From: Treponema primitia ZAS-2
GTDB lineage: Bacteria > Spirochaetota > Spirochaetia > Treponematales > Breznakiellaceae
DNA: 64,000 nucleotides
Direction: 5' to 3'
Assembly (NCBI RefSeq): GCF_000214375.1
Contig: NC_015578.1
Coordinates: forward strand, 1,054,001 to 1,118,000
Position 1 is the stretch's first letter; each line of letters begins with the position of its first letter. Positions 1 to 64,000 of the stretch are shown here, in pieces. The position numbers were made by a program, and so were the translations under genes. Under the pieces are notes generated by a model. It had not been told where the DNA came from. It saw only the letters and a program-made list of their open reading frames with translations, and did not search any database.

Positions 1-1754
1 TCCAGGGATGGAACATCTACACCCTCGGAAAGACAGCGGACATTATTAAGGATATGGCAATCCTGCTTTCCGGTATCCGCCGATTTAAGCCATTGCAATT
101 TCCGTTCCCTGGTCTGCGCTCCCATGGTACCGTCTACATGTTTGGATTCTACGGTAACAATTTCCTTGCGCTGTTCTTCGGTGAGGCTTTCAAAATAGGC
201 TTCCCGAACATCATTAAAAGCTTCGGCTGTTGCCTTTGATATGGCGATATTCTGACAAAAAGCAACGGCGCTGTGCATGGGCTGGGGGTCTATGTTTTCA
301 AAGATTTCTTTGTCGGTTAAGGATTTTTTGGAAAGGGCATTGATACAACCGATAATTTTTAATGCATCCTCTACTTCGATTTCCTTGTTTTCATTTGAAT
401 TATGCTTTTCTATAGCGGCTTTTAATTTTTCGTTTAATTGCTCTGTTTCGATGGTTAAGACAATGACTTTATAATCGGATAATAATTCTTTATCTACGGC
501 CTCGCCAAAACCAATACGGTACATTTCTTCACCGTATAATTTGGTATCATCCATGGAGCATAAAAGAGCATCCGCCTCTTTTGCCTTTTTCTGCGCCGAT
601 TCGGAATAGAGCCGGGGGGTGGCGGTCATGTAGATTCGTTTTTTGCTTTTGAGGAATTTGTCGTCGTGGACTTTTACAAAGGCCGATTCATCCTGGCCGG
701 AAATAGTTACACCGGTGGTGCGGTGAGCTTCGTCGCATATTATAAGGTCAAATAGAAATGAGCCTTGTTTCTGCTTGTTTATGGATTTTTGTACCTGGCT
801 GATTACGTCTATGGATTGGTAGGTTGAAAATACTACCACTAAGCCGCCTGACTTCTTTTGTGAAGCTATGGCACGGTCGTATTGCTGGGTAATGTTCTTA
901 ATGTTGGTGGAAGCTGGCAAGGCTAAATCAACGACAGAATCATCGTCCTTGGTTTTTGACACTTGGGCATCTGAACAAATACAGATGGGGTATAGGGGTT
1001 CCTGTGCCTGGGCGGACCATTCCCGGAGGGTTTGGCCTAAAAGGGCGATAGAGGGGACAAGGAAAAGGGCAAAGCCTTCCCCCCCGGTTTCGTTCTCGAG
1101 TATGCGAAGGCTGGTAAAGGTCTTGCCGGTTCCGCAGGCCATTATCAGTTTGCCCCGGTCGCTGGTTTTAAGGTAGTTATGGGTAGCATCTATGGCAGTC
1201 TGCTGGTGGGGTTTGGGGCTGTACCGCTTTTTTACGGCCTGTTCGCCGGAACTTCCTTTGTCCAGTTTGGCCCAATCTACGGGGGCGTCAACTAAATCTA
1301 AATACCCCCGCCGTATGACTTCCGGGGTTTGGCCTTTTATGGTGTTTTCAGCTTCGGGGTTAAACCCGGCTATGGTGGTATCAAGCCATAAGCGGCATGA
1401 GAAACGGACTTTTTTACCCGGCTCCAGAACATCGTAAAAGGATTTGCCGGAGGTAGACAGAAAGGTGTCTACCATTGGTTTGTTGATCCGGGTATCTTCT
1501 TTGAAACATTTACATTGGATAGCCCAATAATCGCCGTGGATAGTCCGGGCAACGAGGTCTATTCCGGTATCTTTGCCAGAAAAGTCCTTCCGTGAGGGGA
1601 AATCGCCCCATAGCCAGACATTGCTCCACTGAGCAGCATAGAGGGGATCGGATTTGAGGTATTCCTGCATGAGTTTTTCAAAGCGGTAGCCTTTGTCCCG
1701 TTCGGAGAAGGCGGTGTCACGGTATTTTTGGATTACGGTTTCAAAGGGGTTCAT
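1..1754 (-). CDS. Type ISP restriction-modification enzyme, N-terminal nuclease/helicase part (partial)
   Basis: The reading frame is open on the minus strand from an ATG at 1754 to the window edge, so only about 584 N-terminal residues are seen. The N-terminus has the phrase FSERDKGYRFE and then a PD-(D/E)xK nuclease core (DTGIDLVA followed by AIQCKCF), as in Mrr-like domains of single-chain LlaGI-type enzymes. A superfamily 2 helicase core follows: motif I MACGTGKT, a DEAH box in IICDEAHRTTG, and TATPRLY. In this family one polypeptide carries nuclease, helicase, methyltransferase and target-recognition parts; the last two would lie beyond base 1. The ATG overlaps the stop of the upstream gene by four bases (ATGA), so the two are translationally coupled. 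A helicase-nuclease without methylase cannot be excluded from this fragment. Confidence 0.8.
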   Translation of the reverse strand, partial: MNPFETVIQKYRDTAFSERDKGYRFEKLMQEYLKSDPLYAAQWSNVWLWGDFPSRKDFSGKDTGIDLVARTIHGDYWAIQCKCFKEDTRINKPMVDTFLSTSGKSFYDVLEPGKKVRFSCRLWLDTTIAGFNPEAENTIKGQTPEVIRRGYLDLVDAPVDWAKLDKGSSGEQAVKKRYSPKPHQQTAIDATHNYLKTSDRGKLIMACGTGKTFTSLRILENETGGEGFALFLVPSIALLGQTLREWSAQAQEPLYPICICSDAQVSKTKDDDSVVDLALPASTNIKNITQQYDRAIASQKKSGGLVVVFSTYQSIDVISQVQKSINKQKQGSFLFDLIICDEAHRTTGVTISGQDESAFVKVHDDKFLKSKKRIYMTATPRLYSESAQKKAKEADALLCSMDDTKLYGEEMYRIGFGEAVDKELLSDYKVIVLTIETEQLNEKLKAAIEKHNSNENKEIEVEDALKIIGCINALSKKSLTDKEIFENIDPQPMHSAVAFCQNIAISKATAEAFNDVREAYFESLTEEQRKEIVTVESKHVDGTMGAQTRERKLQWLKSADTGKQDCHILNNVRCLSEGVDVPSL

Positions 1755-2779
1755 GCTGTCGCCTCTTTTGAGTTTATTTTATAGGAATTAATTCTATCAA
1801 CTAATTGTAGGTTCTTGAAATATGGCAAGCCAATACAATATTCAAAATTAGAATTTCTATCCGCAATATAAATACCACCAAGTTTTAAGGACATTTTGCT
1901 ATTTTCCTCTGCTATAAAAATATCTTGTTGGCTATTTTTAAGAAGAGTGAGCATTTTATCAATTTGAATATCAAGTTTTTTTAGAATGGTAATTAAAATA
2001 CTGAATGGCTGCGAGTCCATGCCATCCCGGGACATTAATGCGGGCATATACAAACAATCGTTAATTAAAGGAATAACCGATCTTCCATTTTTTAATTGAC
2101 ACTCCAATTCCTTACCCCAACAAGGGTAACCTGGGTCATTGGCGGATGATAATTTATGGATTCCTAATGGCTCTAATAATTCAGGAAATTCTTCAATTAA
2201 AATTTTTGGCGTCTCTTCCTCGTATATGGAATTATGATTTCCTTTATTAATAAGATAGAGATTATCTTTAAAGATCACATAAAAGATCAAATCATTATCT
2301 TTATTCTTAACCAAATGAAAATGCCGTATTCTAAAAGAATTAAATAAAAAATCATTAATATACTTTCTGTGATTTTTATCTTTTGATTCATCAGTATAAT
2401 ATGTATATGCAGAGTTTGGAAGAAAATTATATGACCTGTCATTTATTTTTTTAGTTTCGCATTGAAAGTATTTGATCCTTTTTTTTAACTGTGTTTCAAT
2501 ATCACTATTTTCCATTAATTGGTTTTTTAGTTTTGATGAATGGAATATGTAGTATTTCTGGGGAATTATATGGGTGTTTAAAAATTTTTCAATGACAAAG
2601 AAATAGTCTTCAAAAATTTCAATGCTGTTACTATCAGAGAAATTAGGTGGCAGAAAGCGCCATTCATTATTTGGAAGAATAGAGAGAACAATTTTTCTTG
2701 TTTCCATATCAAGAAAATTAAATATGGATTGTTTTATTTTATTAGACCTTTCAGCCTTTGTTTGCAAATCTCTATTCAT
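1751..2779 (-). CDS. Hypothetical protein in restriction operon
   Basis: This 342-residue protein has no motif I recognise. It is rich in Lys, Asn and Ile and looks soluble, with no signal peptide or membrane segment. It lies between a 74-residue small protein and the type ISP enzyme, with a 4-base overlap to the latter, so it is probably co-expressed with it. A role as accessory or specificity partner of the restriction system is inference from position only. The AT-rich codon use is unlike the GC-rich metabolic genes further along and suggests acquired DNA. Confidence 0.6.
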   Translation of the reverse strand: MNRDLQTKAERSNKIKQSIFNFLDMETRKIVLSILPNNEWRFLPPNFSDSNSIEIFEDYFFVIEKFLNTHIIPQKYYIFHSSKLKNQLMENSDIETQLKKRIKYFQCETKKINDRSYNFLPNSAYTYYTDESKDKNHRKYINDFLFNSFRIRHFHLVKNKDNDLIFYVIFKDNLYLINKGNHNSIYEEETPKILIEEFPELLEPLGIHKLSSANDPGYPCWGKELECQLKNGRSVIPLINDCLYMPALMSRDGMDSQPFSILITILKKLDIQIDKMLTLLKNSQQDIFIAEENSKMSLKLGGIYIADRNSNFEYCIGLPYFKNLQLVDRINSYKINSKEATA

Positions 2780-2791
2780 TTTAAAGAAATC

Positions 2792-3016
2792 CTATTTTCC
2801 CGGCTTTGACCCGATAAGCGTAAAGGTCAGCCCGCATTGATATCGCTCGCCGCTTTCCGGATTGGTTATTTTATCGGAAGCGTAAAAGCCGACTGATCCG
2901 GAGGAGAAGTCTTTGGGCTGGGCGATAGTTGTGGTCCATTCTTTGCCCTCGCTGTCCTTGATGGTAATCTGAAGGAATCGTGGGGCTTTGGGGTCTCGTT
3001 TGGCTGGTTCGGGCAT
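2792..3016 (-). CDS. Small conserved-looking hypothetical protein (74 aa)
   Basis: The small protein begins MPEPAKRDPKAPRF and has a predicted beta-rich body (FLQITIKDSEG, VGFYASDKI, CGLTFTLIGS). A good Shine-Dalgarno AAGGAGA lies seven bases before the ATG, which supports real translation. It is the first gene after a likely promoter at 3038-3065 and is followed within 12 bases by the 342-residue gene and then the restriction enzyme. I do not recognise the family. Function is unknown. Confidence 0.6.
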   Translation of the reverse strand: MPEPAKRDPKAPRFLQITIKDSEGKEWTTTIAQPKDFSSGSVGFYASDKITNPESGERYQCGLTFTLIGSKPGK

Positions 3017-3037
3017 GGCGGGTCTCCTTATGACCTT

Positions 3038-3065
3038 ATTATACTATCAAACCCTATGCACGCAA
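3038..3065 (-). promoter_or_regulatory. Sigma-70-like promoter for the restriction operon
   Basis: On the minus strand a -35 box TTGCGT (3060-3065) and a -10 box TATAAT (3038-3043) are separated by 16 bases. It reads into the 74-residue gene and the restriction operon, and overlaps the last codons of the S24 repressor gene. Confidence 0.5.
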
Positions 3066-3670
3066 GTAACCACCCGCCCCTGGATCCGCAGATTTTCCAG
3101 TTCCGCCCCGCTTATCTGCCGGGGAGGATAGGCAGGGTTGGCGCTGATGAGGAAGACCGACCGGGGTAGCTCGTCAAAGGATACCCGCTTGACCAGTAGG
3201 GAGGTGTCCAGGGACAGGACATAGATGCCGTTGCCTTCGGTAAGGCCAGGGTGGAAAATAACCGCATCACCATTGTAGATGTGTTCGCCTATCATGGAAT
3301 CCCCGGCGACATAGACGGCTTGTAAGTTCTCCGGGCGGTAGGGGCTGATAAGGGATCGGGGGAGTTTGAGGGTCTCCTCCTCGGCGTAGTCTTCTATCTC
3401 CCGGCCCTGTCCGGCGGCGGCTTCCTGACGAAGCAGCTTGATAGTGGCTTTTTCGGTTTCAAAGGGGGAGCCTTCCCCCAGAAGGAACCAGTTTAGGTTG
3501 ACGTTATATATAAATGAAAGCTTTTCTAGGGTTTCACGGGAGGGTTTGAGCATACCGGTGGAAATTTGGTAGCCCAGGGCTTTGGAAAGGCCGAGGCTTT
3601 CGGCAAAGCCCTTTTTGGTTAGGCCGGTGGTTTTTTGGATAAAATTGAACCGTTCTCTTTCGTTTTCCAT
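3047..3670 (-). CDS. LexA/CI-like repressor with HTH and S24 peptidase domain
   Basis: The protein is 207 residues if started at the ATG at 3670 (MENERERFNF); longer in-frame starts upstream give an unlikely extension. The N-terminus is a helix-turn-helix of the XRE type (TGLTKKGFAESLGLSKA). The C-terminal half is a LexA-like S24 peptidase fold with the serine in AGDSMIGEHI and the lysine in LLVKRVSF, the expected Ser-Lys dyad. Such proteins repress phage or stress genes and are inactivated by self-cleavage. It sits just upstream of the restriction operon, whose promoter overlaps its 3' end, so it may control that operon. A palindrome upstream (3710-3727) could be its own operator. It could be a prophage remnant or a dedicated controller of the defence island. 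Confidence 0.8.
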   Translation of the reverse strand: MENERERFNFIQKTTGLTKKGFAESLGLSKALGYQISTGMLKPSRETLEKLSFIYNVNLNWFLLGEGSPFETEKATIKLLRQEAAAGQGREIEDYAEEETLKLPRSLISPYRPENLQAVYVAGDSMIGEHIYNGDAVIFHPGLTEGNGIYVLSLDTSLLVKRVSFDELPRSVFLISANPAYPPRQISGAELENLRIQGRVVTCVHRV

Positions 3671-3690
3671 TGACAACCCTAATAATATGG

Positions 3691-3727
3691 TATAGATTTT
3701 CTTTACTATTATAGATGATACTCTATA
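3691..3727. promoter_or_regulatory. Candidate operator with TATAGA half-sites
   Basis: An inverted repeat TATAGA (3710-3715), six-base spacer, TCTATA (3722-3727) lies about 40 bases upstream of the repressor start. A third TATAGA half-site is at 3691-3696. The position suggests autoregulation. The AT-rich background makes chance palindromes likely, so this is tentative. Confidence 0.3.
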
Positions 3728-3806
3728 CTGGATTGATTTGTAAAGGAGGTTTGTAGGATAATACGGCAAAAATCATAGTAGGAACCTGCGGGTTATGCTG
3801 TATCTT

Positions 3807-4655
3807 TTATAGCCCGGATTGTTTCATTTTGATATTTAATTCAGCAATCGCATTATAGTTATGATGCTTTGCATAAGAGCTTGCCACTCCCTTTTCCTTT
3901 AACAAAATTAAACTTTCTGTCCAATATGCTATAATGGCCCTTCGTATCCCATCCAGGTGCATAAATTCTTCTGCAACATTAAAATCGCCTTCGTATACTA
4001 TAGAGACAGAACGGGGTAATGCCCTGTCATAGGCTTCCTCTTGTATATTTCCATTATGATTTTTTACCCACTCAATAACCGGTTTATAATCAAATACTAA
4101 TTTATCCATGAGTATCATATGTGTTGATTTTTTGTTTTTGGTATTTAATGTACTAAATGCTACTTCATGGGGTCCAATATTTATGGTATAATATCTTCCG
4201 CCATTTGTCATTGGGAAAAGCACAAAAGTCCAAATGCCTTGAATATCCAGCCAATGCAGCAAGCCTGTAAAACTAAATAGCTGCATTATGTATTTACTAA
4301 AATCATCGTCTTGAAACATCCTGTCAACTTTTGGTTTTCTAATAATTTCATTTGGGTCGATTTCATTTAATTTTATTGATGCTTCATAAAGGCTTATTGA
4401 AAATAATTCTTTTTGCCCTTCAATTTCTTTGACTAATTTGCTTCTAAAAATATAATGCAAATTGTATTCTACTTTTCTCCAATCATTCACCTGCCGGAAA
4501 TCACCTAATGCCCAGGGGCCAAATTGTTTATAGGGTTCAGTTGCATTTATTTCTTTTATCCGTTTCAATGGTGGATAATCAGTACCGCCAATTTTTATAT
4601 AATTTGTATTCTGAGAAACCAGTACATAAACAAAGCCTCCATTGGCATTTTCCAT
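3807..4655 (-). CDS. GIY-YIG / T5orf172-like nuclease domain protein
   Basis: The 282-residue protein starts GGFVYVLVSQNTNYIKIGGT and continues PPLKRIKEINAT, which resembles the first strands and helix of the T5orf172/GIY-YIG nuclease fold. The usual Arg is likely in LKRIKEIN, and a Glu may lie in WRKVEYNLHYIF. The rest, about 180 residues, is unrecognised. The gene stops 3 kb downstream of other defence-type genes and starts eight bases after the NADAR gene, so the two probably form a unit. Catalytic activity is not proven by the visible motif; it may only bind DNA. Confidence 0.55.
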   Translation of the reverse strand: MENANGGFVYVLVSQNTNYIKIGGTDYPPLKRIKEINATEPYKQFGPWALGDFRQVNDWRKVEYNLHYIFRSKLVKEIEGQKELFSISLYEASIKLNEIDPNEIIRKPKVDRMFQDDDFSKYIMQLFSFTGLLHWLDIQGIWTFVLFPMTNGGRYYTINIGPHEVAFSTLNTKNKKSTHMILMDKLVFDYKPVIEWVKNHNGNIQEEAYDRALPRSVSIVYEGDFNVAEEFMHLDGIRRAIIAYWTESLILLKEKGVASSYAKHHNYNAIAELNIKMKQSGL

Positions 4656-4663
4656 GATGATAT

Positions 4664-5272
4664 TTACACCTTTAACTTATAAATATTTGCTATTTCTTCT
4701 CTTACTTCCATTAATGCAAATCCTAAAATATTTTCACCTTTCCAGTAACTTGGTTCCTGTATATTTTTATTATCTTCGTCAATACCTATACCCCATATTT
4801 TGTCAAAAGGGCTGGCTTCAACCAATATTTTATTTCCGGTAGATAATAATATTTCCATCATGCCTTCATTTTGAGTAAACTTATAAAAATTGCCATCCAG
4901 AACTATTTTGTATTTGGCTTTATCCCACGCATTTGCATTGAAGTTTTTGACTTGCCGCCCAAGCGCTTTCATTTCTTTTGGGTTTATTGTCGATAATATT
5001 TTTTCAAAAGTTTCCTTATCATTAAATAATAAAGCCTTTTGTGCCATCATATATTGTTCTGCGCAGCTATAATTAAATTCACCTACTGTAAAATCTGATT
5101 CCTGCCATTGGCTAAAACAGCCTGTTGATAAATTGTGTTTGTCTGTTTTCCAAAAAAATATATAATCGAGTCTTTGTCCCAGAGAAATTTGTTCTATTAT
5201 TTTATCTACAGAATATTTTTGAATGTGATTTTCACTTTTAAAGGGAGATGGTAAATAGTTAATTTCATCCAT
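4664..5272 (-). CDS. NADAR (YbiA/DUF1768) family protein
   Basis: The 202-residue protein matches the NADAR fold: a FSQW segment, the helix CAEQYMMAQKALLF, WDKAKYKIVLDGNFYKF, IWGIGI, and the ending ENILGFALMEVREEI. Members of this family act on ADP-ribose or ribosyl-linked substrates (YbiA in riboflavin-intermediate disposal, others as ADP-ribosyl glycosidases linked to phage defence). Placement beside a GIY-YIG-like gene in an AT-rich defence-type island favours the second role, but this is inference. Total length is close to the family norm of 150-200 residues. Confidence 0.8.
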   Translation of the reverse strand: MDEINYLPSPFKSENHIQKYSVDKIIEQISLGQRLDYIFFWKTDKHNLSTGCFSQWQESDFTVGEFNYSCAEQYMMAQKALLFNDKETFEKILSTINPKEMKALGRQVKNFNANAWDKAKYKIVLDGNFYKFTQNEGMMEILLSTGNKILVEASPFDKIWGIGIDEDNKNIQEPSYWKGENILGFALMEVREEIANIYKLKV

Positions 5273-5414
5273 ATTTTATGGTAACCTTTTTATCTTATAT
5301 TGTCTACTGTCACTACTAGGATTTTCAATAATTTTTAAGGGCATATTATACATACTGTCCGACTGTTTTCTGAGTTTTTATTGCCCCAATATGAGTTTTT
5401 ACTCTATTGCCGCA

Positions 5415-6005
5415 TTATATTATTTTACATTCAGCTACAATTTTATCTTTTATCTCATTATATTTTATGCCCTCAGTTAATTTTTCCAATGATTTTAATG
5501 ATATTGAACTATTGTTTTTGAAAATAGTATCTATCTTATTTGTCGATAATACATAAAACACCCATTGGTCCATGTTTAATGGATTAACCGTTTTCTTTTC
5601 TTTATGTTTTAATAAGCAAAAAACATAAATGTCAGAAGGTCTATTAAATTCGTTTTTATTCAATTTTATTTTCCAGTCACCTCTTTTTTTAATTGAAAAT
5701 ATTATCTTGGAATAATCAAATTGATCCCATGTTTGCAAATATGCAGATGATTTAACTTCAATTTTTATTCCATCCTCAGTTTCCAGATCGTATTCACTCC
5801 ATTCACTTCTAACTTCGGATAAATCTATACCCATTGCTGTTGCTATTATAAATTCAGCAAACCTTCCCCGTGTTGCATTGCTTAATAAGTCAGAAACGCT
5901 CCATTTCCAAAAATCAGCTATACTATATTCGGTATTTGCTCCATTAAATGTTAAACATTCATCTCCTGTTTTTATTTTAGTTATTCTCTTGTGTAAATCT
6001 GCCAT
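5415..6005 (-). CDS. PD-(D/E)xK nuclease-like protein
   Basis: The 196-residue protein carries RGRFAEFIIATAMG, then an acidic stretch SEYDLET and IKIEVKSSAYLQTW. The order Glu, Asp, E-x-K is that of a PD-(D/E)xK nuclease core. The start has a clear ribosome binding site (AAGGAGTGG). It stands alone with about 130-190 base gaps on both sides, which hold no convincing gene; the upstream gap 6006-6199 includes a short GC-richer patch with a possible 33-codon remnant. It could be a solitary restriction-like endonuclease or an effector of an unknown defence system. Confidence 0.6.
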   Translation of the reverse strand: MADLHKRITKIKTGDECLTFNGANTEYSIADFWKWSVSDLLSNATRGRFAEFIIATAMGIDLSEVRSEWSEYDLETEDGIKIEVKSSAYLQTWDQFDYSKIIFSIKKRGDWKIKLNKNEFNRPSDIYVFCLLKHKEKKTVNPLNMDQWVFYVLSTNKIDTIFKNNSSISLKSLEKLTEGIKYNEIKDKIVAECKII

Positions 6006-6199
6006 TATCCACTCCTTTCTTATATGGTATACTATATGATTACATTTTAGTAAATGATTTATAACTCTTATTGTGGGAATATTGCCATATAATTACTTGC
6101 ATACTCCAGATGACCGGGGAATAAATTTTTGCGCCCGGTGCCCTTGCGCCACCAGAAGGCAGGCATATTGGTTCACCCTTGAAAATTGTAATTATTTCT

Positions 6200-6973
6200 T
6201 CATATATTATCCAGAACAATAAATATCATTTCTTTAATTGTAATCATATCATTAATAATTTGAATATGTATAGGAACTAATTTTGATTTTTCTGAAAAAG
6301 AATGCAAGAAATAATTAGCTGGACTTCCTATGGTCCATGTTTTGTTCAACATTTCATGTAATTCATTATAATTTGTACCATCAGCTTTATAATTATTAAT
6401 TTTTTCTTCAATCTCGTTTCTCATTTTTATATCTTCATCACTTAATTCCATGGGTGGTACATATGGCGGAATTCTATGGGCCAGAGCATCCCGATAGTTT
6501 TTTGCATATTCATTATACCAAGCTTGCGATTTCTCACTCGAAAAATGATTTTTCAAATTATCATTCAATTTTATATAAAAATCCTTTTTATATAGTCCCA
6601 TTTTATTTCTTTGCTTTTTTTCTGAAATTGATGGGTCAAATAAATTATTTTCGTATGCAATAAATAAGCTTAAATTTTCGATTATTCCATATACATTTAT
6701 TAAAAAAGCGTGTAAGTTAATACAAATAGTTGTTACATTACTTAATCCCAACAAGGTATTTCTATCAGGAGGATATATTTCAAATATATTCTCAATACAT
6801 TGATTCAAAATATTTATCCGCCTATTTACGCCATGAATTAAATATTCTCTTGCTTTATTGTTTTTTACTATTTTTTCTTTACTGCATATTTTTTCAACAA
6901 TATCAGCATATATTTTCGGAATGCCAAAAAAATAATTATTAATTTGGTTTAACTGATCTTCGGTATATTTCAT
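6200..6973 (-). CDS. HEPN-like hypothetical protein
   Basis: This 257-residue protein is mostly helical. It contains YRDALAHRIPPYVPP, in which R-x4-H (RDALAH) fits the catalytic motif of HEPN ribonucleases. The N-terminal half (REYLIHGVNRRINILNQCIE) and INLHAFLINVYG look like conserved helices. HEPN proteins act as toxins or RNases in defence and toxin-antitoxin systems; no clear nucleotidyltransferase or antitoxin partner is adjacent. The HEPN call rests on one short motif and helical content. Confidence 0.45.
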   Translation of the reverse strand: MKYTEDQLNQINNYFFGIPKIYADIVEKICSKEKIVKNNKAREYLIHGVNRRINILNQCIENIFEIYPPDRNTLLGLSNVTTICINLHAFLINVYGIIENLSLFIAYENNLFDPSISEKKQRNKMGLYKKDFYIKLNDNLKNHFSSEKSQAWYNEYAKNYRDALAHRIPPYVPPMELSDEDIKMRNEIEEKINNYKADGTNYNELHEMLNKTWTIGSPANYFLHSFSEKSKLVPIHIQIINDMITIKEMIFIVLDNI

Positions 6974-6994
6974 CTATTAATCCTATAAATTTAT

Positions 6995-7209
6995 TTATTC
7001 GTCTTCGGAATAATCTTTCAAAGCCATTTCAGCTCTTATAGGATTATAATAAAGATAATCCAGAGTATTAAAGTAATATTCCCATATTTGTCTTCTTCTT
7101 TTTTTATAATATTTCCATATCGTTTTTGAACCTCAATAGCGGCTTGTTTTCCACCTTTTATGATTTTAGAGATATTTTCTATAAATTCTTGGTTCAATTT
7201 TTCTTTCAT
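6995..7209 (-). pseudogene. Small gene with apparent frameshift at an A7 run
   Basis: From the ATG at 7209 (MKEKLNQEFIENISKI) the frame stays open for 59 codons and then ends. One extra A in the run of seven A near 7101-7107 would give a coherent 71-residue acidic-ended helical protein that continues with WEYYFNTLDYLYYN and ends KDYSEDE at 6995. The two halves read as one protein. It may be a pseudogene, a sequencing error, or a gene expressed by transcriptional slippage on the A run. This covers most of the gap between the neighbouring genes. Confidence 0.35.
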
Positions 7210-7273
7210 TTTTCAAGTTCCAGTTTAAATGGCTATAGGCCAGTTTTCACATTTTGCTTCGATTATCTTGTTC

Positions 7274-7597
7274 TCAAATAATCTCAAAATATTTTGAATC
7301 GAATAAATAGTCTTCCTTTGTTTCGTCAATAATCTGATACTTTTTATCATTATAATCATTTTTAATCCCTATTACTTCGTATATGTTTCCATTAATTAGT
7401 GAAAAACTTGATTTACCAATAAATTTTACTTTCATTATTGTTTCTTCGATTATCTCAAATAATTTCTTTTCATAAAAATTATCATTATTACTATCATCTT
7501 TTATACAATAATAATCACCAGGTATAGAATTTGTTTCATAAATGCACTCTTTATACAGCACACCGATTTTTGTTTCTCCTTTATAACGAATATTCAT
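7274..7597 (-). CDS. Hypothetical protein (107 aa)
   Basis: The 107-residue protein is beta-rich, with a C-terminal half VKFIGKSSFSLINGNIYEVI that reads like a small SH3-type barrel. No family is recognised. AT-rich codon use matches the surrounding island. It begins 27 bases after the Abi-alpha-like gene and may share its transcript. Confidence 0.45.
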   Translation of the reverse strand: MNIRYKGETKIGVLYKECIYETNSIPGDYYCIKDDSNNDNFYEKKLFEIIEETIMKVKFIGKSSFSLINGNIYEVIGIKNDYNDKKYQIIDETKEDYLFDSKYFEII

Positions 7598-7624
7598 AGA
7601 AATATTTTATAGCAAAAATCAGAT

Positions 7625-8425
7625 TTAATCAATACAAGTTTTACAAAATTCTTTCCCGAAAGCAGTAAGAAATAATCCTTTTTTATTAATTTTATTTGTT
7701 TTATAACCTTTTGCCTTATAATTTTCTGGAATGACCATTTTTTCTTTAATAAAAGGATGATTTTCTAGTTCTTCATAAATATTGTTTTCTGTCAATAAAT
7801 AATCCGGAGGGATATAAGTTATCCCAAGTCTATTAAAATTATCAAAATAATGCTGTATCTTTATTGGTGGTTCGCAATCACATTTTTCTCCAACATTTGA
7901 AAAATGCTCTAGTATATTCATACCGATGCCTGTATTATCTATTTCATATCGTAATGTTATAATTGGAATGGCAGTTTTTTGTTTTAAATATTTTAATATT
8001 TTTGCTTCATTTGGGCAAAGCTGTTTTATTATTTCAACAAAAGCTGGGTGTACTCCGTTTTTTACCACTTTGTTCATTGAAGCAGCCAATAAATTAGCAT
8101 ACATATTTCGTAATTCAATATTATCCATACAATAACTAATATATTGAAGTGCAGGTACGGCTATATGAGTTTCAGGCGGTTCAATGTTCTCAGGGTTGAT
8201 ATTTTCCAATTTTATGTTTAATAATAATTTTGTTTCTGATAAGTTGTATTCTTTAGAAATAATCCATTTTTCCAGAGGCAATAGGGCAGCCTTTATTGCC
8301 CTGGGAATTAACCCAATTAATTCTCCGGTTGGTTCAACGATAGGTTTCCCACCATCATTATAAACAGCTTTCCCCACTTCTTTAACTAAATCTTTAGCTA
8401 CTTCAAGAGAATCTTTATCCATCAT
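7625..8425 (-). CDS. DUF4393 / Abi-alpha-like protein
   Basis: The 266-residue protein starts with the DUF4393-like pattern (DLVKEVGKAVYNDGGKPIVEP, GELIGLIPRAIKAALLPLE) and continues PPETHIAVPALQYISYCMD and MYANLLAASMNK with HPAFVEIIKQLCPNEAKIL. This family is annotated as abortive infection protein alpha and occurs widely as orphan genes. It has no catalytic motif visible. It is the most upstream gene of the AT-rich island and supports reading the island as a defence locus. Confidence 0.7.
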   Translation of the reverse strand: MMDKDSLEVAKDLVKEVGKAVYNDGGKPIVEPTGELIGLIPRAIKAALLPLEKWIISKEYNLSETKLLLNIKLENINPENIEPPETHIAVPALQYISYCMDNIELRNMYANLLAASMNKVVKNGVHPAFVEIIKQLCPNEAKILKYLKQKTAIPIITLRYEIDNTGIGMNILEHFSNVGEKCDCEPPIKIQHYFDNFNRLGITYIPPDYLLTENNIYEELENHPFIKEKMVIPENYKAKGYKTNKINKKGLFLTAFGKEFCKTCID

Positions 8426-8642
8426 TATATATTCCTATGGTTCTATATAATATTAGTTTTCATCATTTTTCAAGAACCCTTTAGGCATTTCACATAAATG
8501 AGTAAAAAATAAAACCCTCCTAGCCGGAAAGGTGCCAGCCGACTTTGTTGGGGAACACTTTTGCATAGGGCCGCCGCCTTATGCTTCGGCCTGAAATTTC
8601 GGGCGTATCCTTTTTTCATTATGGGTAATAATTGGCGTGGTA
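8426..8642. other. Gene-poor boundary of the AT-rich island
   Basis: This 217-base stretch has no gene I can support. On the minus strand a short frame ending PNKVGWHLSG and an overlapping 49-codon frame starting MKKGYARNF look like remnants of coding DNA. Base composition switches here from AT-rich to the GC-richer chromosome, so this may be the island edge. Confidence 0.3.
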
Positions 8643-8906
8643 TTAGAGACGGCCTTTAAGCGCTGCAAAATCGGCTCCTAACTCATCAGCCTCGGCGAAT
8701 ATGGAAACATGGTAATTTGAAAGCACATCCAAAAAAGCAATCCTCGGGATACCCAGGGCTTTTGCAGCTATACCGGAAGAAACTTTCCCAAGTTCGTAGA
8801 GTTTTACCAGAGAAAGGGTTTTCATTTCCTGGCCGAATTCTTCACTTTGCATTTTAAGGGAAAATGCCAGAGTTTCGGGATAGTTTATGGTTATTTGTTT
8901 CTCCAT
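8643..8906 (-). CDS. UPF0175 family antitoxin-like protein
   Basis: The 87-residue protein matches UPF0175: an N-terminal strand ITINYPETLAFSL, then VKLYELGKVSSGIAAKALG and IPRIAFLDVLSNYHVS, a helix-turn-helix-like core found in VapB-type antitoxins. A ribosome binding site AAGGTGG and a promoter at 8945-8973 precede it. The usual partner, a PIN-domain toxin just downstream, is not present; the following 217 bases carry only remnants. It is therefore an orphan or the survivor of a decayed pair. Confidence 0.75.
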   Translation of the reverse strand: MEKQITINYPETLAFSLKMQSEEFGQEMKTLSLVKLYELGKVSSGIAAKALGIPRIAFLDVLSNYHVSIFAEADELGADFAALKGRL

Positions 8907-8944
8907 TATACCACCTTATGCCTTTCTTATCGGCGCTTCTTTAT

Positions 8945-8973
8945 ATATTAATTCGCTATCCTGGACCGGTCAA
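8945..8973 (-). promoter_or_regulatory. Sigma-70-like promoter for UPF0175 gene
   Basis: On the minus strand -35 TTGACC (8968-8973) and -10 TAATAT (8945-8950) are 17 bases apart, about 40 bases before the start codon. Confidence 0.5.
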
Positions 8974-8983
8974 GCCATCGCTG

Positions 8984-10204
8984 CTAGAATAGTACCACCT
9001 CAACCTCGCTGCCCTCATTCAGAGCAGTACTCTGCGCCGGGATGTCTACGAAACAGTTGCAGCCCAAAAGGGACCGGATCTGCCCCGAAGAGTGGCCTTC
9101 GGGCAGGCTTACAAAAGGAAGGTCCCGGTTTTCTGGCTCTGTGAGTTTTGCCCGGATAAAGCGGCGGGTGGGGCTTTTCTTGAGGAAGGGGTCTTTCAGG
9201 CGGGCCAGGATACGGCGGGTTTCCAGGTCTCTGCGGCGGGCCAGTTTTGCCAGGGCCGGGCGCGCCAGGAGTTCAAAGCTAGTAAAACTGGCGAAGGGGT
9301 TACCGGACAGGCAGAGGAGAAGCGTGTTCCGGTACACCCCGCAGAGGACGGCGCTGCCGGGCTTGAAGGCTACACGCCAGAAAAGCTGTTCTGCCCCCAG
9401 CAGGGTAAACACTTCAGGCATGATGTCCTTGTCGCCCACGCTCACCGCGCCGGTGGTGATGAACATATCCAGGTTCCCAGCCTCCGCAGCAATTCTGGCG
9501 GCTACCGTAGCGGCGTCATCTGCCATTGCAGGCAGGAGCCGGGCATGAAAACCAAATTCTTCCAGCCGCGCGGAGAGCATAGTATCGTTGCTGGAATATA
9601 TTTTTCCCGGCGCCAGGGGCTGGCCTGCCGGGGTAAGTTCGTCCCCGGTACAGAGGAGGCCGATCCGCGGGGCGCGCAGTACTGGTACGGTATCCATACC
9701 CATGGACGCAAGTAGCCCCAGATGGACTGCCCCGAGCCATTCCCCTTCCTGGACGAGCGGTTCCCCCTTGGGTATATCCTCACCCCGAAACACGTAGTTT
9801 TCCTGCGCTTTGACAGGACGGAATACCAGCAGCTCCCCGGCTTCGGTCCGCACATCCTCCAGGGGGACCATGCAGTCCGCGCCTAGAGGCATGGCAGCCC
9901 CGGTCATGATCCGCACCGCTTCCCCCGGCACAAGGGGGCGCTCAAAGACACCGCCGGCGTATACGACCCCGGTAATGCGCAGCCGCACCGGTTTATCCGC
10001 CGACGCAGTCGGGGTGTCCCCGCTGCGGAGGGCAAAGCCGTCCAGAGGGGAGCGGTCAAAGGGGGGATTGTCCATGGGGGCATGGATGGTTTCCCCGGCA
10101 ATAAACCCCAGGGCCTTATTGAGGGGGAGGCGCTGAATTTCTTCGATGGGGGAGGTCTTGCTCAGGATCAGTTCCTGGGCTTTTTCCAAGCTTATCCATT
10201 CCAT
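8984..10204 (-). CDS. moeA: Molybdopterin molybdenumtransferase MoeA
   Basis: The 406-residue protein has normal MoeA length and order: MoeA N-terminal region with PPFDRSPLDGFAL, EAVRIMTGAAMP, and YVFRGEDI, then the MoCF-binding domain with GLLCTGDEL, ITTGAVSVGDKD and LCLSGNP, and a C-terminal beta domain. It inserts molybdate (or tungstate) into adenylylated molybdopterin. It lies downstream of mobB, 73 bases away on the same strand, and next to the formate dehydrogenase operon that needs the cofactor. Confidence 0.93.
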   Translation of the reverse strand: MEWISLEKAQELILSKTSPIEEIQRLPLNKALGFIAGETIHAPMDNPPFDRSPLDGFALRSGDTPTASADKPVRLRITGVVYAGGVFERPLVPGEAVRIMTGAAMPLGADCMVPLEDVRTEAGELLVFRPVKAQENYVFRGEDIPKGEPLVQEGEWLGAVHLGLLASMGMDTVPVLRAPRIGLLCTGDELTPAGQPLAPGKIYSSNDTMLSARLEEFGFHARLLPAMADDAATVAARIAAEAGNLDMFITTGAVSVGDKDIMPEVFTLLGAEQLFWRVAFKPGSAVLCGVYRNTLLLCLSGNPFASFTSFELLARPALAKLARRRDLETRRILARLKDPFLKKSPTRRFIRAKLTEPENRDLPFVSLPEGHSSGQIRSLLGCNCFVDIPAQSTALNEGSEVEVVLF

Positions 10205-10277
10205 GACGATATTATAGTAGAGGGTATGGGGTGTGGGGTAGGGGGTTGAGGGCTATTACTCCGGCTTAGAAATGACC

Positions 10278-10919
10278 TTACCCCTCCGCCCTAACCTGTA
10301 TCCGCCCCCCCGCATCCCGGCTCACATTCAAAGCCGCCATCACACCTTTCAGCCTCTCCGCCGTAATGGGGCTATCCACCGTTATCTGGGCCAGGTCCGC
10401 CACCCGGGCAGCGCTGGGTTTTACCTGTTCCCCTTCTCCGGCCTTGACCATGATAAAACAGCCCGGCTTCACCACTTCCCGCAGGCTGTTTGATTCGCCG
10501 ATGATAAGCGCCGCCGGGGGTATCTGTTTCAGAAATTCACTAAAACCTTCTGCCAGGCTGGGCTTCACAGACCGGAGCCAGAAAACCCGCTTTGCTCCGG
10601 CTTGGAGCAGCCGGGAGGTGTCTTTTTCAGCGCTACTTGCAACGCAGTTCCCCGCGCATTCGGCGGGGATATCCCTGCCGCTGGAAATCCCCTCTTCTTC
10701 AAGCACATAGGGTGTAGAAATACTGCAAGCCCCGCAGCCTTTTCCGCCCCGGGGACAGGGCTCCCCCACTTGGGTCACCGTGGTAGTCTTGAGGGCGATC
10801 ACGGTGAAATCATCCTTAAATAAACGTATCAGCTCCGTTGCCAGCACTGTTTTTCCCGCATTCCGCCCTGTGGCGCCAATGAGGATCATCTGTTCTGCAA
10901 TGGGAAGGGTATCTTCCAT
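10278..10919 (-). CDS. mobB: MobB-like molybdopterin-guanine dinucleotide biosynthesis P-loop protein
   Basis: The start chosen is the ATG at 10919; a TTG three codons upstream is less likely. The 213-residue protein has the P-loop GATGRNAGKT near its N-terminus, ALKTTTVTQ, and a cysteine cluster (CPRGGKGCGAC) that could bind metal. MobB helps MobA attach GMP to molybdopterin for bis-MGD enzymes such as FdhF. A stretch CAGNCVASSAEKD is encoded by a copy of the dispersed repeat (10630-10657), so the protein carries a repeat-derived insertion. It is divergent from the FdhF operon and probably co-transcribed with moeA. Confidence 0.75.
   Translation of the reverse strand: MEDTLPIAEQMILIGATGRNAGKTVLATELIRLFKDDFTVIALKTTTVTQVGEPCPRGGKGCGACSISTPYVLEEEGISSGRDIPAECAGNCVASSAEKDTSRLLQAGAKRVFWLRSVKPSLAEGFSEFLKQIPPAALIIGESNSLREVVKPGCFIMVKAGEGEQVKPSAARVADLAQITVDSPITAERLKGVMAALNVSRDAGGRIQVRAEG
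10630..10657 (+). repeat. Dispersed repeat, short 28-base form, inside mobB
   Basis: The sequence starts GCGCTACTTGCAAC and ends AGTTCCCCGCGC. It lacks the central palindrome of the long form. It is read in frame on the minus strand by mobB. Almost the same 28 bases occur twice in tandem at 17498-17547. Confidence 0.75.
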
Positions 10920-10926
10920 ACCTAAC

Positions 10927-10955
10927 AATATATCCTATTGAGAGGTTCAGGACAA
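10927..10955 (-). promoter_or_regulatory. Promoter for mobB-moeA, possibly leaderless
   Basis: On the minus strand -35 TTGTCC (10950-10955) and -10 TATATT (10927-10932) are 17 bases apart. The expected transcription start, about seven bases on, is next to the mobB ATG at 10919, so the mRNA may have almost no leader. Confidence 0.4.
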
Positions 10956-10975
10956 TTATATAGGCCACTATTTTC

Positions 10976-11004
10976 TTGACCCCTGTAAATAAGGGTGATA
11001 TAAT
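10976..11004 (+). promoter_or_regulatory. Strong sigma-70-like promoter of the HDCR operon
   Basis: -35 TTGACC (10976-10981) and a perfect -10 TATAAT (10999-11004) are separated by 17 bases. It points into the Cys-type fdhF about 77 bases downstream. Confidence 0.7.
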
Positions 11005-11013
11005 AACTTATAT

Positions 11014-11035
11014 TATAGATATATATTTATCTATA
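11014..11035. promoter_or_regulatory. Candidate operator at the HDCR operon start
   Basis: An inverted repeat TATAGATA (11014-11021), six-base spacer, TATCTATA (11028-11035) covers the first transcribed bases after the -10 box. A repressor bound here would block transcription. In T. primitia the Cys-type fdhF is reported to be repressed by selenium, so this is a reasonable candidate site; the assignment is inference. Confidence 0.4.
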
Positions 11036-11081
11036 TATTTATCCACACATTGGTCTATCCATATACCAGGAGAGGGGTTTT

Positions 11082-13280
11082 ATGGCAAAGAAAGTTTCCG
11101 TTAAGGAAATTCAGACGACCTGTTGTTACTGCGGGACAGGTTGTCAGCTTTTGTTCACCGTTGACCAGGATGCAAACAAAATTTTGGATGTGCATCCGGT
11201 CTGGGGCAGAACGAACGAGGGAACCGCCTGTTTGAAGGGCTGGTACGGCTGGGATTATCTGAATGATCCCCAGATATTGACTAAACGCTTGAAGGAACCC
11301 ATGATCCGCAAGAACGGGAAGGGTTCGCCCCTGGAAGTGGTGAGCTGGGATGAAGCCATCAAATTTGTGGCGGATAACTTCAAGAAGATCAAAGAGAAAT
11401 GGGGCCCCGATTCTTTCCTCGGCGCAGCTTCGGCCCGGGGACCGGGAAACGAAGCGGGTTACATTACCCAGAAGTTTACCCGGGCGGTTATGGGGACCAA
11501 CAATATCGACCACTGCGCCCGGATTTGCCACGCCGCTTCTGTCGCCGGTTCACGGCAGACCATTGGCGAAGGGGCCATGTCCCTGTCCATCCCGGAAATT
11601 GAGAATGCCGAGGTTATTTTCAACATCGGCTATAATGCGGCGGCTTCCCACCCCATCGTGGCCCGCCGTATCGTCAAGGCCAAGGAAAAAGGCGCCTTTA
11701 TTATCTGCGCGGACCCCCGGATCACCGAAACCGCCCGGATCTCGGACCTGCATTTGCAGTTGAAGGGCGGGTCAAATGTAGCTTTGGTGAATTCCCTGGC
11801 GAATGTGATTATCAGCGAAGACTTAATCGACCATGAATTTGTTAAGCTCCATACTAAGGGCTTTGACGAATTCTGGGAAATTGTCAAAGAATATACCCCC
11901 GAATACGCCGCGACAATCACCGGCCTTTCTCCTGAGGACATACGCTTTACCGCCCGGAAGTACGCCAGCTCCAAGCATTCAGTTATCCTGTGGGGTATGG
12001 GGATCACCCAATTTTCCCAGGGGGTTGAAACGGTTAAATGCTGCTGCAGCCTTGCCATGCTCACCGGGAACTTCGGTCGGCCCAGCTGCGGCACCGGGCC
12101 TGTCCGGGGGCAGAACAATGTGCAGGGTACCTGCGACATGGGGGACCTGCCGGATGTGTACCCGGGGTACCAGAATGTTACGGACCCGGAAATACAGGCA
12201 AAGTTTGAAAAAGCCTGGGGGGTAAAACTTTCCAATAAAGCGGGCATTCAGCTTACCCGGGTTCCGGAATTTGTGATTCACGAAAAGGATCCTGCAAAGC
12301 GGATACATGCCTACTATATAACTGGGGAAGATCCGGCCCAGTCAGACCCGGATTTGGAAGAAATCCGCGAGACCCTGGACCAGGTTGACTTTGTGGTGGT
12401 TCAGGACATTTTCTGGAACAAGACCGCCGAACACGCCGACGCTGTTTTGCCCGCCACTGCCTGGGGCGAGCATGACGGCTGTTATACCAGTTCCGACCGG
12501 GGCTTCCAGCGGGTTCGCAAAGTACTGGAACCCCAGGGCAATGTCCTGCCGGATTGGGAAATCACCTGCCGTATCGCCACCGCCATGGGCTATCCCATGC
12601 ACTACAACAATACTGAAGAAATCTGGAACGAGATGATCGATCTCTGTCCCAAGTTTACCGGCGCCACCTATGAAAAAATGGAACGCCAGGGCAGCGTCCA
12701 ATGGCCCTGCTGGGACAAGGGACATGAGGACACGGGAACCATGTTCCTCCACAAGGATGGCCACTTTGCCACCCCGGACGGTATCGGCATATTAAAGACC
12801 TCCCCCTATCACCCGCCAACGGAAGTGGAGAATACGGAATTCCCCCTTTCCCTCTGTACGGTCCGCGAGGTGGGGCACTATTCGGTGCGTACCATGACGG
12901 GAAATTGCCGTATGCTGCGCAACCTGGAGGACGAACCCGGCTGGGTCGAAATGTCCCTGGAGGATTGCGATAAACTGGGGCTCCGGGAAGGGGAGATCGT
13001 GAAGGTTTTCTCCAAACGGGGCAGCGTCTACACCCGCTGCAAGCCCACAGAACGGGTAAAGCAGGGCGCGGTGTACATGACCTACCAGTGGTGGATAGGG
13101 GCGTGCAATGAATTGACCATTTCTTCCCTTGACCCTGCCAGCCGCACGCCGGAGTACAAATACTGCGCCGCCCGGGTGGAAAAGATCAAGGACCAGGCCT
13201 GGGCTAAAGAAGAGGTCGCCCGTATCTACGAAGACCTCCGTTCACGGATGCACATTGTAAAAGAGGAGGTTTTAGCATGA
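11082..13280 (+). CDS. fdhF: Formate dehydrogenase catalytic subunit, cysteine variant (HDCR)
   Basis: The 732-residue protein is the CO2-reducing/formate-oxidising subunit that binds bis-MGD with molybdenum or tungsten. The N-terminal [4Fe-4S] motif uses Cys14, Cys17, Cys21 and Cys50. The metal ligand position is Cys149 in HCARICHAASV, where the paralogue at 30851 has selenocysteine. MGD-binding segments such as FNIGYNAAASHP, TGNFGRP and the C-terminal LCTVREVGHYS follow. A strong ribosome binding site (AGGAGAGGGG) precedes the ATG. The stop overlaps the next ferredoxin-like gene by four bases. With hycB-type and hydA genes downstream, it belongs to a soluble hydrogen-dependent CO2 reductase. 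The Cys form lets the cell make formate without selenium. Confidence 0.95.
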   Translation: MAKKVSVKEIQTTCCYCGTGCQLLFTVDQDANKILDVHPVWGRTNEGTACLKGWYGWDYLNDPQILTKRLKEPMIRKNGKGSPLEVVSWDEAIKFVADNFKKIKEKWGPDSFLGAASARGPGNEAGYITQKFTRAVMGTNNIDHCARICHAASVAGSRQTIGEGAMSLSIPEIENAEVIFNIGYNAAASHPIVARRIVKAKEKGAFIICADPRITETARISDLHLQLKGGSNVALVNSLANVIISEDLIDHEFVKLHTKGFDEFWEIVKEYTPEYAATITGLSPEDIRFTARKYASSKHSVILWGMGITQFSQGVETVKCCCSLAMLTGNFGRPSCGTGPVRGQNNVQGTCDMGDLPDVYPGYQNVTDPEIQAKFEKAWGVKLSNKAGIQLTRVPEFVIHEKDPAKRIHAYYITGEDPAQSDPDLEEIRETLDQVDFVVVQDIFWNKTAEHADAVLPATAWGEHDGCYTSSDRGFQRVRKVLEPQGNVLPDWEITCRIATAMGYPMHYNNTEEIWNEMIDLCPKFTGATYEKMERQGSVQWPCWDKGHEDTGTMFLHKDGHFATPDGIGILKTSPYHPPTEVENTEFPLSLCTVREVGHYSVRTMTGNCRMLRNLEDEPGWVEMSLEDCDKLGLREGEIVKVFSKRGSVYTRCKPTERVKQGAVYMTYQWWIGACNELTISSLDPASRTPEYKYCAARVEKIKDQAWAKEEVARIYEDLRSRMHIVKEEVLA

Positions 13281-13795
13281 ACTCTTTCATAAAAGCAAAC
13301 CCGATTCGCTGCATAGGGTGTAGAACCTGTTTGATAAGCTGCGTGGTTGCCCATGAGGGTAAACGGATATTTGAAATCGACCCCGACGCCTATAACTTTA
13401 ATCCCCGGCTTTTCATGGTTAAGACCGCCCGGGTCAGCGCCCCGGTCCATTGCCGGCACTGCGAAAATCCCGCCTGCAAGGCATCCTGTACCTCAGGGGC
13501 CATCTACGTGAGGGACAATGTGGTGCTTGTGGACACCAAGAAGTGTATAGGCTGCAAAAACTGCGTCATAGCCTGCCCCTTCGGTGCGGTGGAAATCGTG
13601 GAAACCGCAGAAGTCCAGCACGACGGGTCACCCAGGAAGATCGCCAATAAGTGCGATCTCTGCGCCGGTGTTGCAGACAGCCCCTCCTGTGTGAAGGTCT
13701 GCCCCACCCAAGCCTTGGCCCTGGTTACCGAGGATGACTTGAGCGAAAGCGTAGCGGATAAGCGCAGAAGCGCTGCTGTCGCTGCTCTGGTCTGA
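13277..13795 (+). CDS. HycB-type four-cluster ferredoxin subunit of HDCR
   Basis: The 172-residue protein has four [4Fe-4S] motifs: Cys12/15/18/22, Cys59/62/67/71, Cys90/93/96/100 and Cys126/129/138/142. This is the HycB/HydN electron-transfer pattern. It should pass electrons between FdhF and the hydrogenase. Its ATG overlaps the fdhF stop by four bases, which implies coupled translation and a stable complex. Confidence 0.9.
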   Translation: MNSFIKANPIRCIGCRTCLISCVVAHEGKRIFEIDPDAYNFNPRLFMVKTARVSAPVHCRHCENPACKASCTSGAIYVRDNVVLVDTKKCIGCKNCVIACPFGAVEIVETAEVQHDGSPRKIANKCDLCAGVADSPSCVKVCPTQALALVTEDDLSESVADKRRSAAVAALV

Positions 13796-13821
13796 GAAGC
13801 GGGTACGCGGATTGTGAAACT

Positions 13822-14559
13822 GTGAGTGGAAGGGAGCAGGGCGCGGCCTGTTGGGAAGAGCGGGATATTGTCCGTATAGACGCAACGGGCCGCCATAGGC
13901 GAATCGACCGGGTAATTAAAGAGGAGCCCTGTACCCTGTTTATCAACGGGGAACAGGTCAACATCTTTGCCTGTTGTCCGGCTGATTTGGAGGAACTGGC
14001 CGTGGGCTACGCTTTTTCAAAGGGATACTTCAGGGATAAAAAAGAGATAGAGGCACTGTCCATAGATAGTGACTCCGTTTCTTTGTCCATTCGGAACAGT
14101 GGAACTGTCGCCGATGCGGACACTCGGGTTTTCCCGGAGGAAATTTCCCTTTCCCCCGACGATATATATGCTGTCTGGGAAAGCTTTAACGCCCAGTGCG
14201 AGTTGTTCCAGGCTACCGGGGCGGCCCATGCCATGGCCCTGACCGACGGCAAACAGATACTTTTGTTTGCCGAAGATGTGGCCCGCCACAATGCCCTGGC
14301 AAAATTAATCGGCAAAATAATTCTGGGCAGCGTTGATCCCCGGGGGAAGATTTTGCTGATAAGCAGCCGGCTGGCCCTTGAAATGTTCAGGATGATAGAA
14401 TCCCTGGGGCTTGCAGTATTGCTGTGCCACGGGGCGGTCAGCGCCGGGGCGGTAAGAAAGGCGGAAGAAGCGGGGATAACCCTGGCGGGTTTTGTGGGGC
14501 GCGCTTACATGAACATTTACAGTCACGGTGAGCGGATTACCGGGGTAGGGGCTGTATGA
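13822..14559 (+). CDS. fdhD: FdhD formate dehydrogenase accessory sulfurtransferase
   Basis: The 245-residue protein (GTG start at 13822) matches FdhD: RHRRIDRVIKEEPCTLFING, CPADLEELAVGYAFSKGY, QATGAAHAMAL, AEDVARHNALAKLIG and VGRAYMNIYSHGERI. FdhD transfers sulfur to the bis-MGD cofactor and so activates FdhF. The classical CxxC loop seen in E. coli FdhD is absent; the matching region reads FNAQCELFQATG with one cysteine. The enzyme may use a single Cys or another mechanism. It sits between the two ferredoxin genes of the HDCR operon. Confidence 0.88.
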   Translation: MSGREQGAACWEERDIVRIDATGRHRRIDRVIKEEPCTLFINGEQVNIFACCPADLEELAVGYAFSKGYFRDKKEIEALSIDSDSVSLSIRNSGTVADADTRVFPEEISLSPDDIYAVWESFNAQCELFQATGAAHAMALTDGKQILLFAEDVARHNALAKLIGKIILGSVDPRGKILLISSRLALEMFRMIESLGLAVLLCHGAVSAGAVRKAEEAGITLAGFVGRAYMNIYSHGERITGVGAV

Positions 14560-14936
14560 AGGGCGTGAAAAAAACTGCCCAGGGAAAATCCGGCCCGGAA
14601 CAAAGGGATTTTTTGCCCGAGGCCCTGTCCGGGGCAGAGACCCTGAAAGGGGAGCCGGCAAGGCCGCCGGCAGGGGAGCCAATAGTGGTACGGTGCGCGG
14701 ACTGTGCCGAGTTTCCCTGTAGTATTAAATGCGATAGTAATGCTATCGCCTATGTCTGTGGGGATTTGATGATAGAGCTTGATAAATGTGCTGTATGCGG
14801 GCAGTACAAGGGCAACAGTATCCCTGACTGTGTTGTCTCCTGCGGGTTTTCCCAGGAGAAGGCAGTCCTGGAAATACCAAGCGTCGGAATGAAACAGATC
14901 AGGGCGGCCAACGCCCTGTCCTTGCTGAAACTTTAA
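14556..14936 (+). CDS. Small HycB-derived iron-sulfur protein
   Basis: The 126-residue protein begins in an ATGA overlap with fdhD. It has nine cysteines. Cys47/50/55/59 and Cys78/81/92/96 keep the spacing of the second and fourth clusters of the HycB proteins beside it, while the first and third cluster motifs are missing. The first 40 residues are basic and flexible. It looks like a shortened ferredoxin that could hold two [4Fe-4S] clusters or serve in assembly. I know no named family for it. Confidence 0.6.
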   Translation: MKGVKKTAQGKSGPEQRDFLPEALSGAETLKGEPARPPAGEPIVVRCADCAEFPCSIKCDSNAIAYVCGDLMIELDKCAVCGQYKGNSIPDCVVSCGFSQEKAVLEIPSVGMKQIRAANALSLLKL

Positions 14937-14950
14937 GAGAGGAGTTTTCT

Positions 14951-15496
14951 ATGAGCGGAGAGGGAGCGTTTTTTGTATTGGCTGACCCGGAAAAGTGTAC
15001 CGGGTGCAGGGCCTGCGAGGTGGCGTGTTTTGCGGCCCACCAGAAAGGGGTCCTGAAAACGGTTGGGACGGTTACTACACCGCTTATTCCCAATTTATAC
15101 CTAACCCGGACTGAGACTATCAAGATGCCGATCCAGTGTCACCACTGTGAAAACGCACCCTGTCTCCAGTCCTGCCTGCCCGGCGCCCTGGAACGGAAAG
15201 ACGGGTCTGTAGTGGTGAACGGCAAAAAATGTATCGGTTGTCGGAACTGCGCTTTGGCCTGTCCCTTTGGGGCCATCCAGATTATAGGGGCGGATATCCT
15301 GCCTGAACTCGGCGGTGCGGCGCCGGCGTTCAAGTGCGACCTCTGTCCGGATCGGGAGAATGGCCCCGCCTGCGTGGCCACCTGCCCCAACGAAGCGTTG
15401 CGGGTGGTTGACACGGAAGAAGAACTGCGGGAAAAACGGATCAGGTCAAGTGAAGCGGCGGAAGCCATTCAGGGCAGCAGCAAGGGGGTGCAGTAA
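14951..15496 (+). CDS. HycB-type four-cluster ferredoxin subunit of HDCR (second)
   Basis: The 181-residue protein has four [4Fe-4S] motifs: Cys16/19/22/26, Cys63/66/71/75, Cys94/97/100/104 and Cys129/132/141/145. A good ribosome binding site (GAGAGGAG) precedes the ATG. It is directly followed, two bases later, by the [FeFe]-hydrogenase gene, so it is probably the hydrogenase-side electron carrier of the complex. It is a diverged paralogue of the protein at 13277. Confidence 0.9.
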   Translation: MSGEGAFFVLADPEKCTGCRACEVACFAAHQKGVLKTVGTVTTPLIPNLYLTRTETIKMPIQCHHCENAPCLQSCLPGALERKDGSVVVNGKKCIGCRNCALACPFGAIQIIGADILPELGGAAPAFKCDLCPDRENGPACVATCPNEALRVVDTEEELREKRIRSSEAAEAIQGSSKGVQ

Positions 15497-15498
15497 TC

Positions 15499-16863
15499 AT
15501 GGCGGTAATTCAGATAGATAAAGATATTTGTACGGGGTGTCAGGAATGTACCAAGGTTTGCCCGGTCTATGCTATTGAGGGAAACCCCGGTGAAGCCCAG
15601 ACCCTGGTTGCGGAACGCTGCGTTATGTGCGGCCAGTGTGTGCAGAAATGCAAGTCCTATGTTTCCCTGATCGATCACGGCCCGGAAATGTACAATAAAA
15701 AGCGCGAGGAGCGGATGCTGCCTGAAACAGTGCGGGAGCCCCTTTTTGCGGCCCATAACGTGAGCCATTTGGCGGAAGTGATCAAGGCCCTGGGCGATCC
15801 TTCCCTGTTCACGATTGTGCAGGCCGCCCCGGCGGTGCGGGTGGGTATTGCGGAAGACTTCGGCCTGCCCCTGGGCTCCCTGGCTTCCGGCAAGATGGCC
15901 GCAGGCCTGCGGCGGCTGGGCTTCAAAAAAGTCTACGACACGAATTTTTCTGCGGACCTCACCATCATGGAAGAGGGCACTGAGCTGGTAAAGCGGGTCA
16001 CCGAAAAAGGCGTCCTACCCATGTTTACTTCCTGTTGCCCTGGCTGGGTCCGGTATATGGAGAACAACCACCCCGAACTTACCAAACACCTTTCCTCCTG
16101 CAAGAGCCCTCAGCAGATGGCCGGCGCGGTTTTTAAAACCTACGGTGCCAAGCTCGACGGGGTCAAGGGCGCCAAGGTTTATAACGTATCGGTCATGCCC
16201 TGCACCTGCAAAACCTTTGAGGCTGCCCGGGCGGAGATGAACTCCTCGGGTTGGCAGGATATCGACGTGGTGATCACCACCCGGGAACTGGGCTATCTCC
16301 TCAAGTACAAGGGCATAGATCTGGCTACCCTGCCGGATGAAGAATTTGATATGCCCTTAGGCGAGTATACCGGGGCCGGGGCCATCTTCGGCGTAACCGG
16401 CGGGGTTATGGAAGCGGCCATCAGGACCGGCTACACCCTGATCACCGGCAAGGAACTCAAGGATGTGGACATCAATGCTGTGCGGGGAAGCGACGGCTTC
16501 CGTCGGGCGGAGATCAAGGCTGGGGATCTTACCCTCAAGGTAGGGGTGGTTACCAATCTTAAGAACATAGACCCGGTGATAGAACAGCTTCAGGCAGGAA
16601 CCCTGGACGCCCACTTTGTGGAAGTCATGACCTGCCCCGAAGGCTGCATCTCCGGTGGAGGCCAGCCGAAACTGCTGTCAGACACTGATGTTCCCGAGGC
16701 ATACCAGAGCCGGCGCAATGCCACCTATGACCATGACAAGGCCCTGCCGAAACGGAAGTCCCACGAAAGCGGGGCGATAAAGAAGATCTACGCCGAATTC
16801 CTGGAGAAGCCCAACGGACACAAATCCCACGAGCTTCTGCACACGAGTTATAAGAGTGAGTGA
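15499..16863 (+). CDS. hydA2: [FeFe]-hydrogenase subunit of HDCR
   Basis: The 454-residue protein has two N-terminal [4Fe-4S] motifs (Cys11/14/17/21 and Cys41/44/47/51) and then the H-cluster domain. The three signature motifs are intact: TSCCPGW (177-183), MPCTCKTFEA (233-242) and EVMTCPEGCISGGGQP (375-390). This short two-ferredoxin form is typical of hydrogenases linked to formate dehydrogenase in HDCR. It oxidises H2 and sends electrons to FdhF for CO2 reduction. Maturases HydE, HydF and HydG are not in the window. Confidence 0.93.
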   Translation: MAVIQIDKDICTGCQECTKVCPVYAIEGNPGEAQTLVAERCVMCGQCVQKCKSYVSLIDHGPEMYNKKREERMLPETVREPLFAAHNVSHLAEVIKALGDPSLFTIVQAAPAVRVGIAEDFGLPLGSLASGKMAAGLRRLGFKKVYDTNFSADLTIMEEGTELVKRVTEKGVLPMFTSCCPGWVRYMENNHPELTKHLSSCKSPQQMAGAVFKTYGAKLDGVKGAKVYNVSVMPCTCKTFEAARAEMNSSGWQDIDVVITTRELGYLLKYKGIDLATLPDEEFDMPLGEYTGAGAIFGVTGGVMEAAIRTGYTLITGKELKDVDINAVRGSDGFRRAEIKAGDLTLKVGVVTNLKNIDPVIEQLQAGTLDAHFVEVMTCPEGCISGGGQPKLLSDTDVPEAYQSRRNATYDHDKALPKRKSHESGAIKKIYAEFLEKPNGHKSHELLHTSYKSE

Positions 16864-17467
16864 AGAAGCCAAGCCGCTGACAGGCAGCGCCCTGATCCTG
16901 GCCGGTGGCCAGGGTAAGCGGATTGGCTACGACAAAAAAAAGCTGGAACTGGCTGGGGAGCGCTTGCTTCCCAGCCTTGTTGAACGGCTGGGGAAACTTT
17001 TCAATGAGGTGTTCATCTCCTCCAATAACCCTACGGGGGTGAGCGGCCTCATTACCCTTCCCGACAGCATTGGTGAGGGTCCCATGGCGGGCATCTATCA
17101 GGGCTTGCTCCGCTGCACCAGCGAGTACCTCTATGTGGTTGCCTGCGATATGCCCTTTATCAATACTGACTATATCGCCTATATGCAGGAACTCTTGGCC
17201 CGGGAAGGCCCTGATGTGTGCATTGCCCGGCATGATAACGGCGACCTGGAACTTTTTAATTCCTTTTATAAAAAAAGCTGTGCTGCACCCATGGGGGAAG
17301 CCCTGTCCCGGGGAATATACAAGATACGCCTGGTGTTTGACCAGTTAAATGTCCACATGATCCATGGTGAAACCTTACAAAAATTTGGTGATGGGGAGAT
17401 GTTTTTCAATATCAACTACAAAGAAGACCTGGAGCAGGCGGAACGCAACTTGCAAGGCCGGCTTTAG
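16856..17467 (+). CDS. mobA: MobA-like molybdenum cofactor guanylyltransferase
   Basis: The 203-residue protein starts at GTG 16856, overlapping hydA by eight bases. It has the nucleotidyltransferase motif LAGGQGKRIGYDKKKLEL and PMAGIYQGLL with the metal-binding CDMPFI segment. It adds GMP to molybdopterin, giving the MGD that FdhF needs. The last residues, NLQGRL and the stop TAG, fall inside DNA resembling the dispersed repeat, which suggests that the original 3' end was replaced. Confidence 0.85.
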   Translation: MSEEAKPLTGSALILAGGQGKRIGYDKKKLELAGERLLPSLVERLGKLFNEVFISSNNPTGVSGLITLPDSIGEGPMAGIYQGLLRCTSEYLYVVACDMPFINTDYIAYMQELLAREGPDVCIARHDNGDLELFNSFYKKSCAAPMGEALSRGIYKIRLVFDQLNVHMIHGETLQKFGDGEMFFNINYKEDLEQAERNLQGRL

Positions 17468-17549
17468 TCAGACCGACTTTAGCCAGCAGGTTCCCCGCGC
17501 TACTTGCAACGAAGTTTCCCGCGCTACTTGCAACGAAGTTCCCCGCGCA
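17453..17549 (+). repeat. Array of dispersed repeat copies at the mobA 3' end
   Basis: Two degenerate palindromes (GGCTTTAGTCAG and CCGACTTTAGCC) are followed by two tandem 25-base units, each GCGCTACTTGCAAC then GAAGTT and CCCGCGC. The mobA stop codon TAG is part of the first palindrome. The array ends nine bases before the stop of the convergent activator gene. It may also act as a transcription barrier between the two operons. Confidence 0.75.
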
Positions 17550-17558
17550 GTATTTCTA

Positions 17559-18356
17559 TTAGAATACCCCGATACAAGCCGCCCCAATGGCGCCTGCGTA
17601 GATTCCCTGGGGTAAAAATTGCACATCAACCTTGAGTACCTCTGAAAGCGCCCTGCGGATACCGGAGCTTTCCGCAAGTCCTCCGGTTAATACTACCGGA
17701 GGTTTGAGGCCGACCCTGGCAGCAAGGCTGCTTATCTTTACTGCCATGGACAGCGCCACTCCTCCTACAATTTCTTCCCGGCTATGCCCTTTTGCCAGGA
17801 GCCCGATGATTTCCGATTCCGCAAATACCGCGCAGGTGCTATTTAATCGAATGATTTTTCCGGCGGCAAGTAAAGTGTCCAGGAGGTTTATGTCAGCATT
17901 GAACCTTTCTAAGACCATCTGCATAAAGCGGCCCGTACCAGCGGCACATTTGTCGTTCATCTGAAAAGACGTCACCTTGCCGTTTTCCACTGCAATGACC
18001 TTGCAGTCCTGGCCGCCTATATCGATAACCGTCCTGACCCCCGGCATCAGGTATTCTGCGCCCCGTGCGTGGGCGCTTATTTCGGTAACAGCCTTAGTCC
18101 TTTCGGTCACCATATCCCGGCCGTACCCGGTGGCGATAACCGGTATATTGACAGCCAGGTCATTATCAGCTGCGTTAAGGCCAACATCGGCGGCGTTGCC
18201 CTTAAGGTTCGCCAAAACATGAGAAGCGCTTTCCTGCAAATTCCACCCCGTGGGCTGCAGAGAATAAGCAGCAACCCCATGCCGGCTTAGTAAAACTCCC
18301 TTGCATAGTGTGGAACCGCAGTCTATGCCGATGGAGTATTCAGCTTTCCCGTCCAT
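17559..18356 (-). CDS. YjiL/HgdC-type activator ATPase with [4Fe-4S] cluster
   Basis: The 265-residue protein is an ASKHA-fold ATPase of the 2-hydroxyacyl-CoA dehydratase activator family. Visible are the phosphate loop SIGIDCGSTLCKGVL, the IDIGGQDCK motif and the cluster cysteines in NDKCAAGTGRF and NSTCAVFAESE. These proteins use ATP to send low-potential electrons to a partner. The partner is the gene just upstream with no gap between them. Together they match the DCCP reductase/DCCP pair. Confidence 0.88.
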   Translation of the reverse strand: MDGKAEYSIGIDCGSTLCKGVLLSRHGVAAYSLQPTGWNLQESASHVLANLKGNAADVGLNAADNDLAVNIPVIATGYGRDMVTERTKAVTEISAHARGAEYLMPGVRTVIDIGGQDCKVIAVENGKVTSFQMNDKCAAGTGRFMQMVLERFNADINLLDTLLAAGKIIRLNSTCAVFAESEIIGLLAKGHSREEIVGGVALSMAVKISSLAARVGLKPPVVLTGGLAESSGIRRALSEVLKVDVQFLPQGIYAGAIGAACIGVF

Positions 18357-19511
18357 TTATAGCATCTCAATAAAGGCGGATATACGGGTTTTAAGCTGCT
18401 CCGTATCTCCGGAGGAATAATCGGTCTCCAGGCTCATAAAAGGTATGTTACGGGTCTTGAGAAATTCCCCAATAGTATAGGATTCTATAGCGTAGGTATG
18501 ACAGGATTGCAGCACCATTTCCAGCACCCCGTCGGCCTTGAATTGATCGCAGAGCCGCCCCAGCAGTTCAAGCCGGTTTGGGTTGGGACTCATCACGCTG
18601 CATCCTATATTGAGATAATAGTCACAGAGGGCATCGTAGGGTTCGGCGGACTCGTCAATCTGCCGATCAAACTGTTTTGCTCCGGTACAGTTTTCATAGG
18701 CTACTACCACTGCCCCGCTTTCTTCAATGACCCGGGTGAATTTTTCTGTGGCCCCTCCTATGGGGCAGCCGGTAACAATGATGCGTTTCGCCGTGGCGGC
18801 AACAGGATGCTTTCCGTTTTGGTATTCATCGGTAATCTTGCTGATGGTCTCTTTTAATTCCTGTACTTTTTTTTCGTGATCGAATTTGAACTGAACGCCA
18901 AATAGTATCTGAAGCTGCTGTAAGCCGGAAAGGGGAGGGGGGTTCATCACCGATAGTTCATACACGTTTTTTAAAAGGGCACGTTCCTTGTTCCTTTGCT
19001 GTATAGCCTGGCGTAGTTTTTCTGTCGTAATGGTTACGCCGAATTTTTCTTCCACTCTGCTCTTTAAGCGTTTAATTTCTTCCATCCAGGTCGCCCGGGA
19101 AGCGGGCCTGTCCTGATTATGGGGAAGATCCATCACATGGACATCCTTGATCTTGCCCAGGAGTTCGTACATTTTTGTTTTCCCGTCACAAGTAGTCTCG
19201 CCAACCACCAGATCAGAAAAATACATATAGGGGCATTTATCGGCGGCGGCGAATCCGTAGGAAGCTTTAATAAGGGGGCAGAGGTTGCGGGGAAGGACCT
19301 TTTCCGCCTCCCCTATGGTTTCATCGCTGGTAGAACAAAGGCCCACAGGTATGAGGCCGACGGCCAAAAAAAGTTCTATCGGCACATAGGTACAAAAGGT
19401 TCCAACCACTCCCTTGCCCTGTTCCTTCAGGATTTTCATGGCGATAAAGCCCTGTTTACGGGCATCGGAAAAGGATTCAAAAATCTCAGGCAGCTCTCTT
19501 TGTTCAATCAT
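18357..19511 (-). CDS. Double-cubane-cluster protein (YjiM/HgdB family)
   Basis: The 384-residue protein (ATG at 19511, after AGGAGG) belongs to the BcrC/HgdB superfamily. Conserved cysteines are in VGTFCTYVPIELFLA, LPRNLCPLIKASYG, VGETTCDGKTK, VTGCPIGG and LQSCHTYAIES. A single subunit beside its own activator is the layout of double-cubane-cluster proteins, which reduce small substrates at very low potential. The physiological substrate is unknown. It follows the ABC ATPase gene by 25 bases, so the reductase is co-transcribed with an amino-acid importer. Confidence 0.8.
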   Translation of the reverse strand: MIEQRELPEIFESFSDARKQGFIAMKILKEQGKGVVGTFCTYVPIELFLAVGLIPVGLCSTSDETIGEAEKVLPRNLCPLIKASYGFAAADKCPYMYFSDLVVGETTCDGKTKMYELLGKIKDVHVMDLPHNQDRPASRATWMEEIKRLKSRVEEKFGVTITTEKLRQAIQQRNKERALLKNVYELSVMNPPPLSGLQQLQILFGVQFKFDHEKKVQELKETISKITDEYQNGKHPVAATAKRIIVTGCPIGGATEKFTRVIEESGAVVVAYENCTGAKQFDRQIDESAEPYDALCDYYLNIGCSVMSPNPNRLELLGRLCDQFKADGVLEMVLQSCHTYAIESYTIGEFLKTRNIPFMSLETDYSSGDTEQLKTRISAFIEML

Positions 19512-19536
19512 TGTTTTATTACTCCTCCTATGAATA

Positions 19537-20343
19537 TTATTCCGCATTCACATATTGCAAAAACTGTTGAATACGGGGGTTTTCAGGTTTATCCAATATT
19601 TCTGACGGGCTTCCGTCCGTTGCAATTGCCCCGTCATCCAAAAACAAGACCCGGCTCGCCACTTCTTTTGCGAAACGCACCTCGTGGGTTACCAATATCA
19701 TTGTAGTTCCTTCGAAAGCTAATTTTTTGATAGTGTTAAGCACTTCCCCTACCAGTTCCGGGTCCAATGCAGATGTTGGCTCATCAAACAGCACTACATT
19801 GGGATTTACGGCAAGCGCCCTGGCGATGCCGACTCTTTGCTGCTGACCACCCGATAACTTTGACGGATAAAAATCTTTGCGATCCATTAACCCAACTTTA
19901 TCCAGGAGCTTCAGGGCAATTTCTTCAGCTTCAGCCTTTGGCCTTTTGTGGACAATCATTAACGCTTCCATTATGTTTTGCAGAGCTGTCTTGTTCTTAA
20001 ACAGATTGTAGCTTTGAAATACCATTGATGTATGCTTGCGTAAATCCAGTATTTCCTGTTTTGTGTGTTTTTCCGCATCTATTCTGATATCGCCTATGGT
20101 GATGATACCGCTTGTAGGAATCGTTAAATAATTCAGGCAGCGCAACAAGGTGGATTTACCTGTTCCGGAAGGTCCCATGATTGCCACCACCTGATTTTTG
20201 TATATTTGTAGATTGATGTCCTTTAGCACCTTTGTATGCTCATCAAAATTCTTATACAAATGCTCGGTTACTACCAATGGTTGTGCAGGGGACTTGCCGA
20301 CTAAAGTCGGTCCGACTAAAGTCGGCGTTGCATGTAGCGCCAT
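19537..20343 (-). CDS. Polar amino-acid ABC transporter ATP-binding protein
   Basis: The 268-residue protein has Walker A GPSGTGKST, the signature LSGGQQQRVGIARAL, Walker B VVLFDEPTSALD and the switch His in LVTHEV. It powers import with the permease and binding protein encoded upstream. The first 20 residues (TPTLVGPTLVGKSPAQ among them) are not family sequence: they and the start codon are encoded by a copy of the dispersed repeat at 20289-20340. An RBS-like AGAGGG precedes this ATG. The repeat may have supplied a new start, or the real start may be a TTG further in. Confidence 0.9.
   Translation of the reverse strand: MALHATPTLVGPTLVGKSPAQPLVVTEHLYKNFDEHTKVLKDINLQIYKNQVVAIMGPSGTGKSTLLRCLNYLTIPTSGIITIGDIRIDAEKHTKQEILDLRKHTSMVFQSYNLFKNKTALQNIMEALMIVHKRPKAEAEEIALKLLDKVGLMDRKDFYPSKLSGGQQQRVGIARALAVNPNVVLFDEPTSALDPELVGEVLNTIKKLAFEGTTMILVTHEVRFAKEVASRVLFLDDGAIATDGSPSEILDKPENPRIQQFLQYVNAE
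20289..20340 (-). repeat. Dispersed repeat with two palindromes at the ABC ATPase start
   Basis: Read on the minus strand it starts GCGCTACATGCAAC and holds two copies of CCGACTTTAGTCGG (20312-20325 and 20297-20310), then CAAGTC. It encodes residues 2-17 of the ATPase in frame. Confidence 0.8.
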
Positions 20344-20422
20344 ATAAATTAAACCCTCTTGTGCTCTGCCTTAAAGTTAAGGCTATGCGAAAAAACGCAT
20401 AGCCCGGGTTATGGATAAGCCC

Positions 20423-21232
20423 TTAGTTGATGTAAATCGTCATATCCTCATACAGATATTTTTTTACGATTCTGCCGCAGGTGCCGTCATCCAGCATTTC
20501 TTGTATTACCTTGTTTACTTCCTCACACAACGCTTTACCCGCATCTGTTTTTTGGAAATAATAGCCTACATTATTCGCAAGCAGTTTTTCATCCAAAATT
20601 CTCAGGGTTTTCCCTGACACGTCCATGTATTGATTTGCGCCTGTAACAGGGCCGCCCATTACATCAAGTCTGCCTAAATCCACATCCGCATAGCCGGTAT
20701 TTAACCCTTCATAAACCACGAGCTCAAAATTGTATTTGCCGGACATATCTTCCAGAATGGTTTCACTTGCCTGACCAGAGGAAACGCCGACTTTTTTACC
20801 CGCCAGGTCATTAAAGGTATTAATTTTTGTATTATCATTTTTTACAGTGAGACACTGTGCATCGCCGTAATATGCTATGGAAGGATAGTATTTTTCGCTT
20901 CTTTCCGCTTTTATAGCAAAACAATTTGCCGCTACATCCGCCCGAAGGGAGGAAAGCTCTCCAAACATGGAATCGAAACTTGCCCGCTTTACCACTACAT
21001 TCCAACCTGTACGCTTTTCGATTTCCGCCCACATCTCCCCATCGATGCCTGTCCACTCGTTGCTCTCTGTTAACAGGCTGTATGGAAGGCCGCCGCCTCC
21101 CGTTACAACCGTAACGGTTCTCGCCGTCGTCGCCGCCGTCCCCGCGGTATTGTTTGTTTTGCCCTGACACCCGGTAATGAATAGTACTACGGTACAGGCA
21201 ATAGCAAAAAAAAGTATTGTTCTTTTTTTCAT
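20423..21232 (-). CDS. Amino-acid-binding lipoprotein (SBP family 3)
   Basis: The 269-residue protein starts at ATG 21232 after GGAGGAG. It has a lipoprotein signal peptide (MKKRTILFF to the lipobox FITGC) and a family 3 solute-binding domain: GLPYSLLTESNEWTGIDGEMW, KRTGW, FNDLAGKKVGVSSGQASE and DGTCGRIVKKYL. Close relatives bind polar amino acids including cystine. The ligand cannot be read from sequence. It precedes the ATPase gene by about 80 bases. Confidence 0.85.
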   Translation of the reverse strand: MKKRTILFFAIACTVVLFITGCQGKTNNTAGTAATTARTVTVVTGGGGLPYSLLTESNEWTGIDGEMWAEIEKRTGWNVVVKRASFDSMFGELSSLRADVAANCFAIKAERSEKYYPSIAYYGDAQCLTVKNDNTKINTFNDLAGKKVGVSSGQASETILEDMSGKYNFELVVYEGLNTGYADVDLGRLDVMGGPVTGANQYMDVSGKTLRILDEKLLANNVGYYFQKTDAGKALCEEVNKVIQEMLDDGTCGRIVKKYLYEDMTIYIN

Positions 21233-21305
21233 TGTAATTCTCCTCCATAGAAAATTATTAATTCTCAATACGGAAAATCCGTAGTAAGTGCATCTTATAA
21301 ACAGC

Positions 21306-21971
21306 TTAATAAGCCGCTTGGCATTTCTTTTCCAGATATTTATGTACAAATCCAAACAAAAAGATAATAACCCAATATACCAGCATCACTGCGGCATATA
21401 TCTCAAAATATCGGAAGGAGCGCGCACCTGCCATTCTGGCGGCTCCCATAACATCCGCGACACCCAGCATAAAAGCAAGGGATGATGATTTGATTAGATT
21501 GATCATGTCATTAAAGAGGGGAGGCAAAGCAACCCGGACAGCCTGGGGCAAAATGATTCTTCGCATTAACTGTAAATTTGTCATCCCCAGGGAATATGCG
21601 GCTTCCTTCTGGCCTTCATCAACAGACATTAAGGCAGCCCGTATGCTTTCGGACATAAAAGCTCCTACATTCAGGCTCAGCACAACGGCAACCGCCGTTA
21701 CAGGAACCATATTCCTTATGGTTACGCTGTAAATGGCCAGCCCATAGTAAAAAAAATACAACTGCGCCACAATCGGCGTGCCCCGAATAAGGGAAACGTA
21801 TCCTCGTGTTATGGGATAAAATATCTTTATTTTGTAATATGCGATAACGGCAATGATAACGCCTATGATTAATGCAAAAACCGTTGCCGTTACTGTGATT
21901 TCCAGCGTTACATTTAATTTGGAAAAAATTCTGGGCAGAATTTCAATAAAATAACCTGCATCAAAATTCAT
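21306..21971 (-). CDS. Polar amino-acid ABC transporter permease
   Basis: The 221-residue membrane protein has the HisMQ/GlnP topology, with segments near residues 22-45, 62-85, 90-110 and 185-210. The EAA loop reads EGQKEAAYSLGMTNLQLMRRI. It starts inside the last codons of the upstream UGA-containing small ORF (11-base overlap), which suggests translational coupling. It is the first transporter gene of the five-gene operon. Confidence 0.88.
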   Translation of the reverse strand: MNFDAGYFIEILPRIFSKLNVTLEITVTATVFALIIGVIIAVIAYYKIKIFYPITRGYVSLIRGTPIVAQLYFFYYGLAIYSVTIRNMVPVTAVAVVLSLNVGAFMSESIRAALMSVDEGQKEAAYSLGMTNLQLMRRIILPQAVRVALPPLFNDMINLIKSSSLAFMLGVADVMGAARMAGARSFRYFEIYAAVMLVYWVIIFLFGFVHKYLEKKCQAAY

Positions 21972-22206
21972 AACAATCTCCCGTGGTGGGATCTGTCAAA
22001 AAATAGGGTATTTCATTTATATGGCAGGCGGGGCTTTTCGCCCTGTGTATAATCAAATTCTCCAGTGCGGCAAGCGGTAGGGGCGCCCTGGGGTTAAACT
22101 GGTATTCATTTTTCTTAAAATCTCGGCCGCCCGGGCCTTCAATACCGCCCATTCAGGGTACACCCCTGGGTGAAGCGGCGATCATCAAAACAATACTATG
22201 TTTCAT
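21961..22206 (-). CDS. Small ORF interrupted by in-frame UGA, leader of the amino-acid ABC operon
   Basis: A strong Shine-Dalgarno (AAGGAGCTTGCC) precedes the ATG at 22206. The frame reads MKHSIVLMIAASPRGVP, hits UGA at 22153-22155, and is then immediately followed by ATG and 63 more in-frame codons, ending 11 bases inside the permease gene. Either the UGA is a stop followed by reinitiation (UGAAUG), or it is selenocysteine in an 81-residue protein. About 16 bases after the UGA a small GC-rich hairpin (GGCC, loop CGGGC, GGCC) could serve as a weak SECIS. No CxxU-type redox motif is seen. It may act as a regulatory leader. A reference annotation may list only the part from 22152. Confidence 0.35.
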
Positions 22207-22363
22207 GGCAAGCTCCTTTTTTTGCAGCGAACTGATAAATTTATATGATTTAGACAACTTATCAAGGATAGTACATTGCTGTCAAGCCTCTGGCGAGGTT
22301 TGTATGCTTTTGTTTTGCCAATTTTCAATAATTTGAAACCCGATGGCCCTTTTTGTATGGAAC

Positions 22364-22392
22364 TTTACATAAGCGGCTTTATCCCCTACAAT
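22364..22392 (+). promoter_or_regulatory. Promoter of selA-selB
   Basis: -35 TTTACA (22364-22369) and -10 TACAAT (22387-22392) are 17 bases apart, with the expected start about 15 bases before selA. The divergent gap 22207-22363 further upstream holds a palindrome TTTCAATAATTTGAAA (22323-22338) and otherwise no recognised feature. Confidence 0.6.
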
Positions 22393-22414
22393 ATCCTACA
22401 ATAAAGGAATGAGT

Positions 22415-23893
22415 ATGACAGATTCCGATACAAAGACCTTGCTGCGGTCCATCCCGGCAATGGATGAGCTGCTGAACGCACCCTGGGCCGCCGAATTTTC
22501 CGGCTCCCTGGGAAGGGAAAATGTAAAAAAAATAATAGAAGAGGCGCTTGGCGAAATCAGGCGTGAAATAAACGGCGGCACAACCGCCAGCATGCCGATG
22601 GATGAACTTGTGGCAAGCCGCGCTGCAACCCTGCTCCGTTTAAAATTATCCAGTACCCTGAAGCCCGTGGTCAATGCCACAGGGGTGATCATTCACACAA
22701 ACCTCGGGCGCGCGCCCCTTGCCCCTGAGGCGCTTGCTGCAGTCAATGAAATATCGGGAACCTATAGCACCCTGGAATACGACCCTGAAAAAGGCGGACG
22801 GGGAGGGCGCAATGTTCATGTTGAGTGGCTCCTCCGCCGCCTGACCGGCGCGGAAGCGGCGCTGGTGGTCAACAACAATGCTGCCGCAGTGCTCTTGGCG
22901 CTGTCAGCGACAGCCGCAGGCCGGGAGGTCATCGTTTCCTCCGGAGAACTTGTTGAAATAGGCGACTCCTTCAGGATCCCGGAAATACTCGCCTTTTCAG
23001 GCGCGAAAATGATCGCCGTGGGCTGCACCAATTCTACGCGTATAAAAGACTATGGCGATGCCATCACAGAAAACACCGCAGTTTTGCTTAAAGTGCACCC
23101 TTCAAATTACCGGATAGAAGGTTTTGTCAAAACCACGGCCCGTGAAGAACTGGCGGAACTTGCCGCTGAGCGGGGACTCGTGTTTATGGAGGATCTTGGC
23201 AGCGGGCTCCTCGGCTCCCTTGGAGTAGGTGGCCCGCTTGGCGCAGCTTTGGCAAGCCGGGAGTGCTCAGTCCGGGAATGCCTCGAAGCCGGTTCCGGTG
23301 TCGTAACCTTTTCCGGGGACAAATTGCTCGGCGGTCCCCAGATTGGGGTGATTGCAGGGTCAAAGAAGCTTATTGACAGGATGAAGTCCCATCAGCTTCT
23401 CCGGGCCCTGCGGGTAGACAAAATGACTCTGGCGGCCTTTGAAGCGACCCTCCGGCTCCACCTTTCGGGTAAACAGGGAAGGATACCGGTGATTGGGATG
23501 ATCGAAACGGACAAACCTGTCCTGCTCGAAAGAGCCCGCCGTCTGTGTCGTTTGTTAAAACAGAGCGCTACTTGCAACACCGACTTTAGTCGGCAAGTTC
23601 CCTGCGCAGTAAAGCCCGGGGCCGGTGATTTCACTATTGCTGTGGTAGAGACAGAAGACGCCATCGGAGGCGGTTCTTTCCCCACGGACCTGCTTCCCGG
23701 TTTCGGTGTGGCCATAAGCTCGCCTTCTTTCAGCGCAGAAATATTGGCGGCAGGACTGCGGGCGGCCACCATCCCGGTGATCCCGGCTATCCGTGAAGGC
23801 CGGGTGATCCTGCACCTCCGTACCCTTTTGCCCGGTGATGAGAAATTAATCGCCGCCTCATTCACATCGGCTATCAGGGGGGAGGCCGTATAA
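22415..23893 (+). CDS. selA: L-seryl-tRNA(Sec) selenium transferase SelA
   Basis: The enzyme converts seryl-tRNA(Sec) to selenocysteyl-tRNA(Sec) with selenophosphate. The ATG at 22415 has AAGGA at ideal spacing; an ATG two codons earlier is too close to it. Family segments are VVNATGVIIHTNLGRAPL, ALVVNNNAAAVLLAL, FMEDLGSGLL and the PLP lysine in FSGDKLLGGPQ (about Lys303). The protein (492 residues) is longer than usual (about 460), partly because a repeat copy encodes ATCNTDFSRQVPCAV between a helix and the strand FTIAVVETED. selB follows after one base. Confidence 0.93.
   Translation: MTDSDTKTLLRSIPAMDELLNAPWAAEFSGSLGRENVKKIIEEALGEIRREINGGTTASMPMDELVASRAATLLRLKLSSTLKPVVNATGVIIHTNLGRAPLAPEALAAVNEISGTYSTLEYDPEKGGRGGRNVHVEWLLRRLTGAEAALVVNNNAAAVLLALSATAAGREVIVSSGELVEIGDSFRIPEILAFSGAKMIAVGCTNSTRIKDYGDAITENTAVLLKVHPSNYRIEGFVKTTAREELAELAAERGLVFMEDLGSGLLGSLGVGGPLGAALASRECSVRECLEAGSGVVTFSGDKLLGGPQIGVIAGSKKLIDRMKSHQLLRALRVDKMTLAAFEATLRLHLSGKQGRIPVIGMIETDKPVLLERARRLCRLLKQSATCNTDFSRQVPCAVKPGAGDFTIAVVETEDAIGGGSFPTDLLPGFGVAISSPSFSAEILAAGLRAATIPVIPAIREGRVILHLRTLLPGDEKLIAASFTSAIRGEAV
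23565..23607 (+). repeat. Dispersed repeat, long form, inside selA
   Basis: The 43 bases start GCGCTACTTGCAAC, contain the central palindrome CCGACTTTAGTCGG (23580-23593) and end CAAGTTCCCTGCGC. The outer arms ACTTGC and GCAAGT also pair, giving a nested hairpin. The copy is read in frame within SelA. Confidence 0.85.
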
Positions 23894-23894
23894 G

Positions 23895-25853
23895 ATGGAG
23901 GAGTATCCTTTCATATTTGGGACGGCTGGACATATCGACCATGGCAAAACAGCTTTAGTACGTGCCATGACCGGTATTGACTGCGACCGCCTGGAGGAGG
24001 AAAAACGCCGGGGCATAACCATTGAACTCGGTTTTGCCCCCTTGAATTTACCCAACGGCAAGACCGTCAGCATCGTTGATGTCCCCGGGCACGAACGCTT
24101 CATACGGACCATGGCCTCAGGCGCCGCCGGCATGGATGCTGCCATGCTGATAATAGCGGCCACCGAAGGGGTCATGCCCCAGACCAGGGAACATCTTGAT
24201 ATCCTGAATATCCTTGGGGTCAGGTTCGGCCTGGTGGCGCTGACCAAGAAGGATTTGGCAGATGATGAAACTCTTGAACTGGCGACTGCGGAAGTGCTCG
24301 AATTAGTCCGGGGCACCTGCCTTGATGGGGCGCCAATCATACCGGTTTCATCGGTAACCGGGGAAGGGGTTTCACAAATCCTGGAAGAAATAGAAAAGAT
24401 AATCGGCAAAATACCTCCACGGGAAGGCAGGGGCGCGTTTTTTCTACCCATTGACCGGGTCTTCAGTAAAAAAGGTTTCGGAAGTGTGGTAACCGGGACA
24501 TCCTATCAAGGGAGTCTTTCTGAGGGCGACGAAGTAGAAATAATGCCCACCGGCGCGGTAGGAAGGGTGCGTTCCCTCCAGACCCATGGGGCGAAAGTCG
24601 CTTCTGTTACCGCAGGGCAGCGGGTGGCCGTCAACCTTGCCGGGGTTTCCCATGACCAAATAGAGCGGGGATCCGCGGTCTGCGAAAAAGGGGCTTTTAT
24701 CGCCACGGACTGCATAAGCGCATGGTTAGAGATACTGCCTTCGGCGCTTGAAGCGGTGGCCCACTGGCAAAGGGTACGGCTCCATGTGGGGACGACCGAT
24801 GTGGTCGCCAGAATCTCGCTCCTGCGAATGAATGCAGGTGTAAAAAAGTCAGGCATAGTTCCGGGAAACGGGGCTCCTGTACAGATTTTGTGCGAATCAA
24901 AAATTACAGTTGCAGCCGGGCAAAGGTTTGTGATACGTTTTTACAGCCCCCTCATGACCATAGGCGGAGGGCGGATCATGCTGCCAAACGCCGAACTGGC
25001 AAAGGGCAAAGCGGATCGGGAGGCAAAGGCCAGGATAGTTGAAAGCCTTGCCGCCGACTTCAGCCCCGTCACTCTGCTTGCGGCTATCATCCATGACAAA
25101 GGAATCCTTAGCGTATCCGGCCTGTCCGAGCTTTCCCAGATGGGCAAGGACACTTTTACTGAGTCTTTAAGCGTACTGTCCTCAATACCGGATACATACG
25201 CTTTTTTGGAATTCGGTACCCCGCAAAATTTTATCTCCAGCGAAGCCTTTGACACAGTAACCCGATCAGCCCTGCGTATTCTCCATGAGTTCCACGCAAA
25301 ATACCCAGAACTCTCCGGTCTTGATGCAGAAAAACTATTTACATCCCTGGACAGCGTTCACGGCTCAGGCTTGGTTAAAGCCGGGGATTTCAAGGTCCTG
25401 CTTGGCATAATGGCTGCGAGAAATGCTATAAGCCCGGTTGCCGTGCAGGGAAAAACCTGTTACCGGGCGGCGGATTACCGCCAGGCCGTGGACAGCAAGT
25501 TGATGGATCTTGCGGGGCGCATCAGGGAAGCGATGACATCTGCGGGTTTCAATCTTTTAAAACTGCCGGAACTGGAAGAAAAACTGGGCGTCTCATCTTC
25601 CGATATAAAGCGGGCGGTAGCATATCTGCGGGAACAGGACGACCTCAGGACCATAGAAGGGGGGCTGCTCTTTTCCCGGGAGATGAGGGATAAACTGCTT
25701 AAGGCGCTTTCTTCGATGAGCGGTGATATTACGGTTGCTTCTTTACGGGATTCCATTGGCGTGAATAGAAAAGAAAGCCTGGCGATGCTGGACTTTCTGG
25801 ATGCACAGGGATTGACGAAGCGGGTTGGGGATACGCGGGTGCTGGTGGGGTAG
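23895..25853 (+). CDS. selB: Selenocysteine-specific elongation factor SelB
   Basis: The 652-residue GTPase delivers Sec-tRNA to UGA codons that carry a SECIS. G1 is GTAGHIDHGKT, the switch region GITIELGFA, G3 DVPGHERFIRT and G4 TKKD. Two beta-barrel domains follow and the C-terminal third holds winged-helix repeats that bind the SECIS hairpin (for example ELEEKLGVSSSDIKRAVAYL). It is coupled to selA with a one-base gap. It meets the convergent desulfurase gene after about 50 bases. Confidence 0.95.
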   Translation: MEEYPFIFGTAGHIDHGKTALVRAMTGIDCDRLEEEKRRGITIELGFAPLNLPNGKTVSIVDVPGHERFIRTMASGAAGMDAAMLIIAATEGVMPQTREHLDILNILGVRFGLVALTKKDLADDETLELATAEVLELVRGTCLDGAPIIPVSSVTGEGVSQILEEIEKIIGKIPPREGRGAFFLPIDRVFSKKGFGSVVTGTSYQGSLSEGDEVEIMPTGAVGRVRSLQTHGAKVASVTAGQRVAVNLAGVSHDQIERGSAVCEKGAFIATDCISAWLEILPSALEAVAHWQRVRLHVGTTDVVARISLLRMNAGVKKSGIVPGNGAPVQILCESKITVAAGQRFVIRFYSPLMTIGGGRIMLPNAELAKGKADREAKARIVESLAADFSPVTLLAAIIHDKGILSVSGLSELSQMGKDTFTESLSVLSSIPDTYAFLEFGTPQNFISSEAFDTVTRSALRILHEFHAKYPELSGLDAEKLFTSLDSVHGSGLVKAGDFKVLLGIMAARNAISPVAVQGKTCYRAADYRQAVDSKLMDLAGRIREAMTSAGFNLLKLPELEEKLGVSSSDIKRAVAYLREQDDLRTIEGGLLFSREMRDKLLKALSSMSGDITVASLRDSIGVNRKESLAMLDFLDAQGLTKRVGDTRVLVG

Positions 25854-25906
25854 GGGTGTAATAGAAACACTGGAATATTTTAAAAAATAAGGGCTTGTCT
25901 AGAATT

Positions 25907-27100
25907 TTACACCCCATCCAGCGCTTCAAGTATCCCGTCAATCTCCGCTTCCGTGGTTCCGCTCCCAAAGCTGAAGCGGACCGTCCCGCCCGGAAATGTC
26001 CCGGCGGTCTGATGCGCCAGGGGTGAGCAGTGCAGCCCGCTGCGGGTAATGATGCCGTGGTTCTCAAACAGAAACCGTGAGACCTCTCCGGCATCCTTTC
26101 CCGGAATGACAATTGAAACGACCGGTACGCAGCGATCCGGATCAAGGGTTCCGCAGACGCTAATTTTTTTTATTTGCCCCAGGCCCGATATAAAACGCGC
26201 CGTGGAAGCGCGTTCACGCACCCGTATCGTTTCGACCCCGGTGCGTAAAATCTCTTCCACCGATGCGGCAAGGCTCAGTATACCCATGGTGTTTTGCGTG
26301 CCCGGCTCGAACTTGTCCGGCAAAAAATCAGGCATATCCAGGGACTGGGATACGCTGCCGGTACCGCCGCTTATCCATTGCCGCATCTGCCCTGCAGCCG
26401 CGGCCCCAATGGCGAAGCCCCCTGTGCCTGCAAGTCCCCGCAGCCCCTTATGCCCCGCAAAGGCAACAACATCGCTGTTTACAACACCGACTTTAGTCGG
26501 AGAGTTCTCTGCGCTACTTACCATAGAGTTCCCCGCGCCGTAATCTTCCATGGTAAAGGGCAGGATGCCCCCGGTCTGGGCCATGTCCAGGATAGTCAGG
26601 ACGCCGTATTCATGGGCAATTCTGAAACATTCTGTTACGGGTAATATCGTGCCCAGGACGTTTGACCCATGGGGCATAACGAGCAGTCTTGTGTTTTTCC
26701 GTATTGCACTGCGTATCTTTTCAGGATCCAATGAACCATCCGGATCGCACTGGATCCAGTCAAGCTCAATCACGCCGCTTTTGCGAAGGCTCTCCAGAGG
26801 GCGGGCAGTTGCGTTGTGCTCCACGCTGGTGGCCAGTACATGATCCCCTTCTCTGACAAGGCCGTTTATGGCCATGTTCAGGGATTGTGTGGCGCCGCTT
26901 GAGAATATCACCCGCAGCGGATCGGCCACCCCCAGGAGCTTTGCTACAGCCCTGCGGGCCCGCAATGCAATGGTTCCTGCCTCCAGCCCTTCAAAATTCC
27001 GCCCGGCGTTGAGGTGGGTCTCCTCTAAATATCCGCGCAGTTCCTCGACTACCGCCGGGGACAATGCAGGCGAAGTGGCGGCGTAATTCGCGTATATCAT
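25907..27100 (-). CDS. Cysteine desulfurase / selenocysteine lyase-like PLP enzyme
   Basis: The 397-residue class V aminotransferase-fold enzyme has HNATARPLESL, LDMAQTGG, the PLP lysine in FAGHKGLRGLAGTGGF and the catalytic cysteine in SGLHCSPLAHQTAGT. It belongs to the group found with yedF and selD and probably supplies selenide or persulfide for SelD. About 20 residues (GNSMVSSAENSPTKVGVVNS) are inserted directly before DVVAFAGHKG, between a loop and the PLP strand, and are encoded by the dispersed repeat at 26482-26538. Because all catalytic motifs are intact it is probably functional. Confidence 0.9.
   Translation of the reverse strand: MIYANYAATSPALSPAVVEELRGYLEETHLNAGRNFEGLEAGTIALRARRAVAKLLGVADPLRVIFSSGATQSLNMAINGLVREGDHVLATSVEHNATARPLESLRKSGVIELDWIQCDPDGSLDPEKIRSAIRKNTRLLVMPHGSNVLGTILPVTECFRIAHEYGVLTILDMAQTGGILPFTMEDYGAGNSMVSSAENSPTKVGVVNSDVVAFAGHKGLRGLAGTGGFAIGAAAAGQMRQWISGGTGSVSQSLDMPDFLPDKFEPGTQNTMGILSLAASVEEILRTGVETIRVRERASTARFISGLGQIKKISVCGTLDPDRCVPVVSIVIPGKDAGEVSRFLFENHGIITRSGLHCSPLAHQTAGTFPGGTVRFSFGSGTTEAEIDGILEALDGV
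26482..26538 (-). repeat. Dispersed repeat, compound form, inside the desulfurase gene
   Basis: The copy includes CAACACCGACTTTAGTCGG (palindrome 26487-26500), then AGAGTTCTCTGCGC (ending 26514) and a second, diverged short unit GCGCTACTTACCATAG to CCCCGCGC. It is read in frame on the minus strand by the desulfurase gene. Confidence 0.8.
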
Positions 27101-27107
27101 ATCACAA

Positions 27108-27731
27108 TTATAGTGTGATAAGCCCGGAGGCCTTTGCCAGGGTGTTTGTTATTTTCATCATGTCAACGATACTTCCTACGGCAAGGGATTCGGTCAGCTT
27201 ATAGTAATTGGCGCAGGTCCCGCAGGTATATACTTCCGTGCCTTTTTCCTGGAGCACTTTTAGATCCGGCACAGTGTTTGCTCCCTCGGTGGTCAGATGC
27301 GCTCCGCCATTCAAAAATATAACCGCTTCCGGCAGGGGGTTTAATTGGGTCAGGGAGAATATGAAACCCTTGATGAGCAGCTTTCCAAGATCCTCCGCCC
27401 CCCTGCCCATGCTGTCCGCAGTGATGAGAACCACCGGCCCCTTCTTCGCGCCTCCTGCAGTAGGGGCATTGGATGCAGTTTCGGTATCTTCCGGAGGCGC
27501 GTTAAAAGCCTGTTTGGGGTCCTTGGTGATAGTCACCTTGTAGAGCGATGCACCCTCATCGGTATACGAAAAACCGCAGCCTGTTCCTTTAGCCATTTTC
27601 TCCAGGTTCTGCACCGCAACAAAATTGTCTACTAAAACCACCACGCCATCAGCGCCCTGCTCGGCAAGGGCTTTTTTGGCGTTTACCACCGGTATCGGGC
27701 AGGGATTTCCCTGCATATCTAAAGTTTTCAT
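27108..27731 (-). CDS. yedF: Selenium metabolism protein YedF
   Basis: The 207-residue protein joins an N-terminal TusA-like domain (DMQGNPCPIPVVNAKKAL, with the CPxP motif) to a C-terminal DsrE-like domain (GPVVLITADSMGRGAEDLGK; EVYTCGTCANYY). This fusion is the YedF form found in selenium-using bacteria. It probably carries sulfur or selenium between the desulfurase and SelD. A clear AGGAGG precedes its start. The desulfurase gene follows after seven bases. Confidence 0.9.
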   Translation of the reverse strand: MKTLDMQGNPCPIPVVNAKKALAEQGADGVVVLVDNFVAVQNLEKMAKGTGCGFSYTDEGASLYKVTITKDPKQAFNAPPEDTETASNAPTAGGAKKGPVVLITADSMGRGAEDLGKLLIKGFIFSLTQLNPLPEAVIFLNGGAHLTTEGANTVPDLKVLQEKGTEVYTCGTCANYYKLTESLAVGSIVDMMKITNTLAKASGLITL

Positions 27732-27753
27732 GTATTAACCTCCTATTTGTACC

Positions 27754-28806
27754 TTATTGGAATAGTATCACCTTTTCCGCTTTTGGTGCAACTTCCCCTA
27801 TGATTGCGGCGCTTTCGTCCCCGGCTTCCCTGATGCGGGCCGCAAGCGCTTCCGCCTCGTCGGGAGCTACGGCTATCAAAAGTCCCCCGGATGTCTGGGG
27901 ATCGAATAACAGTTCCTGGGTGGCAAAGGGGAGGGCGCTTAGATCGGCGTACCTGCTCCCACGGTTGCGGTTGCGCTGTCCTGCGGCGGTCAGCAGGTAT
28001 TCGTTTGCATAGGCCACCGCTTCCGGGATAAGGGGCAAGGCCTCCGGGTCCAGTATTATTGCCGCCTGATCCCCTGCCATCTCCAGGGCATGGACAAGCA
28101 GCCCAAAACCGGTAACATCCGTGCAGGCGCTTACGTTAAAACCCGCCATGCTCTCGCAGGCATAGCGGTTGAGCCGTTCCATAGAGGCTAGTGCCTGCCG
28201 AAGGGCACCTTCAGACACCATCTCCACCCGCAGTGCAGCCATCACAATCCCTACGCCCAGGGGCTTTGTCAATATTACTTTATGCCCGATCTTTGGAGTG
28301 TTGTTGCGTATCACCTTTGCTGTCTCGACCATGCCCGTGACGGCCAGCCCGTACTTTGGCTCCTTGTCGTATATCGAGTGCCCTCCACCCAATACGGCCC
28401 CTGCCTCGGCGATTTTTTCAGCGCCCCCGGCCAGTATCTCTGCCAAGATGCTTTTGTCCATGGCCTCGGGAAAACATACTAGGTTCAGGGCAACCATGGG
28501 TTTGCCGCCCATGGCCCATACATCGCTCAGGGCGTTTGCGGCGGCAATGCGCCCAAAAGTGCGGGCATCATCGACCATGGGGGGGAAAAAGTCCGCAGTA
28601 AAGATGAGCGAGTTTTTCTCATCAAGTATATAAACTGCGGCGTCATCGGAAGTGTCGTAGCCGACCAGGAGCTGTTTGTCCTTGCTTACAGGCAGAGCCG
28701 CCAGCAGCTTGGCAAGCCCATCGCTTTCTATCTTCGCCCCGCATCCGCCGCTTGTGCAGGAGGATAGTAGTCCTTTTGACAGCAGCGATTCAGCGTTCTT
28801 GCCCAT
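27754..28806 (-). CDS. selD: Selenide, water dikinase SelD
   Basis: The enzyme makes selenophosphate from selenide and ATP. The ATG at 28806 has GGAGG at five-base spacing and is preferred over the in-frame ATG at 28818. Counting from 28806, the catalytic residues are Cys22 and Lys25 in SGGCGAKI, so this SelD uses Cys, not Sec. Other segments are LVGYDTSDDAAVY, FTADFFPPMVDD, GRIAAANALSDVWAMGG and GVAVTGMV-like GLAVTGMV, with the C-terminal FDPQTSGGLLIAV. The start overlaps the end of the DUF3343 gene by 17 bases. Confidence 0.95.
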   Translation of the reverse strand: MGKNAESLLSKGLLSSCTSGGCGAKIESDGLAKLLAALPVSKDKQLLVGYDTSDDAAVYILDEKNSLIFTADFFPPMVDDARTFGRIAAANALSDVWAMGGKPMVALNLVCFPEAMDKSILAEILAGGAEKIAEAGAVLGGGHSIYDKEPKYGLAVTGMVETAKVIRNNTPKIGHKVILTKPLGVGIVMAALRVEMVSEGALRQALASMERLNRYACESMAGFNVSACTDVTGFGLLVHALEMAGDQAAIILDPEALPLIPEAVAYANEYLLTAAGQRNRNRGSRYADLSALPFATQELLFDPQTSGGLLIAVAPDEAEALAARIREAGDESAAIIGEVAPKAEKVILFQ

Positions 28807-29086
28807 CGGTTCCTCCATCCGTACTGTTGATCATGATCTTCTTGTATTCATTCCCCGATTTCTCCCAGGCCTCTCTTATAGCAAGTCCCCGCTCTGACAG
28901 AAACACGGCGGCCCGTTCAAGGTCTTCCGGTACAAACCTGAGGCAAAAACCGCATCCCGCCCTGATGCCCGCAGGCATGGGCATGACGCGGACATAAAAC
29001 CCCTGCTCCAACAGCGCCTGCTCCGCCATAATGGCCTGGGCGACACCCTCGAAACCGACGATTAGTTCTTTGCTGCTGCTTTCCAT
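28790..29086 (-). CDS. DUF3343 protein, putative Se/S carrier
   Basis: The 98-residue protein begins with ELIVGFEGVAQAIMAEQAL and has a central PMPAGIRAGCGFCLRF with the conserved CGxC-like pair. DUF3343 proteins occur beside yedF and selD in many anaerobes and are thought to carry sulfur or selenium. It overlaps selD and follows tRNA-Sec by about 50 bases. No strong ribosome binding site is visible. Confidence 0.8.
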   Translation of the reverse strand: MESSSKELIVGFEGVAQAIMAEQALLEQGFYVRVMPMPAGIRAGCGFCLRFVPEDLERAAVFLSERGLAIREAWEKSGNEYKKIMINSTDGGTDGQER

Positions 29087-29136
29087 ATGGGCTGTTATCG
29101 ACGGGGTAATGAGCTGCGCTTTTTGACAACAAAAAA

Positions 29137-29230
29137 TGGCGGAGGCGTGTGAGAATCGAACTCACCAAGGACGTTTCCACCCTTTGACGGATTTGAAGTC
29201 CGCAGCCGCCACCAGGCGACATTCACCTCC
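29137..29230 (-). tRNA. selC: tRNA-Sec (anticodon UCA)
   Basis: The 94-base RNA begins GGAGGTGAATG and ends in an encoded GCCA. The anticodon loop is ACTTCAAAT with anticodon TCA (plus-strand TGA at 29194-29196). It has a long variable arm (AAAGGGTGGAAACGTCCTT) and a T arm GTGAG-TTCGATT-CTCAC. The long acceptor plus T helix and long D stem are typical of tRNA-Sec. A T-rich tract follows it on the minus strand. Confidence 0.95.
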
Positions 29231-29238
29231 ACGGAATA

Positions 29239-29267
29239 ATGATAGGATTTTGAAGCTTTGTTGTCAA
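29239..29267 (-). promoter_or_regulatory. Promoter of tRNA-Sec
   Basis: On the minus strand -35 TTGACA (29262-29267) and -10 TATCAT (29239-29244) are 17 bases apart, with the predicted start at or just before the mature tRNA 5' end. Confidence 0.65.
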
Positions 29268-29353
29268 TCACGGCGGTGGAAACTGCGGATCGGAACTCGG
29301 GAACCCTTTTTCGGGATATTAAACCGGGCATATTTTTTTGGGGGGGAAAATGC

Positions 29354-29382
29354 TTGACTCTTTTTTTGCAGGACGCTACTGT
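29354..29382 (+). promoter_or_regulatory. Weak promoter of NCS1 transporter gene
   Basis: -35 TTGACT (29354-29359) and a poor -10 TACTGT (29377-29382) are 17 bases apart. No TPP or purine riboswitch is visible between it and the gene. Confidence 0.35.
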
Positions 29383-29472
29383 TATTGTATCCTACTATTT
29401 TTATAGTGTTTATAGGACACTTGCTTAAAAAGCGCTTACATTATGGGCGATTATATGCCGCAGGAGGTTTTT

Positions 29473-30651
29473 ATGAAAAAAAGCGCTATGTTTTTGCTAT
29501 GGGTTGGGGCGGCAATTTCTGTTTCGGAAATATTTACCGGCGGTCTGCTTGCTCCCTTAGGACTTGTTCAGGGACTGATTGTAATAATTATCGGACATAT
29601 AATCGGAACAGCGCTTTTTGCGGGGGGCGCGTGTGTTTCTTATTGCCGGAAACTTAATGCCATGGATAGCGTGGCTTTTTCCTTTGGTAAACTCGGAGGA
29701 AAATTAGTCGCCCTGTGCAATTTGGTACAACTTATGGGCTGGATTATTATTTTAGTTGTACAGGCAGGAGGCGCTATTGCCGGTGTATTTCCAACCCTGC
29801 CTTTCTGGACAGTAACACTGGGGTTGTCTATACTTCAAATAGTATGGGCCGTGATTTTCGGCACTCCCGGAGGCCGCATAAACGATGTGGCGGTTGTTCT
29901 CCTGGCAGGGCTTTGTGTTTTATTTTTCGTTGAATCATTTGGATACGCCGCCGGTTCCTTTTCCATTTCAAATAACATGAGCATAATGTTAGGAATAGAA
30001 TTGTCCATAGCCATGCCGGTTTCCTGGCTGCCCTTGGCCGGAGACTATTCCTCCAAAGCAAATGACAAAATTGGCGCTACTCTAATGCCCTTTCTTGGAT
30101 ATTTTTTGGGAAGCTGCTTTATGTATATCATCGGGCTTTCCATTGTCGTTTCAAACGGGAGTGATATTTTTGCTTTCATCGCATCAAGCAGGTTTCGATA
30201 TGTCGCCTGCGGCATAGTTTTACTGTCTACTATAACCACTAACTTTGTCGCTATTTATTCCGCAGCCGTTTCATCAACAAAATGGATAAAAACCAAAAAC
30301 GTAAGGACATCAATTCTAGTTGTTGGAATATTTACATTATTTGTTTCTGTGTTTTTTCCGGTCAGCCGCTTTGAGCTAATACTGGAAAAATTTCTTACCT
30401 CTATCACCATGGTATTTGTGCCGATATTTACCCTTGTTTTACTTGAGTTCTTCATGAAAAAACAAAAGACTGAAAAACCCATCAATTGGGGACAGTTGTT
30501 TATTGTGTTTATCGGCATAGCCGGTAATTGGCTGTTTAATAAATACAGTATTTTCATCCCTACGGTTATGACTGCCTTGCTGGTTTCAACATTATTTACC
30601 ATTAAATATATCGTTGGAAGAACTCAAGCAAGGGGTAGAAAAAACCCTTGA
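29473..30651 (+). CDS. NCS1-family transporter, CytX-like
   Basis: The 392-residue protein (ATG at 29473 after AGGAGG; earlier starts lack a site) has about 12 membrane segments. It resembles nucleobase/HMP transporters of the NCS1 family: LWVGAAISVSEIFTGGLLAPLG at the start, LVALCNLVQLMGWIIILVVQ, and the cation-site-like region MPVSWLPLAGDYS. CytX relatives import hydroxymethylpyrimidine for thiamine synthesis, but no thiamine genes or TPP switch are near, so the substrate is open. It stands between the selenium module and the Sec-type fdhF. Confidence 0.75.
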   Translation: MKKSAMFLLWVGAAISVSEIFTGGLLAPLGLVQGLIVIIIGHIIGTALFAGGACVSYCRKLNAMDSVAFSFGKLGGKLVALCNLVQLMGWIIILVVQAGGAIAGVFPTLPFWTVTLGLSILQIVWAVIFGTPGGRINDVAVVLLAGLCVLFFVESFGYAAGSFSISNNMSIMLGIELSIAMPVSWLPLAGDYSSKANDKIGATLMPFLGYFLGSCFMYIIGLSIVVSNGSDIFAFIASSRFRYVACGIVLLSTITTNFVAIYSAAVSSTKWIKTKNVRTSILVVGIFTLFVSVFFPVSRFELILEKFLTSITMVFVPIFTLVLLEFFMKKQKTEKPINWGQLFIVFIGIAGNWLFNKYSIFIPTVMTALLVSTLFTIKYIVGRTQARGRKNP

Positions 30652-30758
30652 TAGGGTATAAATAATGGGGGTAATCATATCAGCCCGCCCTTACCGAAGG
30701 GCAACTTTCCCGGCTGGAAAAAGCTGCCCTCGGGAGACTTCCCGCTCTCAAAAAATAC

Positions 30759-30787
30759 TTGCGTTTCCACGGTTCCTATGGTATTAT
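30759..30787 (+). promoter_or_regulatory. Promoter of the Sec-type fdhF
   Basis: -35 TTGCGT (30759-30764) and -10 TATTAT (30782-30787) are 17 bases apart. A small hairpin GCCC-TAAA-GGGC (30813-30824) lies in the leader before the ribosome binding site AGGAGAAG. Confidence 0.5.
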
Positions 30788-30850
30788 ATAAGGTGTTAAT
30801 GCTGAGCGCAGAGCCCTAAAGGGCGTTAATTCCTTATAGGAGAAGAAGAT

Positions 30851-33043
30851 ATGGCGGTAAAAGAAGTCCAGACCACCTGCGCGTATTGCGGCGCCGGTTG
30901 CCAGCTATTGTTTACGGTAGACCAGGATGTGAACAAGATCCTCGATGTGCATCCCGTTCAAGGCAGAACCAACGAGGGCACGGCGTGCCTGAAGGGCTGG
31001 TACGGCTGGGATTACCTCAACGACCCCCAGATTATTTCTAAAAGGCTCACCAAGCCCATGATGCGCAAGGGCGGCAAAAATAGCCCTCTGGAAGAGGTGG
31101 AATGGGACGAAGCCATTGCCTATACCGCGGGCCGGCTCATGGAAATCAAGGCAAAATACGGCCCCAACTCCATTATGGGCACCGGCTCGGCCCGGGGCTC
31201 GGGCAACGAGTCCAACTATATCATGCAAAAATTCATGCGCGCAGCGGTGGGCACTAACAATGTCGACCACTGCGCGCGTATATGACACGCTCCTTCTGTA
31301 GCGGGTCTACAGTATTCACTAGGTTCAGGCGCTATGACCATGGGAGTGCCTGAAATAGAAGATGCATCTCTCTTATTTGTTTTCGGCTATAACGGCGCCG
31401 ATTCCCACCCCATAGTTGCCCGCCGCATTGTGCGCGCCAAGGAGAAGGGCGCCAAGATAATCTGCGTGGATCCCCGGATTATCGAAACCGCCCGCATTGC
31501 GGATATGCACCTCCAACTGAAAGGCGGCTCAAATCTCCTCTTGGTCAACGCCCTGGCCAATGTCATCCTGGAAGAAGGGCTCTGCGACTATAACTTTATA
31601 GAACAGCACGCCAATGGATTTGACGAGTTTAAGGAAATTGTAAAGAAATACACCCCCGAAAGCGTGGCCGCCCAGACCCAGATTCCCGCTGAGGACATCA
31701 GGGCAGCTGCCCGTATGTATGCCACTAGCGGCCGCTCCATGATCCTCTACGGCATGGGTGTCTGCCAGTTCGGGCAGGCTGTGGATGTGGTCAAGGGCCT
31801 GGCCAACCTGGCTATCATGACCGGCAACCTGGGCCGCCCCTCCACGGGCATTGGCCCGGTGCGGGGCCAGAACAATGTCCAGGGCGCCTGCGATATGGGC
31901 GCCTTGCCCAACGTGTATCCCGGCTACCAAAGCGTTGCCGTCCCGGCGATACAGGAAAAATTCGAAAAAGCCTGGGGTGTCAAACTGTCTGACAAGCCCG
32001 GCATCACCCTGACCGTGGTGCCCCACCATGTGCTGCACGAAAAGGACCCCACCAAGCAAATCCACGCCTATTACATCATGGGTGAAGACCCGGTCCAGTC
32101 CGACCCGGATTCGGCGGAAGTGCGGGAGTCCCTGGAAAAATGCGACTTTGTGGTGATGCAGGACATTTATATGAACAAAACCGGCCAGTACGCCGATGTC
32201 CTGCTGCCGGCCACAGGCTGGTGCGAACATGACTCGGTCTTTTCCTGCTGCGACCGGGGTTTTCAGAAGGCCCGCAAGGTCATTGAGCCCTCAGGGGATG
32301 TGAAGAACGACTGGGAAATCATCAGCTTGATTTCCACCGCCATGGGCTACCCCATGAAATATAACAACACCGTGGAAATCTGGAACGAACTGATCGATCT
32401 TTGCCCCAGCTTTGCCGGCGCCACCGACGAGAAGCTCGAAAAGAACCTCTCCATCCAGTGGCCCTGCCGGGACAAGGGACCGAACGATTTGGGCACAGTC
32501 TACCTGCACAAGGACGGCAAGTTCGCCAATGCCGATGGGAAGGCCAACTTTTTCGCCACCGAATGGCGGCCACCCCAGGAGCTGGAAAACAATGAGTATC
32601 CCCTTACCCTGTGCACGGTCCGCGAAGTGGGCCACTATTCGGTGCGCACCATGACCGGCAACTGCCGGACCCTCCGCAACCTTGAGGACGAGCCAGGCTG
32701 GGTACAGATTTCGGCGCGGGATGCGGAAAAGCTCGGTATAAAACACCAGGAACTTGTCAGGATAAGCTCAAAACGCGGCTCAGTTATTACCCGGGCCAAT
32801 ATTACTTCCCGGGTCAAGAAGGGCGCGGTGTATATGACCTACCAGTGGTGGGTCGGCGCCTGTAACGAACTGACCAACAGCACCCTGGACCCCATCAGCA
32901 AGACCCCGGAATACAAGTACTGCGCCTGCAAGGTGGAAAAACTTCCGGATCAAAAAGCGGCCTGGGACGATGTGAACAAGACCTTGGCGGATTTACGGAA
33001 CAAGATGTTCATCAGCGTAGCACGGGAAGGCGTGTCAGGGTAA
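30851..33043 (+). CDS. fdhF: Formate dehydrogenase catalytic subunit, selenocysteine variant
   Basis: The frame from ATG 30851 meets TGA at 31283-31285 and continues in the same frame to 33043. With UGA as selenocysteine the protein has 730 residues, with Sec145 in HCARI-U-HAPSVAG. It is a close paralogue of the Cys variant at 11082 and shares the cluster motif Cys10, Cys13, Cys17 and Cys46 and the C-terminal LCTVREVGHYS. A SECIS-like hairpin follows the UGA, and selA, selB, selD and tRNA-Sec are nearby. Automated annotation is likely to split it into 30851-31285 and 31334-33043. It is alone in its transcript, with its own promoter and terminator, so it probably replaces the Cys FdhF in the HDCR when selenium is present. 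Confidence 0.95.
31286..31325 (+). promoter_or_regulatory. Bacterial SECIS hairpin
   Basis: CTGTAG (31296-31301) and CTACAG (31307-31312) form a perfect six-base-pair stem around the loop CGGGT. The GGT of the loop lies 19-21 bases after the UGA, the same distance as the GGU of the E. coli fdhF SECIS as I remember it. SelB binding to this hairpin should decode the UGA as Sec. Confidence 0.75.
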
Positions 33044-33061
33044 AGAAGAGACGATGTAGGC

Positions 33062-33095
33062 AAAGCCCAGGGTGGAAACATCTTGGGCTTTTTTT
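33062..33095 (+). terminator. Rho-independent terminator of the Sec-type fdhF
   Basis: A 10-base-pair stem (AAAGCCCAGG with CTTGGGCTTT) is followed by a run of seven T (33089-33095). Confidence 0.85.
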
Positions 33096-33131
33096 AAGCC
33101 CTGGGGAAATCAGGGCGCTGCGGAAAAACCA

Positions 33132-33160
33132 TTGACCCTTTCCTGCCCAGCCTGTAGCAT
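33132..33160 (+). promoter_or_regulatory. Candidate promoter of the moxR operon, possibly leaderless
   Basis: -35 TTGACC (33132-33137) and -10 TAGCAT (33155-33160) are 17 bases apart. The start of transcription would fall on or next to the ATG at 33167. Confidence 0.35.
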
Positions 33161-33166
33161 GGGGTA

Positions 33167-34594
33167 ATGAAGGGCATCAACCGGATCCGTGACCGGATCG
33201 AAATAGCCATCGAGATTACCCGGGACAGCCAGGTCCCTATTTTGCTCATGGCCAATCCGGGGCTTGCAAAATCAACCGTGGTGTACAACTGGGCCAGACG
33301 TAACAATTACCATATAGAAACGTTGATCGGCTCACGCTTTTCCCAGGAGGAAATCCTGGGTTTTCAGGTCCGCGCCGAGGACCGTGAAACCGGCGAGCAT
33401 TACCTGGAACTCCTTCCCCCCCACTGGTACCGGAATATCCTGGAACAGGAAAGCAGGCAGGTGCCTTCGGTACTGTTTCTGGACGAGTTAAGCACCGCCC
33501 AGGAAAACGTTCAGGGCGCTTTGCTCCAATTGGTGTTTGAGCGGAAAATCGGAAACGGCCGGACCCTGCCGGAATCAACCCTGGTGATCGCCGCAGCAAA
33601 CTACAAGCAGAATATCCCCTTCCAGTTCAACATCATGGCCCCCATACTCAACCGCTTCTGTTTAATAAACCTGTCCTACGACAGTAATGATGCTTTTCTG
33701 GATGAATTTCTCCAGGATGAGGCGGAGCTTGTAAAAGACCTGGTTGTCTTTGAGGAAAAGGAAATTACCCCCTGGCAGCGGGACTATCTCCGGGACGGCT
33801 TAAAGATGATGTTCAGGACCCTGTTCCGTTCTTTCGAGGAAGACAACCGGGACATGGACAAGGACCTGATCTACACCATGGACATCAACAACCAGGTTTA
33901 CAATACCATGTACGACGACGATTCCCGGTATGTGTACAATTTCATCTCCGGCCGCACCCTCTGGTACCTGCACAAGGTTACGCTTTCCTTCCTCCGCAAG
34001 GGCCTGACTATCGAAGAACACGGCGCCGCCATACTCAACATGGTTTTCGGCCTCATAGGGCTGGGGACCAACACTTTTACTGATACCCAGCGCAAAGCCT
34101 ACCTGAAAAACGCAGAAACCCTATACCGGCGGCTCTACGGAATTCTCGCATCCCGGGATAGTCCGGGCGCCCTGGAAAGCGCATCAAGCGATCTGTCTGC
34201 AGCCCTGGACTTTACGGGGAAGAGCGCTGCCGATGCCATCAACGAATGGGTTCTCTTCCACGAATCTTCGGTGCTCCAGGAACTCCTGGACCCGAACCTG
34301 GAAGCCCTGGCCTCTCACATAGGCACCGCCTACGGCATAAGTCCCGGAGATATAGAACGGCTGCACCAGCGCATCAACCACAATAAGGCGGACCTCTACA
34401 CCTTTTCCAACGATATGCAGCGCCTGGACTACCTCATCGGCATCATTGAGGACGAGCAGAAGGGTGTACCAATTGAAACCGCCGGGGACCAAGTCGGCGG
34501 CGGGCATGGCGCACTCAGCCTGCTGCGCAGTATCCGTGACGCCTACGGGCCCTGCCGGGACGAGGCGGCCCAGCTCATGATGAAAAACATCTGA
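33167..34594 (+). CDS. MoxR-type AAA+ ATPase
   Basis: The 475-residue protein has Walker A ANPGLAKST, Walker B SVLFLDELSTA, sensor 1 LVIAAANY and an arginine-finger-like ILNRFCL. MoxR ATPases work with VWA-domain proteins as chaperones that remodel or insert metal cofactors into enzymes. The VWA partner follows after two bases. The operon then encodes the CoFeSP activator and lies ahead of CODH/ACS, so a role in maturing the CODH/ACS or FdhF metal sites is plausible but unproven. Confidence 0.85.
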   Translation: MKGINRIRDRIEIAIEITRDSQVPILLMANPGLAKSTVVYNWARRNNYHIETLIGSRFSQEEILGFQVRAEDRETGEHYLELLPPHWYRNILEQESRQVPSVLFLDELSTAQENVQGALLQLVFERKIGNGRTLPESTLVIAAANYKQNIPFQFNIMAPILNRFCLINLSYDSNDAFLDEFLQDEAELVKDLVVFEEKEITPWQRDYLRDGLKMMFRTLFRSFEEDNRDMDKDLIYTMDINNQVYNTMYDDDSRYVYNFISGRTLWYLHKVTLSFLRKGLTIEEHGAAILNMVFGLIGLGTNTFTDTQRKAYLKNAETLYRRLYGILASRDSPGALESASSDLSAALDFTGKSAADAINEWVLFHESSVLQELLDPNLEALASHIGTAYGISPGDIERLHQRINHNKADLYTFSNDMQRLDYLIGIIEDEQKGVPIETAGDQVGGGHGALSLLRSIRDAYGPCRDEAAQLMMKNI

Positions 34595-34596
34595 CC

Positions 34597-36063
34597 ATGG
34601 AAGGTTCCTGGGAACCGGCCCTATACCGGGAAACCAACAAACATCTGGAGCGGCTCAATATCCGTATCAGTTATATTGACGCGCCCATGGCAGCCCTGAT
34701 GCCGAATGTTCCGGTCAGTTTTTCCTACCGGGCCATGCGGGGAGAGTACTGCATTTATATCGACAGAAAAGCTGACCATCCGACGTTTATGGTCCGGGAC
34801 CTTCATGAAAAGGGGCATATACTCTTTAACCACTTTACCCGTCCCCGGACCCACCGCCAGCAGTTCGAGGAATTTTTCCGCCGCAACCTCCATACCTTCC
34901 TGAACCGTCTTCCCCCAGAACGGAATTTGACCTCCAAACTGGGAAGCTATGCCACTTACATTTACAACCGCTTTTCCGATATCGCCCAGGCCATGGAGAT
35001 CAACTCCAAGCTTTTTAGCGCTGACCGGGGGGTCAATTCGTCCGCCCCCCGGGGTGTGCTGGAGGGCTTTGTTTTCCCCCGGGACGGGTGGCCCGAAGGC
35101 CTGGACTGGATGAGCTACATGAGCTTCCTCTGCACGGAGCTGAACTTTTTTTTGGACCACATCGGTGATGGGCCGGGGCAAAAAATAAAGTCCAGCGACA
35201 TTGCTAGCTATAACGCCATGCAGGCCGCTGAGCGGCGTATTCAGGACATCCAGGAAACCCGGAAAACCGCCGCCGATGCGGACAGTAACGCTGCCTATGA
35301 ACCGGAGATTATCAAGCACGGAAGAACCGATAACTTTTCTGATACCAAATCGGTCAATACGGTTACTGAGCTAAATAACGTTAAAGACCTGGTACGGATA
35401 CTGCGGGAACGGAGTCTCCTGCTGAAACGGAACCGGCTTCACACGGACATACTCTACAATATTAACCGGAATAGATTCGGTGACATCCTCATTCCCCGGC
35501 GCTACCGGGTTGAAAACTACAACCTGAACAATATCTGTATACTCCTGGATGTTTCAGGCAGCGTTCCTGCGGGCTTTGTACGGCGGGTTATCCATACCAT
35601 CATGCAGGCCGAGGGGGCCTTTAACAAGCATATAAGCCGCCTGGTCTGCTGGTCCGACAGCCTCTGCTCAGACACAAGCCTGGCGGGCATTAGGGAGATC
35701 AGCTCCGGGGGTGGCACCATGCTGGGGGCTGGTATCGAATATTGTAAACGGTACCTCAACGAACGCTCCAGCTTTTTTATCATCAGCGATTTTCAGGACG
35801 ATCTCAATGACTGGATCAGCGCCGCAAAGGACCTGGGCTGTGCGAAAACCGCCGTGGGCTACGGCAGGATGGGCCGGGAATCCAGCTTTGAGCAGTGGTT
35901 TTCCGCCATCGGCTCCAATGCTTCCTACCGCAAAAACCCCGTGGACATACGCCGCTTTGTTTCGGTTTTTGACACAGTGCTCCTGCGGGATAATTTGGTG
36001 CAGTGGGCGGAACTTCCGGCTTCCGCAAATTCCCCCAAAAAAATGGTTGACAGCAGCCCATAA
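34597..36063 (+). CDS. VWA-domain protein with HExxH metallopeptidase-like N-terminus
   Basis: The 488-residue protein has HEKGH (residues 70-74) in an N-terminal DUF2201-like metallopeptidase domain and a C-terminal von Willebrand A domain with the MIDAS motif DVSGS and the later SSGGGTMLG and ISDF. It is the usual partner of MoxR ATPases. The HExxH may be a zinc-binding relic or an active site. It is translated just after the ATPase gene. Its presence in a CODH/ACS cluster suggests a client among those proteins. Confidence 0.8.
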   Translation: MEGSWEPALYRETNKHLERLNIRISYIDAPMAALMPNVPVSFSYRAMRGEYCIYIDRKADHPTFMVRDLHEKGHILFNHFTRPRTHRQQFEEFFRRNLHTFLNRLPPERNLTSKLGSYATYIYNRFSDIAQAMEINSKLFSADRGVNSSAPRGVLEGFVFPRDGWPEGLDWMSYMSFLCTELNFFLDHIGDGPGQKIKSSDIASYNAMQAAERRIQDIQETRKTAADADSNAAYEPEIIKHGRTDNFSDTKSVNTVTELNNVKDLVRILRERSLLLKRNRLHTDILYNINRNRFGDILIPRRYRVENYNLNNICILLDVSGSVPAGFVRRVIHTIMQAEGAFNKHISRLVCWSDSLCSDTSLAGIREISSGGGTMLGAGIEYCKRYLNERSSFFIISDFQDDLNDWISAAKDLGCAKTAVGYGRMGRESSFEQWFSAIGSNASYRKNPVDIRRFVSVFDTVLLRDNLVQWAELPASANSPKKMVDSSP

Positions 36064-36108
36064 TACGGGTTACATTAGATAAAATAATAACGATATGGGT
36101 AGCAAAGA

Positions 36109-38052
36109 ATGGGTAACAAAGAGTATCGGATAACTTTTGCCATTGAGGGTGGAGAGACCCTTTCCGCCCTTGCCCCTGAGGGGGAGACCCTTCTCGAAAC
36201 TGCCCGCAAGGCCGGGATTGATATCGATGCCCCCTGTTCGGGGAACGGGACCTGCGGCAAATGCCGGGTCAGGCTCGCCGAAGGGGCCGCCGAAGGGGCG
36301 GTTCCCCGCCAAATCAGCCCCGAGGATTATGCCGCTGGTTGGCGGCTGGCCTGCGGTATTAAGGTTATCTCCGACTTGACCCTGGAAGTGCCCCCCTCAG
36401 CCGGGGCGTTCAAAAACCGCATGAAGGTAACTGACCTCAGCGAAGGCCGGGAACGGGCGGCTTTTGAGGCCCTGGGCAAGGATATGGACGAGATGGGCTT
36501 CCGGGGGGACAGCGGCCTGGAAACGATTGCCCTCAGCCTGGCGCCTCCGGCTATGGATGACGCCATGGCGGATCGTGAGCGGCTCTTGGCTAAGTACGCC
36601 GAAACGAGTGGCCGGGAGGCTGAACTTAGCATCTTTGCCCTGCGAAAGCTCCCACAGACCCTGCGGGAATCAGATTTTTCTATTATATGTGTCCTTAGAA
36701 AGGGGGAAGACCGGGATCCGGCAGTTCCCTCCCGAGACCTGATCCTGGATATACTCCCCCCGGGCGCCGAGCCGGTATTGCCGGGTCTGGCGGTGGACAT
36801 TGGTACCACCTCGGTAGCCATGGTGCTCACGGACCTCAGGACCGGGAAACTCCTGGCAGGGGCTTCCGGCGGGAACGGACAGATCCGCTTTGGTGCGGAT
36901 GTGATAAGCCGCATTATTGCCAGTACAAAGAAAGGCGGCCTGGAACGGCTGCGGCGGGCAGTGGTTGAGGAATGTATACTTCCCCTGATCCAGGGTATTT
37001 GTACCAAAGCGGGGATCCCCACTGAGGGCATCTACCGGGCGGTGGTGGCGGCCAATACCACCATGACCCACCTTTTTACCGGGGTCTACGCAGACTATCT
37101 CCGGCTGGAACCCTATGTGCCCACTTTTTTTCAAACTGCCAAGTACCGCAGCATCGACCTGGGTCTGAACCTTAACCCTGATGCCGAGGTACTGCTGGCC
37201 CCCAGTATAGGCAGCTATGTGGGTGGGGACATCACCGCCGGGGTCCTCTCTTCGGGTATTTACAAGAAAGACACTTTTTCCCTTTTCGTAGACCTGGGAA
37301 CCAACGGGGAACTGGTCTTCGGTAATTCGGAGCTCCTCATGTCCTGCGCCTGTTCCGCCGGTCCTGCCTTTGAGGGCGGGGACATCAGCTGCGGTATGCG
37401 GGCCACCGACGGGGCCGTAGAAGCCTGCTCCATTGACGCGGAAACCATGGAACCTGCCCTGACCATCATCGGGCCTCCGGGCCAGAAGGCTGCGGGGCTC
37501 TGCGGTTCCGGGCTCATCGACGCCATCGGGGAGCTTTTCCGCTGTGGGATCATCAATGCCAAGGGGAAAATCATCAAGGAAGGGAAGCGGATCAGCCATG
37601 ACGAATACGGCGCCGCCAGCTACATCCTGGCTTTTGGGGCGGACAGCGTTACCGGAGCCGATGTCTCCCTGAACGAGGTGGATATTGACAGCTTTATCCG
37701 GGCCAAGGGGGCGATTTTCTCCGCCATCAGGTCCATGCTGGCAATCATGGACTTTTCTGTTGACGCCATTGAGGAAGTCTACGTGGCCGGGGGCATAGGC
37801 AGCGGTATCAATGTGGAAAAGGCGATCCGTATCGGCATGTTCCCCAAGATCCCGGTGGAGAAATACCACTATATCGGCAATACCTCCCTGTCCGGAGCCT
37901 ACGCCATGGTCAGCTCCGCCGGGGCCGCCGCCAAGGTGACCGAAATCAGCCAGGGCATTACCTACCTGGAACTGTCATCCCACCCGGGCTATATGGACGA
38001 ATTTGTGGCGGCCTGTTTCCTGCCCCATACCAACGGAGCCCTTTTTGAGTGA
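36109..38052 (+). CDS. acsV: RACo-like reductive activator of CoFeSP (ASKHA ATPase)
   Basis: The 647-residue protein has an N-terminal [2Fe-2S] ferredoxin domain with Cys43, Cys49, Cys52 and Cys82, a linker, and a C-terminal ASKHA ATPase region (LAVDIGTTSVAMVL, VDLGTNGELV, GLCGSGLIDAIGEL, EVYVAGGIGSGINVEKA). RACo reduces the inactive Co(II) form of CoFeSP at the cost of ATP. Its place upstream of the CODH/ACS genes fits. It ends in an overlap with the frame of the DUF3786 gene. Confidence 0.92.
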   Translation: MGNKEYRITFAIEGGETLSALAPEGETLLETARKAGIDIDAPCSGNGTCGKCRVRLAEGAAEGAVPRQISPEDYAAGWRLACGIKVISDLTLEVPPSAGAFKNRMKVTDLSEGRERAAFEALGKDMDEMGFRGDSGLETIALSLAPPAMDDAMADRERLLAKYAETSGREAELSIFALRKLPQTLRESDFSIICVLRKGEDRDPAVPSRDLILDILPPGAEPVLPGLAVDIGTTSVAMVLTDLRTGKLLAGASGGNGQIRFGADVISRIIASTKKGGLERLRRAVVEECILPLIQGICTKAGIPTEGIYRAVVAANTTMTHLFTGVYADYLRLEPYVPTFFQTAKYRSIDLGLNLNPDAEVLLAPSIGSYVGGDITAGVLSSGIYKKDTFSLFVDLGTNGELVFGNSELLMSCACSAGPAFEGGDISCGMRATDGAVEACSIDAETMEPALTIIGPPGQKAAGLCGSGLIDAIGELFRCGIINAKGKIIKEGKRISHDEYGAASYILAFGADSVTGADVSLNEVDIDSFIRAKGAIFSAIRSMLAIMDFSVDAIEEVYVAGGIGSGINVEKAIRIGMFPKIPVEKYHYIGNTSLSGAYAMVSSAGAAAKVTEISQGITYLELSSHPGYMDEFVAACFLPHTNGALFE

Positions 38053-38077
38053 TGAACAGGGTCGGGCCGGGGGAACC

Positions 38078-38740
38078 ATGGCGGCCCTTGCCGGAGGCGC
38101 CAGGACGGAGATAAAAAACCAGAAAGAGGGGGTCCCCCTGGCCCATTATCAGGGACTTTACCGTACCCGGGACCCTTTGGAGATAGGGGAGCGTTGCGGT
38201 CTTGTATATGAAAAAACCGGAGAAGGGGAGGGGGCTTTCCCTATCCGCCTCCTGGGGACCGAATATAAGGCTCTTTACCCGGAATTTGAGCTTCAGGATG
38301 ACGCCGGTAAGCTTGTAACTGATCCTTATGAAAAGATCCTTCTTTTGAGGTATCTTTGCGAGGGGAAGTTCTTTGCAAGCCGGGGCAAGCAGCTTTCGTA
38401 TAACGAGGTGCCCTGGGGCCAGACCTACTACCGCAACTTCGAGGGGCGCTGCCTTAAACGGCTGGCATTTACCTTTGGGAACGATTTAGAGGGTTTTCGT
38501 CAGATAGTTGAAGCGGCGCCGGGACTCCGGGCAGAAGCCCTGGACAAGGGGGATGTCGGGTACCGGTTTGAATTTATCAGCGGCCTGTTTATGAGTGTTT
38601 TGATCTGGGCAGGGGACGAGGAGTTTCCCCCCTCAGCCCAGATACTATTCGATGATAATTTTGTCTTTGCCTTTACCGCCGAAGATATGGCGGTGGTGGG
38701 GGAAGTGGTAATCAGGAGGTTCAAGGGGATGAAAAAATGA
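38078..38740 (+). CDS. DUF3786 protein
   Basis: The 220-residue protein (ATG 38078 chosen; a TTG overlapping the previous gene is possible) matches DUF3786: PLAHYQGLYRTRDPLEI, LLGTEYKALYPEF, EKILLLRYLCEGKFFASRGKQLSYNEVPWGQTYYRNFEGRC split over the middle, and FPPSAQILFDDNFVFAFTAED at the end. DUF3786 genes are found with corrinoid and CODH systems but have no known activity. It closes the moxR-VWA-RACo operon. Confidence 0.7.
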   Translation: MAALAGGARTEIKNQKEGVPLAHYQGLYRTRDPLEIGERCGLVYEKTGEGEGAFPIRLLGTEYKALYPEFELQDDAGKLVTDPYEKILLLRYLCEGKFFASRGKQLSYNEVPWGQTYYRNFEGRCLKRLAFTFGNDLEGFRQIVEAAPGLRAEALDKGDVGYRFEFISGLFMSVLIWAGDEEFPPSAQILFDDNFVFAFTAEDMAVVGEVVIRRFKGMKK

Positions 38741-38803
38741 GGACTTTGAAGGCTAATTCGATAAAAAAATATCAATATTTGGAACATTTATAAATATTTA
38801 CAG

Positions 38804-38832
38804 TTTACTTTTTTTAAATTCGCTGTTACTAT
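38804..38832 (+). promoter_or_regulatory. Promoter of the CODH/ACS operon
   Basis: -35 TTTACT (38804-38809) and -10 TACTAT (38827-38832) are 17 bases apart, about 40 bases before the start. The AT-rich region upstream (38761-38803) has a palindromic AAATATCAATATTT but no other feature. Confidence 0.5.
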
Positions 38833-38872
38833 AGATCCTGTTAGGGATTATTTAGTTGAGAGGAGGCTTATA

Positions 38873-40768
38873 GTGAGAACATTGGAGAATTTTACTACCA
38901 TTGAACAAATGGAAACCGTAACCGCCAAGTTGAAGGAAATGGCAACCTTTGTGCATGCCGAAACCTGGCAGGATCGGGCTAAGAACCAGACCCCCCATTG
39001 CAAATTTGGGGAAGACGGGATTTGCTGCAAAAACTGTTCCATGGGACCTTGCCGGATTACCGCCAAGGCTTCCAGGGGCGTCTGCGGCGCCGATGCCCAT
39101 GCCATAGCGGGCAGAAATTACCTCCGCACCATAGCGGCTGGTACTTCCGCCCACTCGGATCATGCCCGTGAGATCCTTCACGTGCTGCACAGCGCCAGCC
39201 GTGACGGTAATTACCAGGTGCGGGATGAGCAGAAGCTTATCAAACTGGCCAAAGAATGGGGTGTTGCGGTAGATGGCCGCGATATCTATGATGTAGCCCA
39301 CGAAGTCGCCGAAGTGGGGCTTGCGGAATTCGGGAAAAGCTTCGGTACCCTGCGTTTTATCAGCCGGGCCACCCCGGAGCGGCAGAAAGTATGGAAGGAA
39401 CAGGACATTGAACCCCGGGCTATTGACCGGGAAATCGCCACCTCCATGCATATGACCAATATGGGAAACAGCGCCGATGCGGCAGCTTTGCTTCACCAGG
39501 GTCTGCGGACCTCCCTTTCCAACGGCTGGGGCGGCTCCATGCTGGGTACGGAAATCACCGATATCCTGTTTGGTACCCCCACGGTATGGAATACCGAAGG
39601 CAATCTGGGCGTTCTGGAGAAGGACTATGTCAATATCGTGGTCCACGGCCATGATCCGGCCTTCTCGGAAATGGTGGTAACCGCCGGAGAGCTTAAAGAG
39701 CTGATCGATTACGCCAAGAGCAAGGGCGCCAAGGGCATCAACCTGGTAGGCCTCTGCTGTACCGCCAATGAAGTGGCCATGCGCCACGGGGTCCGCATGG
39801 CGGGCAACTTCCTCCAGCAGGAAAACGTGGTCCTCACCGGTGTGGTGGAAATGATGTGCGTGGACGTACAGTGTATCTTCCCCGCTCTTTCCGTGCTGAC
39901 CGAATGCTACCACACCAAATTCGTTACCAGTTCCCCCATCGCCCGGATTCCCGGCTCGATCTATATCGAATTTAAGCCCGAAACTGCCTTTGAGCAGGCT
40001 AAGGAAATCATCAAGATGGCGATTGACAACTTCCAGAACCGGGATGCGTCGAAGGTCTATATTCCTGACACCAAGCAGAAGGCTACCGTAGGTTATCCCT
40101 GCGAACAGATCATCAAGCATCTGGATGGGGTCGCCAATAGCCATGTGGACGAATTAGGCTCCTACCGGCCGGCCATTGATGCCATTAAAGCCGGTGTTCT
40201 CCGGGGCGCAGTAGCCATTGTGGGTTGCAATAACCCCCGGGTACGGGCCGACTATTCCCACTTTGAAATCATGAAGGAACTCCTGGCAAACGATGTGCTT
40301 ATCGTAGCCACAGGATGCGCCGCCCAGTTGGCAACCAAGGCAGGACTGCTCCAGAAGGAAGCTAAGTACCTCTGCGGCGCCGGTCTCCGCCGGGTCTGTG
40401 AACTGGTCGACATTCCGCCGATCCTCCACATGGGCGCCTGCGTCGATATCAGCCGCATGATGCTCCTGGCAACGGGCATAGCCAAGGACTGGGGGGTTGA
40501 TACCACCCAGATCCCCGTCGTAGGCTGTGCGCCGGAATGGATGAGCGAGAAGGCGGTATCCATCGCCAACTACGTAGTGTCCACCGGGCTTGACGTATAC
40601 CTGGGCATTGAGCCCCAGGTTAAGGGAAGCTCCCAGATGATGGAACTGATTACCGAAGGTACCAGGAAGATCACCGGGGCCGGATACATCATCAACACGG
40701 ATCCCCATGAACTGGTTAAATCAATACTTGACGGGCTTGAGAAAAAACGGGCTGGTTTGGGTATCTGA
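38873..40768 (+). CDS. acsA: Carbon monoxide dehydrogenase catalytic subunit
   Basis: The 631-residue protein reduces CO2 to CO at a Ni-Fe-S C-cluster. The start is GTG 38873 with a perfect AGGAGG nearby. Cys43 and Cys51 fit the D-cluster and Cys52, Cys55, Cys60 and Cys71 the B-cluster. AGTSAHSDHARE carries the catalytic His region, VHGHDPAFSEM the C-cluster histidine, and CCTANEV, VDVQCIFP and GCAAQLATKAG other ligands. It overlaps cooC by one base (TGATG). Confidence 0.95.
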   Translation: MRTLENFTTIEQMETVTAKLKEMATFVHAETWQDRAKNQTPHCKFGEDGICCKNCSMGPCRITAKASRGVCGADAHAIAGRNYLRTIAAGTSAHSDHAREILHVLHSASRDGNYQVRDEQKLIKLAKEWGVAVDGRDIYDVAHEVAEVGLAEFGKSFGTLRFISRATPERQKVWKEQDIEPRAIDREIATSMHMTNMGNSADAAALLHQGLRTSLSNGWGGSMLGTEITDILFGTPTVWNTEGNLGVLEKDYVNIVVHGHDPAFSEMVVTAGELKELIDYAKSKGAKGINLVGLCCTANEVAMRHGVRMAGNFLQQENVVLTGVVEMMCVDVQCIFPALSVLTECYHTKFVTSSPIARIPGSIYIEFKPETAFEQAKEIIKMAIDNFQNRDASKVYIPDTKQKATVGYPCEQIIKHLDGVANSHVDELGSYRPAIDAIKAGVLRGAVAIVGCNNPRVRADYSHFEIMKELLANDVLIVATGCAAQLATKAGLLQKEAKYLCGAGLRRVCELVDIPPILHMGACVDISRMMLLATGIAKDWGVDTTQIPVVGCAPEWMSEKAVSIANYVVSTGLDVYLGIEPQVKGSSQMMELITEGTRKITGAGYIINTDPHELVKSILDGLEKKRAGLGI

Positions 40769-41541
40769 TGAAGATTGCGATCACCGGAAAGGGAGGCGTC
40801 GGGAAGACCACTTTGGCTGCGGTATTAGCGCGGCTGTATGCTGCCGAGAATCGAACGGTTCTGGCGGTAGATGTGGATCCCGATGCCAATCTGGGCTTAG
40901 CCCTCGGGTTTACCGAGGAGGAAGTGGCGGCCATCACCCCCATCTCCAAAATGAGCGACCTTATCGCCGAGCGTACCGGGTCAAACAAGGATACCTTTGG
41001 GAAGTTCTTCAAGATCAACCCCAAGGTAGACGACATACCCGAATTATTCGCCCGGGAGAAAAACGGGGTTAAGTTTCTGGTGATGGGTACTGTGGAAACC
41101 GGAGGCGGTGGCTGCGTGTGCCCTGAACATGTGATGGTCAAGAGGGTCATCTCCCACCTGGTGGTAGCCAGGGACGAGGTGGTTATCATGGATATGGAGG
41201 CCGGGCTTGAACACCTGGGCCGGGGCACCGCAGGAATGGTGGACCGGTTCATCGTGGTAATCGAGCCGGGTGAACGGAGTATCCAGACCTATCACAAAGT
41301 AAAATCCCTGGCCGCTGACCTGGGAGTTATGGCTGTAAGCGTGGTGGCCAGTAAGGTCCGGAGCAAGGACGATGAGGAATACCTCAAAGCCCGTATTCCT
41401 GCTGAGGATCTTTTCGGGTTCATCTCTTACAACGAAGAAATTATAGACGCCGACCGCCGGGGGGTATCGCCCTATGATACCAGCGGGAAGGCAAAAGCCG
41501 AGATCATGAAGATCAAGGAACGCATTGATGCGGCGAAGTGA
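40768..41541 (+). CDS. cooC: CooC/AcsF-type nickel-insertion ATPase
   Basis: The 257-residue MinD-like ATPase has the deviant P-loop GKGGVGKTT (residues 7-15) and the CxC metal-binding motif Cys116-Val-Cys118 in GGGCVCPEH. CooC/AcsF proteins dimerise around nickel and load it into CODH or ACS. It starts in the last base of acsA. This cluster has only one such ATPase for both enzymes. Confidence 0.92.
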   Translation: MKIAITGKGGVGKTTLAAVLARLYAAENRTVLAVDVDPDANLGLALGFTEEEVAAITPISKMSDLIAERTGSNKDTFGKFFKINPKVDDIPELFAREKNGVKFLVMGTVETGGGGCVCPEHVMVKRVISHLVVARDEVVIMDMEAGLEHLGRGTAGMVDRFIVVIEPGERSIQTYHKVKSLAADLGVMAVSVVASKVRSKDDEEYLKARIPAEDLFGFISYNEEIIDADRRGVSPYDTSGKAKAEIMKIKERIDAAK

Positions 41542-41587
41542 AACGTTGCGGTAAACCGCGGCGTTATTTGCCGCAGGGTATGCGGCA
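41542..41587 (+). other. Tandem hairpins between cooC and acsB
   Basis: Two stem-loops occur in the gap: AACG-tt-GCGGT-aa-ACCGC-gg-CGTT (41542-41565) and TGCCGCA-GGGTA-TGCGGCA (41569-41587). Neither is followed by a T run. They are probably mRNA processing or stability elements rather than terminators. Confidence 0.6.
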
Positions 41588-41613
41588 CATAAATCCTGAA
41601 GGAGAGGTGCTTT

Positions 41614-43758
41614 ATGAAATTATTATTTAACCGGGTTTTTGACGGTGCCGACGAAATGGTGGCAGTAGCCGAAAAGACACTGAATGAGACCCTGAAAGAA
41701 CTGGGGCCATCTGCCCCCCTGGCCATGCCCAACACGGCGTATTTTCTCGCCAATCATCTGGCCTATCTGGGTAAGAAGATTACCACCCTGGGTGAACTCA
41801 AGGCTGCTTTTGACGAGACTAAAGCTAACTGGATGCCCCGCAACCAGCGCCTGGGCGATGCCTTTAAAACCGGCTTCGGCACGGTGCTCGCAGGCGAAGT
41901 TGTTGAAGCCTGTAAATACGCCAAAAGCCCCACCCCTTACGGTGAGGGCGACAACCGGGAATACTGGGGCCACATGAGTGACGCCGAAGTGCGTGAACTC
42001 GGGGTACCCCTGGTAACCGGGGACATTCCCGGATTCGTGGTCATCATCGGTCCTGCCCCCTCGGATGAGGAAGCGGCTGAGCTGATCAAGGGATACCAGT
42101 CCCGGGCCATCTTCGTGTTCCTCATTGGCGGGGTCATCGATCAGGCCAAACGGATGAAGCTGAACATGAACTTCTCGGTCCGCGTTGTCCCTGTAGGGCC
42201 GGAACTCTGGCACGTGGCCCACATTATTTCTCTGGTAAACCGGGCCGCCATGATCTTTGGCAATGTCCAGCCCGGAGATCAGGAAGAATTTGACGATTAT
42301 ACCTTTAAGCGTATCCGGGCCTTTGTAAACGCCTATGACCCCTTGCCGGATCTGACTGTAGCTTACGGCGGCGGCGCCATTGCCATGGGTTTCCCGGTTA
42401 TCACCAACTCCACCAAGGACGTGTGGCCCGTACCGAAGAGCCTGATCATCCAGAAGGATACCAAAGACTGGATCGAAACCTCCCTGGAAGCCCGGGATAT
42501 CAAGATCAAGGTTACCAAGGTTGACATCCCCGTAGCCTTCTCCACCGCCTTCGAAGGCGAAATTATCCGCCGGGCTGATATGCACGTGGATATTGATGGT
42601 TCCAAGGGCGACTGTTTCGAATGGGTTGATACCAAAGAAGCCAACGAGATCGAGGATCACAAGATCGAACTTTTCGGGCCGGATTTGGACAGCGTAGCCG
42701 AAGGGTCCCGCTGGGCCCTGGGTATTGTGGTAGAAGTTGCGGGTAAGAACATGCAGAAGGACTTTGAGCCTGTGTTTGAACGCCGGCTCCACCACTACCT
42801 GAACTATGCTGAAGGGGTTATGCACACCGGGCAGCGGGACCTTATCCGTATCCGGGTCAGCAAGGCCTCCTATGCAGCGGGTTTCCGGGCAAAGCATTTG
42901 GGGGAAATCCTCTATGCCAAGCTTAAGGGCGACTTCGATGCCATCATCGACAAGGTCCAGGTAAAGATCTACACCAAGCCGGAAGATCTCAAACGGCTGA
43001 AGGCAGATGTAAACAAAGTCTACGCAGTCCGGGATGACCGGCTTAAGTCCCTCACCGACGAGAATGTGGAAGTTTTCTACAACTGCATACTCTGCCAGTC
43101 CTTCTCCCCGGCCCACGTGTGCGTGGTTACCCCGGAACGGCTGGGCCTCTGTGGCGCCGTGTCCTGGTTGGACGCTAAAGCCACCAACGAGATCGACCCC
43201 AATGGTTCCTGCCAGATTGTTACCAAGGAACGGGTGGTGGATGAAAAACTCGGCATCTGGGAAGACGTGAACGAAGCGGTGCAGACCGCCTCCCACGGCT
43301 CCCTCCAGGCGGTTACCCTCTATTCTATCATGCAGGATCCCATGACCAGCTGCGGTTGTTTCGAATGTATCTGCGGTATCGAGCCCGCCACCAACGGCGT
43401 GGTTATCGTTAACCGTGAACATTCCGGCATGACCCCCCTGGGGATGTCCTTCTCGGAAATGGCCTCCATGACCGGCGGCGGGGTTCAGACCCCGGGCTTC
43501 ATGGGCCACGGCAAGCAGTTCATCAGTTCCAAGAAGTTTATGGCAGCTGAAGGCGGCCCCGCGCGTATCGTGTGGATGCCCAAGGCGCTCAAGGAATTTG
43601 TGGCTGCCAAGCTTAACGCAACTGCCAAGGACCTCTATGGGATCGACAACTTTGTGGACAGAATTGCTGATGAGACCGTTACCGAGGACGCGGAAAAATT
43701 GGTGGAATACCTGACCGAAAAGGAACACCCGGTACTGCAGCTTGAACCCCTGATGTAA
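41614..43758 (+). CDS. acsB: Acetyl-CoA synthase (CODH/ACS beta subunit)
   Basis: The 714-residue protein joins CO, a methyl group from CoFeSP and CoA at the A-cluster. The A-cluster ligands are visible: four cysteines spaced CxxC-x8-C-x9-C from CILCQSFSPAHVC to GLCGAV, and the nickel-binding CGC in TSCGCFECICG. Length matches bacterial AcsB (about 730). A good ribosome binding site (GGAGAGG) precedes the start. Strong hairpins flank the gene on both sides. Confidence 0.95.
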   Translation: MKLLFNRVFDGADEMVAVAEKTLNETLKELGPSAPLAMPNTAYFLANHLAYLGKKITTLGELKAAFDETKANWMPRNQRLGDAFKTGFGTVLAGEVVEACKYAKSPTPYGEGDNREYWGHMSDAEVRELGVPLVTGDIPGFVVIIGPAPSDEEAAELIKGYQSRAIFVFLIGGVIDQAKRMKLNMNFSVRVVPVGPELWHVAHIISLVNRAAMIFGNVQPGDQEEFDDYTFKRIRAFVNAYDPLPDLTVAYGGGAIAMGFPVITNSTKDVWPVPKSLIIQKDTKDWIETSLEARDIKIKVTKVDIPVAFSTAFEGEIIRRADMHVDIDGSKGDCFEWVDTKEANEIEDHKIELFGPDLDSVAEGSRWALGIVVEVAGKNMQKDFEPVFERRLHHYLNYAEGVMHTGQRDLIRIRVSKASYAAGFRAKHLGEILYAKLKGDFDAIIDKVQVKIYTKPEDLKRLKADVNKVYAVRDDRLKSLTDENVEVFYNCILCQSFSPAHVCVVTPERLGLCGAVSWLDAKATNEIDPNGSCQIVTKERVVDEKLGIWEDVNEAVQTASHGSLQAVTLYSIMQDPMTSCGCFECICGIEPATNGVVIVNREHSGMTPLGMSFSEMASMTGGGVQTPGFMGHGKQFISSKKFMAAEGGPARIVWMPKALKEFVAAKLNATAKDLYGIDNFVDRIADETVTEDAEKLVEYLTEKEHPVLQLEPLM

Positions 43759-43768
43759 TGAGCAAAAA

Positions 43769-43801
43769 AAAGCAATGGCGGGTGTATCCCGCCATTGCTT
43801 T
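43769..43801 (+). other. Strong hairpin between acsB and acsD
   Basis: A perfect 14-base-pair stem (AAAGCAATGGCGGG with its complement) and a five-base loop. It is followed by AACAG, not a T run. It may be a stabiliser or processing site; on the minus strand the A-rich flank would give a T run after the stem. Confidence 0.7.
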
Positions 43802-43839
43802 AACAGAGATTTACACATATCAAAGAAAGGAGAGATGTT

Positions 43840-44784
43840 ATGTCGTTTAAACGCGTTCCGCAGAAATTTCCGGCCACCATTAAAGAGGTGATAATTGGCG
43901 CCGGGGACAAAACTGTTACCCTGGGGGGTGAGAATGTACTCCCCTTCTACAGTTTTGATGACAAGATCAAGAACCCTCCCCGGGTGGGCGTAGAAGTTTC
44001 TGATCTGGGGCCAAACCGGGATTTGCCGGAATTGGGCAAATTCTATGCCGGGGCCGAAAAAATCGCTGATGTGGCAAAAAAAGCCTGCACGATTCCCGGC
44101 GCCGATTTTATCAGCCTGGTGCTTGAAAGCGCCGACCCCAATGGGGCCAACAAGTCCATCGAAGACTGCGTTGCCCTCTGTAAAGAAGTGGCCGCTGCGG
44201 TAACTTTGCCCCTGGTGATTCAGGGCAGCAAAAACACCGAAAAAGACGGTCAGCTCTTTGTGAAGATCGCCGATGCCCTGCAGGGTAAAAACGTGCTCTT
44301 CATGTCTGCCAAGGAAGACAACCACAAGGGTATTGCGGTAGGCGCGGTTCAGGCCTATGGACAGAAGATAGCCGCCGAATCTGCGGTGGATATCAACCTG
44401 GCCAAACAGCTCAACGTGCTTATCACCCAGTTGGGGATTAAACACGAAAGCATCGCCATGAACGTGGGTACCGCTGCTGCGGGTTACGGTTTTGAGTACG
44501 TAGTGAGTACCATGGACCGGATCAAGCTGGCTGCCCTGACCCAGAACGATGACAAGCTCCAGATGCCCATCATTACCCCTGTAGGGGAACAGACCTGGGC
44601 CGTGGGTGAATCATTCAAGAGCGAAGAGGAAGCACCCGCCGGCTGGGGTCCCCGGGAATCACGGGGTATCGCCATGGAAGTGGCCACCGCTTCTGCGGCT
44701 TTAGCTGCCGGTTCAAACGCTGTTATTCTGCGCCATCCCGCATCGGTTGCCGCAGTTTCAAAACTTATTGCGGCATTGGTATAA
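43840..44784 (+). CDS. acsD: Corrinoid iron-sulfur protein small subunit
   Basis: The 314-residue protein has the TIM-barrel fold of the CoFeSP small subunit: VGVEVSDLG at the first strand, FISLVLESADPNG, LPLVIQGSKNTEKDG, and IKHESIAMNVGTAAAGYGFEY. It forms the heterodimer with AcsC that carries the methyl group. An AAGGAGAG site precedes the ATG. acsC follows after 12 bases. Confidence 0.93.
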   Translation: MSFKRVPQKFPATIKEVIIGAGDKTVTLGGENVLPFYSFDDKIKNPPRVGVEVSDLGPNRDLPELGKFYAGAEKIADVAKKACTIPGADFISLVLESADPNGANKSIEDCVALCKEVAAAVTLPLVIQGSKNTEKDGQLFVKIADALQGKNVLFMSAKEDNHKGIAVGAVQAYGQKIAAESAVDINLAKQLNVLITQLGIKHESIAMNVGTAAAGYGFEYVVSTMDRIKLAALTQNDDKLQMPIITPVGEQTWAVGESFKSEEEAPAGWGPRESRGIAMEVATASAALAAGSNAVILRHPASVAAVSKLIAALV

Positions 44785-44796
44785 GGAGGAGAAAAA

Positions 44797-46128
44797 ATGG
44801 CGCTTAAAGGATTAGACATCTTTAAATTATTGCCCAAAACGAATTGCAAGAAATGTGGCAACCCTACCTGTATGGCCTTTGCTATGAAGGTAGCTCAGGG
44901 CGGGATTACTATCGACAAATGCCCTGACATTTCGGCGGAGGCCCTGGCTCAGCTCAGCGAAGCTTCGGCCCCCCCCATGAAGGCCCTAACCATCGGTGCT
45001 GGGGACAAAGTATACAAGCTTGGCGGCGAGACCGTACTGTTCCGGCATGATAAGACCTTTGTGTCCAAGAGCCTCTATGCAGTAACGGTGTGCCAGGATT
45101 GTGTGGACGAAAAGCTTCCCAAGATCAAGGCCGTTGACTATGAGCGTATCGGTGAGCGGATGATCGTGGACCTGATCAACGTGGAATTCTCCGGCGATAA
45201 GGCCAAGTTCCTTGACACCGTGAAGAAGGCCCAGGGCGCTGCCCGGACCCTCATCCTGGAAGTGTCCGATGCGGATGCCGCCAAGGCTGCCCTGGATCTG
45301 GTCAAAGCTGAAAAGCCCATCCTCAACGGGGCCAATGAGTCCAACTGGGAAGCCTTTAACAAGATCGCCACCGAAGCCGGGGTTGTCCTGGGCGTTACCG
45401 GGAAAGACCTGGATGTTATCTACGACACGGTGCAGAAACTGGAAGGCGCTGGCAACAAGAACCTGGTCATCGACGTGGGTTCCGTCTCCATTAAAGATGC
45501 CTTTGCCAACGCGGTGCAGATTCGCCGGGCAGCCCTGAAAGACCAGGACCGCAGTTTCGGCTATCCCAGCATCGTTAACCTGTCCAAACTTGCCAAGGGT
45601 GATGATGTACTGCAGACGGCATTGGCTTCGGTCTTTACCCTGAAATACGGTTCGATCATTATTCTGAGCAACATGAGCTATGCCCAGGCATTGCCCCTGT
45701 ACGGCCTCAGGCAGAATATCTACACCGACCCCCAGAAGCCCATGAAGATGGAACCGAAGATCTACCCGGTCAACGGCGCGGACGAAAATTCTATTTGCGC
45801 CATCACCGTAGACTTTGCCCTTTCATACTTCGTTATCAACGGCGAACTGGAGCGGAGCGGGGTGCCTGTAAATCTAATCGTCTCCGATGCCGGCGGGTAT
45901 TCGGTGCTTACCTCCTGGGCGGCGGGAAAATTCTCTGCCGGTACCATCTCCAAGTTCTTTAAGGAATCGGGTGTTGAGGGCAAGGTGAAGAGCCGTAACC
46001 TCCTTATCCCCGGCAAAGTTGCCGTCCTAAAGGGCGAGCTTGAAGAAAATCTGCCCGGCTGGAAGATCCTGGTCGGACCCAACGAAGCGGTTGGGGTAGT
46101 CAAATATCTCAAAGATTTTAAAGGTTAA
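44797..46128 (+). CDS. acsC: Corrinoid iron-sulfur protein large subunit
   Basis: The 443-residue protein begins with a [4Fe-4S] motif (Cys17, Cys20, Cys25, Cys42) and continues with a TIM-barrel and a C-terminal corrinoid-binding domain (LIVSDAGGYSVLTSWAAGKFS). It holds the cobamide that shuttles the methyl group from AcsE to ACS. AAGGAGGAG precedes the start. It is followed by a 13-base-pair hairpin. Confidence 0.94.
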   Translation: MALKGLDIFKLLPKTNCKKCGNPTCMAFAMKVAQGGITIDKCPDISAEALAQLSEASAPPMKALTIGAGDKVYKLGGETVLFRHDKTFVSKSLYAVTVCQDCVDEKLPKIKAVDYERIGERMIVDLINVEFSGDKAKFLDTVKKAQGAARTLILEVSDADAAKAALDLVKAEKPILNGANESNWEAFNKIATEAGVVLGVTGKDLDVIYDTVQKLEGAGNKNLVIDVGSVSIKDAFANAVQIRRAALKDQDRSFGYPSIVNLSKLAKGDDVLQTALASVFTLKYGSIIILSNMSYAQALPLYGLRQNIYTDPQKPMKMEPKIYPVNGADENSICAITVDFALSYFVINGELERSGVPVNLIVSDAGGYSVLTSWAAGKFSAGTISKFFKESGVEGKVKSRNLLIPGKVAVLKGELEENLPGWKILVGPNEAVGVVKYLKDFKG

Positions 46129-46134
46129 CAAGAA

Positions 46135-46165
46135 ATCGCTAAAAACTAAGCAAGTTTTTAGCGAT
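46135..46165 (+). other. Strong hairpin between acsC and acsE
   Basis: A perfect 13-base-pair stem (ATCGCTAAAAACT with its complement) and loop AAGCA. No T run follows. It resembles the hairpin after acsB in position and strength but not in sequence. Confidence 0.7.
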
Positions 46166-46194
46166 ACCCACAATTTTATTGGAGGATTGTATTT

Positions 46195-46980
46195 ATGGGT
46201 AAATTTATTGTAATTGGTGAACGTATTCACTGTATTTCTCCGGCGATTAAAGCGGCCATGGAGACCCGGGATCCCGAGCCTATCAAGAAACGGGCGAAGG
46301 AACAGCTTGATGCGGGGGCCACCTACCTGGACCTGAATATCGGGCCTGCGGAAAAGGGCGGCGAGGAACTGATGCAGTGGGGCGTAAAGCTCCTGCAGGA
46401 AAATTTCGACAATGTGCCCATCGCCCTGGATACGGCGAACAAAAAGGCCATTGAAGCGGGTATCAAGGTATACAACCGCTCCAAGGGCAAGCCCATTGTC
46501 AACTCCGCCGATGCGGGGGATCGTATTTCCTACATTGACGTTGCGGCGGCCAATGACGCTATCGTTATTGCCCTGGCATCGAAAGCCGGTGTTCCTTCGG
46601 ACAACGAAGAGCGCCAGGGCTATGTTCTGGAAATGCTGGAATACGGCATGAACCTGGGCATGGATGCTGCAGATTTGTGGTTTGACCCGCTCTTCCTGGT
46701 TATCAAGGGTATGCAGGAAAAACAGCAGGAGACATTGCAGTTCATCAGCTGGCTTGCCGAACAGGGCTTTAACTCCACCGGTGGGCTTTCCAATGTGTCC
46801 AACATGATGCCCAAGACCTTGCGTCCCATCGTGGATTCCTTCATGGTTGCCATGTGCATCAGCCACGGCCTTACCTCCGCTATTGTGAATCCCTGTGATA
46901 AACAATTGATGCAGGGGATTAAGACTGCGGATATTATCATGAATCAGTCCCTGTTCTCCGATTCGTACTTGGAGCTGTAG
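46195..46980 (+). CDS. acsE: Methyltetrahydrofolate:CoFeSP methyltransferase
   Basis: The 261-residue protein has the pterin-binding TIM-barrel: FIVIGERIHC, GATYLDLNIGPAEKGGEE, VPIALDTANKKAIEAG, KPIVNSADAGDR and GLSNVSNMMP. It moves the methyl group of CH3-THF to Co(I)-CoFeSP. Length is normal. It ends three bases before the His-rich gene. Confidence 0.95.
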   Translation: MGKFIVIGERIHCISPAIKAAMETRDPEPIKKRAKEQLDAGATYLDLNIGPAEKGGEELMQWGVKLLQENFDNVPIALDTANKKAIEAGIKVYNRSKGKPIVNSADAGDRISYIDVAAANDAIVIALASKAGVPSDNEERQGYVLEMLEYGMNLGMDAADLWFDPLFLVIKGMQEKQQETLQFISWLAEQGFNSTGGLSNVSNMMPKTLRPIVDSFMVAMCISHGLTSAIVNPCDKQLMQGIKTADIIMNQSLFSDSYLEL

Positions 46981-46983
46981 TCT

Positions 46984-47526
46984 ATGTCAGACGAAAACCA
47001 CGGCCACGATCATGGGCATACTCACGCCCATGATCATGACCATGGCGCTGACCATGAGCATGATCACGGTCATGGTCATGGTCACAGCGATGGTCATACC
47101 CACGAGCATGAACATAGCCACAGTGATGGTCATACCCATGAGCATGAGCATAGCCACAGCGATGGTCATACCCACGAACATGAGCATGCCCACGGTGACG
47201 GTCAAACCCACAGTCATGAACATACCCATGGTCACGAACATGAGCATGCCCACGGCGATGGTCAGACTCACAGCCATGAACATGCCCATAGTCATGAACA
47301 TGTCCACGGTCAGGGCGGCGGCGATTTAGCCAAGCTCAAGACCTTGCTGAAGTACATGCTGGATCACAACCGGGAACACGCGGATGAACTGGGTGACCTG
47401 GCGCACAATCTCTATCACGCCGGCCAGACAGAGTCTGCGGATAGTATCCACGAAGCGGTCAAGGACTTTCAGAAGGGGAACGAAAAACTCGATAAAGCCC
47501 TGGCTTTAATCAAGGATGGCAAGTAA
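46984..47526 (+). CDS. Histidine-rich probable nickel-binding protein
   Basis: The 180-residue protein has 44 histidines in its first 111 residues, in alternating xH pattern with repeated units such as SDGHTHEHEH and GDGQTHSHEH. The last 65 residues form a helical domain (LAKLKTLLKYMLDHNREHADELG). The setting within a CODH/ACS operon, next to a CooT-like gene, suggests nickel storage or delivery like CooJ. It shares no clear domain with CooJ apart from the His-rich tract. Only three bases separate it from acsE. Confidence 0.75.
   Translation: MSDENHGHDHGHTHAHDHDHGADHEHDHGHGHGHSDGHTHEHEHSHSDGHTHEHEHSHSDGHTHEHEHAHGDGQTHSHEHTHGHEHEHAHGDGQTHSHEHAHSHEHVHGQGGGDLAKLKTLLKYMLDHNREHADELGDLAHNLYHAGQTESADSIHEAVKDFQKGNEKLDKALALIKDGK
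47080..47310 (+). repeat. Tandem coding repeat in the His-rich gene
   Basis: Units of about 30 bases containing GATGGTCATACCCA and GAGCATGA repeat with small changes, encoding the ten-residue SDGHTHEHEH-type motifs. Copy number may change by slippage. Confidence 0.75.
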
Positions 47527-47981
47527 TGTGTCTTTCCACGGCCTATGAATTGGGCGGCGACGGAACAAGGAAGATGCTCTGCGAATATGTCAGCGTTATT
47601 AAAGTGGTGGGGGATACCATAACCTTCACCGACCTGATGGGCCAGGAACTTAGCGTAACCGGTGCGCTGGAAAGCGTGGACCTGGTAAAAAACGCGATCA
47701 TCATAAGCCCATTCAGTATTTCAGTCAGTAATGCTGCCTCCGGGGCCGGAAAGAAACGCTACGAGCTTATCCGGGAGATTTTTAATTCCTGTTCGGGAAA
47801 CCAGATGCGGGATGTGGATGTCCAGGAGATAGAGACCGACGATGTGGACGCCTACTTGGCGCATATGTACCAGGGAGAACATTTTACCAGCGACAAAACC
47901 GTGCGCGGCGACGGGGTGGTGGTGTTCGAAATCGACGCATCCGGGCTGGCTCAGCGGGTCTCATTTACGGAAATAAGTTAG
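47526..47981 (+). CDS. CooT-like nickel-binding protein with C-terminal extension
   Basis: The 151-residue protein starts MCLSTAYELGG with the conserved Cys2 of CooT. The first 65 residues carry the small beta-barrel core (VIKVVGDTITFTDLMGQEL, ALESVDLVKNAIII). CooT binds Ni(II) through the N-terminal cysteine during CODH maturation. About 85 extra residues (YELIREIFNSCSG onward) are not part of the usual short CooT and have no recognised family. Its ATG overlaps the last base of the His-rich gene. Confidence 0.72.
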   Translation: MCLSTAYELGGDGTRKMLCEYVSVIKVVGDTITFTDLMGQELSVTGALESVDLVKNAIIISPFSISVSNAASGAGKKRYELIREIFNSCSGNQMRDVDVQEIETDDVDAYLAHMYQGEHFTSDKTVRGDGVVVFEIDASGLAQRVSFTEIS

Positions 47982-48001
47982 CGGAAAATTAGGTAACATA
48001 G

Positions 48002-48041
48002 AAACGGGCAGTTGGCGGAAACGTCAGCTGCCCGTTTTTTT
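48002..48041 (+). terminator. Rho-independent terminator of the acs operon
   Basis: A stem of 10 base pairs (AAACGGGCAG with CTGCCCGTTT) extended by inner pairs is followed by seven T (48035-48041). It lies between the acs operon and the convergent polA. Confidence 0.88.
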
Positions 48042-48078
48042 GGGTGGGGTATTTAGCCCTTCTGAATTAACCGGTCCC

Positions 48079-51000
48079 TTAGTGAAAATCTCCCCAGCGT
48101 TTTCCGGTTTCCACGCTGACCCGCAGGGGTATCCGCAGTTTTACTGCGTTTTCCATTACTTCTTTTACCATTTTTGCTGCGGCAGCGGCGTCGGCCTTTG
48201 GGCATTCAAGGATCAACTCATCGTGGACTTGCAAAAGCAGCTTTGCGGGGCTCTTTTCTTTGGTGAGCCGTTCGTCCAGGTGGAGCATGGCGGTCTTGAC
48301 TATGTCCGCTGCGGAGCCCTGGATGGGGGTGTTTACCGCTACTCGTTCTGCACCAGCTTTTTCAGTTTTGTTCCGGGAGTTGATGGCCGGGATGTAGCGG
48401 CGGCGGCCCAGGATGGTGGAGGCGTAACCTGTTTGCTCAGTATTTGTGATGAGTTCTTCAATGAGGCGGCGGATACCGGCGTAGGTTTTGAAGTAGGCTT
48501 CAATAAAATTCGCCGCATCGGTGCGGGTGATGTTCAGCTCCCTGGCGAGGCGGAAGGCGCTCATGCCGTACATGACACCAAAATTGATGGTCTTGGCCAT
48601 GCGGCGTTGGTCAGGGTGCACATCTTTTTCACTAACCCCGAAGATCAGGGCGGCGGTGCGGGCGTGAACGTCTTTACCTTCGTTGAAGGCGGCCAGGAGG
48701 TTTTCGTCCTGGGAAAGGTGGGCCAGTACCACCAGTTCTATCTGGCTGTAGTCGGCGGAGATCAGCACATTGCCCGGTTTGGCGATAAAGGCTTCCCGGA
48801 TGCGGCGGCCTTCTTCGTCCCGGATAGGGATGTTCTGGAGGTTGGGTTCCCGGCTGGAAAGGCGGCCTGTGGCGGTGCCGGTCTGGACAAAGTTGGTGTG
48901 GAGCCGGCCTTCCCGGTCAGCCAGGTCTATCAGGGCATCCGTATAGGTGGACTTGAGTTTTGCCAGGGTGCGGTGGCGGAGGATCAGGGCCGGGACCGGG
49001 TCCTCATGGGCAAGCTCTTCCATCACCGCCACATCGGTGGAGTAACCGGTTTTGGTTTTTTTGCCTGGCTTGAGTTTTCGTTCCGTAAAGAGCACTTCCT
49101 GAAGCTGCTTGGGGGAGCCCAGGTTGAATTCGTGGCCTACCAGTTTGTAGGTATCCGCCTGTATCTGGTTCAGTTCCTGGAAGAGTTCGACCCCATAGTC
49201 CTTGAGAACCTTGGGCTCTATTTTGATCCCCAGGCCTTCCATTTCTGCAAGTATGGGGAGCAGGGGCATTTCCAGGTCCCGGAAAAGGCTTTGGGAGCCG
49301 GTTTTTTCCAGACGCCCTTCAATATAGGCCTTAACTCGCAGGGTAAGGTCAGCATCTTCTGCGGAATAGCGGGTGGCGGTTTCCAGGGGCACATAATCAA
49401 AGGTTTCACCCTTGGGAACGATGGTGTTGTAGGCTACGGGGGTGTAGCCGAAGTGGTAGGATGCCAGGGAATCCAGGGAATAGTTGTTCCGCTCAGGGTC
49501 ATCCAGCCAGGCGGCTACCATGGTGTCCCAGATTTTGCAGTTCCACCGGGGGAGGCCCCAGCCCCGGGAAACCTTGTAGTCGTATTTGGCATTGTGGGCA
49601 ACGGCGGTCATGGCCGGGTCCGCCAAAAACTGCCCCAGGCTTTCCCTCACCTTTTCCGGGTCTAGGAAGGGGGCGGGGTTCCCGGCGTCATCCGCCACGG
49701 TCCGGTGGGCCGCCACGGGCACGTAGAAGGCTTCTTTGGGCTTCAATGCCAGGGATATGCCTATGGGCCGGGCATTCCAGGCGTCCAGGGAATCGGTCTC
49801 AAAATCCAGGGCGATAAAGCCTTGTTGCCGGGCTTTGTTCAGGATCGCTTCAAATTCGGCAAAGTCCAGGATCGTCTTGTACACCCCGTCCCCCAGCAGG
49901 GCCGGGTCCACAGGGCTCCGCTCAGGGCCGCTTGCGCTGTATGCTGCCGGGCCGCCGAAATTGTTGCCGCCATCCGCCGGGCCGCTGGCACTGTCCCCGG
50001 TATAGGGCGCATCTCCGCCAGCTCTGTCCCCCGCGCCCCCAGCTTGGTCCCCGGTATGGGACGCACTGCCAGCTCCACCCATGCCATTCGCCAAGCTGCC
50101 GGCATAGGGCGCCCCGACTTTTCCCTTGGCCGCCGGGTCCAGGGCGGCCGCTATCTGGCGGATATCCTCCCGGAGTAGGACCTGGGCGCCGGCGCTTCGG
50201 TCCAGGTTTTCCACTGAAAATTCATCCAGGGCCTGGGAAGGGATGGGCGCCTCATAGCTCAGGGTGATTAGGGATTTGGCTAAATAGGCGCTTTTCTTAC
50301 CTTCGGCGAGCTTTTTCCCCACCGCGCCTTCAATGCCGGCGATGTTTTTGTAGATTTCGTCCAGGGAGCTGTAGCGGGCCATAAGTTTTACCGCAGTCTT
50401 TTCGCCCACCCCCTTAACCCCGGGCACATTGTCCGAAGTATCCCCGATCAGGGAAAGCAGGTCCAGGACCTGGGTGGGGTTTACCCCCCATTCGGCCTTC
50501 ACTTCCCCTGGGCCTACCAATTCGTAGGGGAGGCCGCCTCTGACCGTGTTGGAGGGTGCGCTAGTTTCACCGGCTTTGGCCGCCTTGGCGGGCCGGAGCT
50601 GGTAGGTCCCGTCACCCACCAGTTGGAGCAGGTCCTTGTCCGAGGAAAGGATGTAGCATTGGCGGCCCTCGGCCCGGCATTGCTTGGCCAGGGTGGCGAT
50701 GATATCGTCAGCTTCGAAGCCGTCTGCCTTGAGGGCCGGGACTTTTAGGGCGGTCAGGACTTCTTCTACCAGAGGCACCTGGGTGTGGAGGTCCTCCGGG
50801 GCCTTTTGCCGGGTGGCCTTGTACTCCGGGTATTGTTTGTGACGGAAGGTGGGAGTGGGGGAGTCAAAAACCACTACCAGGCGACGGGGCTTTTGGGGCT
50901 TTGCCAGGAGCACCCCTGCCTCATCTGCACCGGGGGCGCCTTCATCCAGAAGGCTGACCAGGGTCCGGGCAAAGCCGAAGAGGGCGGATACGTTCTGGCC

Positions 51001-51090
51001 ACGGCTGTTTCGCAGGGGACGGCTCAGGAAGGCGAAATAGGAGCGGTAAATCAGCCCGTAGGCGTCGATCAGGTAGAGGGGGTCTTTCAT
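48079..51090 (-). CDS. polA: DNA polymerase I
   Basis: The 1003-residue protein has the 5'-3' nuclease domain (YLIDAYGLIYRSYFA, GFEADDIIATLA, SSDKDLLQLV), an intact 3'-5' exonuclease (Exo I DFETDSLD, Exo II VAHNAKYD, Exo III YSAEDADL) and the polymerase domain (DYSQIELVVLAHLS, RRMAKTINFGVMYG, VHDELILE). It is longer than usual (about 930) because of an Ala/Gly/Ser-rich linker of roughly 75 residues (320-396) and a shorter one near 168-190 in the nuclease domain. All catalytic motifs are present. Confidence 0.96.
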   Translation of the reverse strand: MKDPLYLIDAYGLIYRSYFAFLSRPLRNSRGQNVSALFGFARTLVSLLDEGAPGADEAGVLLAKPQKPRRLVVVFDSPTPTFRHKQYPEYKATRQKAPEDLHTQVPLVEEVLTALKVPALKADGFEADDIIATLAKQCRAEGRQCYILSSDKDLLQLVGDGTYQLRPAKAAKAGETSAPSNTVRGGLPYELVGPGEVKAEWGVNPTQVLDLLSLIGDTSDNVPGVKGVGEKTAVKLMARYSSLDEIYKNIAGIEGAVGKKLAEGKKSAYLAKSLITLSYEAPIPSQALDEFSVENLDRSAGAQVLLREDIRQIAAALDPAAKGKVGAPYAGSLANGMGGAGSASHTGDQAGGAGDRAGGDAPYTGDSASGPADGGNNFGGPAAYSASGPERSPVDPALLGDGVYKTILDFAEFEAILNKARQQGFIALDFETDSLDAWNARPIGISLALKPKEAFYVPVAAHRTVADDAGNPAPFLDPEKVRESLGQFLADPAMTAVAHNAKYDYKVSRGWGLPRWNCKIWDTMVAAWLDDPERNNYSLDSLASYHFGYTPVAYNTIVPKGETFDYVPLETATRYSAEDADLTLRVKAYIEGRLEKTGSQSLFRDLEMPLLPILAEMEGLGIKIEPKVLKDYGVELFQELNQIQADTYKLVGHEFNLGSPKQLQEVLFTERKLKPGKKTKTGYSTDVAVMEELAHEDPVPALILRHRTLAKLKSTYTDALIDLADREGRLHTNFVQTGTATGRLSSREPNLQNIPIRDEEGRRIREAFIAKPGNVLISADYSQIELVVLAHLSQDENLLAAFNEGKDVHARTAALIFGVSEKDVHPDQRRMAKTINFGVMYGMSAFRLARELNITRTDAANFIEAYFKTYAGIRRLIEELITNTEQTGYASTILGRRRYIPAINSRNKTEKAGAERVAVNTPIQGSAADIVKTAMLHLDERLTKEKSPAKLLLQVHDELILECPKADAAAAAKMVKEVMENAVKLRIPLRVSVETGKRWGDFH
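49903..50133 (-). repeat. Low-complexity repeats coding the PolA linker
   Basis: Degenerate GC-rich units such as CCCCGGTATAGGGCGCA and CCCGGTATGGGACGCA recur and encode Gly/Ala/Ser-rich peptide (for example GAPYAGSLANG, GDAPYTGDSASGP) between nuclease and exonuclease domains. Confidence 0.6.
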
Positions 51091-51177
51091 ACCTTTATCA
51101 TAAAGGATGCGGCCCCTTCGGTAAAGCGTGAATTTTCCCGTTAGCCAGGGCTTGGTAACAAGGGTACGGCCTAGGCC

Positions 51178-52950
51178 TTAACTTCGCAGTTCCTGTACCA
51201 GTTCCAGCAATTCCTCGGATTTACGGAGCAGGGACTGGAGCTCGCTGTCCACCTGGGTCACCATCACGTTGTTTTCCTTGGTGATGCCGCTCACATCATT
51301 GACCAGGGTGGTGATGGACTTGCTGAAGGCTGATTGTTCCTGCACCGCCTGGGCAATGGACTGAACCTGGATCATCGCTTCCTCGACTATTTTCTGGGCG
51401 GAGCTCAGGGAGCCTACGGTTTTTCCCGAAAGGTTCGTAACCTGGGAGATTGACGCTACCGCATTGTCCATGCCGGTGATATTGGTTTTGGTCAGTTTCT
51501 GCATTTCCGAGATGGAGCTTTCCACTTCCTTGGCGGCGGACATGGTTTTTTCCGCCAGTTTACGCACTTCCCCGGCGACCACCGCAAAGCCCCGGCCGGA
51601 TTCGCCGGCATGGGCGGCCTCAATGGATGCGTTCATGGCCAGGAGGTTGATCTGGTCCGCGATGTCGGAGATCACGTTCATGATACTACCTATGTTGTTG
51701 GACTGTTCCCCTAAACGGGTGATATTCTCTGTCAGGGTCCCGGTGAGGGAGTGAAGGGCCTCCATGGCGCCTCCGGATTCCTGGGCCATGGAAACCCCGG
51801 CCTCAACCTTCTTATTGGACTCTTCGGATTTTTCTGCCGCCGTACCGGCGCTGTCGGTGATCCGGAACACTTGGGAACTGAGCTGTTCCACCGAGGAAAG
51901 GATATCGTTGATCCGTTCGGTCTGGGCATCCCCCCCGCTTTTTACCTTGGTGGCGCTCCGGGAAATGCTGGTTACCGAATTTTCCACATCGTGGGCGGCT
52001 TGTTCCACCTTAACGGCTATCTCCATTATCTTGGCGGTGGCCTGTTCGGCTTCCGCTGCCTTGGCGGTGGCTTCCTCTTCCTTTGCCTGTACCGCAGAAA
52101 AACTGGATTGGAGATTTTGAGACATACGGATGAAGGATTTTTGGAGCACCGTGATTTCGTCCTTCCCAGCGGCAGTAATCTGAATATCAAGCTTGCCCGA
52201 GGCCAGCTGTTCTGCGGCCTGGACGGTTTCCCGCAGGGGCTTGGTAATGGACCGCAGGGTAAAGACGCAGAGGGGTCCCAGGAGGATCACCAGCAATGCG
52301 GCGCAGCAAATTATAATGAAGATCATCTGCCTGTTAAGATCTGCGGACATGTTCTGTTCCATTTCTGTCTTGTAAGCATCGATATTGTCGATATAGATCC
52401 CCGTGGAAATCCAGATATCTGTACCGGGGATAAATTCCACATAGGCCAGTTTCGGGGCGTTCACCATATTTCCGTTGGGCCCTGGCTTGGGGAAAATAAA
52501 GGAGACAAAGCCCCCGCCTTTTTGGGCGTTTTCATAGAGTTCCCGCACATAGAGGACCCCCATAGCATCCGGGGTGTTCCCCAGGTCTTCCCCCTCGCGC
52601 TGGGGCAGGGTGGGGTGCATGAAGATCACCGTCCCCTTGTAGGTAAAGTAGTACCCGGACTGATCCTCCTCAAAGCGGTAGTCCTTGATATACTTGGAGA
52701 TAATGTCGTGCTGTTCCTGGGGATCCGTTATGCCCTCTAGGGCTCTGCCCAGGGCAATTGCCATGGACTGGGTACCGAGTTTGAGCTTTTCCCGCTGTCC
52801 CTCCAGCATCACCGTTTCCGCCCGGGAAATACCCGCATCCTTAACCCCCTGGGCGGTAAAAAAAACCGTACCCATCAGGGCTACTATGGATAGAATCAAA
52901 ATGGCAATGATGGCTATTATTCGTACGCCTATGGAAATGTTGCGAAGCAT
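51178..52950 (-). CDS. Methyl-accepting chemotaxis protein with Cache domain
   Basis: The 590-residue protein starts at ATG 52950 behind AAAGGAGAAG; a longer upstream start is unsupported. It has a first membrane segment (residues 8-30), an extracytoplasmic sCache-like domain ([38 protein letters not shown]), a second segment ([15 protein letters not shown]), a HAMP domain and a signalling domain with [20 protein letters not shown]. It senses small molecules in the periplasm and signals to CheA. The ligand is unknown. Confidence 0.92.
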
Positions 52951-53001
52951 GGCTTCTCCTTTTTTTTTAATAATAATCCAAAAAGGAACCAGAAACAAGG
53001 G

Positions 53002-54237
53002 TCAGGGCGCCGGAATATCCCCCCCATCCCAGGCAGCTAGGGCTTCATCCATATCCCTGACTATCCCCTGGTCCAGAGCGCCTTTTTCCGCCATGGAGTA
53101 TAGGACCGCCATGGTGTCCCGGTGATTTCGCTGGGGATGGTAGGGTCGTTCTTCGCTCACCGCCTGGTAGATGTCGATGCAGGCCATGAGACGGGAATTA
53201 AAGTCTAATTCCCCTGCCTTTTTACCGAAGGGATAGCCTGAGCCGTCCAGCTTTTCGTGGTGGTTGGAGGCCCAGGCGTGGATTTCATCAAGCCCTTCTA
53301 TATTGGCAAGCAGATCGTGGGTAAGCCGGACATGGTCGGTGATGATGCGGAATTCGTCATCTGTGAGCCGGCCTGGTTTTTCCAGGATCGTTGTGGGGGT
53401 CGCCAGTTTGCCGATGTCGTGGAGGGACGCTGCCAGGTAGAGCTTTGAGCGGAGGGTGGGGGAGTAGCGGTAATGGCCGCCCATTGCCCAGGCCTTGCTG
53501 GCTATCTGGGTGGAATGGCGGCGGGTAAACTTTGACTTATAGTCAATAATACGGGTGATCAAATCCGCCAGGCGCAGGATCACCGCATCCTCAATGTCTA
53601 CATAATAGGGGGAAAGGTACTGCCCGGTGCTGGCGGCGATTTGCTTGTCCCGGAGGGACTGGAGCATATCCTGGTCCAGCACGGCCAACATAGCCTTGGC
53701 GGCTTGTCCTGTGTAAAGCATCCCGGCCTGTTCTTCTATATAACTCCGGAGTTTCGGCAGCTCATCCCCGGGGTAGTTTTGCAGGCCCCAGGTAACATCC
53801 AGGTTATCTGAAATAGCGATAAGTTCCGCCTCTAGGGGGAATTCGCCGTTCCGTTTCCCGTAGGGGCCGGAACCGTCGGCCCGCTCGTGGTGGTAGAGGA
53901 TAAAATCCTTCACACCAGTCTTAAACCCCAGGGTATCCACATTCCGCTGGCCTAATTGGCAGTGAAGTTTCATGTGTACATTCTGACCCGATCCGTTGCC
54001 CGAGGGCTCTCCCCGGTATTCCGCAGCGATATACTCGGTCAGGGCGTTATCGTGGAGCAGGGCGCAGCTGGTCAGGGCAAAGAGCCGGTCCTCCTCCATC
54101 CCCAGGTGCTGTCCCAGGGCCGCAGAAAGGACGGCGATCCGCTTTCCGTGGTTGGTACTTGCCCCCAGCAGTTCACCCTCTACAATATCCAGGGCTGCCC
54201 CTATGGTCTGTATTAATTTGTCCATACGAATATTCAT
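53002..54237 (-). CDS. Tandem HD-GYP-domain protein
   Basis: The 411-residue protein starts at ATG 54237 (GGAG ten bases upstream). The C-terminal domain is a canonical HD-GYP phosphodiesterase: HDIGK near residue 273 and HHEKLDGSGYPFG at 326-338. The N-terminal half has a second related copy: LLHDNALTEY (HD at about 62-63) and HHERADGSGPYGKRNGEF (from 116), with GP in place of GYP. The first may be catalytic or regulatory. It degrades cyclic di-GMP by family analogy. It is divergent from the hybrid kinase gene. Confidence 0.85.
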   Translation of the reverse strand: MNIRMDKLIQTIGAALDIVEGELLGASTNHGKRIAVLSAALGQHLGMEEDRLFALTSCALLHDNALTEYIAAEYRGEPSGNGSGQNVHMKLHCQLGQRNVDTLGFKTGVKDFILYHHERADGSGPYGKRNGEFPLEAELIAISDNLDVTWGLQNYPGDELPKLRSYIEEQAGMLYTGQAAKAMLAVLDQDMLQSLRDKQIAASTGQYLSPYYVDIEDAVILRLADLITRIIDYKSKFTRRHSTQIASKAWAMGGHYRYSPTLRSKLYLAASLHDIGKLATPTTILEKPGRLTDDEFRIITDHVRLTHDLLANIEGLDEIHAWASNHHEKLDGSGYPFGKKAGELDFNSRLMACIDIYQAVSEERPYHPQRNHRDTMAVLYSMAEKGALDQGIVRDMDEALAAWDGGDIPAP

Positions 54238-54251
54238 TAAAAAAATGCTCC

Positions 54252-54280
54252 TTGTTCCTGTTACTGTTGAATAGTATACT
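54252..54280 (+). promoter_or_regulatory. Promoter of the hybrid kinase gene
   Basis: -35 TTGTTC (54252-54257) and -10 TATACT (54275-54280) are 17 bases apart. The start of transcription would be near 54287. Confidence 0.45.
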
Positions 54281-54328
54281 ACATTGTCAATGATTTTCCA
54301 AAAAATGAAGATCCCGGAGGCGCCGGAC

Positions 54329-56563
54329 ATGGACACTGAACAGCAGATCATCATGATTGTGGACGACAATATAGCCAACCTCACCATGGGGAAGAACATA
54401 CTGAAGGATCTCTACCAGGTCTTTACCATCCCCTCGGCCGAACGGCTTTTCGCCATGATGGAACGGGTTACCCCGGACCTGATACTCCTGGACATAGAGA
54501 TGCCCGGCATGGACGGCTACCAAACCATAAAAAAGCTCAAAGCCGATGAGAAATTGCGGGAAATCCCGGTGATCTTTATTACCGCCCGGTCTGACATGGA
54601 CAGCGAGCTGGAAGGGCTGAACCTGGGGGCCATCGACTATATTTTCAAGCCCTTCTCGGCATCCCTGCTCCTGAAGCGCCTGGAAACCCATTTGACCATG
54701 ATTAGCCAGCGGAAACAGGTAATTCGGGCCAAGGAAGCCGCCGAACAGGCCAACCGGGCTAAGAGTAATTTTCTGGCTTCCATCAGCCACGAGATCCGTA
54801 CCCCCATGAACGCCATCATCGGCATGAGCGACCTCATGCGTACAGATAACCTTGACCTGGTACAGCAGGGCTACTTTCAGGATATCAAGAAAACTTCCAA
54901 AGCCCTGTTGCAGCTTATTAACGATATTCTTGATTTCTCCAAGATCGAAGCAGGAAAGATGGACCTGGTTCCCGTTCATTTCGATTTCCACGAACTCTTT
55001 GACCATATCTGCTCCATGAACCGTTTCCTCGCGGAAAGCAAGGACCTGGAATTCCGCAGCCTCATAGAAAACACTATCCCCCAGGCGCTCTACGGGGATG
55101 AGATGCGCTTCCGTCAGGTGATTGGCAATCTGGTCAGCAATGCCGTAAAGTACACCCGGGAAGGGTATGTATCCCTGTCGGCGTCAAGAACCGTGAAGGA
55201 TGGGAATGACTACCTGGTAGTTACGGTTGAGGATTCCGGGATAGGGATAAAGAGCGAAGATTACGGGAAAGTATTCAATTCCTTCCAACAGTTTGATGCC
55301 GTAAAGAACCGGGGTATCCAGGGAACCGGCCTGGGGCTTTCCATTACCAAGGCCCTCATGGAAATGATGGGGGGTTTTCTGGAATTCACCAGTGAGTACG
55401 GCAAGGGCTCCCTGTTCACCGCTGCCTTTCCCCTGGTTCCCGGTGATCTTGCCCGGGTGGAGCACCGGGTGATCACCCAGCGGGTGCTGGCCGCAGATGA
55501 TGTTTCCATCCTGGTGGTGGACGATAACTCGGTAAACCTTACGGTAGCCCAGGGCTTTCTTGCCACCCATAATATCAAGGCCGACGTCGCCGAAAGCGGC
55601 TTCCTGGCCATCGAAAAGATCCGGGCCAAATGCTACGACTTGATTTTCATGGATCACATGATGCCCGAGATGGATGGCATAGAAACCACCCGCCGGCTCA
55701 AGGCCATGGCAAAGGAAGAGGAATTTGCTTGGCTTGCCAAGGTCCCCATTATTGCCCTCAGCGCCAATGCTGTTACCGGGGCCCGGGAATCCTTCCTGGA
55801 AGCGGGAATGGCCGACTTTCTCTCCAAACCCATTGATGGCTATGAAATGAACCGCATCCTGGATAGGTGGCTTCCCCCGGATAAGCTAAAGGCAACCCAC
55901 CCGCTTATCCCTGCCGACGAGCCATCGGCTTCCGGAACTTCCGCCACCCCTGAGGATTCCCTGATGAAGGAGCTTTCCCGTATTGAAGGGCTTGATCTGG
56001 TGGAGGGGCTCTCCCATCTGGGGAATAACCGGGAGGGGTATCTTAAAGCCCTCCGTCAGTTCTATGATGGTTATGAGGAATATAAGGATGCCATCCTTAA
56101 GGACCTTGAGCAGGAAGACTGGAAGGACTATGCTATACGGGTCCACGCGGTGAAGGGGGTCTTTGCCGCCCTGGGGGTACAGAAGCTGGCGAACTGGGCC
56201 TATACACTTGAGTTAGCCTCCAAGAGCGAGGCTGCCGGGACCTGCCTGGCTGAAACCGATGCCTTTTGTGCCGCCATGGACAGTTTTTGCGCCGCCCTTT
56301 CGGAAACTTCCCTGGCCGGGAAAGAGGAGGAAGGCGAAAAGACCGCCACCACGCCGGAATTTGTCCGGGAACAGCTTGAGTTGCTGAGAACAGCCTGCAT
56401 AAACTGTTCCAGCGATGACGCCGATGCCATAGCGAAGGCCCTGGACAAACTCAGCTGCGGGGAAGGAACCGATATGGCTCTGAAGAAAATATGTCAATTG
56501 ATCGAATCCTATGATTATGACGGAGCTCTGGAAAAGATTTCCGCCCTGACGGATTCACTGTAA
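54329..56563 (+). CDS. Hybrid histidine kinase (REC-HisKA-HATPase-REC-Hpt)
   Basis: The ATG 54329 has GGAGG nine bases upstream and is placed after the predicted transcription start; earlier frames lack a site. The 744-residue soluble protein has an N-terminal receiver (Asp55 in LLDIEMPG), HisKA with His154 in [10 protein letters not shown], a HATPase domain ([19 protein letters not shown]), a second receiver ([10 protein letters not shown]) and an Hpt domain with [12 protein letters not shown]. No sensor domain is seen. The last 65 residues resemble the tail of the response regulator at 56645. Confidence 0.9.
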
Positions 56564-56580
56564 GGTAAAAAAGGAGCTTG

Positions 56581-56625
56581 GCGAAACTGCGTTTCGCTTC
56601 GATTAGACTGCGCGGTAGGCACCGC
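56581..56625 (+). other. Two small hairpins between kinase and regulator genes
   Basis: GCGAAAC-TGC-GTTTCGC (56581-56597) and GCGGT-AGGC-ACCGC (56612-56625) lie in the 81-base gap. No T run follows either. Confidence 0.45.
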
Positions 56626-56644
56626 ACTAAATTAGGAGTTAATT

Positions 56645-57250
56645 ATGGCAGAAAGAGAAACGATTCTTGCGGTGGACGACATGCCCGAGAATCTTACCGC
56701 CATACGGGCCATACTTCAGGATTATTTTGATCTTCGTCTCGCCCGTTCTGCAAAAATGGCCCTGACCCTGCTGGAAAATACCCATGTGGATATGATACTC
56801 CTGGATATTGAAATGCCCGGTATGAGCGGTTTTCAGTTTCTGGAACAGATGTACCGGGATCACCCAGGGAATAAAAAAATCCCGGTTATCTTTGTCACTT
56901 CCCACGCCAACCCGGAGTTCATAAATACTGCGGTCAATGCGGGCGCCAAAGACTATATCATCAAACCCATCAAGCCGGAGGTGCTTTTAAAAAAAATCGA
57001 CACCATCATCGGGCTGCCCCAGAAAAAGCCCCAAGTGACCCCCCAGGAGGCAAAATTCCGGGAACTCCAGGAAGCCGCCGGCGCCGGGGACAGCGCCCGC
57101 TGCGAGGCGGTATTGAAGGAACTCACCGCTTTGACCGAATTCTCCCCGGAAAACATCCGTCAGCGGCTCCTGGATATAAAAACGCGGATCGCCAAATTTG
57201 ATTTTGAAAAGGCAATCGAAAGGATCAACGAAGCCATCAGTTTTCTCTAA
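56645..57250 (+). CDS. Response regulator with C-terminal helical domain
   Basis: The 201-residue protein has a receiver domain (VDDMPENL; phospho-acceptor Asp in [31 protein letters not shown]) and a helical C-terminal part (LREL-like KFRELQEAAGAGDSARCE; IAKFDFEKAIERINEAISFL). That tail resembles the end of the hybrid kinase encoded upstream ([21 protein letters not shown]). The two probably form a phosphorelay. Confidence 0.82.
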   Translation: MAERETILAVDDMPENLTAIRAILQDYFDLRLARSAKMALTLLENTHVDMILLDIEMPGMSGFQFLEQMYRDHPGNKKIPVIFVTSHANPEFINTAVNAGAKDYIIKPIKPEVLLKKIDTIIGLPQKKPQVTPQEAKFRELQEAAGAGDSARCEAVLKELTALTEFSPENIRQRLLDIKTRIAKFDFEKAIERINEAISFL

Positions 57251-57310
57251 GCCCCGCAAAGTACTTGAGACGGCCCCTGTCTATGGCTATACTTAGTGCA
57301 GGAGACCTGT

Positions 57311-58606
57311 ATGCCCCTCAAATGGATCGTGCTTATCATCGCAGTTATTATGTATGTGCTTGTGGTTATTTTCCCGGGCAAAAAATCCGTCAGCGCCCTG
57401 GGTGCCGCCCTGCTCACGGTGATCCTCGGGGTGGTAAGCCCTGGTGAAGCCCTGGGGGAACTGGTAAACTGGAACGTGCTCATGATCTTTGTGGGCAGCC
57501 TGGTGATCGCCGAACTTTTCATCTATTCACGGGTCCCCGCGGTGATCGCCGATTCAATCGTCCTCCATTCCCCTAACGTGGGGATCGCCATTGTGGCCAT
57601 ACTCATGATGACCGGCATCATCTCCGCCTTTGTGGAAAACGTGGCCACCGTCCTGGTGATGGCCCCCATAGCCCTGGCGCTCTGCAAAAAACTGAAGCTA
57701 GACCCCACCTACTTCATGGTGGGCCTGGCAGTGATGGCCAACCTCCAGGGCACCGCCACCCTGGTGGGGGACCCCCCCTCAATGATCTTTGCGGATTTCG
57801 CACAAAAACTATTCGGTGGCTTTGGGTTTAATGAATTTTTTGTCTTTCAGGGAAAGTTTTCCATATTTTTCGCCGTCCAGATCGGCATGATCGCCGGGGC
57901 GTTCTTTTTCTACGCCTACTTCGCCAAAAAGGGGGGTGGGAAAGTTCAGGTGGAACAGGAAACTTCCCTCAGCATGGTTCCGTCAATCCTGCTGATACTG
58001 ATGATCCTGGGACTGGCGGCGGCATCCTTCGTCTTCGGGGGCATTTCCCTGGTTTCAGGGCTTTTGGTGGTGATCCTTGCAATAGCAGGACTGCTCTGGT
58101 TCAGGCTCATCCGCCGGGAAAGCGGGAGCAAAGTTCTTGAAATGATAAAGGGCCTGGATTGGGATACGGTACTCTTCCTGATCGGCATTTTTGTGGTGGT
58201 CGGCGCAGTGGCGAAGGTGGGGCTTCTTAATGATTTTTCAGTATTCCTTTCCCATGTCGTGGGGAACAGTGTGTTTTTGGGCTTCATCATTATCCTGATT
58301 GTCTCCATCCTCATTTCTGGTTTTGTGGACAACGTACCTTATATTATCGTCATGCTCCCTGTGGCGGCCCAAATGGCGGAATCTCTGTCCCTTCAGCCTT
58401 CCCTCTATATGTTTGCCCTGCTCATCGGTTCCTGCATGGGGGGCAACCTCACCCCCTTCGGTGCCTCCGCCAACATCGTTACTGTGGGGATACTGAAAAA
58501 GCAGGGGGTACAACTGAGCTTCAGCCAATGGCTTAAGATAAGCGTCCCCTTTACCCTAATCACCGTTGCCGCATCAGCGATCTTTGTTTGGGTTGTATGG
58601 AGATAA
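57311..58606 (+). CDS. ArsB/NhaD-type (ion transporter superfamily) permease
   Basis: The 431-residue protein starts at ATG 57311 behind AGGAG; a GTG five codons earlier lacks a site. It has about 10-12 membrane segments and family signatures AFVENVATVLVMAPIALAL, NLQGTATLVGDPPSMIFA and GNLTPFGASANIV. It may extrude or exchange arsenite, Na+/H+ or organic anions. The substrate is not set by sequence. It is downstream of the response regulator gene. Confidence 0.8.
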   Translation: MPLKWIVLIIAVIMYVLVVIFPGKKSVSALGAALLTVILGVVSPGEALGELVNWNVLMIFVGSLVIAELFIYSRVPAVIADSIVLHSPNVGIAIVAILMMTGIISAFVENVATVLVMAPIALALCKKLKLDPTYFMVGLAVMANLQGTATLVGDPPSMIFADFAQKLFGGFGFNEFFVFQGKFSIFFAVQIGMIAGAFFFYAYFAKKGGGKVQVEQETSLSMVPSILLILMILGLAAASFVFGGISLVSGLLVVILAIAGLLWFRLIRRESGSKVLEMIKGLDWDTVLFLIGIFVVVGAVAKVGLLNDFSVFLSHVVGNSVFLGFIIILIVSILISGFVDNVPYIIVMLPVAAQMAESLSLQPSLYMFALLIGSCMGGNLTPFGASANIVTVGILKKQGVQLSFSQWLKISVPFTLITVAASAIFVWVVWR

Positions 58607-58636
58607 AAGTGATGAGGGAAGGGATGAATTTTTCTC

Positions 58637-59812
58637 TTATTTCTCGTTTCTTATAACTAGCCCTATTCGCTCTGCCGTCCAGGCCAGTTCTTCCCGGCTA
58701 TGGGCCGCAGAAACCGTGATCCGCAGTCTGCTCTGCCCTGCAGGAACCGTGGGTGGCCGTATTGCCCCGACAATGATCCCCTCTTCCCGCAGGGATGCTG
58801 CGGCTTCAACTGCCTCCCGGTTACCCCCTATGATGATCGGTATAATTGGTGTTGGGGAGTCCGGGGTTTTTACGCCCTGTTCCGCCAACTTTTCTCGCAT
58901 AAACGCGGCGTTGGCGCCAAGCTGCTGAACCAGTTCATCGGACTTTGAAAGTAAACTTACTGCGGCGTTAGCGGCGGCTATGGTCGCCGGGGACAGGGCT
59001 GTGGAGAAGATAAAACTCCGGGCCTTGTTGGTAAGATAGCCGATAAGCTTACTGCTGCCTGTAACATAGGCGCCTTCGGAGGCCAGGGCTTTGCTGAGGG
59101 TACCCATCTGTATGTCAACCTTGTCTGCCAGGCCAAAGTGGTGGGCAGTCCCCCGGCCCCTGCCTAGAACCCCTGTAGCATGGGCGTCGTCTACCATGAG
59201 GATCGCGCCGTATTTCTGGGCCAGTGGAACTATCCTGTCCAGAGGGGCGATGTCCCCATCCATGCTGAAGACACCATCGGTCACGATAAGCCGTTTGCGG
59301 GATGAGCCACCTTCCAGGGGGGTATCCTGGAGGAGTTTTTTTAGGGCATCGGTGTCGCAGTGGGGGTACACAATTATCTTGGCCCCCGAAAGGCGGCAGC
59401 CGTCAATAATGCTAGCGTGGTTCAGAGCATCGGAAAAAATCAAGTCCCCTTTTGTCATAAGAGATCCGATTATCCCCACATTGGCCATGTATCCGGTATT
59501 AAAGGTGAGCGCTTCTTCGGCGGATTTATAGGCCGCCAAATTCCGTTCCAGGGTTTCGTAGAGGGGGTGGGAGCCGGTGATGAGCCGGGCGCTGCCGGAT
59601 CCGGTTCCCCAGCGTTGCAGCGCCTGTACTGCGGCATTGATCAGTTCCGGGTGGTGGGTAAGCCCCAGGTAGTTGTTGGAAGCCAGGACCAGGCAGGTTT
59701 TGCCTTCCGGGTCCCTGACGTGGGTGGCGTCCAGGGGGTCCCAGGTTTTATTTTCCCGGTAGAGCCCCAGGCTTTTAATTTCGTCCAAGCTGTTCTGTAG
59801 AAAAGAAAACAT
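58637..59812 (-). CDS. bioF: 8-amino-7-oxononanoate synthase (BioF)
   Basis: The 391-residue alpha-oxoamine synthase has LVLASNNYLGLTHHPE, GTGSGSARLITGSHPLYE, FSDALNHASIIDG, MVDDAHATGVLGRGRG and the PLP lysine in TLSKALASEGAYVTG. It condenses pimeloyl-CoA with alanine. Glycine C-acetyltransferase is similar, but the bioW, bioA and bioD genes on the same strand support biotin synthesis. It is the last gene of the operon. Confidence 0.88.
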   Translation of the reverse strand: MFSFLQNSLDEIKSLGLYRENKTWDPLDATHVRDPEGKTCLVLASNNYLGLTHHPELINAAVQALQRWGTGSGSARLITGSHPLYETLERNLAAYKSAEEALTFNTGYMANVGIIGSLMTKGDLIFSDALNHASIIDGCRLSGAKIIVYPHCDTDALKKLLQDTPLEGGSSRKRLIVTDGVFSMDGDIAPLDRIVPLAQKYGAILMVDDAHATGVLGRGRGTAHHFGLADKVDIQMGTLSKALASEGAYVTGSSKLIGYLTNKARSFIFSTALSPATIAAANAAVSLLSKSDELVQQLGANAAFMREKLAEQGVKTPDSPTPIIPIIIGGNREAVEAAASLREEGIIVGAIRPPTVPAGQSRLRITVSAAHSREELAWTAERIGLVIRNEK

Positions 59813-59816
59813 CCCC

Positions 59817-60575
59817 TTAATCCTCCCCGGAAAAAACCAGAACCGCCCTAGTTTCTAAATACAGTTTTAATGCGTCAATATCACTGCCCGGGTGTATGAA
59901 AAACACCCGGCCCCCCCGGGGATCATTTAGTGCTTTGAGTTTAGTAATTCTGTGGTAGAGTCCTTTAATCGCCACATAGCCTGTAACATATTCAGGATCA
60001 TCGGACCAGCAGAGTTCAGCCAGGGTTTCCGGGGCGGATAGTACCTTGGAGGCAAGTACCAGGGCTTCCCGGGTATGGGAATTGTCCAGCCCCTGCCGGG
60101 AAAGCCAGGCGCCGAATGTAGCTTCATTCTCAAGGTCCATGCGGGAAACCCGTACGCCCCGGTTTCCACCGGGGTCAAGCCGTTCCCCGGTGACGGCGTC
60201 CAGGAGCATGGCCCCCCGCATATTGCTGTGCAGGGCAGTGAGGGCAGTAAAGGCCCGGTCTACTGCCTGGGCCTTTACTCCTGCATTGACAAGGAATTCT
60301 CCGGCGTGTTTCCGGCCTTCTTCGTAATTGGCGGCTTCCCAGGTTTCGATGGGGAGCCCAGGGATTCTGGTGATTTCATGGTCATCTATGCCTTCTATGG
60401 TCAGCCGGATAAAATCAGCCTTGCCCTTGGTATGGGACAGGGCCCGGCGTATCATTTCTGCGGCGGTCTTTTCTATCCGGTCTTCCTCAAGCAGCCGTTC
60501 AGCCCCTGAGATATGGGCTCCCCCTGATTCGTGGGACCCCCCTGCTGCGGCACGCATACGGACACTGTAGAGCAT
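59817..60575 (-). CDS. bioW: 6-carboxyhexanoate-CoA ligase (pimeloyl-CoA synthetase)
   Basis: The 252-residue protein begins LYSVRMRAAAGGSHESGGAHISGAE with the BioW start signature (broken here by a Gly/Ser loop), then GNRGVRVSRMD and FFIHPGSDID. BioW makes pimeloyl-CoA from pimelate and ATP. A GGGAGGAC site precedes the ATG. bioF follows after four bases. Confidence 0.88.
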   Translation of the reverse strand: MLYSVRMRAAAGGSHESGGAHISGAERLLEEDRIEKTAAEMIRRALSHTKGKADFIRLTIEGIDDHEITRIPGLPIETWEAANYEEGRKHAGEFLVNAGVKAQAVDRAFTALTALHSNMRGAMLLDAVTGERLDPGGNRGVRVSRMDLENEATFGAWLSRQGLDNSHTREALVLASKVLSAPETLAELCWSDDPEYVTGYVAIKGLYHRITKLKALNDPRGGRVFFIHPGSDIDALKLYLETRAVLVFSGED

Positions 60576-60610
60576 TTGTCTGTCCTCCCGAATTTAGATA
60601 CTTAATTTCC

Positions 60611-61963
60611 CTATGCGCTGAATGGGAAAGCCAGGATGATATTTTTAAACAGCGTTACTGAGCGGTCAATCTCCGATTTAGTAATCGTCATGGGCGGGTT
60701 AAAGTAAAGCACATCCTCTAGGGGCCGCAGTAAAAGCCCCTCTTTAAGGGCGGCCTTGTAAATTTGGTAGCCCGTCCGCTGTGCCCCGTCAAAGGCCTCT
60801 TTTGTGTCCCGGTCCTTCACCAGTTCCAGGGCATTGATGAGCCCTATATGGCGTATCTCCCCCACATGGGGATGATCCGCGAATACCTTGGCCAGTTCGC
60901 CGTGCAGGTATACTGCGGTTTCTGCGGCCCTGTCCAGTACCCGGTCCCGTTCCAGGATTTTCAGGACCGCTATGGCCGCGGAGGCCGCCAGGGGATTGCC
61001 GCTGTAGGTGTGGCTGTGCATGAACGCCCTGCCCTGGGCATAGTCGGCGTAGAAGGCGTTGTAGATTTTTTCCGTGGTCACCGTGATAGCCATGGGGAGG
61101 TAGCCCCCGGTGAGGCTTTTGGAGATACACATAATATCCGGGCTTATGCCTGCATGATCGCAGGCGAACAGTTTTCCTGTGCGCCCGAATCCTGTGGCTA
61201 TCTCGTCAACAATCAGGTGTATCCCATAACGGTCACAGGCAGCCCTGAGTTTTTGCAGGTACTCCGCCGGGTATATACGCATCCCCGCCGCGCATTGCAC
61301 CAGGGGCTCAACGATAAAGGCGGCGGTTTCCCCGGCGTGCTTTTCCATAAGGGCTTCGGCCTTTTCAAAACATTGGGTCCCGCAGCTCTCCCGGGTCTTG
61401 CCATAGGAGCAGCGGTAACAGTCGGGCCCCTCCACCCGCAGTACATCCAGGAGCAGGGGTTTGTAAATTTTTGAAAATATGTCGGTTCCCCCGGTAGAAA
61501 GGGCCCCCAGGGTCTCGCCGTGGTAAGCTTCGCTCAGGGCCATGAAGCGCTTCTTTTCCGGCTTTCCGGTCTGGTAGTGATACTGAAAGCTCATCTTCAG
61601 AGCGCTTTCTACTGAAGAGGATCCGTTGTCAGCGAAGTTGAATTTGCTAAGTCCCGGGGGTACAATCGCTGCAAGACGCTCGCATAACTCTATGGCTGGC
61701 TCATGGGAAAAATTGGCGAAGATAACGTGCTCCAGTTTGTCCAGCTGCGCCTTTATGGCTTCGTTAATCTCAGGGTTACAGTGCCCCAGGAGGTTACACC
61801 ACCAGGAGCTGATAATATCGATGTATTCTTTGCCATTGGTATCGTAGAGGTAGAGGCCTCGGGCGTGATCCACCACAATAGGCGGCAGTTCTTCGTAATC
61901 CTTCATCTGGGAACAGGGGTGCCAGATATGGCGCAGATCCCTTTCCTGCAATGGGTCCATCAT
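60611..61963 (-). CDS. bioA: Adenosylmethionine-8-amino-7-oxononanoate aminotransferase
   Basis: The 450-residue class III aminotransferase has DLRHIWHPCSQMKDYE, SSWWCNLLGH, the PLP region CISKSLTGGYLPMA and YSGNPLAASAAIAVL. It uses S-adenosylmethionine as amino donor. A Cys-rich loop CYRCSYGKTRESCGTQC could bind metal and is uncommon. It overlaps no neighbour but is six bases from bioD. Confidence 0.92.
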   Translation of the reverse strand: MMDPLQERDLRHIWHPCSQMKDYEELPPIVVDHARGLYLYDTNGKEYIDIISSWWCNLLGHCNPEINEAIKAQLDKLEHVIFANFSHEPAIELCERLAAIVPPGLSKFNFADNGSSSVESALKMSFQYHYQTGKPEKKRFMALSEAYHGETLGALSTGGTDIFSKIYKPLLLDVLRVEGPDCYRCSYGKTRESCGTQCFEKAEALMEKHAGETAAFIVEPLVQCAAGMRIYPAEYLQKLRAACDRYGIHLIVDEIATGFGRTGKLFACDHAGISPDIMCISKSLTGGYLPMAITVTTEKIYNAFYADYAQGRAFMHSHTYSGNPLAASAAIAVLKILERDRVLDRAAETAVYLHGELAKVFADHPHVGEIRHIGLINALELVKDRDTKEAFDGAQRTGYQIYKAALKEGLLLRPLEDVLYFNPPMTITKSEIDRSVTLFKNIILAFPFSA

Positions 61964-61969
61964 TACTCC

Positions 61970-62668
61970 TTAAAAGAGCGCCCCTAGCAGGGAATCGCTA
62001 ATAGTGATAGTTTCGGCATTTTCTTCTATACAGACCAGTACCGGCAGGCCTGTGAGTTTTTCTATCGTAATTTTATTGTCTTCATGCAGGGTGTTCCCAG
62101 GCAGGAAGCGGTTGATGATAAAGCCCCTGACCCGAAGACTTAAATGTTCAGCGTAGGAGGCGGTGAGGACAGCTCCGTTGATACCCCCCAGCGCCGGGGG
62201 GACCACGATCAGGATATCAAGGGACAGGGCTTTGATAATATCCGTGAGCATAATCTGTTTTTCGCCGTCCATGCGTATGGGGCAGACAATGCCCCCGCTC
62301 CCCTCGGCTACCATGTAGTCATGCCGGGCCGCCTGGGCGGTGTAATCGGCGCGGATCTTTTCCAGTTCCGCAGGATTGCCTTCGATTTGCGCGGCCAGGT
62401 GGGGGGAGTAGGGGTGTTCGTACACATAGGACACGGTTTCCTCTGCCGGAGTTTTCAGTCCCGCTATGCGCCGCACATATTCTGCGTCCCCGGGGATGAG
62501 CCGGCCCTGCTCTTTTTCCGCGCCGCTCAGGGCCGCCTTGTAATACCCCGCGTCGAGGCCCCGCTGAAGGATGCCCTTCAACAATAGTGCGGAGACAAAG
62601 GTTTTCCCCGTGTCGGTTCCCGTAGCGCTGATAAAAATACCCTTAGTTTTTTTCGTGTTTGAAGTCAT
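61970..62668 (-). CDS. bioD: Dethiobiotin synthetase
   Basis: The 232-residue protein has the P-loop SATGTDTGKTFVSALL, VAEGSGGIVCPI and LGGINGAVLTASYAEH. It forms dethiobiotin ring from DAPA, CO2 and ATP. No ribosome binding site precedes the ATG; a TATACT box (62677-62682) is eight bases upstream, so the transcript may be leaderless. Biotin synthase BioB is not in the window. Confidence 0.92.
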   Translation of the reverse strand: MTSNTKKTKGIFISATGTDTGKTFVSALLLKGILQRGLDAGYYKAALSGAEKEQGRLIPGDAEYVRRIAGLKTPAEETVSYVYEHPYSPHLAAQIEGNPAELEKIRADYTAQAARHDYMVAEGSGGIVCPIRMDGEKQIMLTDIIKALSLDILIVVPPALGGINGAVLTASYAEHLSLRVRGFIINRFLPGNTLHEDNKITIEKLTGLPVLVCIEENAETITISDSLLGALF

Positions 62669-62687
62669 TAATACTGAGTATAAACCT

Positions 62688-62721
62688 AAAAAAAAGGGGT
62701 GGAAAGGTCATTTCCACCCCT
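62688..62721 (-). terminator. Rho-independent terminator of PEP carboxykinase gene
   Basis: On the minus strand an 11-base-pair stem (AGGGGTGGAAA and complement, 62695-62721) is followed by eight T. It separates the carboxykinase from bioD. Confidence 0.88.
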
Positions 62722-62735
62722 CTGTTAAAAATTAC

Positions 62736-64000
62736 TTATGCGTTAAGCCGTTTTTCGATGGCGTCCAGTTCCGAATACAGTTCCTTGGGGAGCTTGTCGC
62801 CGAACTTAGGATAGTGGTTCTGCCGCACGTCGGCAATTTCCTTTTTCCAGCCTTCGATGTCCACGTTGAGGATCTCCTTCATGTCCGCCTCGCTTACCCC
62901 CGCAGGGCGCTCGATAGCGTCCGGTGTGGGGAGTATACCGATGGGAGTGTCCACGAATTTACCCTTGTTGTCACAGCGGTCGAAGATCCAGGCCAGGACC
63001 CGGGAATTTTCGCCGTACCCGGGCCAGATGAATTTGCCCGCATCATTTTTGCGGAACCAGTTGACGAAGAATATCTTGGGCAGCTTGGACTCGTCGTGGG
63101 TCTGGCCCAGTTTGATCCAATGCTTGAAGTAGTCCCCCATGTGGTAGCCGCAGAAGGGCAGCATGGCAAAGGGGTCCCGGCGTATGGTGCCGGCCTGAAC
63201 GTCCAGGGCAGCGGCGGTTACTTCGGAGCCCACGATGGAGCCCATGAACACCCCGTGAATCCAGCTTTTGGCCTGGTTTACCAGGGGGATGGTCTTGGGA
63301 CGGCGGCCGCCGAAGAGGAAAGCGCTGATGGGCACACCCTTGGGGTCCTCCCACTCGTCGGCAATAGCCGGGCACTGTTTGGCCGGGCCGGTGAACCGGG
63401 AATTGGGGTGGGCCGCGGGTTTCTGGTCCTTGTTGCTCTTGTCCTGGACCCAGGGATTGCCGTTCCAGTCGATGAGTTTTCCGGGAGCATCGTAGCCTAT
63501 CCCTTCCCACCACACGTTTTTGTCCTCCGTCAGGGCGACGTTGGTGTAGATGGTGTTGCTCTTGATGGTATCCATGGCGTTTTTGTTGGAGTCGTTGTTG
63601 GTGCCCGGGGCCACGCCGAAGAAGCCCGCTTCCGGGTTGATGGCATAGAGCCGGCCGTCTTCCTTAAACTTCATCCAGGCGATATCGTCGCCCACGGTCT
63701 GTACTTTCCAGCCCGGGATGGTGGGGATGAGCATGGCCAGGTTGGTCTTGCCGCAGGCCGAGGGGAAGGCGCCGGTGATGTACTTTACTTCGCCCTGGGG
63801 GTTGGTGAGCTTGAGGATCAGCATGTGTTCCGCCAGCCAGCCTTCGTCCCGGGCCAGTACCGAGGCGATGCGGAGGGCCAGGCACTTTTTGCCCAGCAGG
63901 GCGTTTCCGCCGTAGCCCGAGCCGTAGGACCAGATTTCCCGGGTTTCCGGGAAGTGGGAGATGTACTTTTTGTCCACCGGGGCGCAGGGCCAGACCCCGT
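62736..64000 (-). CDS. pckG: Phosphoenolpyruvate carboxykinase (GTP), partial
   Basis: The frame runs off the window at 64000, so the N-terminal third (about 180-200 of some 600 residues) is missing; in-frame [11 protein letters not shown] is read at the edge. Visible motifs are [16 protein letters not shown], the P-loop [23 protein letters not shown] and NWFRK. GTP-type PEPCK interconverts oxaloacetate and PEP. In an acetogen it may serve anabolic replenishment. Confidence 0.93.

Follow-up and report, generated by a model that had tools for sequence, protein, structure and literature searches.

A conserved mini-gene of 17 codons, followed by an in-frame UGA, probably reads the selenium supply directly in translation in termite-gut spirochaetes. 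In Treponema primitia ZAS-2 it precedes an operon for an amino-acid-type ABC transporter and a double-cubane-cluster-containing protein (DCCP), within a window of 64,000 nucleotides (the whole stretch of DNA that was analysed) taken from a genome made of a single 4.06-Mb contig. Our preferred reading, to which we assign a probability of roughly 0.55, is that this leader is a selenium sensor whose UGA is read either as selenocysteine (Sec) or as stop, the outcome setting the expression of the next operon. A selenium-sensing leader was one of two functions proposed in a preliminary description of this DNA, and it gained support from homologous leaders with UGA at the same codon in front of fdhF_Cys and of yedE/DCCP, in a frame that is open past the UGA.

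Anatomy of the leader and its copies in related genomes

The leader frame of T. primitia (copy F) spans 22206..21961 on the minus strand, as do all its elements described here, and reads MKHSIVLMIAASPRGVP-U-MGGIEGPGGRDFKKNEYQFNPRAPLPLAALENLIIHRAKSPACHINEIPYFLTDPTTGDCYEF-stop. A Shine-Dalgarno sequence AAGGAG (22213..22218) lies 6 nt upstream of the start codon of the 17-codon peptide (22156..22206). UGA is codon 18 (22155-22153) and is directly adjoined by an ATG, forming UGAAUG (22155-22150). The 63 open codons that follow, with their stop at 21963-21961, constitute a possible read-through extension (21961..22152) that ends 8 nt beyond the A of the permease ATG (21971) and hence overlaps the permease start. 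The UGA at codon 18, the adjoining ATG and the 63 codons running into the permease start, all claimed previously, were thus confirmed. Three small hairpins can be drawn on this RNA: a weak one within the leader, upstream of the UGA (CACC-CAGG-GGUG, 22161..22172), whose pairing persists across five sequences, one pair being compensated, and whose AGGGG side could act as an internal Shine-Dalgarno sequence for the AUG after the UGA; a candidate SECIS, GGCC-CGGGC-GGCC (22137-22125), starting 16 nt past the UGA; and UCCC-ACCAC-GGGA (21979..21991), which covers the permease Shine-Dalgarno sequence (fold z -2.0, 6 of 200 shuffles being equally stable). Promoter-like sites were seen upstream of the leaders of types a and b described below and weakly upstream of F, and no fitting intrinsic terminator was found at F, a or b leaders.

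Leader F matched two loci of the same genus (L013 and L014) at the DNA level, and the pattern GGNGTNCCNTGAATGG (GVP-UGA-MG) recovered further copies. From five distinct sequences we made a leader model, which in 200 genomes of the family gave 7 strong matches at 77-98 bits, including the sequences that had gone into it, all else remaining below 32 bits. One match is F itself, two each lie in G001 and G002 and one each in G003 and G009; these relatives are few, and their genomes are fragmented and partly chimeric. Scanning a GTDB-wide contig collection returned the same records, Spirochaetia bacterium MS499-40, -42, -44 and PG1894_190, together with one cyanobacterial match that presumably arose by chance. 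Homologous leaders are therefore found in three genomes of the same genus, MS499-40, -42 and -44, the copy of a fourth genome being without context. The G009 copy sits at a contig edge, its downstream gene being absent from the contig, and SelB did not exceed the cut-off in this 64%-complete genome. The leader region recurs in inverted orientation at the end of G001 contig 192 (L013:4346-4622), which is probably an amplification chimera.

All 7 strong matches carry UGA, and TGAATGG is invariant. In the six complete copies (6/6), the distance from start to UGA is exactly 51 nt and a GGAG or GGAGG stands 6 nt before the start codon, which is ATG in F, TTG in a1 and a2 and GTG in b1-b3. With the first codon taken as Met, the peptides read MKHSIVLMIAASPRGVP in F, LTCVFKDGIVTSLKGVP in a and VTRLFKGGIAASPMGVP in b. 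Their length is constant despite very different first codons, which is what a translated leader should show, and in several pairs the changes in the upstream peptide fall mostly on third positions (0, 2 and 5 changes at positions 1-3 for copy x versus b3). The conserved part is GVP-UGA-M, followed in the copies by a short hairpin with a G-bearing loop. Searches for known families gave no match for the leader peptide in Pfam or NCBIfam and no credible match for the leader in Rfam. The preliminary description had envisaged relatives that either keep the frame on both sides of the UGA or carry UGC/UGU there: the first was borne out, with UGA in 7/7 strong matches and F/a insertions and deletions that sum to a multiple of three, and the second was never seen, the codon being always UGA. 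Nor did the relatives show any of the features it had named as refuting, whether another stop, a frameshift or the lack of a homologous downstream part.

Copies number one or two per genome and lie in front of selenium genes wherever their context is known. A dispersed repeat element was rejected on this ground, as the copies are not many and not in unrelated places. Pattern matches in G007, G022 and G032 had no leader and were taken as chance, and the weak model matches below 25 bits (G058, G187, G215) lacked the motif when their sequences were read. No convincing UGA leader was found upstream of yedE in other members of the family.

Genes behind and beside the leaders

The transporter operon behind F is encoded on the minus strand. 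Its first gene is an ABC permease of cystine/glutamine type (21306..21971, NCBIfam matches under equivalog cut-offs), followed by the substrate-binding (20423..21232) and ATP-binding (19537..20343) proteins of the same transporter, both assigned in the NCBIfam scan. Then come DCCP, an anaerobic reductase (18357..19547; NF040772, 526 bits, above cut-off), and an acyl-CoA dehydratase activase-type protein (17559..18356; TIGR00241, above cut-off). Divergent from the leader and adjoining it are selA (22409, plus strand) and selB (23895, plus strand); tRNA-Sec lies at 29137-29230 (minus strand) and an fdhF with an in-frame Sec-UGA at 30851-33043. Together they indicate that T. primitia makes Sec, so that the earlier claim of a leader beside selA in a Sec-making genome proved correct. 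A Sec-assisted organometallic (SAO) operon was also considered and rejected, no SaoB, C, L, P, T or X model being among the NCBIfam matches listed for the operon. A 14-bp palindrome, CCGACTTTAGTCGG, occurs 10 times in the window against 0.34 expected (including 17458, 17473, 20297, 20312, 23580 and 26487) and 59 times genome-wide when one mismatch is allowed; several copies lie in frame within genes (selA, a cysteine-desulfurase-like gene, the ABC ATPase) and recall the intragenic palindromic elements of Rickettsia.

In G001 and G002, the leaders a1 and a2 stand upstream of a gene that we take to be DUF3343 (a remnant in G001), then YedE (TIGR04112, above cut-off), DCCP and the activase. In G002 and G003, the leaders b2 and b3 stand upstream of fdhF_Cys (..NNIDHCARICHAAS..), the selenium-free formate dehydrogenase. 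A selB gene is present in G002 and G003 as well, and partly in G001. G002 has it twice, complete on C34 and, on C70, truncated where the contig begins immediately ahead of leader a, which reflects a second copy or a mixed assembly.

No YedE was found in the genome of T. primitia. Its ABC transporter occupies the position that YedE, a selenium transporter, has in the relatives, and on this ground may take up a selenium compound. Transporters accompany DCCP and its activase beside selenium genes (window 17559-19547; L013, L014, L015), in the orders yedE-DCCP-activase (G001, G002), yedE-binding protein-DCCP-activase (G003) and amino-acid-type ABC-DCCP-activase (window). DCCP may act on selenium compounds. 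The leader also ties an amino-acid-type transporter and a double-cubane reductase to selenium, and points to candidate importers in organisms without YedE.

The fdhF_Cys of T. primitia itself (window 10974-11081) has no UGA leader in its short 5' region, which weighs against the sensor and means that selenium must control this gene by another route; its promoter, TTGACC/TATAAT, is much like that of the relatives. A review states that the fdhF genes of this species react to picomolar to nanomolar selenite (PMC6288185). As this review summarizes Matson et al. 2010, less than 50 pM selenite lowers the fdhF_Cys transcript, and in the fdhF_Sec transcript only the part beyond the UGA/SECIS varies with selenium (PMC6288185).

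Reading of the UGA

The leader frame of F, a2, b2 and b3 runs uninterrupted as far as the next gene's start, and the other two frames contain 2-5 stops each. The leader stop falls 1-13 nt past the downstream ATG in these four contexts. When the sequence beyond the conserved block was shuffled with dinucleotides preserved, the frame was open in 9, 23, 7 and 16% of cases, or about 2.6e-4 combined, the true value being weaker because b2 and b3 share ancestry. Between F and a, insertions and deletions of 2, 1 and 6 nt separate the sequences and, in our reading, the frame is restored at DFK and FN. Over the first 15 codons past the UGA, x and b3 differ by 3, 4 and 2 changes at positions 1-3. This lack of third-position bias suggests that the block may be kept as RNA.

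The GC-rich hairpin about 16 bases past the UGA is indeed found where the preliminary description placed it, but it is not remarkable alone: folding around the UGA of F was no better than in shuffles (z +0.7 and -0.3), and 16% of all UGAs in the window are followed by a hairpin that fits an equally loose rule. Conservation in the relatives is what lifts it above chance. Equivalents of the form GGCC-N5-GGYY are possible in copies a, b and x, the loop starting 20-22 nt past the UGA with a G at its second place, and one inner-stem pair is compensated among the five sequences. The loop of F, CGGGC, resembles the CGGGU of the fdhF_Sec SECIS, an element almost unchanged across four genomes; the loops of the other leaders differ from this invariant element. 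As a sign of a SECIS, the conservation of the hairpin among five aligned sequences is suggestive only.

In a less probable explanation, UGA is only a stop and either the nascent peptide (..GVP-UGA) or an RNA fold does the sensing without Sec insertion, UGAAUG serving for termination and reinitiation. It agrees with the invariance of UGAAUG, with the purine-rich AAAGGGG(A)G found 6-9 nt ahead of the AUG in several copies, and with the proline that precedes UGA in every copy. The weak signs of a SECIS count in its favour, as does an alternative fold around the UGA, in which columns 5-10 pair with 38-43; mutually exclusive stems are possible. However, the downstream genes are selenium genes, and UGA is never replaced by another stop in the strong matches. 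The open frame from the UGA to the downstream start argues against it too, though reinitiation at the AUG could explain this as well.

That the leader is a relic, either a remaining piece of the 3' end of yedE that travelled with the locus or a degenerate short element without function, appears improbable. The YedE proteins of the relatives do end in NFG(I/L)AASPxGVPxNGK, with nearly the same codons as the leader (L108, L109, L110; window 22156-22182), and this likeness of GIAASPxGVP down to the codons points to the tail of yedE as the likely origin of the leader. In addition, T. primitia is without the YedE that relatives have at this locus, and a decayed piece, GIAASPKGVP-CGG, lies behind the activase in G002. 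Yet leaders are also present in relatives with an intact yedE, including in front of fdhF_Cys; their Shine-Dalgarno sequence, start position and UGA spacing are kept; each genome has only one or two copies; and the block past the UGA is unlike yedE. The likeness may reflect nothing more than origin. A relic could fit F alone, not the whole set of copies. A genuine 81-residue small selenoprotein with a function of its own, the other proposal of the preliminary description, is very unlikely despite the frame open on both sides of the UGA and the similarity of the ~15 following codons between copies: beyond this block the b2 and b3 peptides are unrelated in sequence and different in length, which makes selection on the protein itself improbable, no third-position bias follows the UGA, no Cys homologue at the UGA position and no family match were found, and a search with the read-through peptide in 99 genomes found only itself.

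A putative selenium switch and its known counterparts

From the anatomy of the leader and its association with selenium genes, both observed, we infer Sec insertion, its coupling to the downstream genes and the sign of the response. In the proposed sensor, ribosomes would initiate on the 17-codon leader and arrive at the UGA. With enough Sec-tRNA(Sec), SelB would use the downstream hairpin as a SECIS, the UGA would be read as Sec and the ribosome would continue to the stop overlapping the start region of the next gene. When selenium is lacking, RF2 would terminate translation at the UGA, perhaps followed by a new start at the AUG next to it, and the downstream leader RNA would stay free of these ribosomes. 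This choice would set the expression of transport and DCCP in T. primitia, and of yedE/DCCP and fdhF_Cys in the relatives.

Within this sensor, the fdhF_Cys context makes the sign 'selenium low = on' rather probable: at high selenium, read-through ribosomes would cross and occlude the downstream ribosome-binding site. Two features typical of positive coupling point the other way for F and a: in F a hairpin masks the permease Shine-Dalgarno sequence, and DUF3343 begins within an ATGA overlap. Selenium would likewise act as an activator if an undecoded UGA caused polarity. We consider it an even bet that the leader is a genus-specific switch, in which one UGA senses Sec-tRNA(Sec) and controls both selenium uptake operons and the selenium-free formate dehydrogenase, as the Sec counterpart of amino-acid attenuation.

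Leader peptides that read a charged tRNA are a known kind of regulator; a Sec/stop UGA as the reading codon, or any published Sec-UGA leader regulator, was not found in the literature searched (an incomplete library). In the trp and his attenuators and in TnaC, what the ribosome does at one particular codon determines operon expression; TnaC, like the spirochaete leader, has its decisive site at Pro-UGA, where it halts. The spirochaete leader shares with them a short translated leader after a promoter and a defined codon that would decide on the downstream operon. It differs in that this codon is a Sec/stop UGA, that no intrinsic terminator was found and that the frame overlaps the downstream start. 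The programmed frameshift of prfB has an early in-frame UGA with AGGGG just upstream, the outcome at the UGA being the signal. The leader likewise has an early in-frame UGA and an upstream AGGGG stretch, but a prfB-like frameshift was rejected, since the frame continues in phase and the codon before the UGA is not a conserved slippery codon (CCC/CCA/CCG). In E. coli, the 5' region of selAB reportedly contains a SECIS-like element that gives control dependent on SelB and Sec-tRNA (Thanbichler and Boeck 2002, as cited in PMC8124441). That element is also a 5' RNA hairpin controlling a selenium operon; it needs no UGA-containing leader frame, whereas the spirochaete leader combines UGA, frame and hairpin, and its targets are uptake and backup genes. 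Finally, selenium represses the genes of selenium-free isoenzymes in Methanococcus through HrsM, a LysR-type repressor whose way of sensing selenium is described there as unknown (PMC11097638). Control of selenium-free isoenzyme genes would be common to both systems, HrsM being a protein repressor and the spirochaete leader a cis-acting element which would sense selenium directly, as the ribosome reads it.
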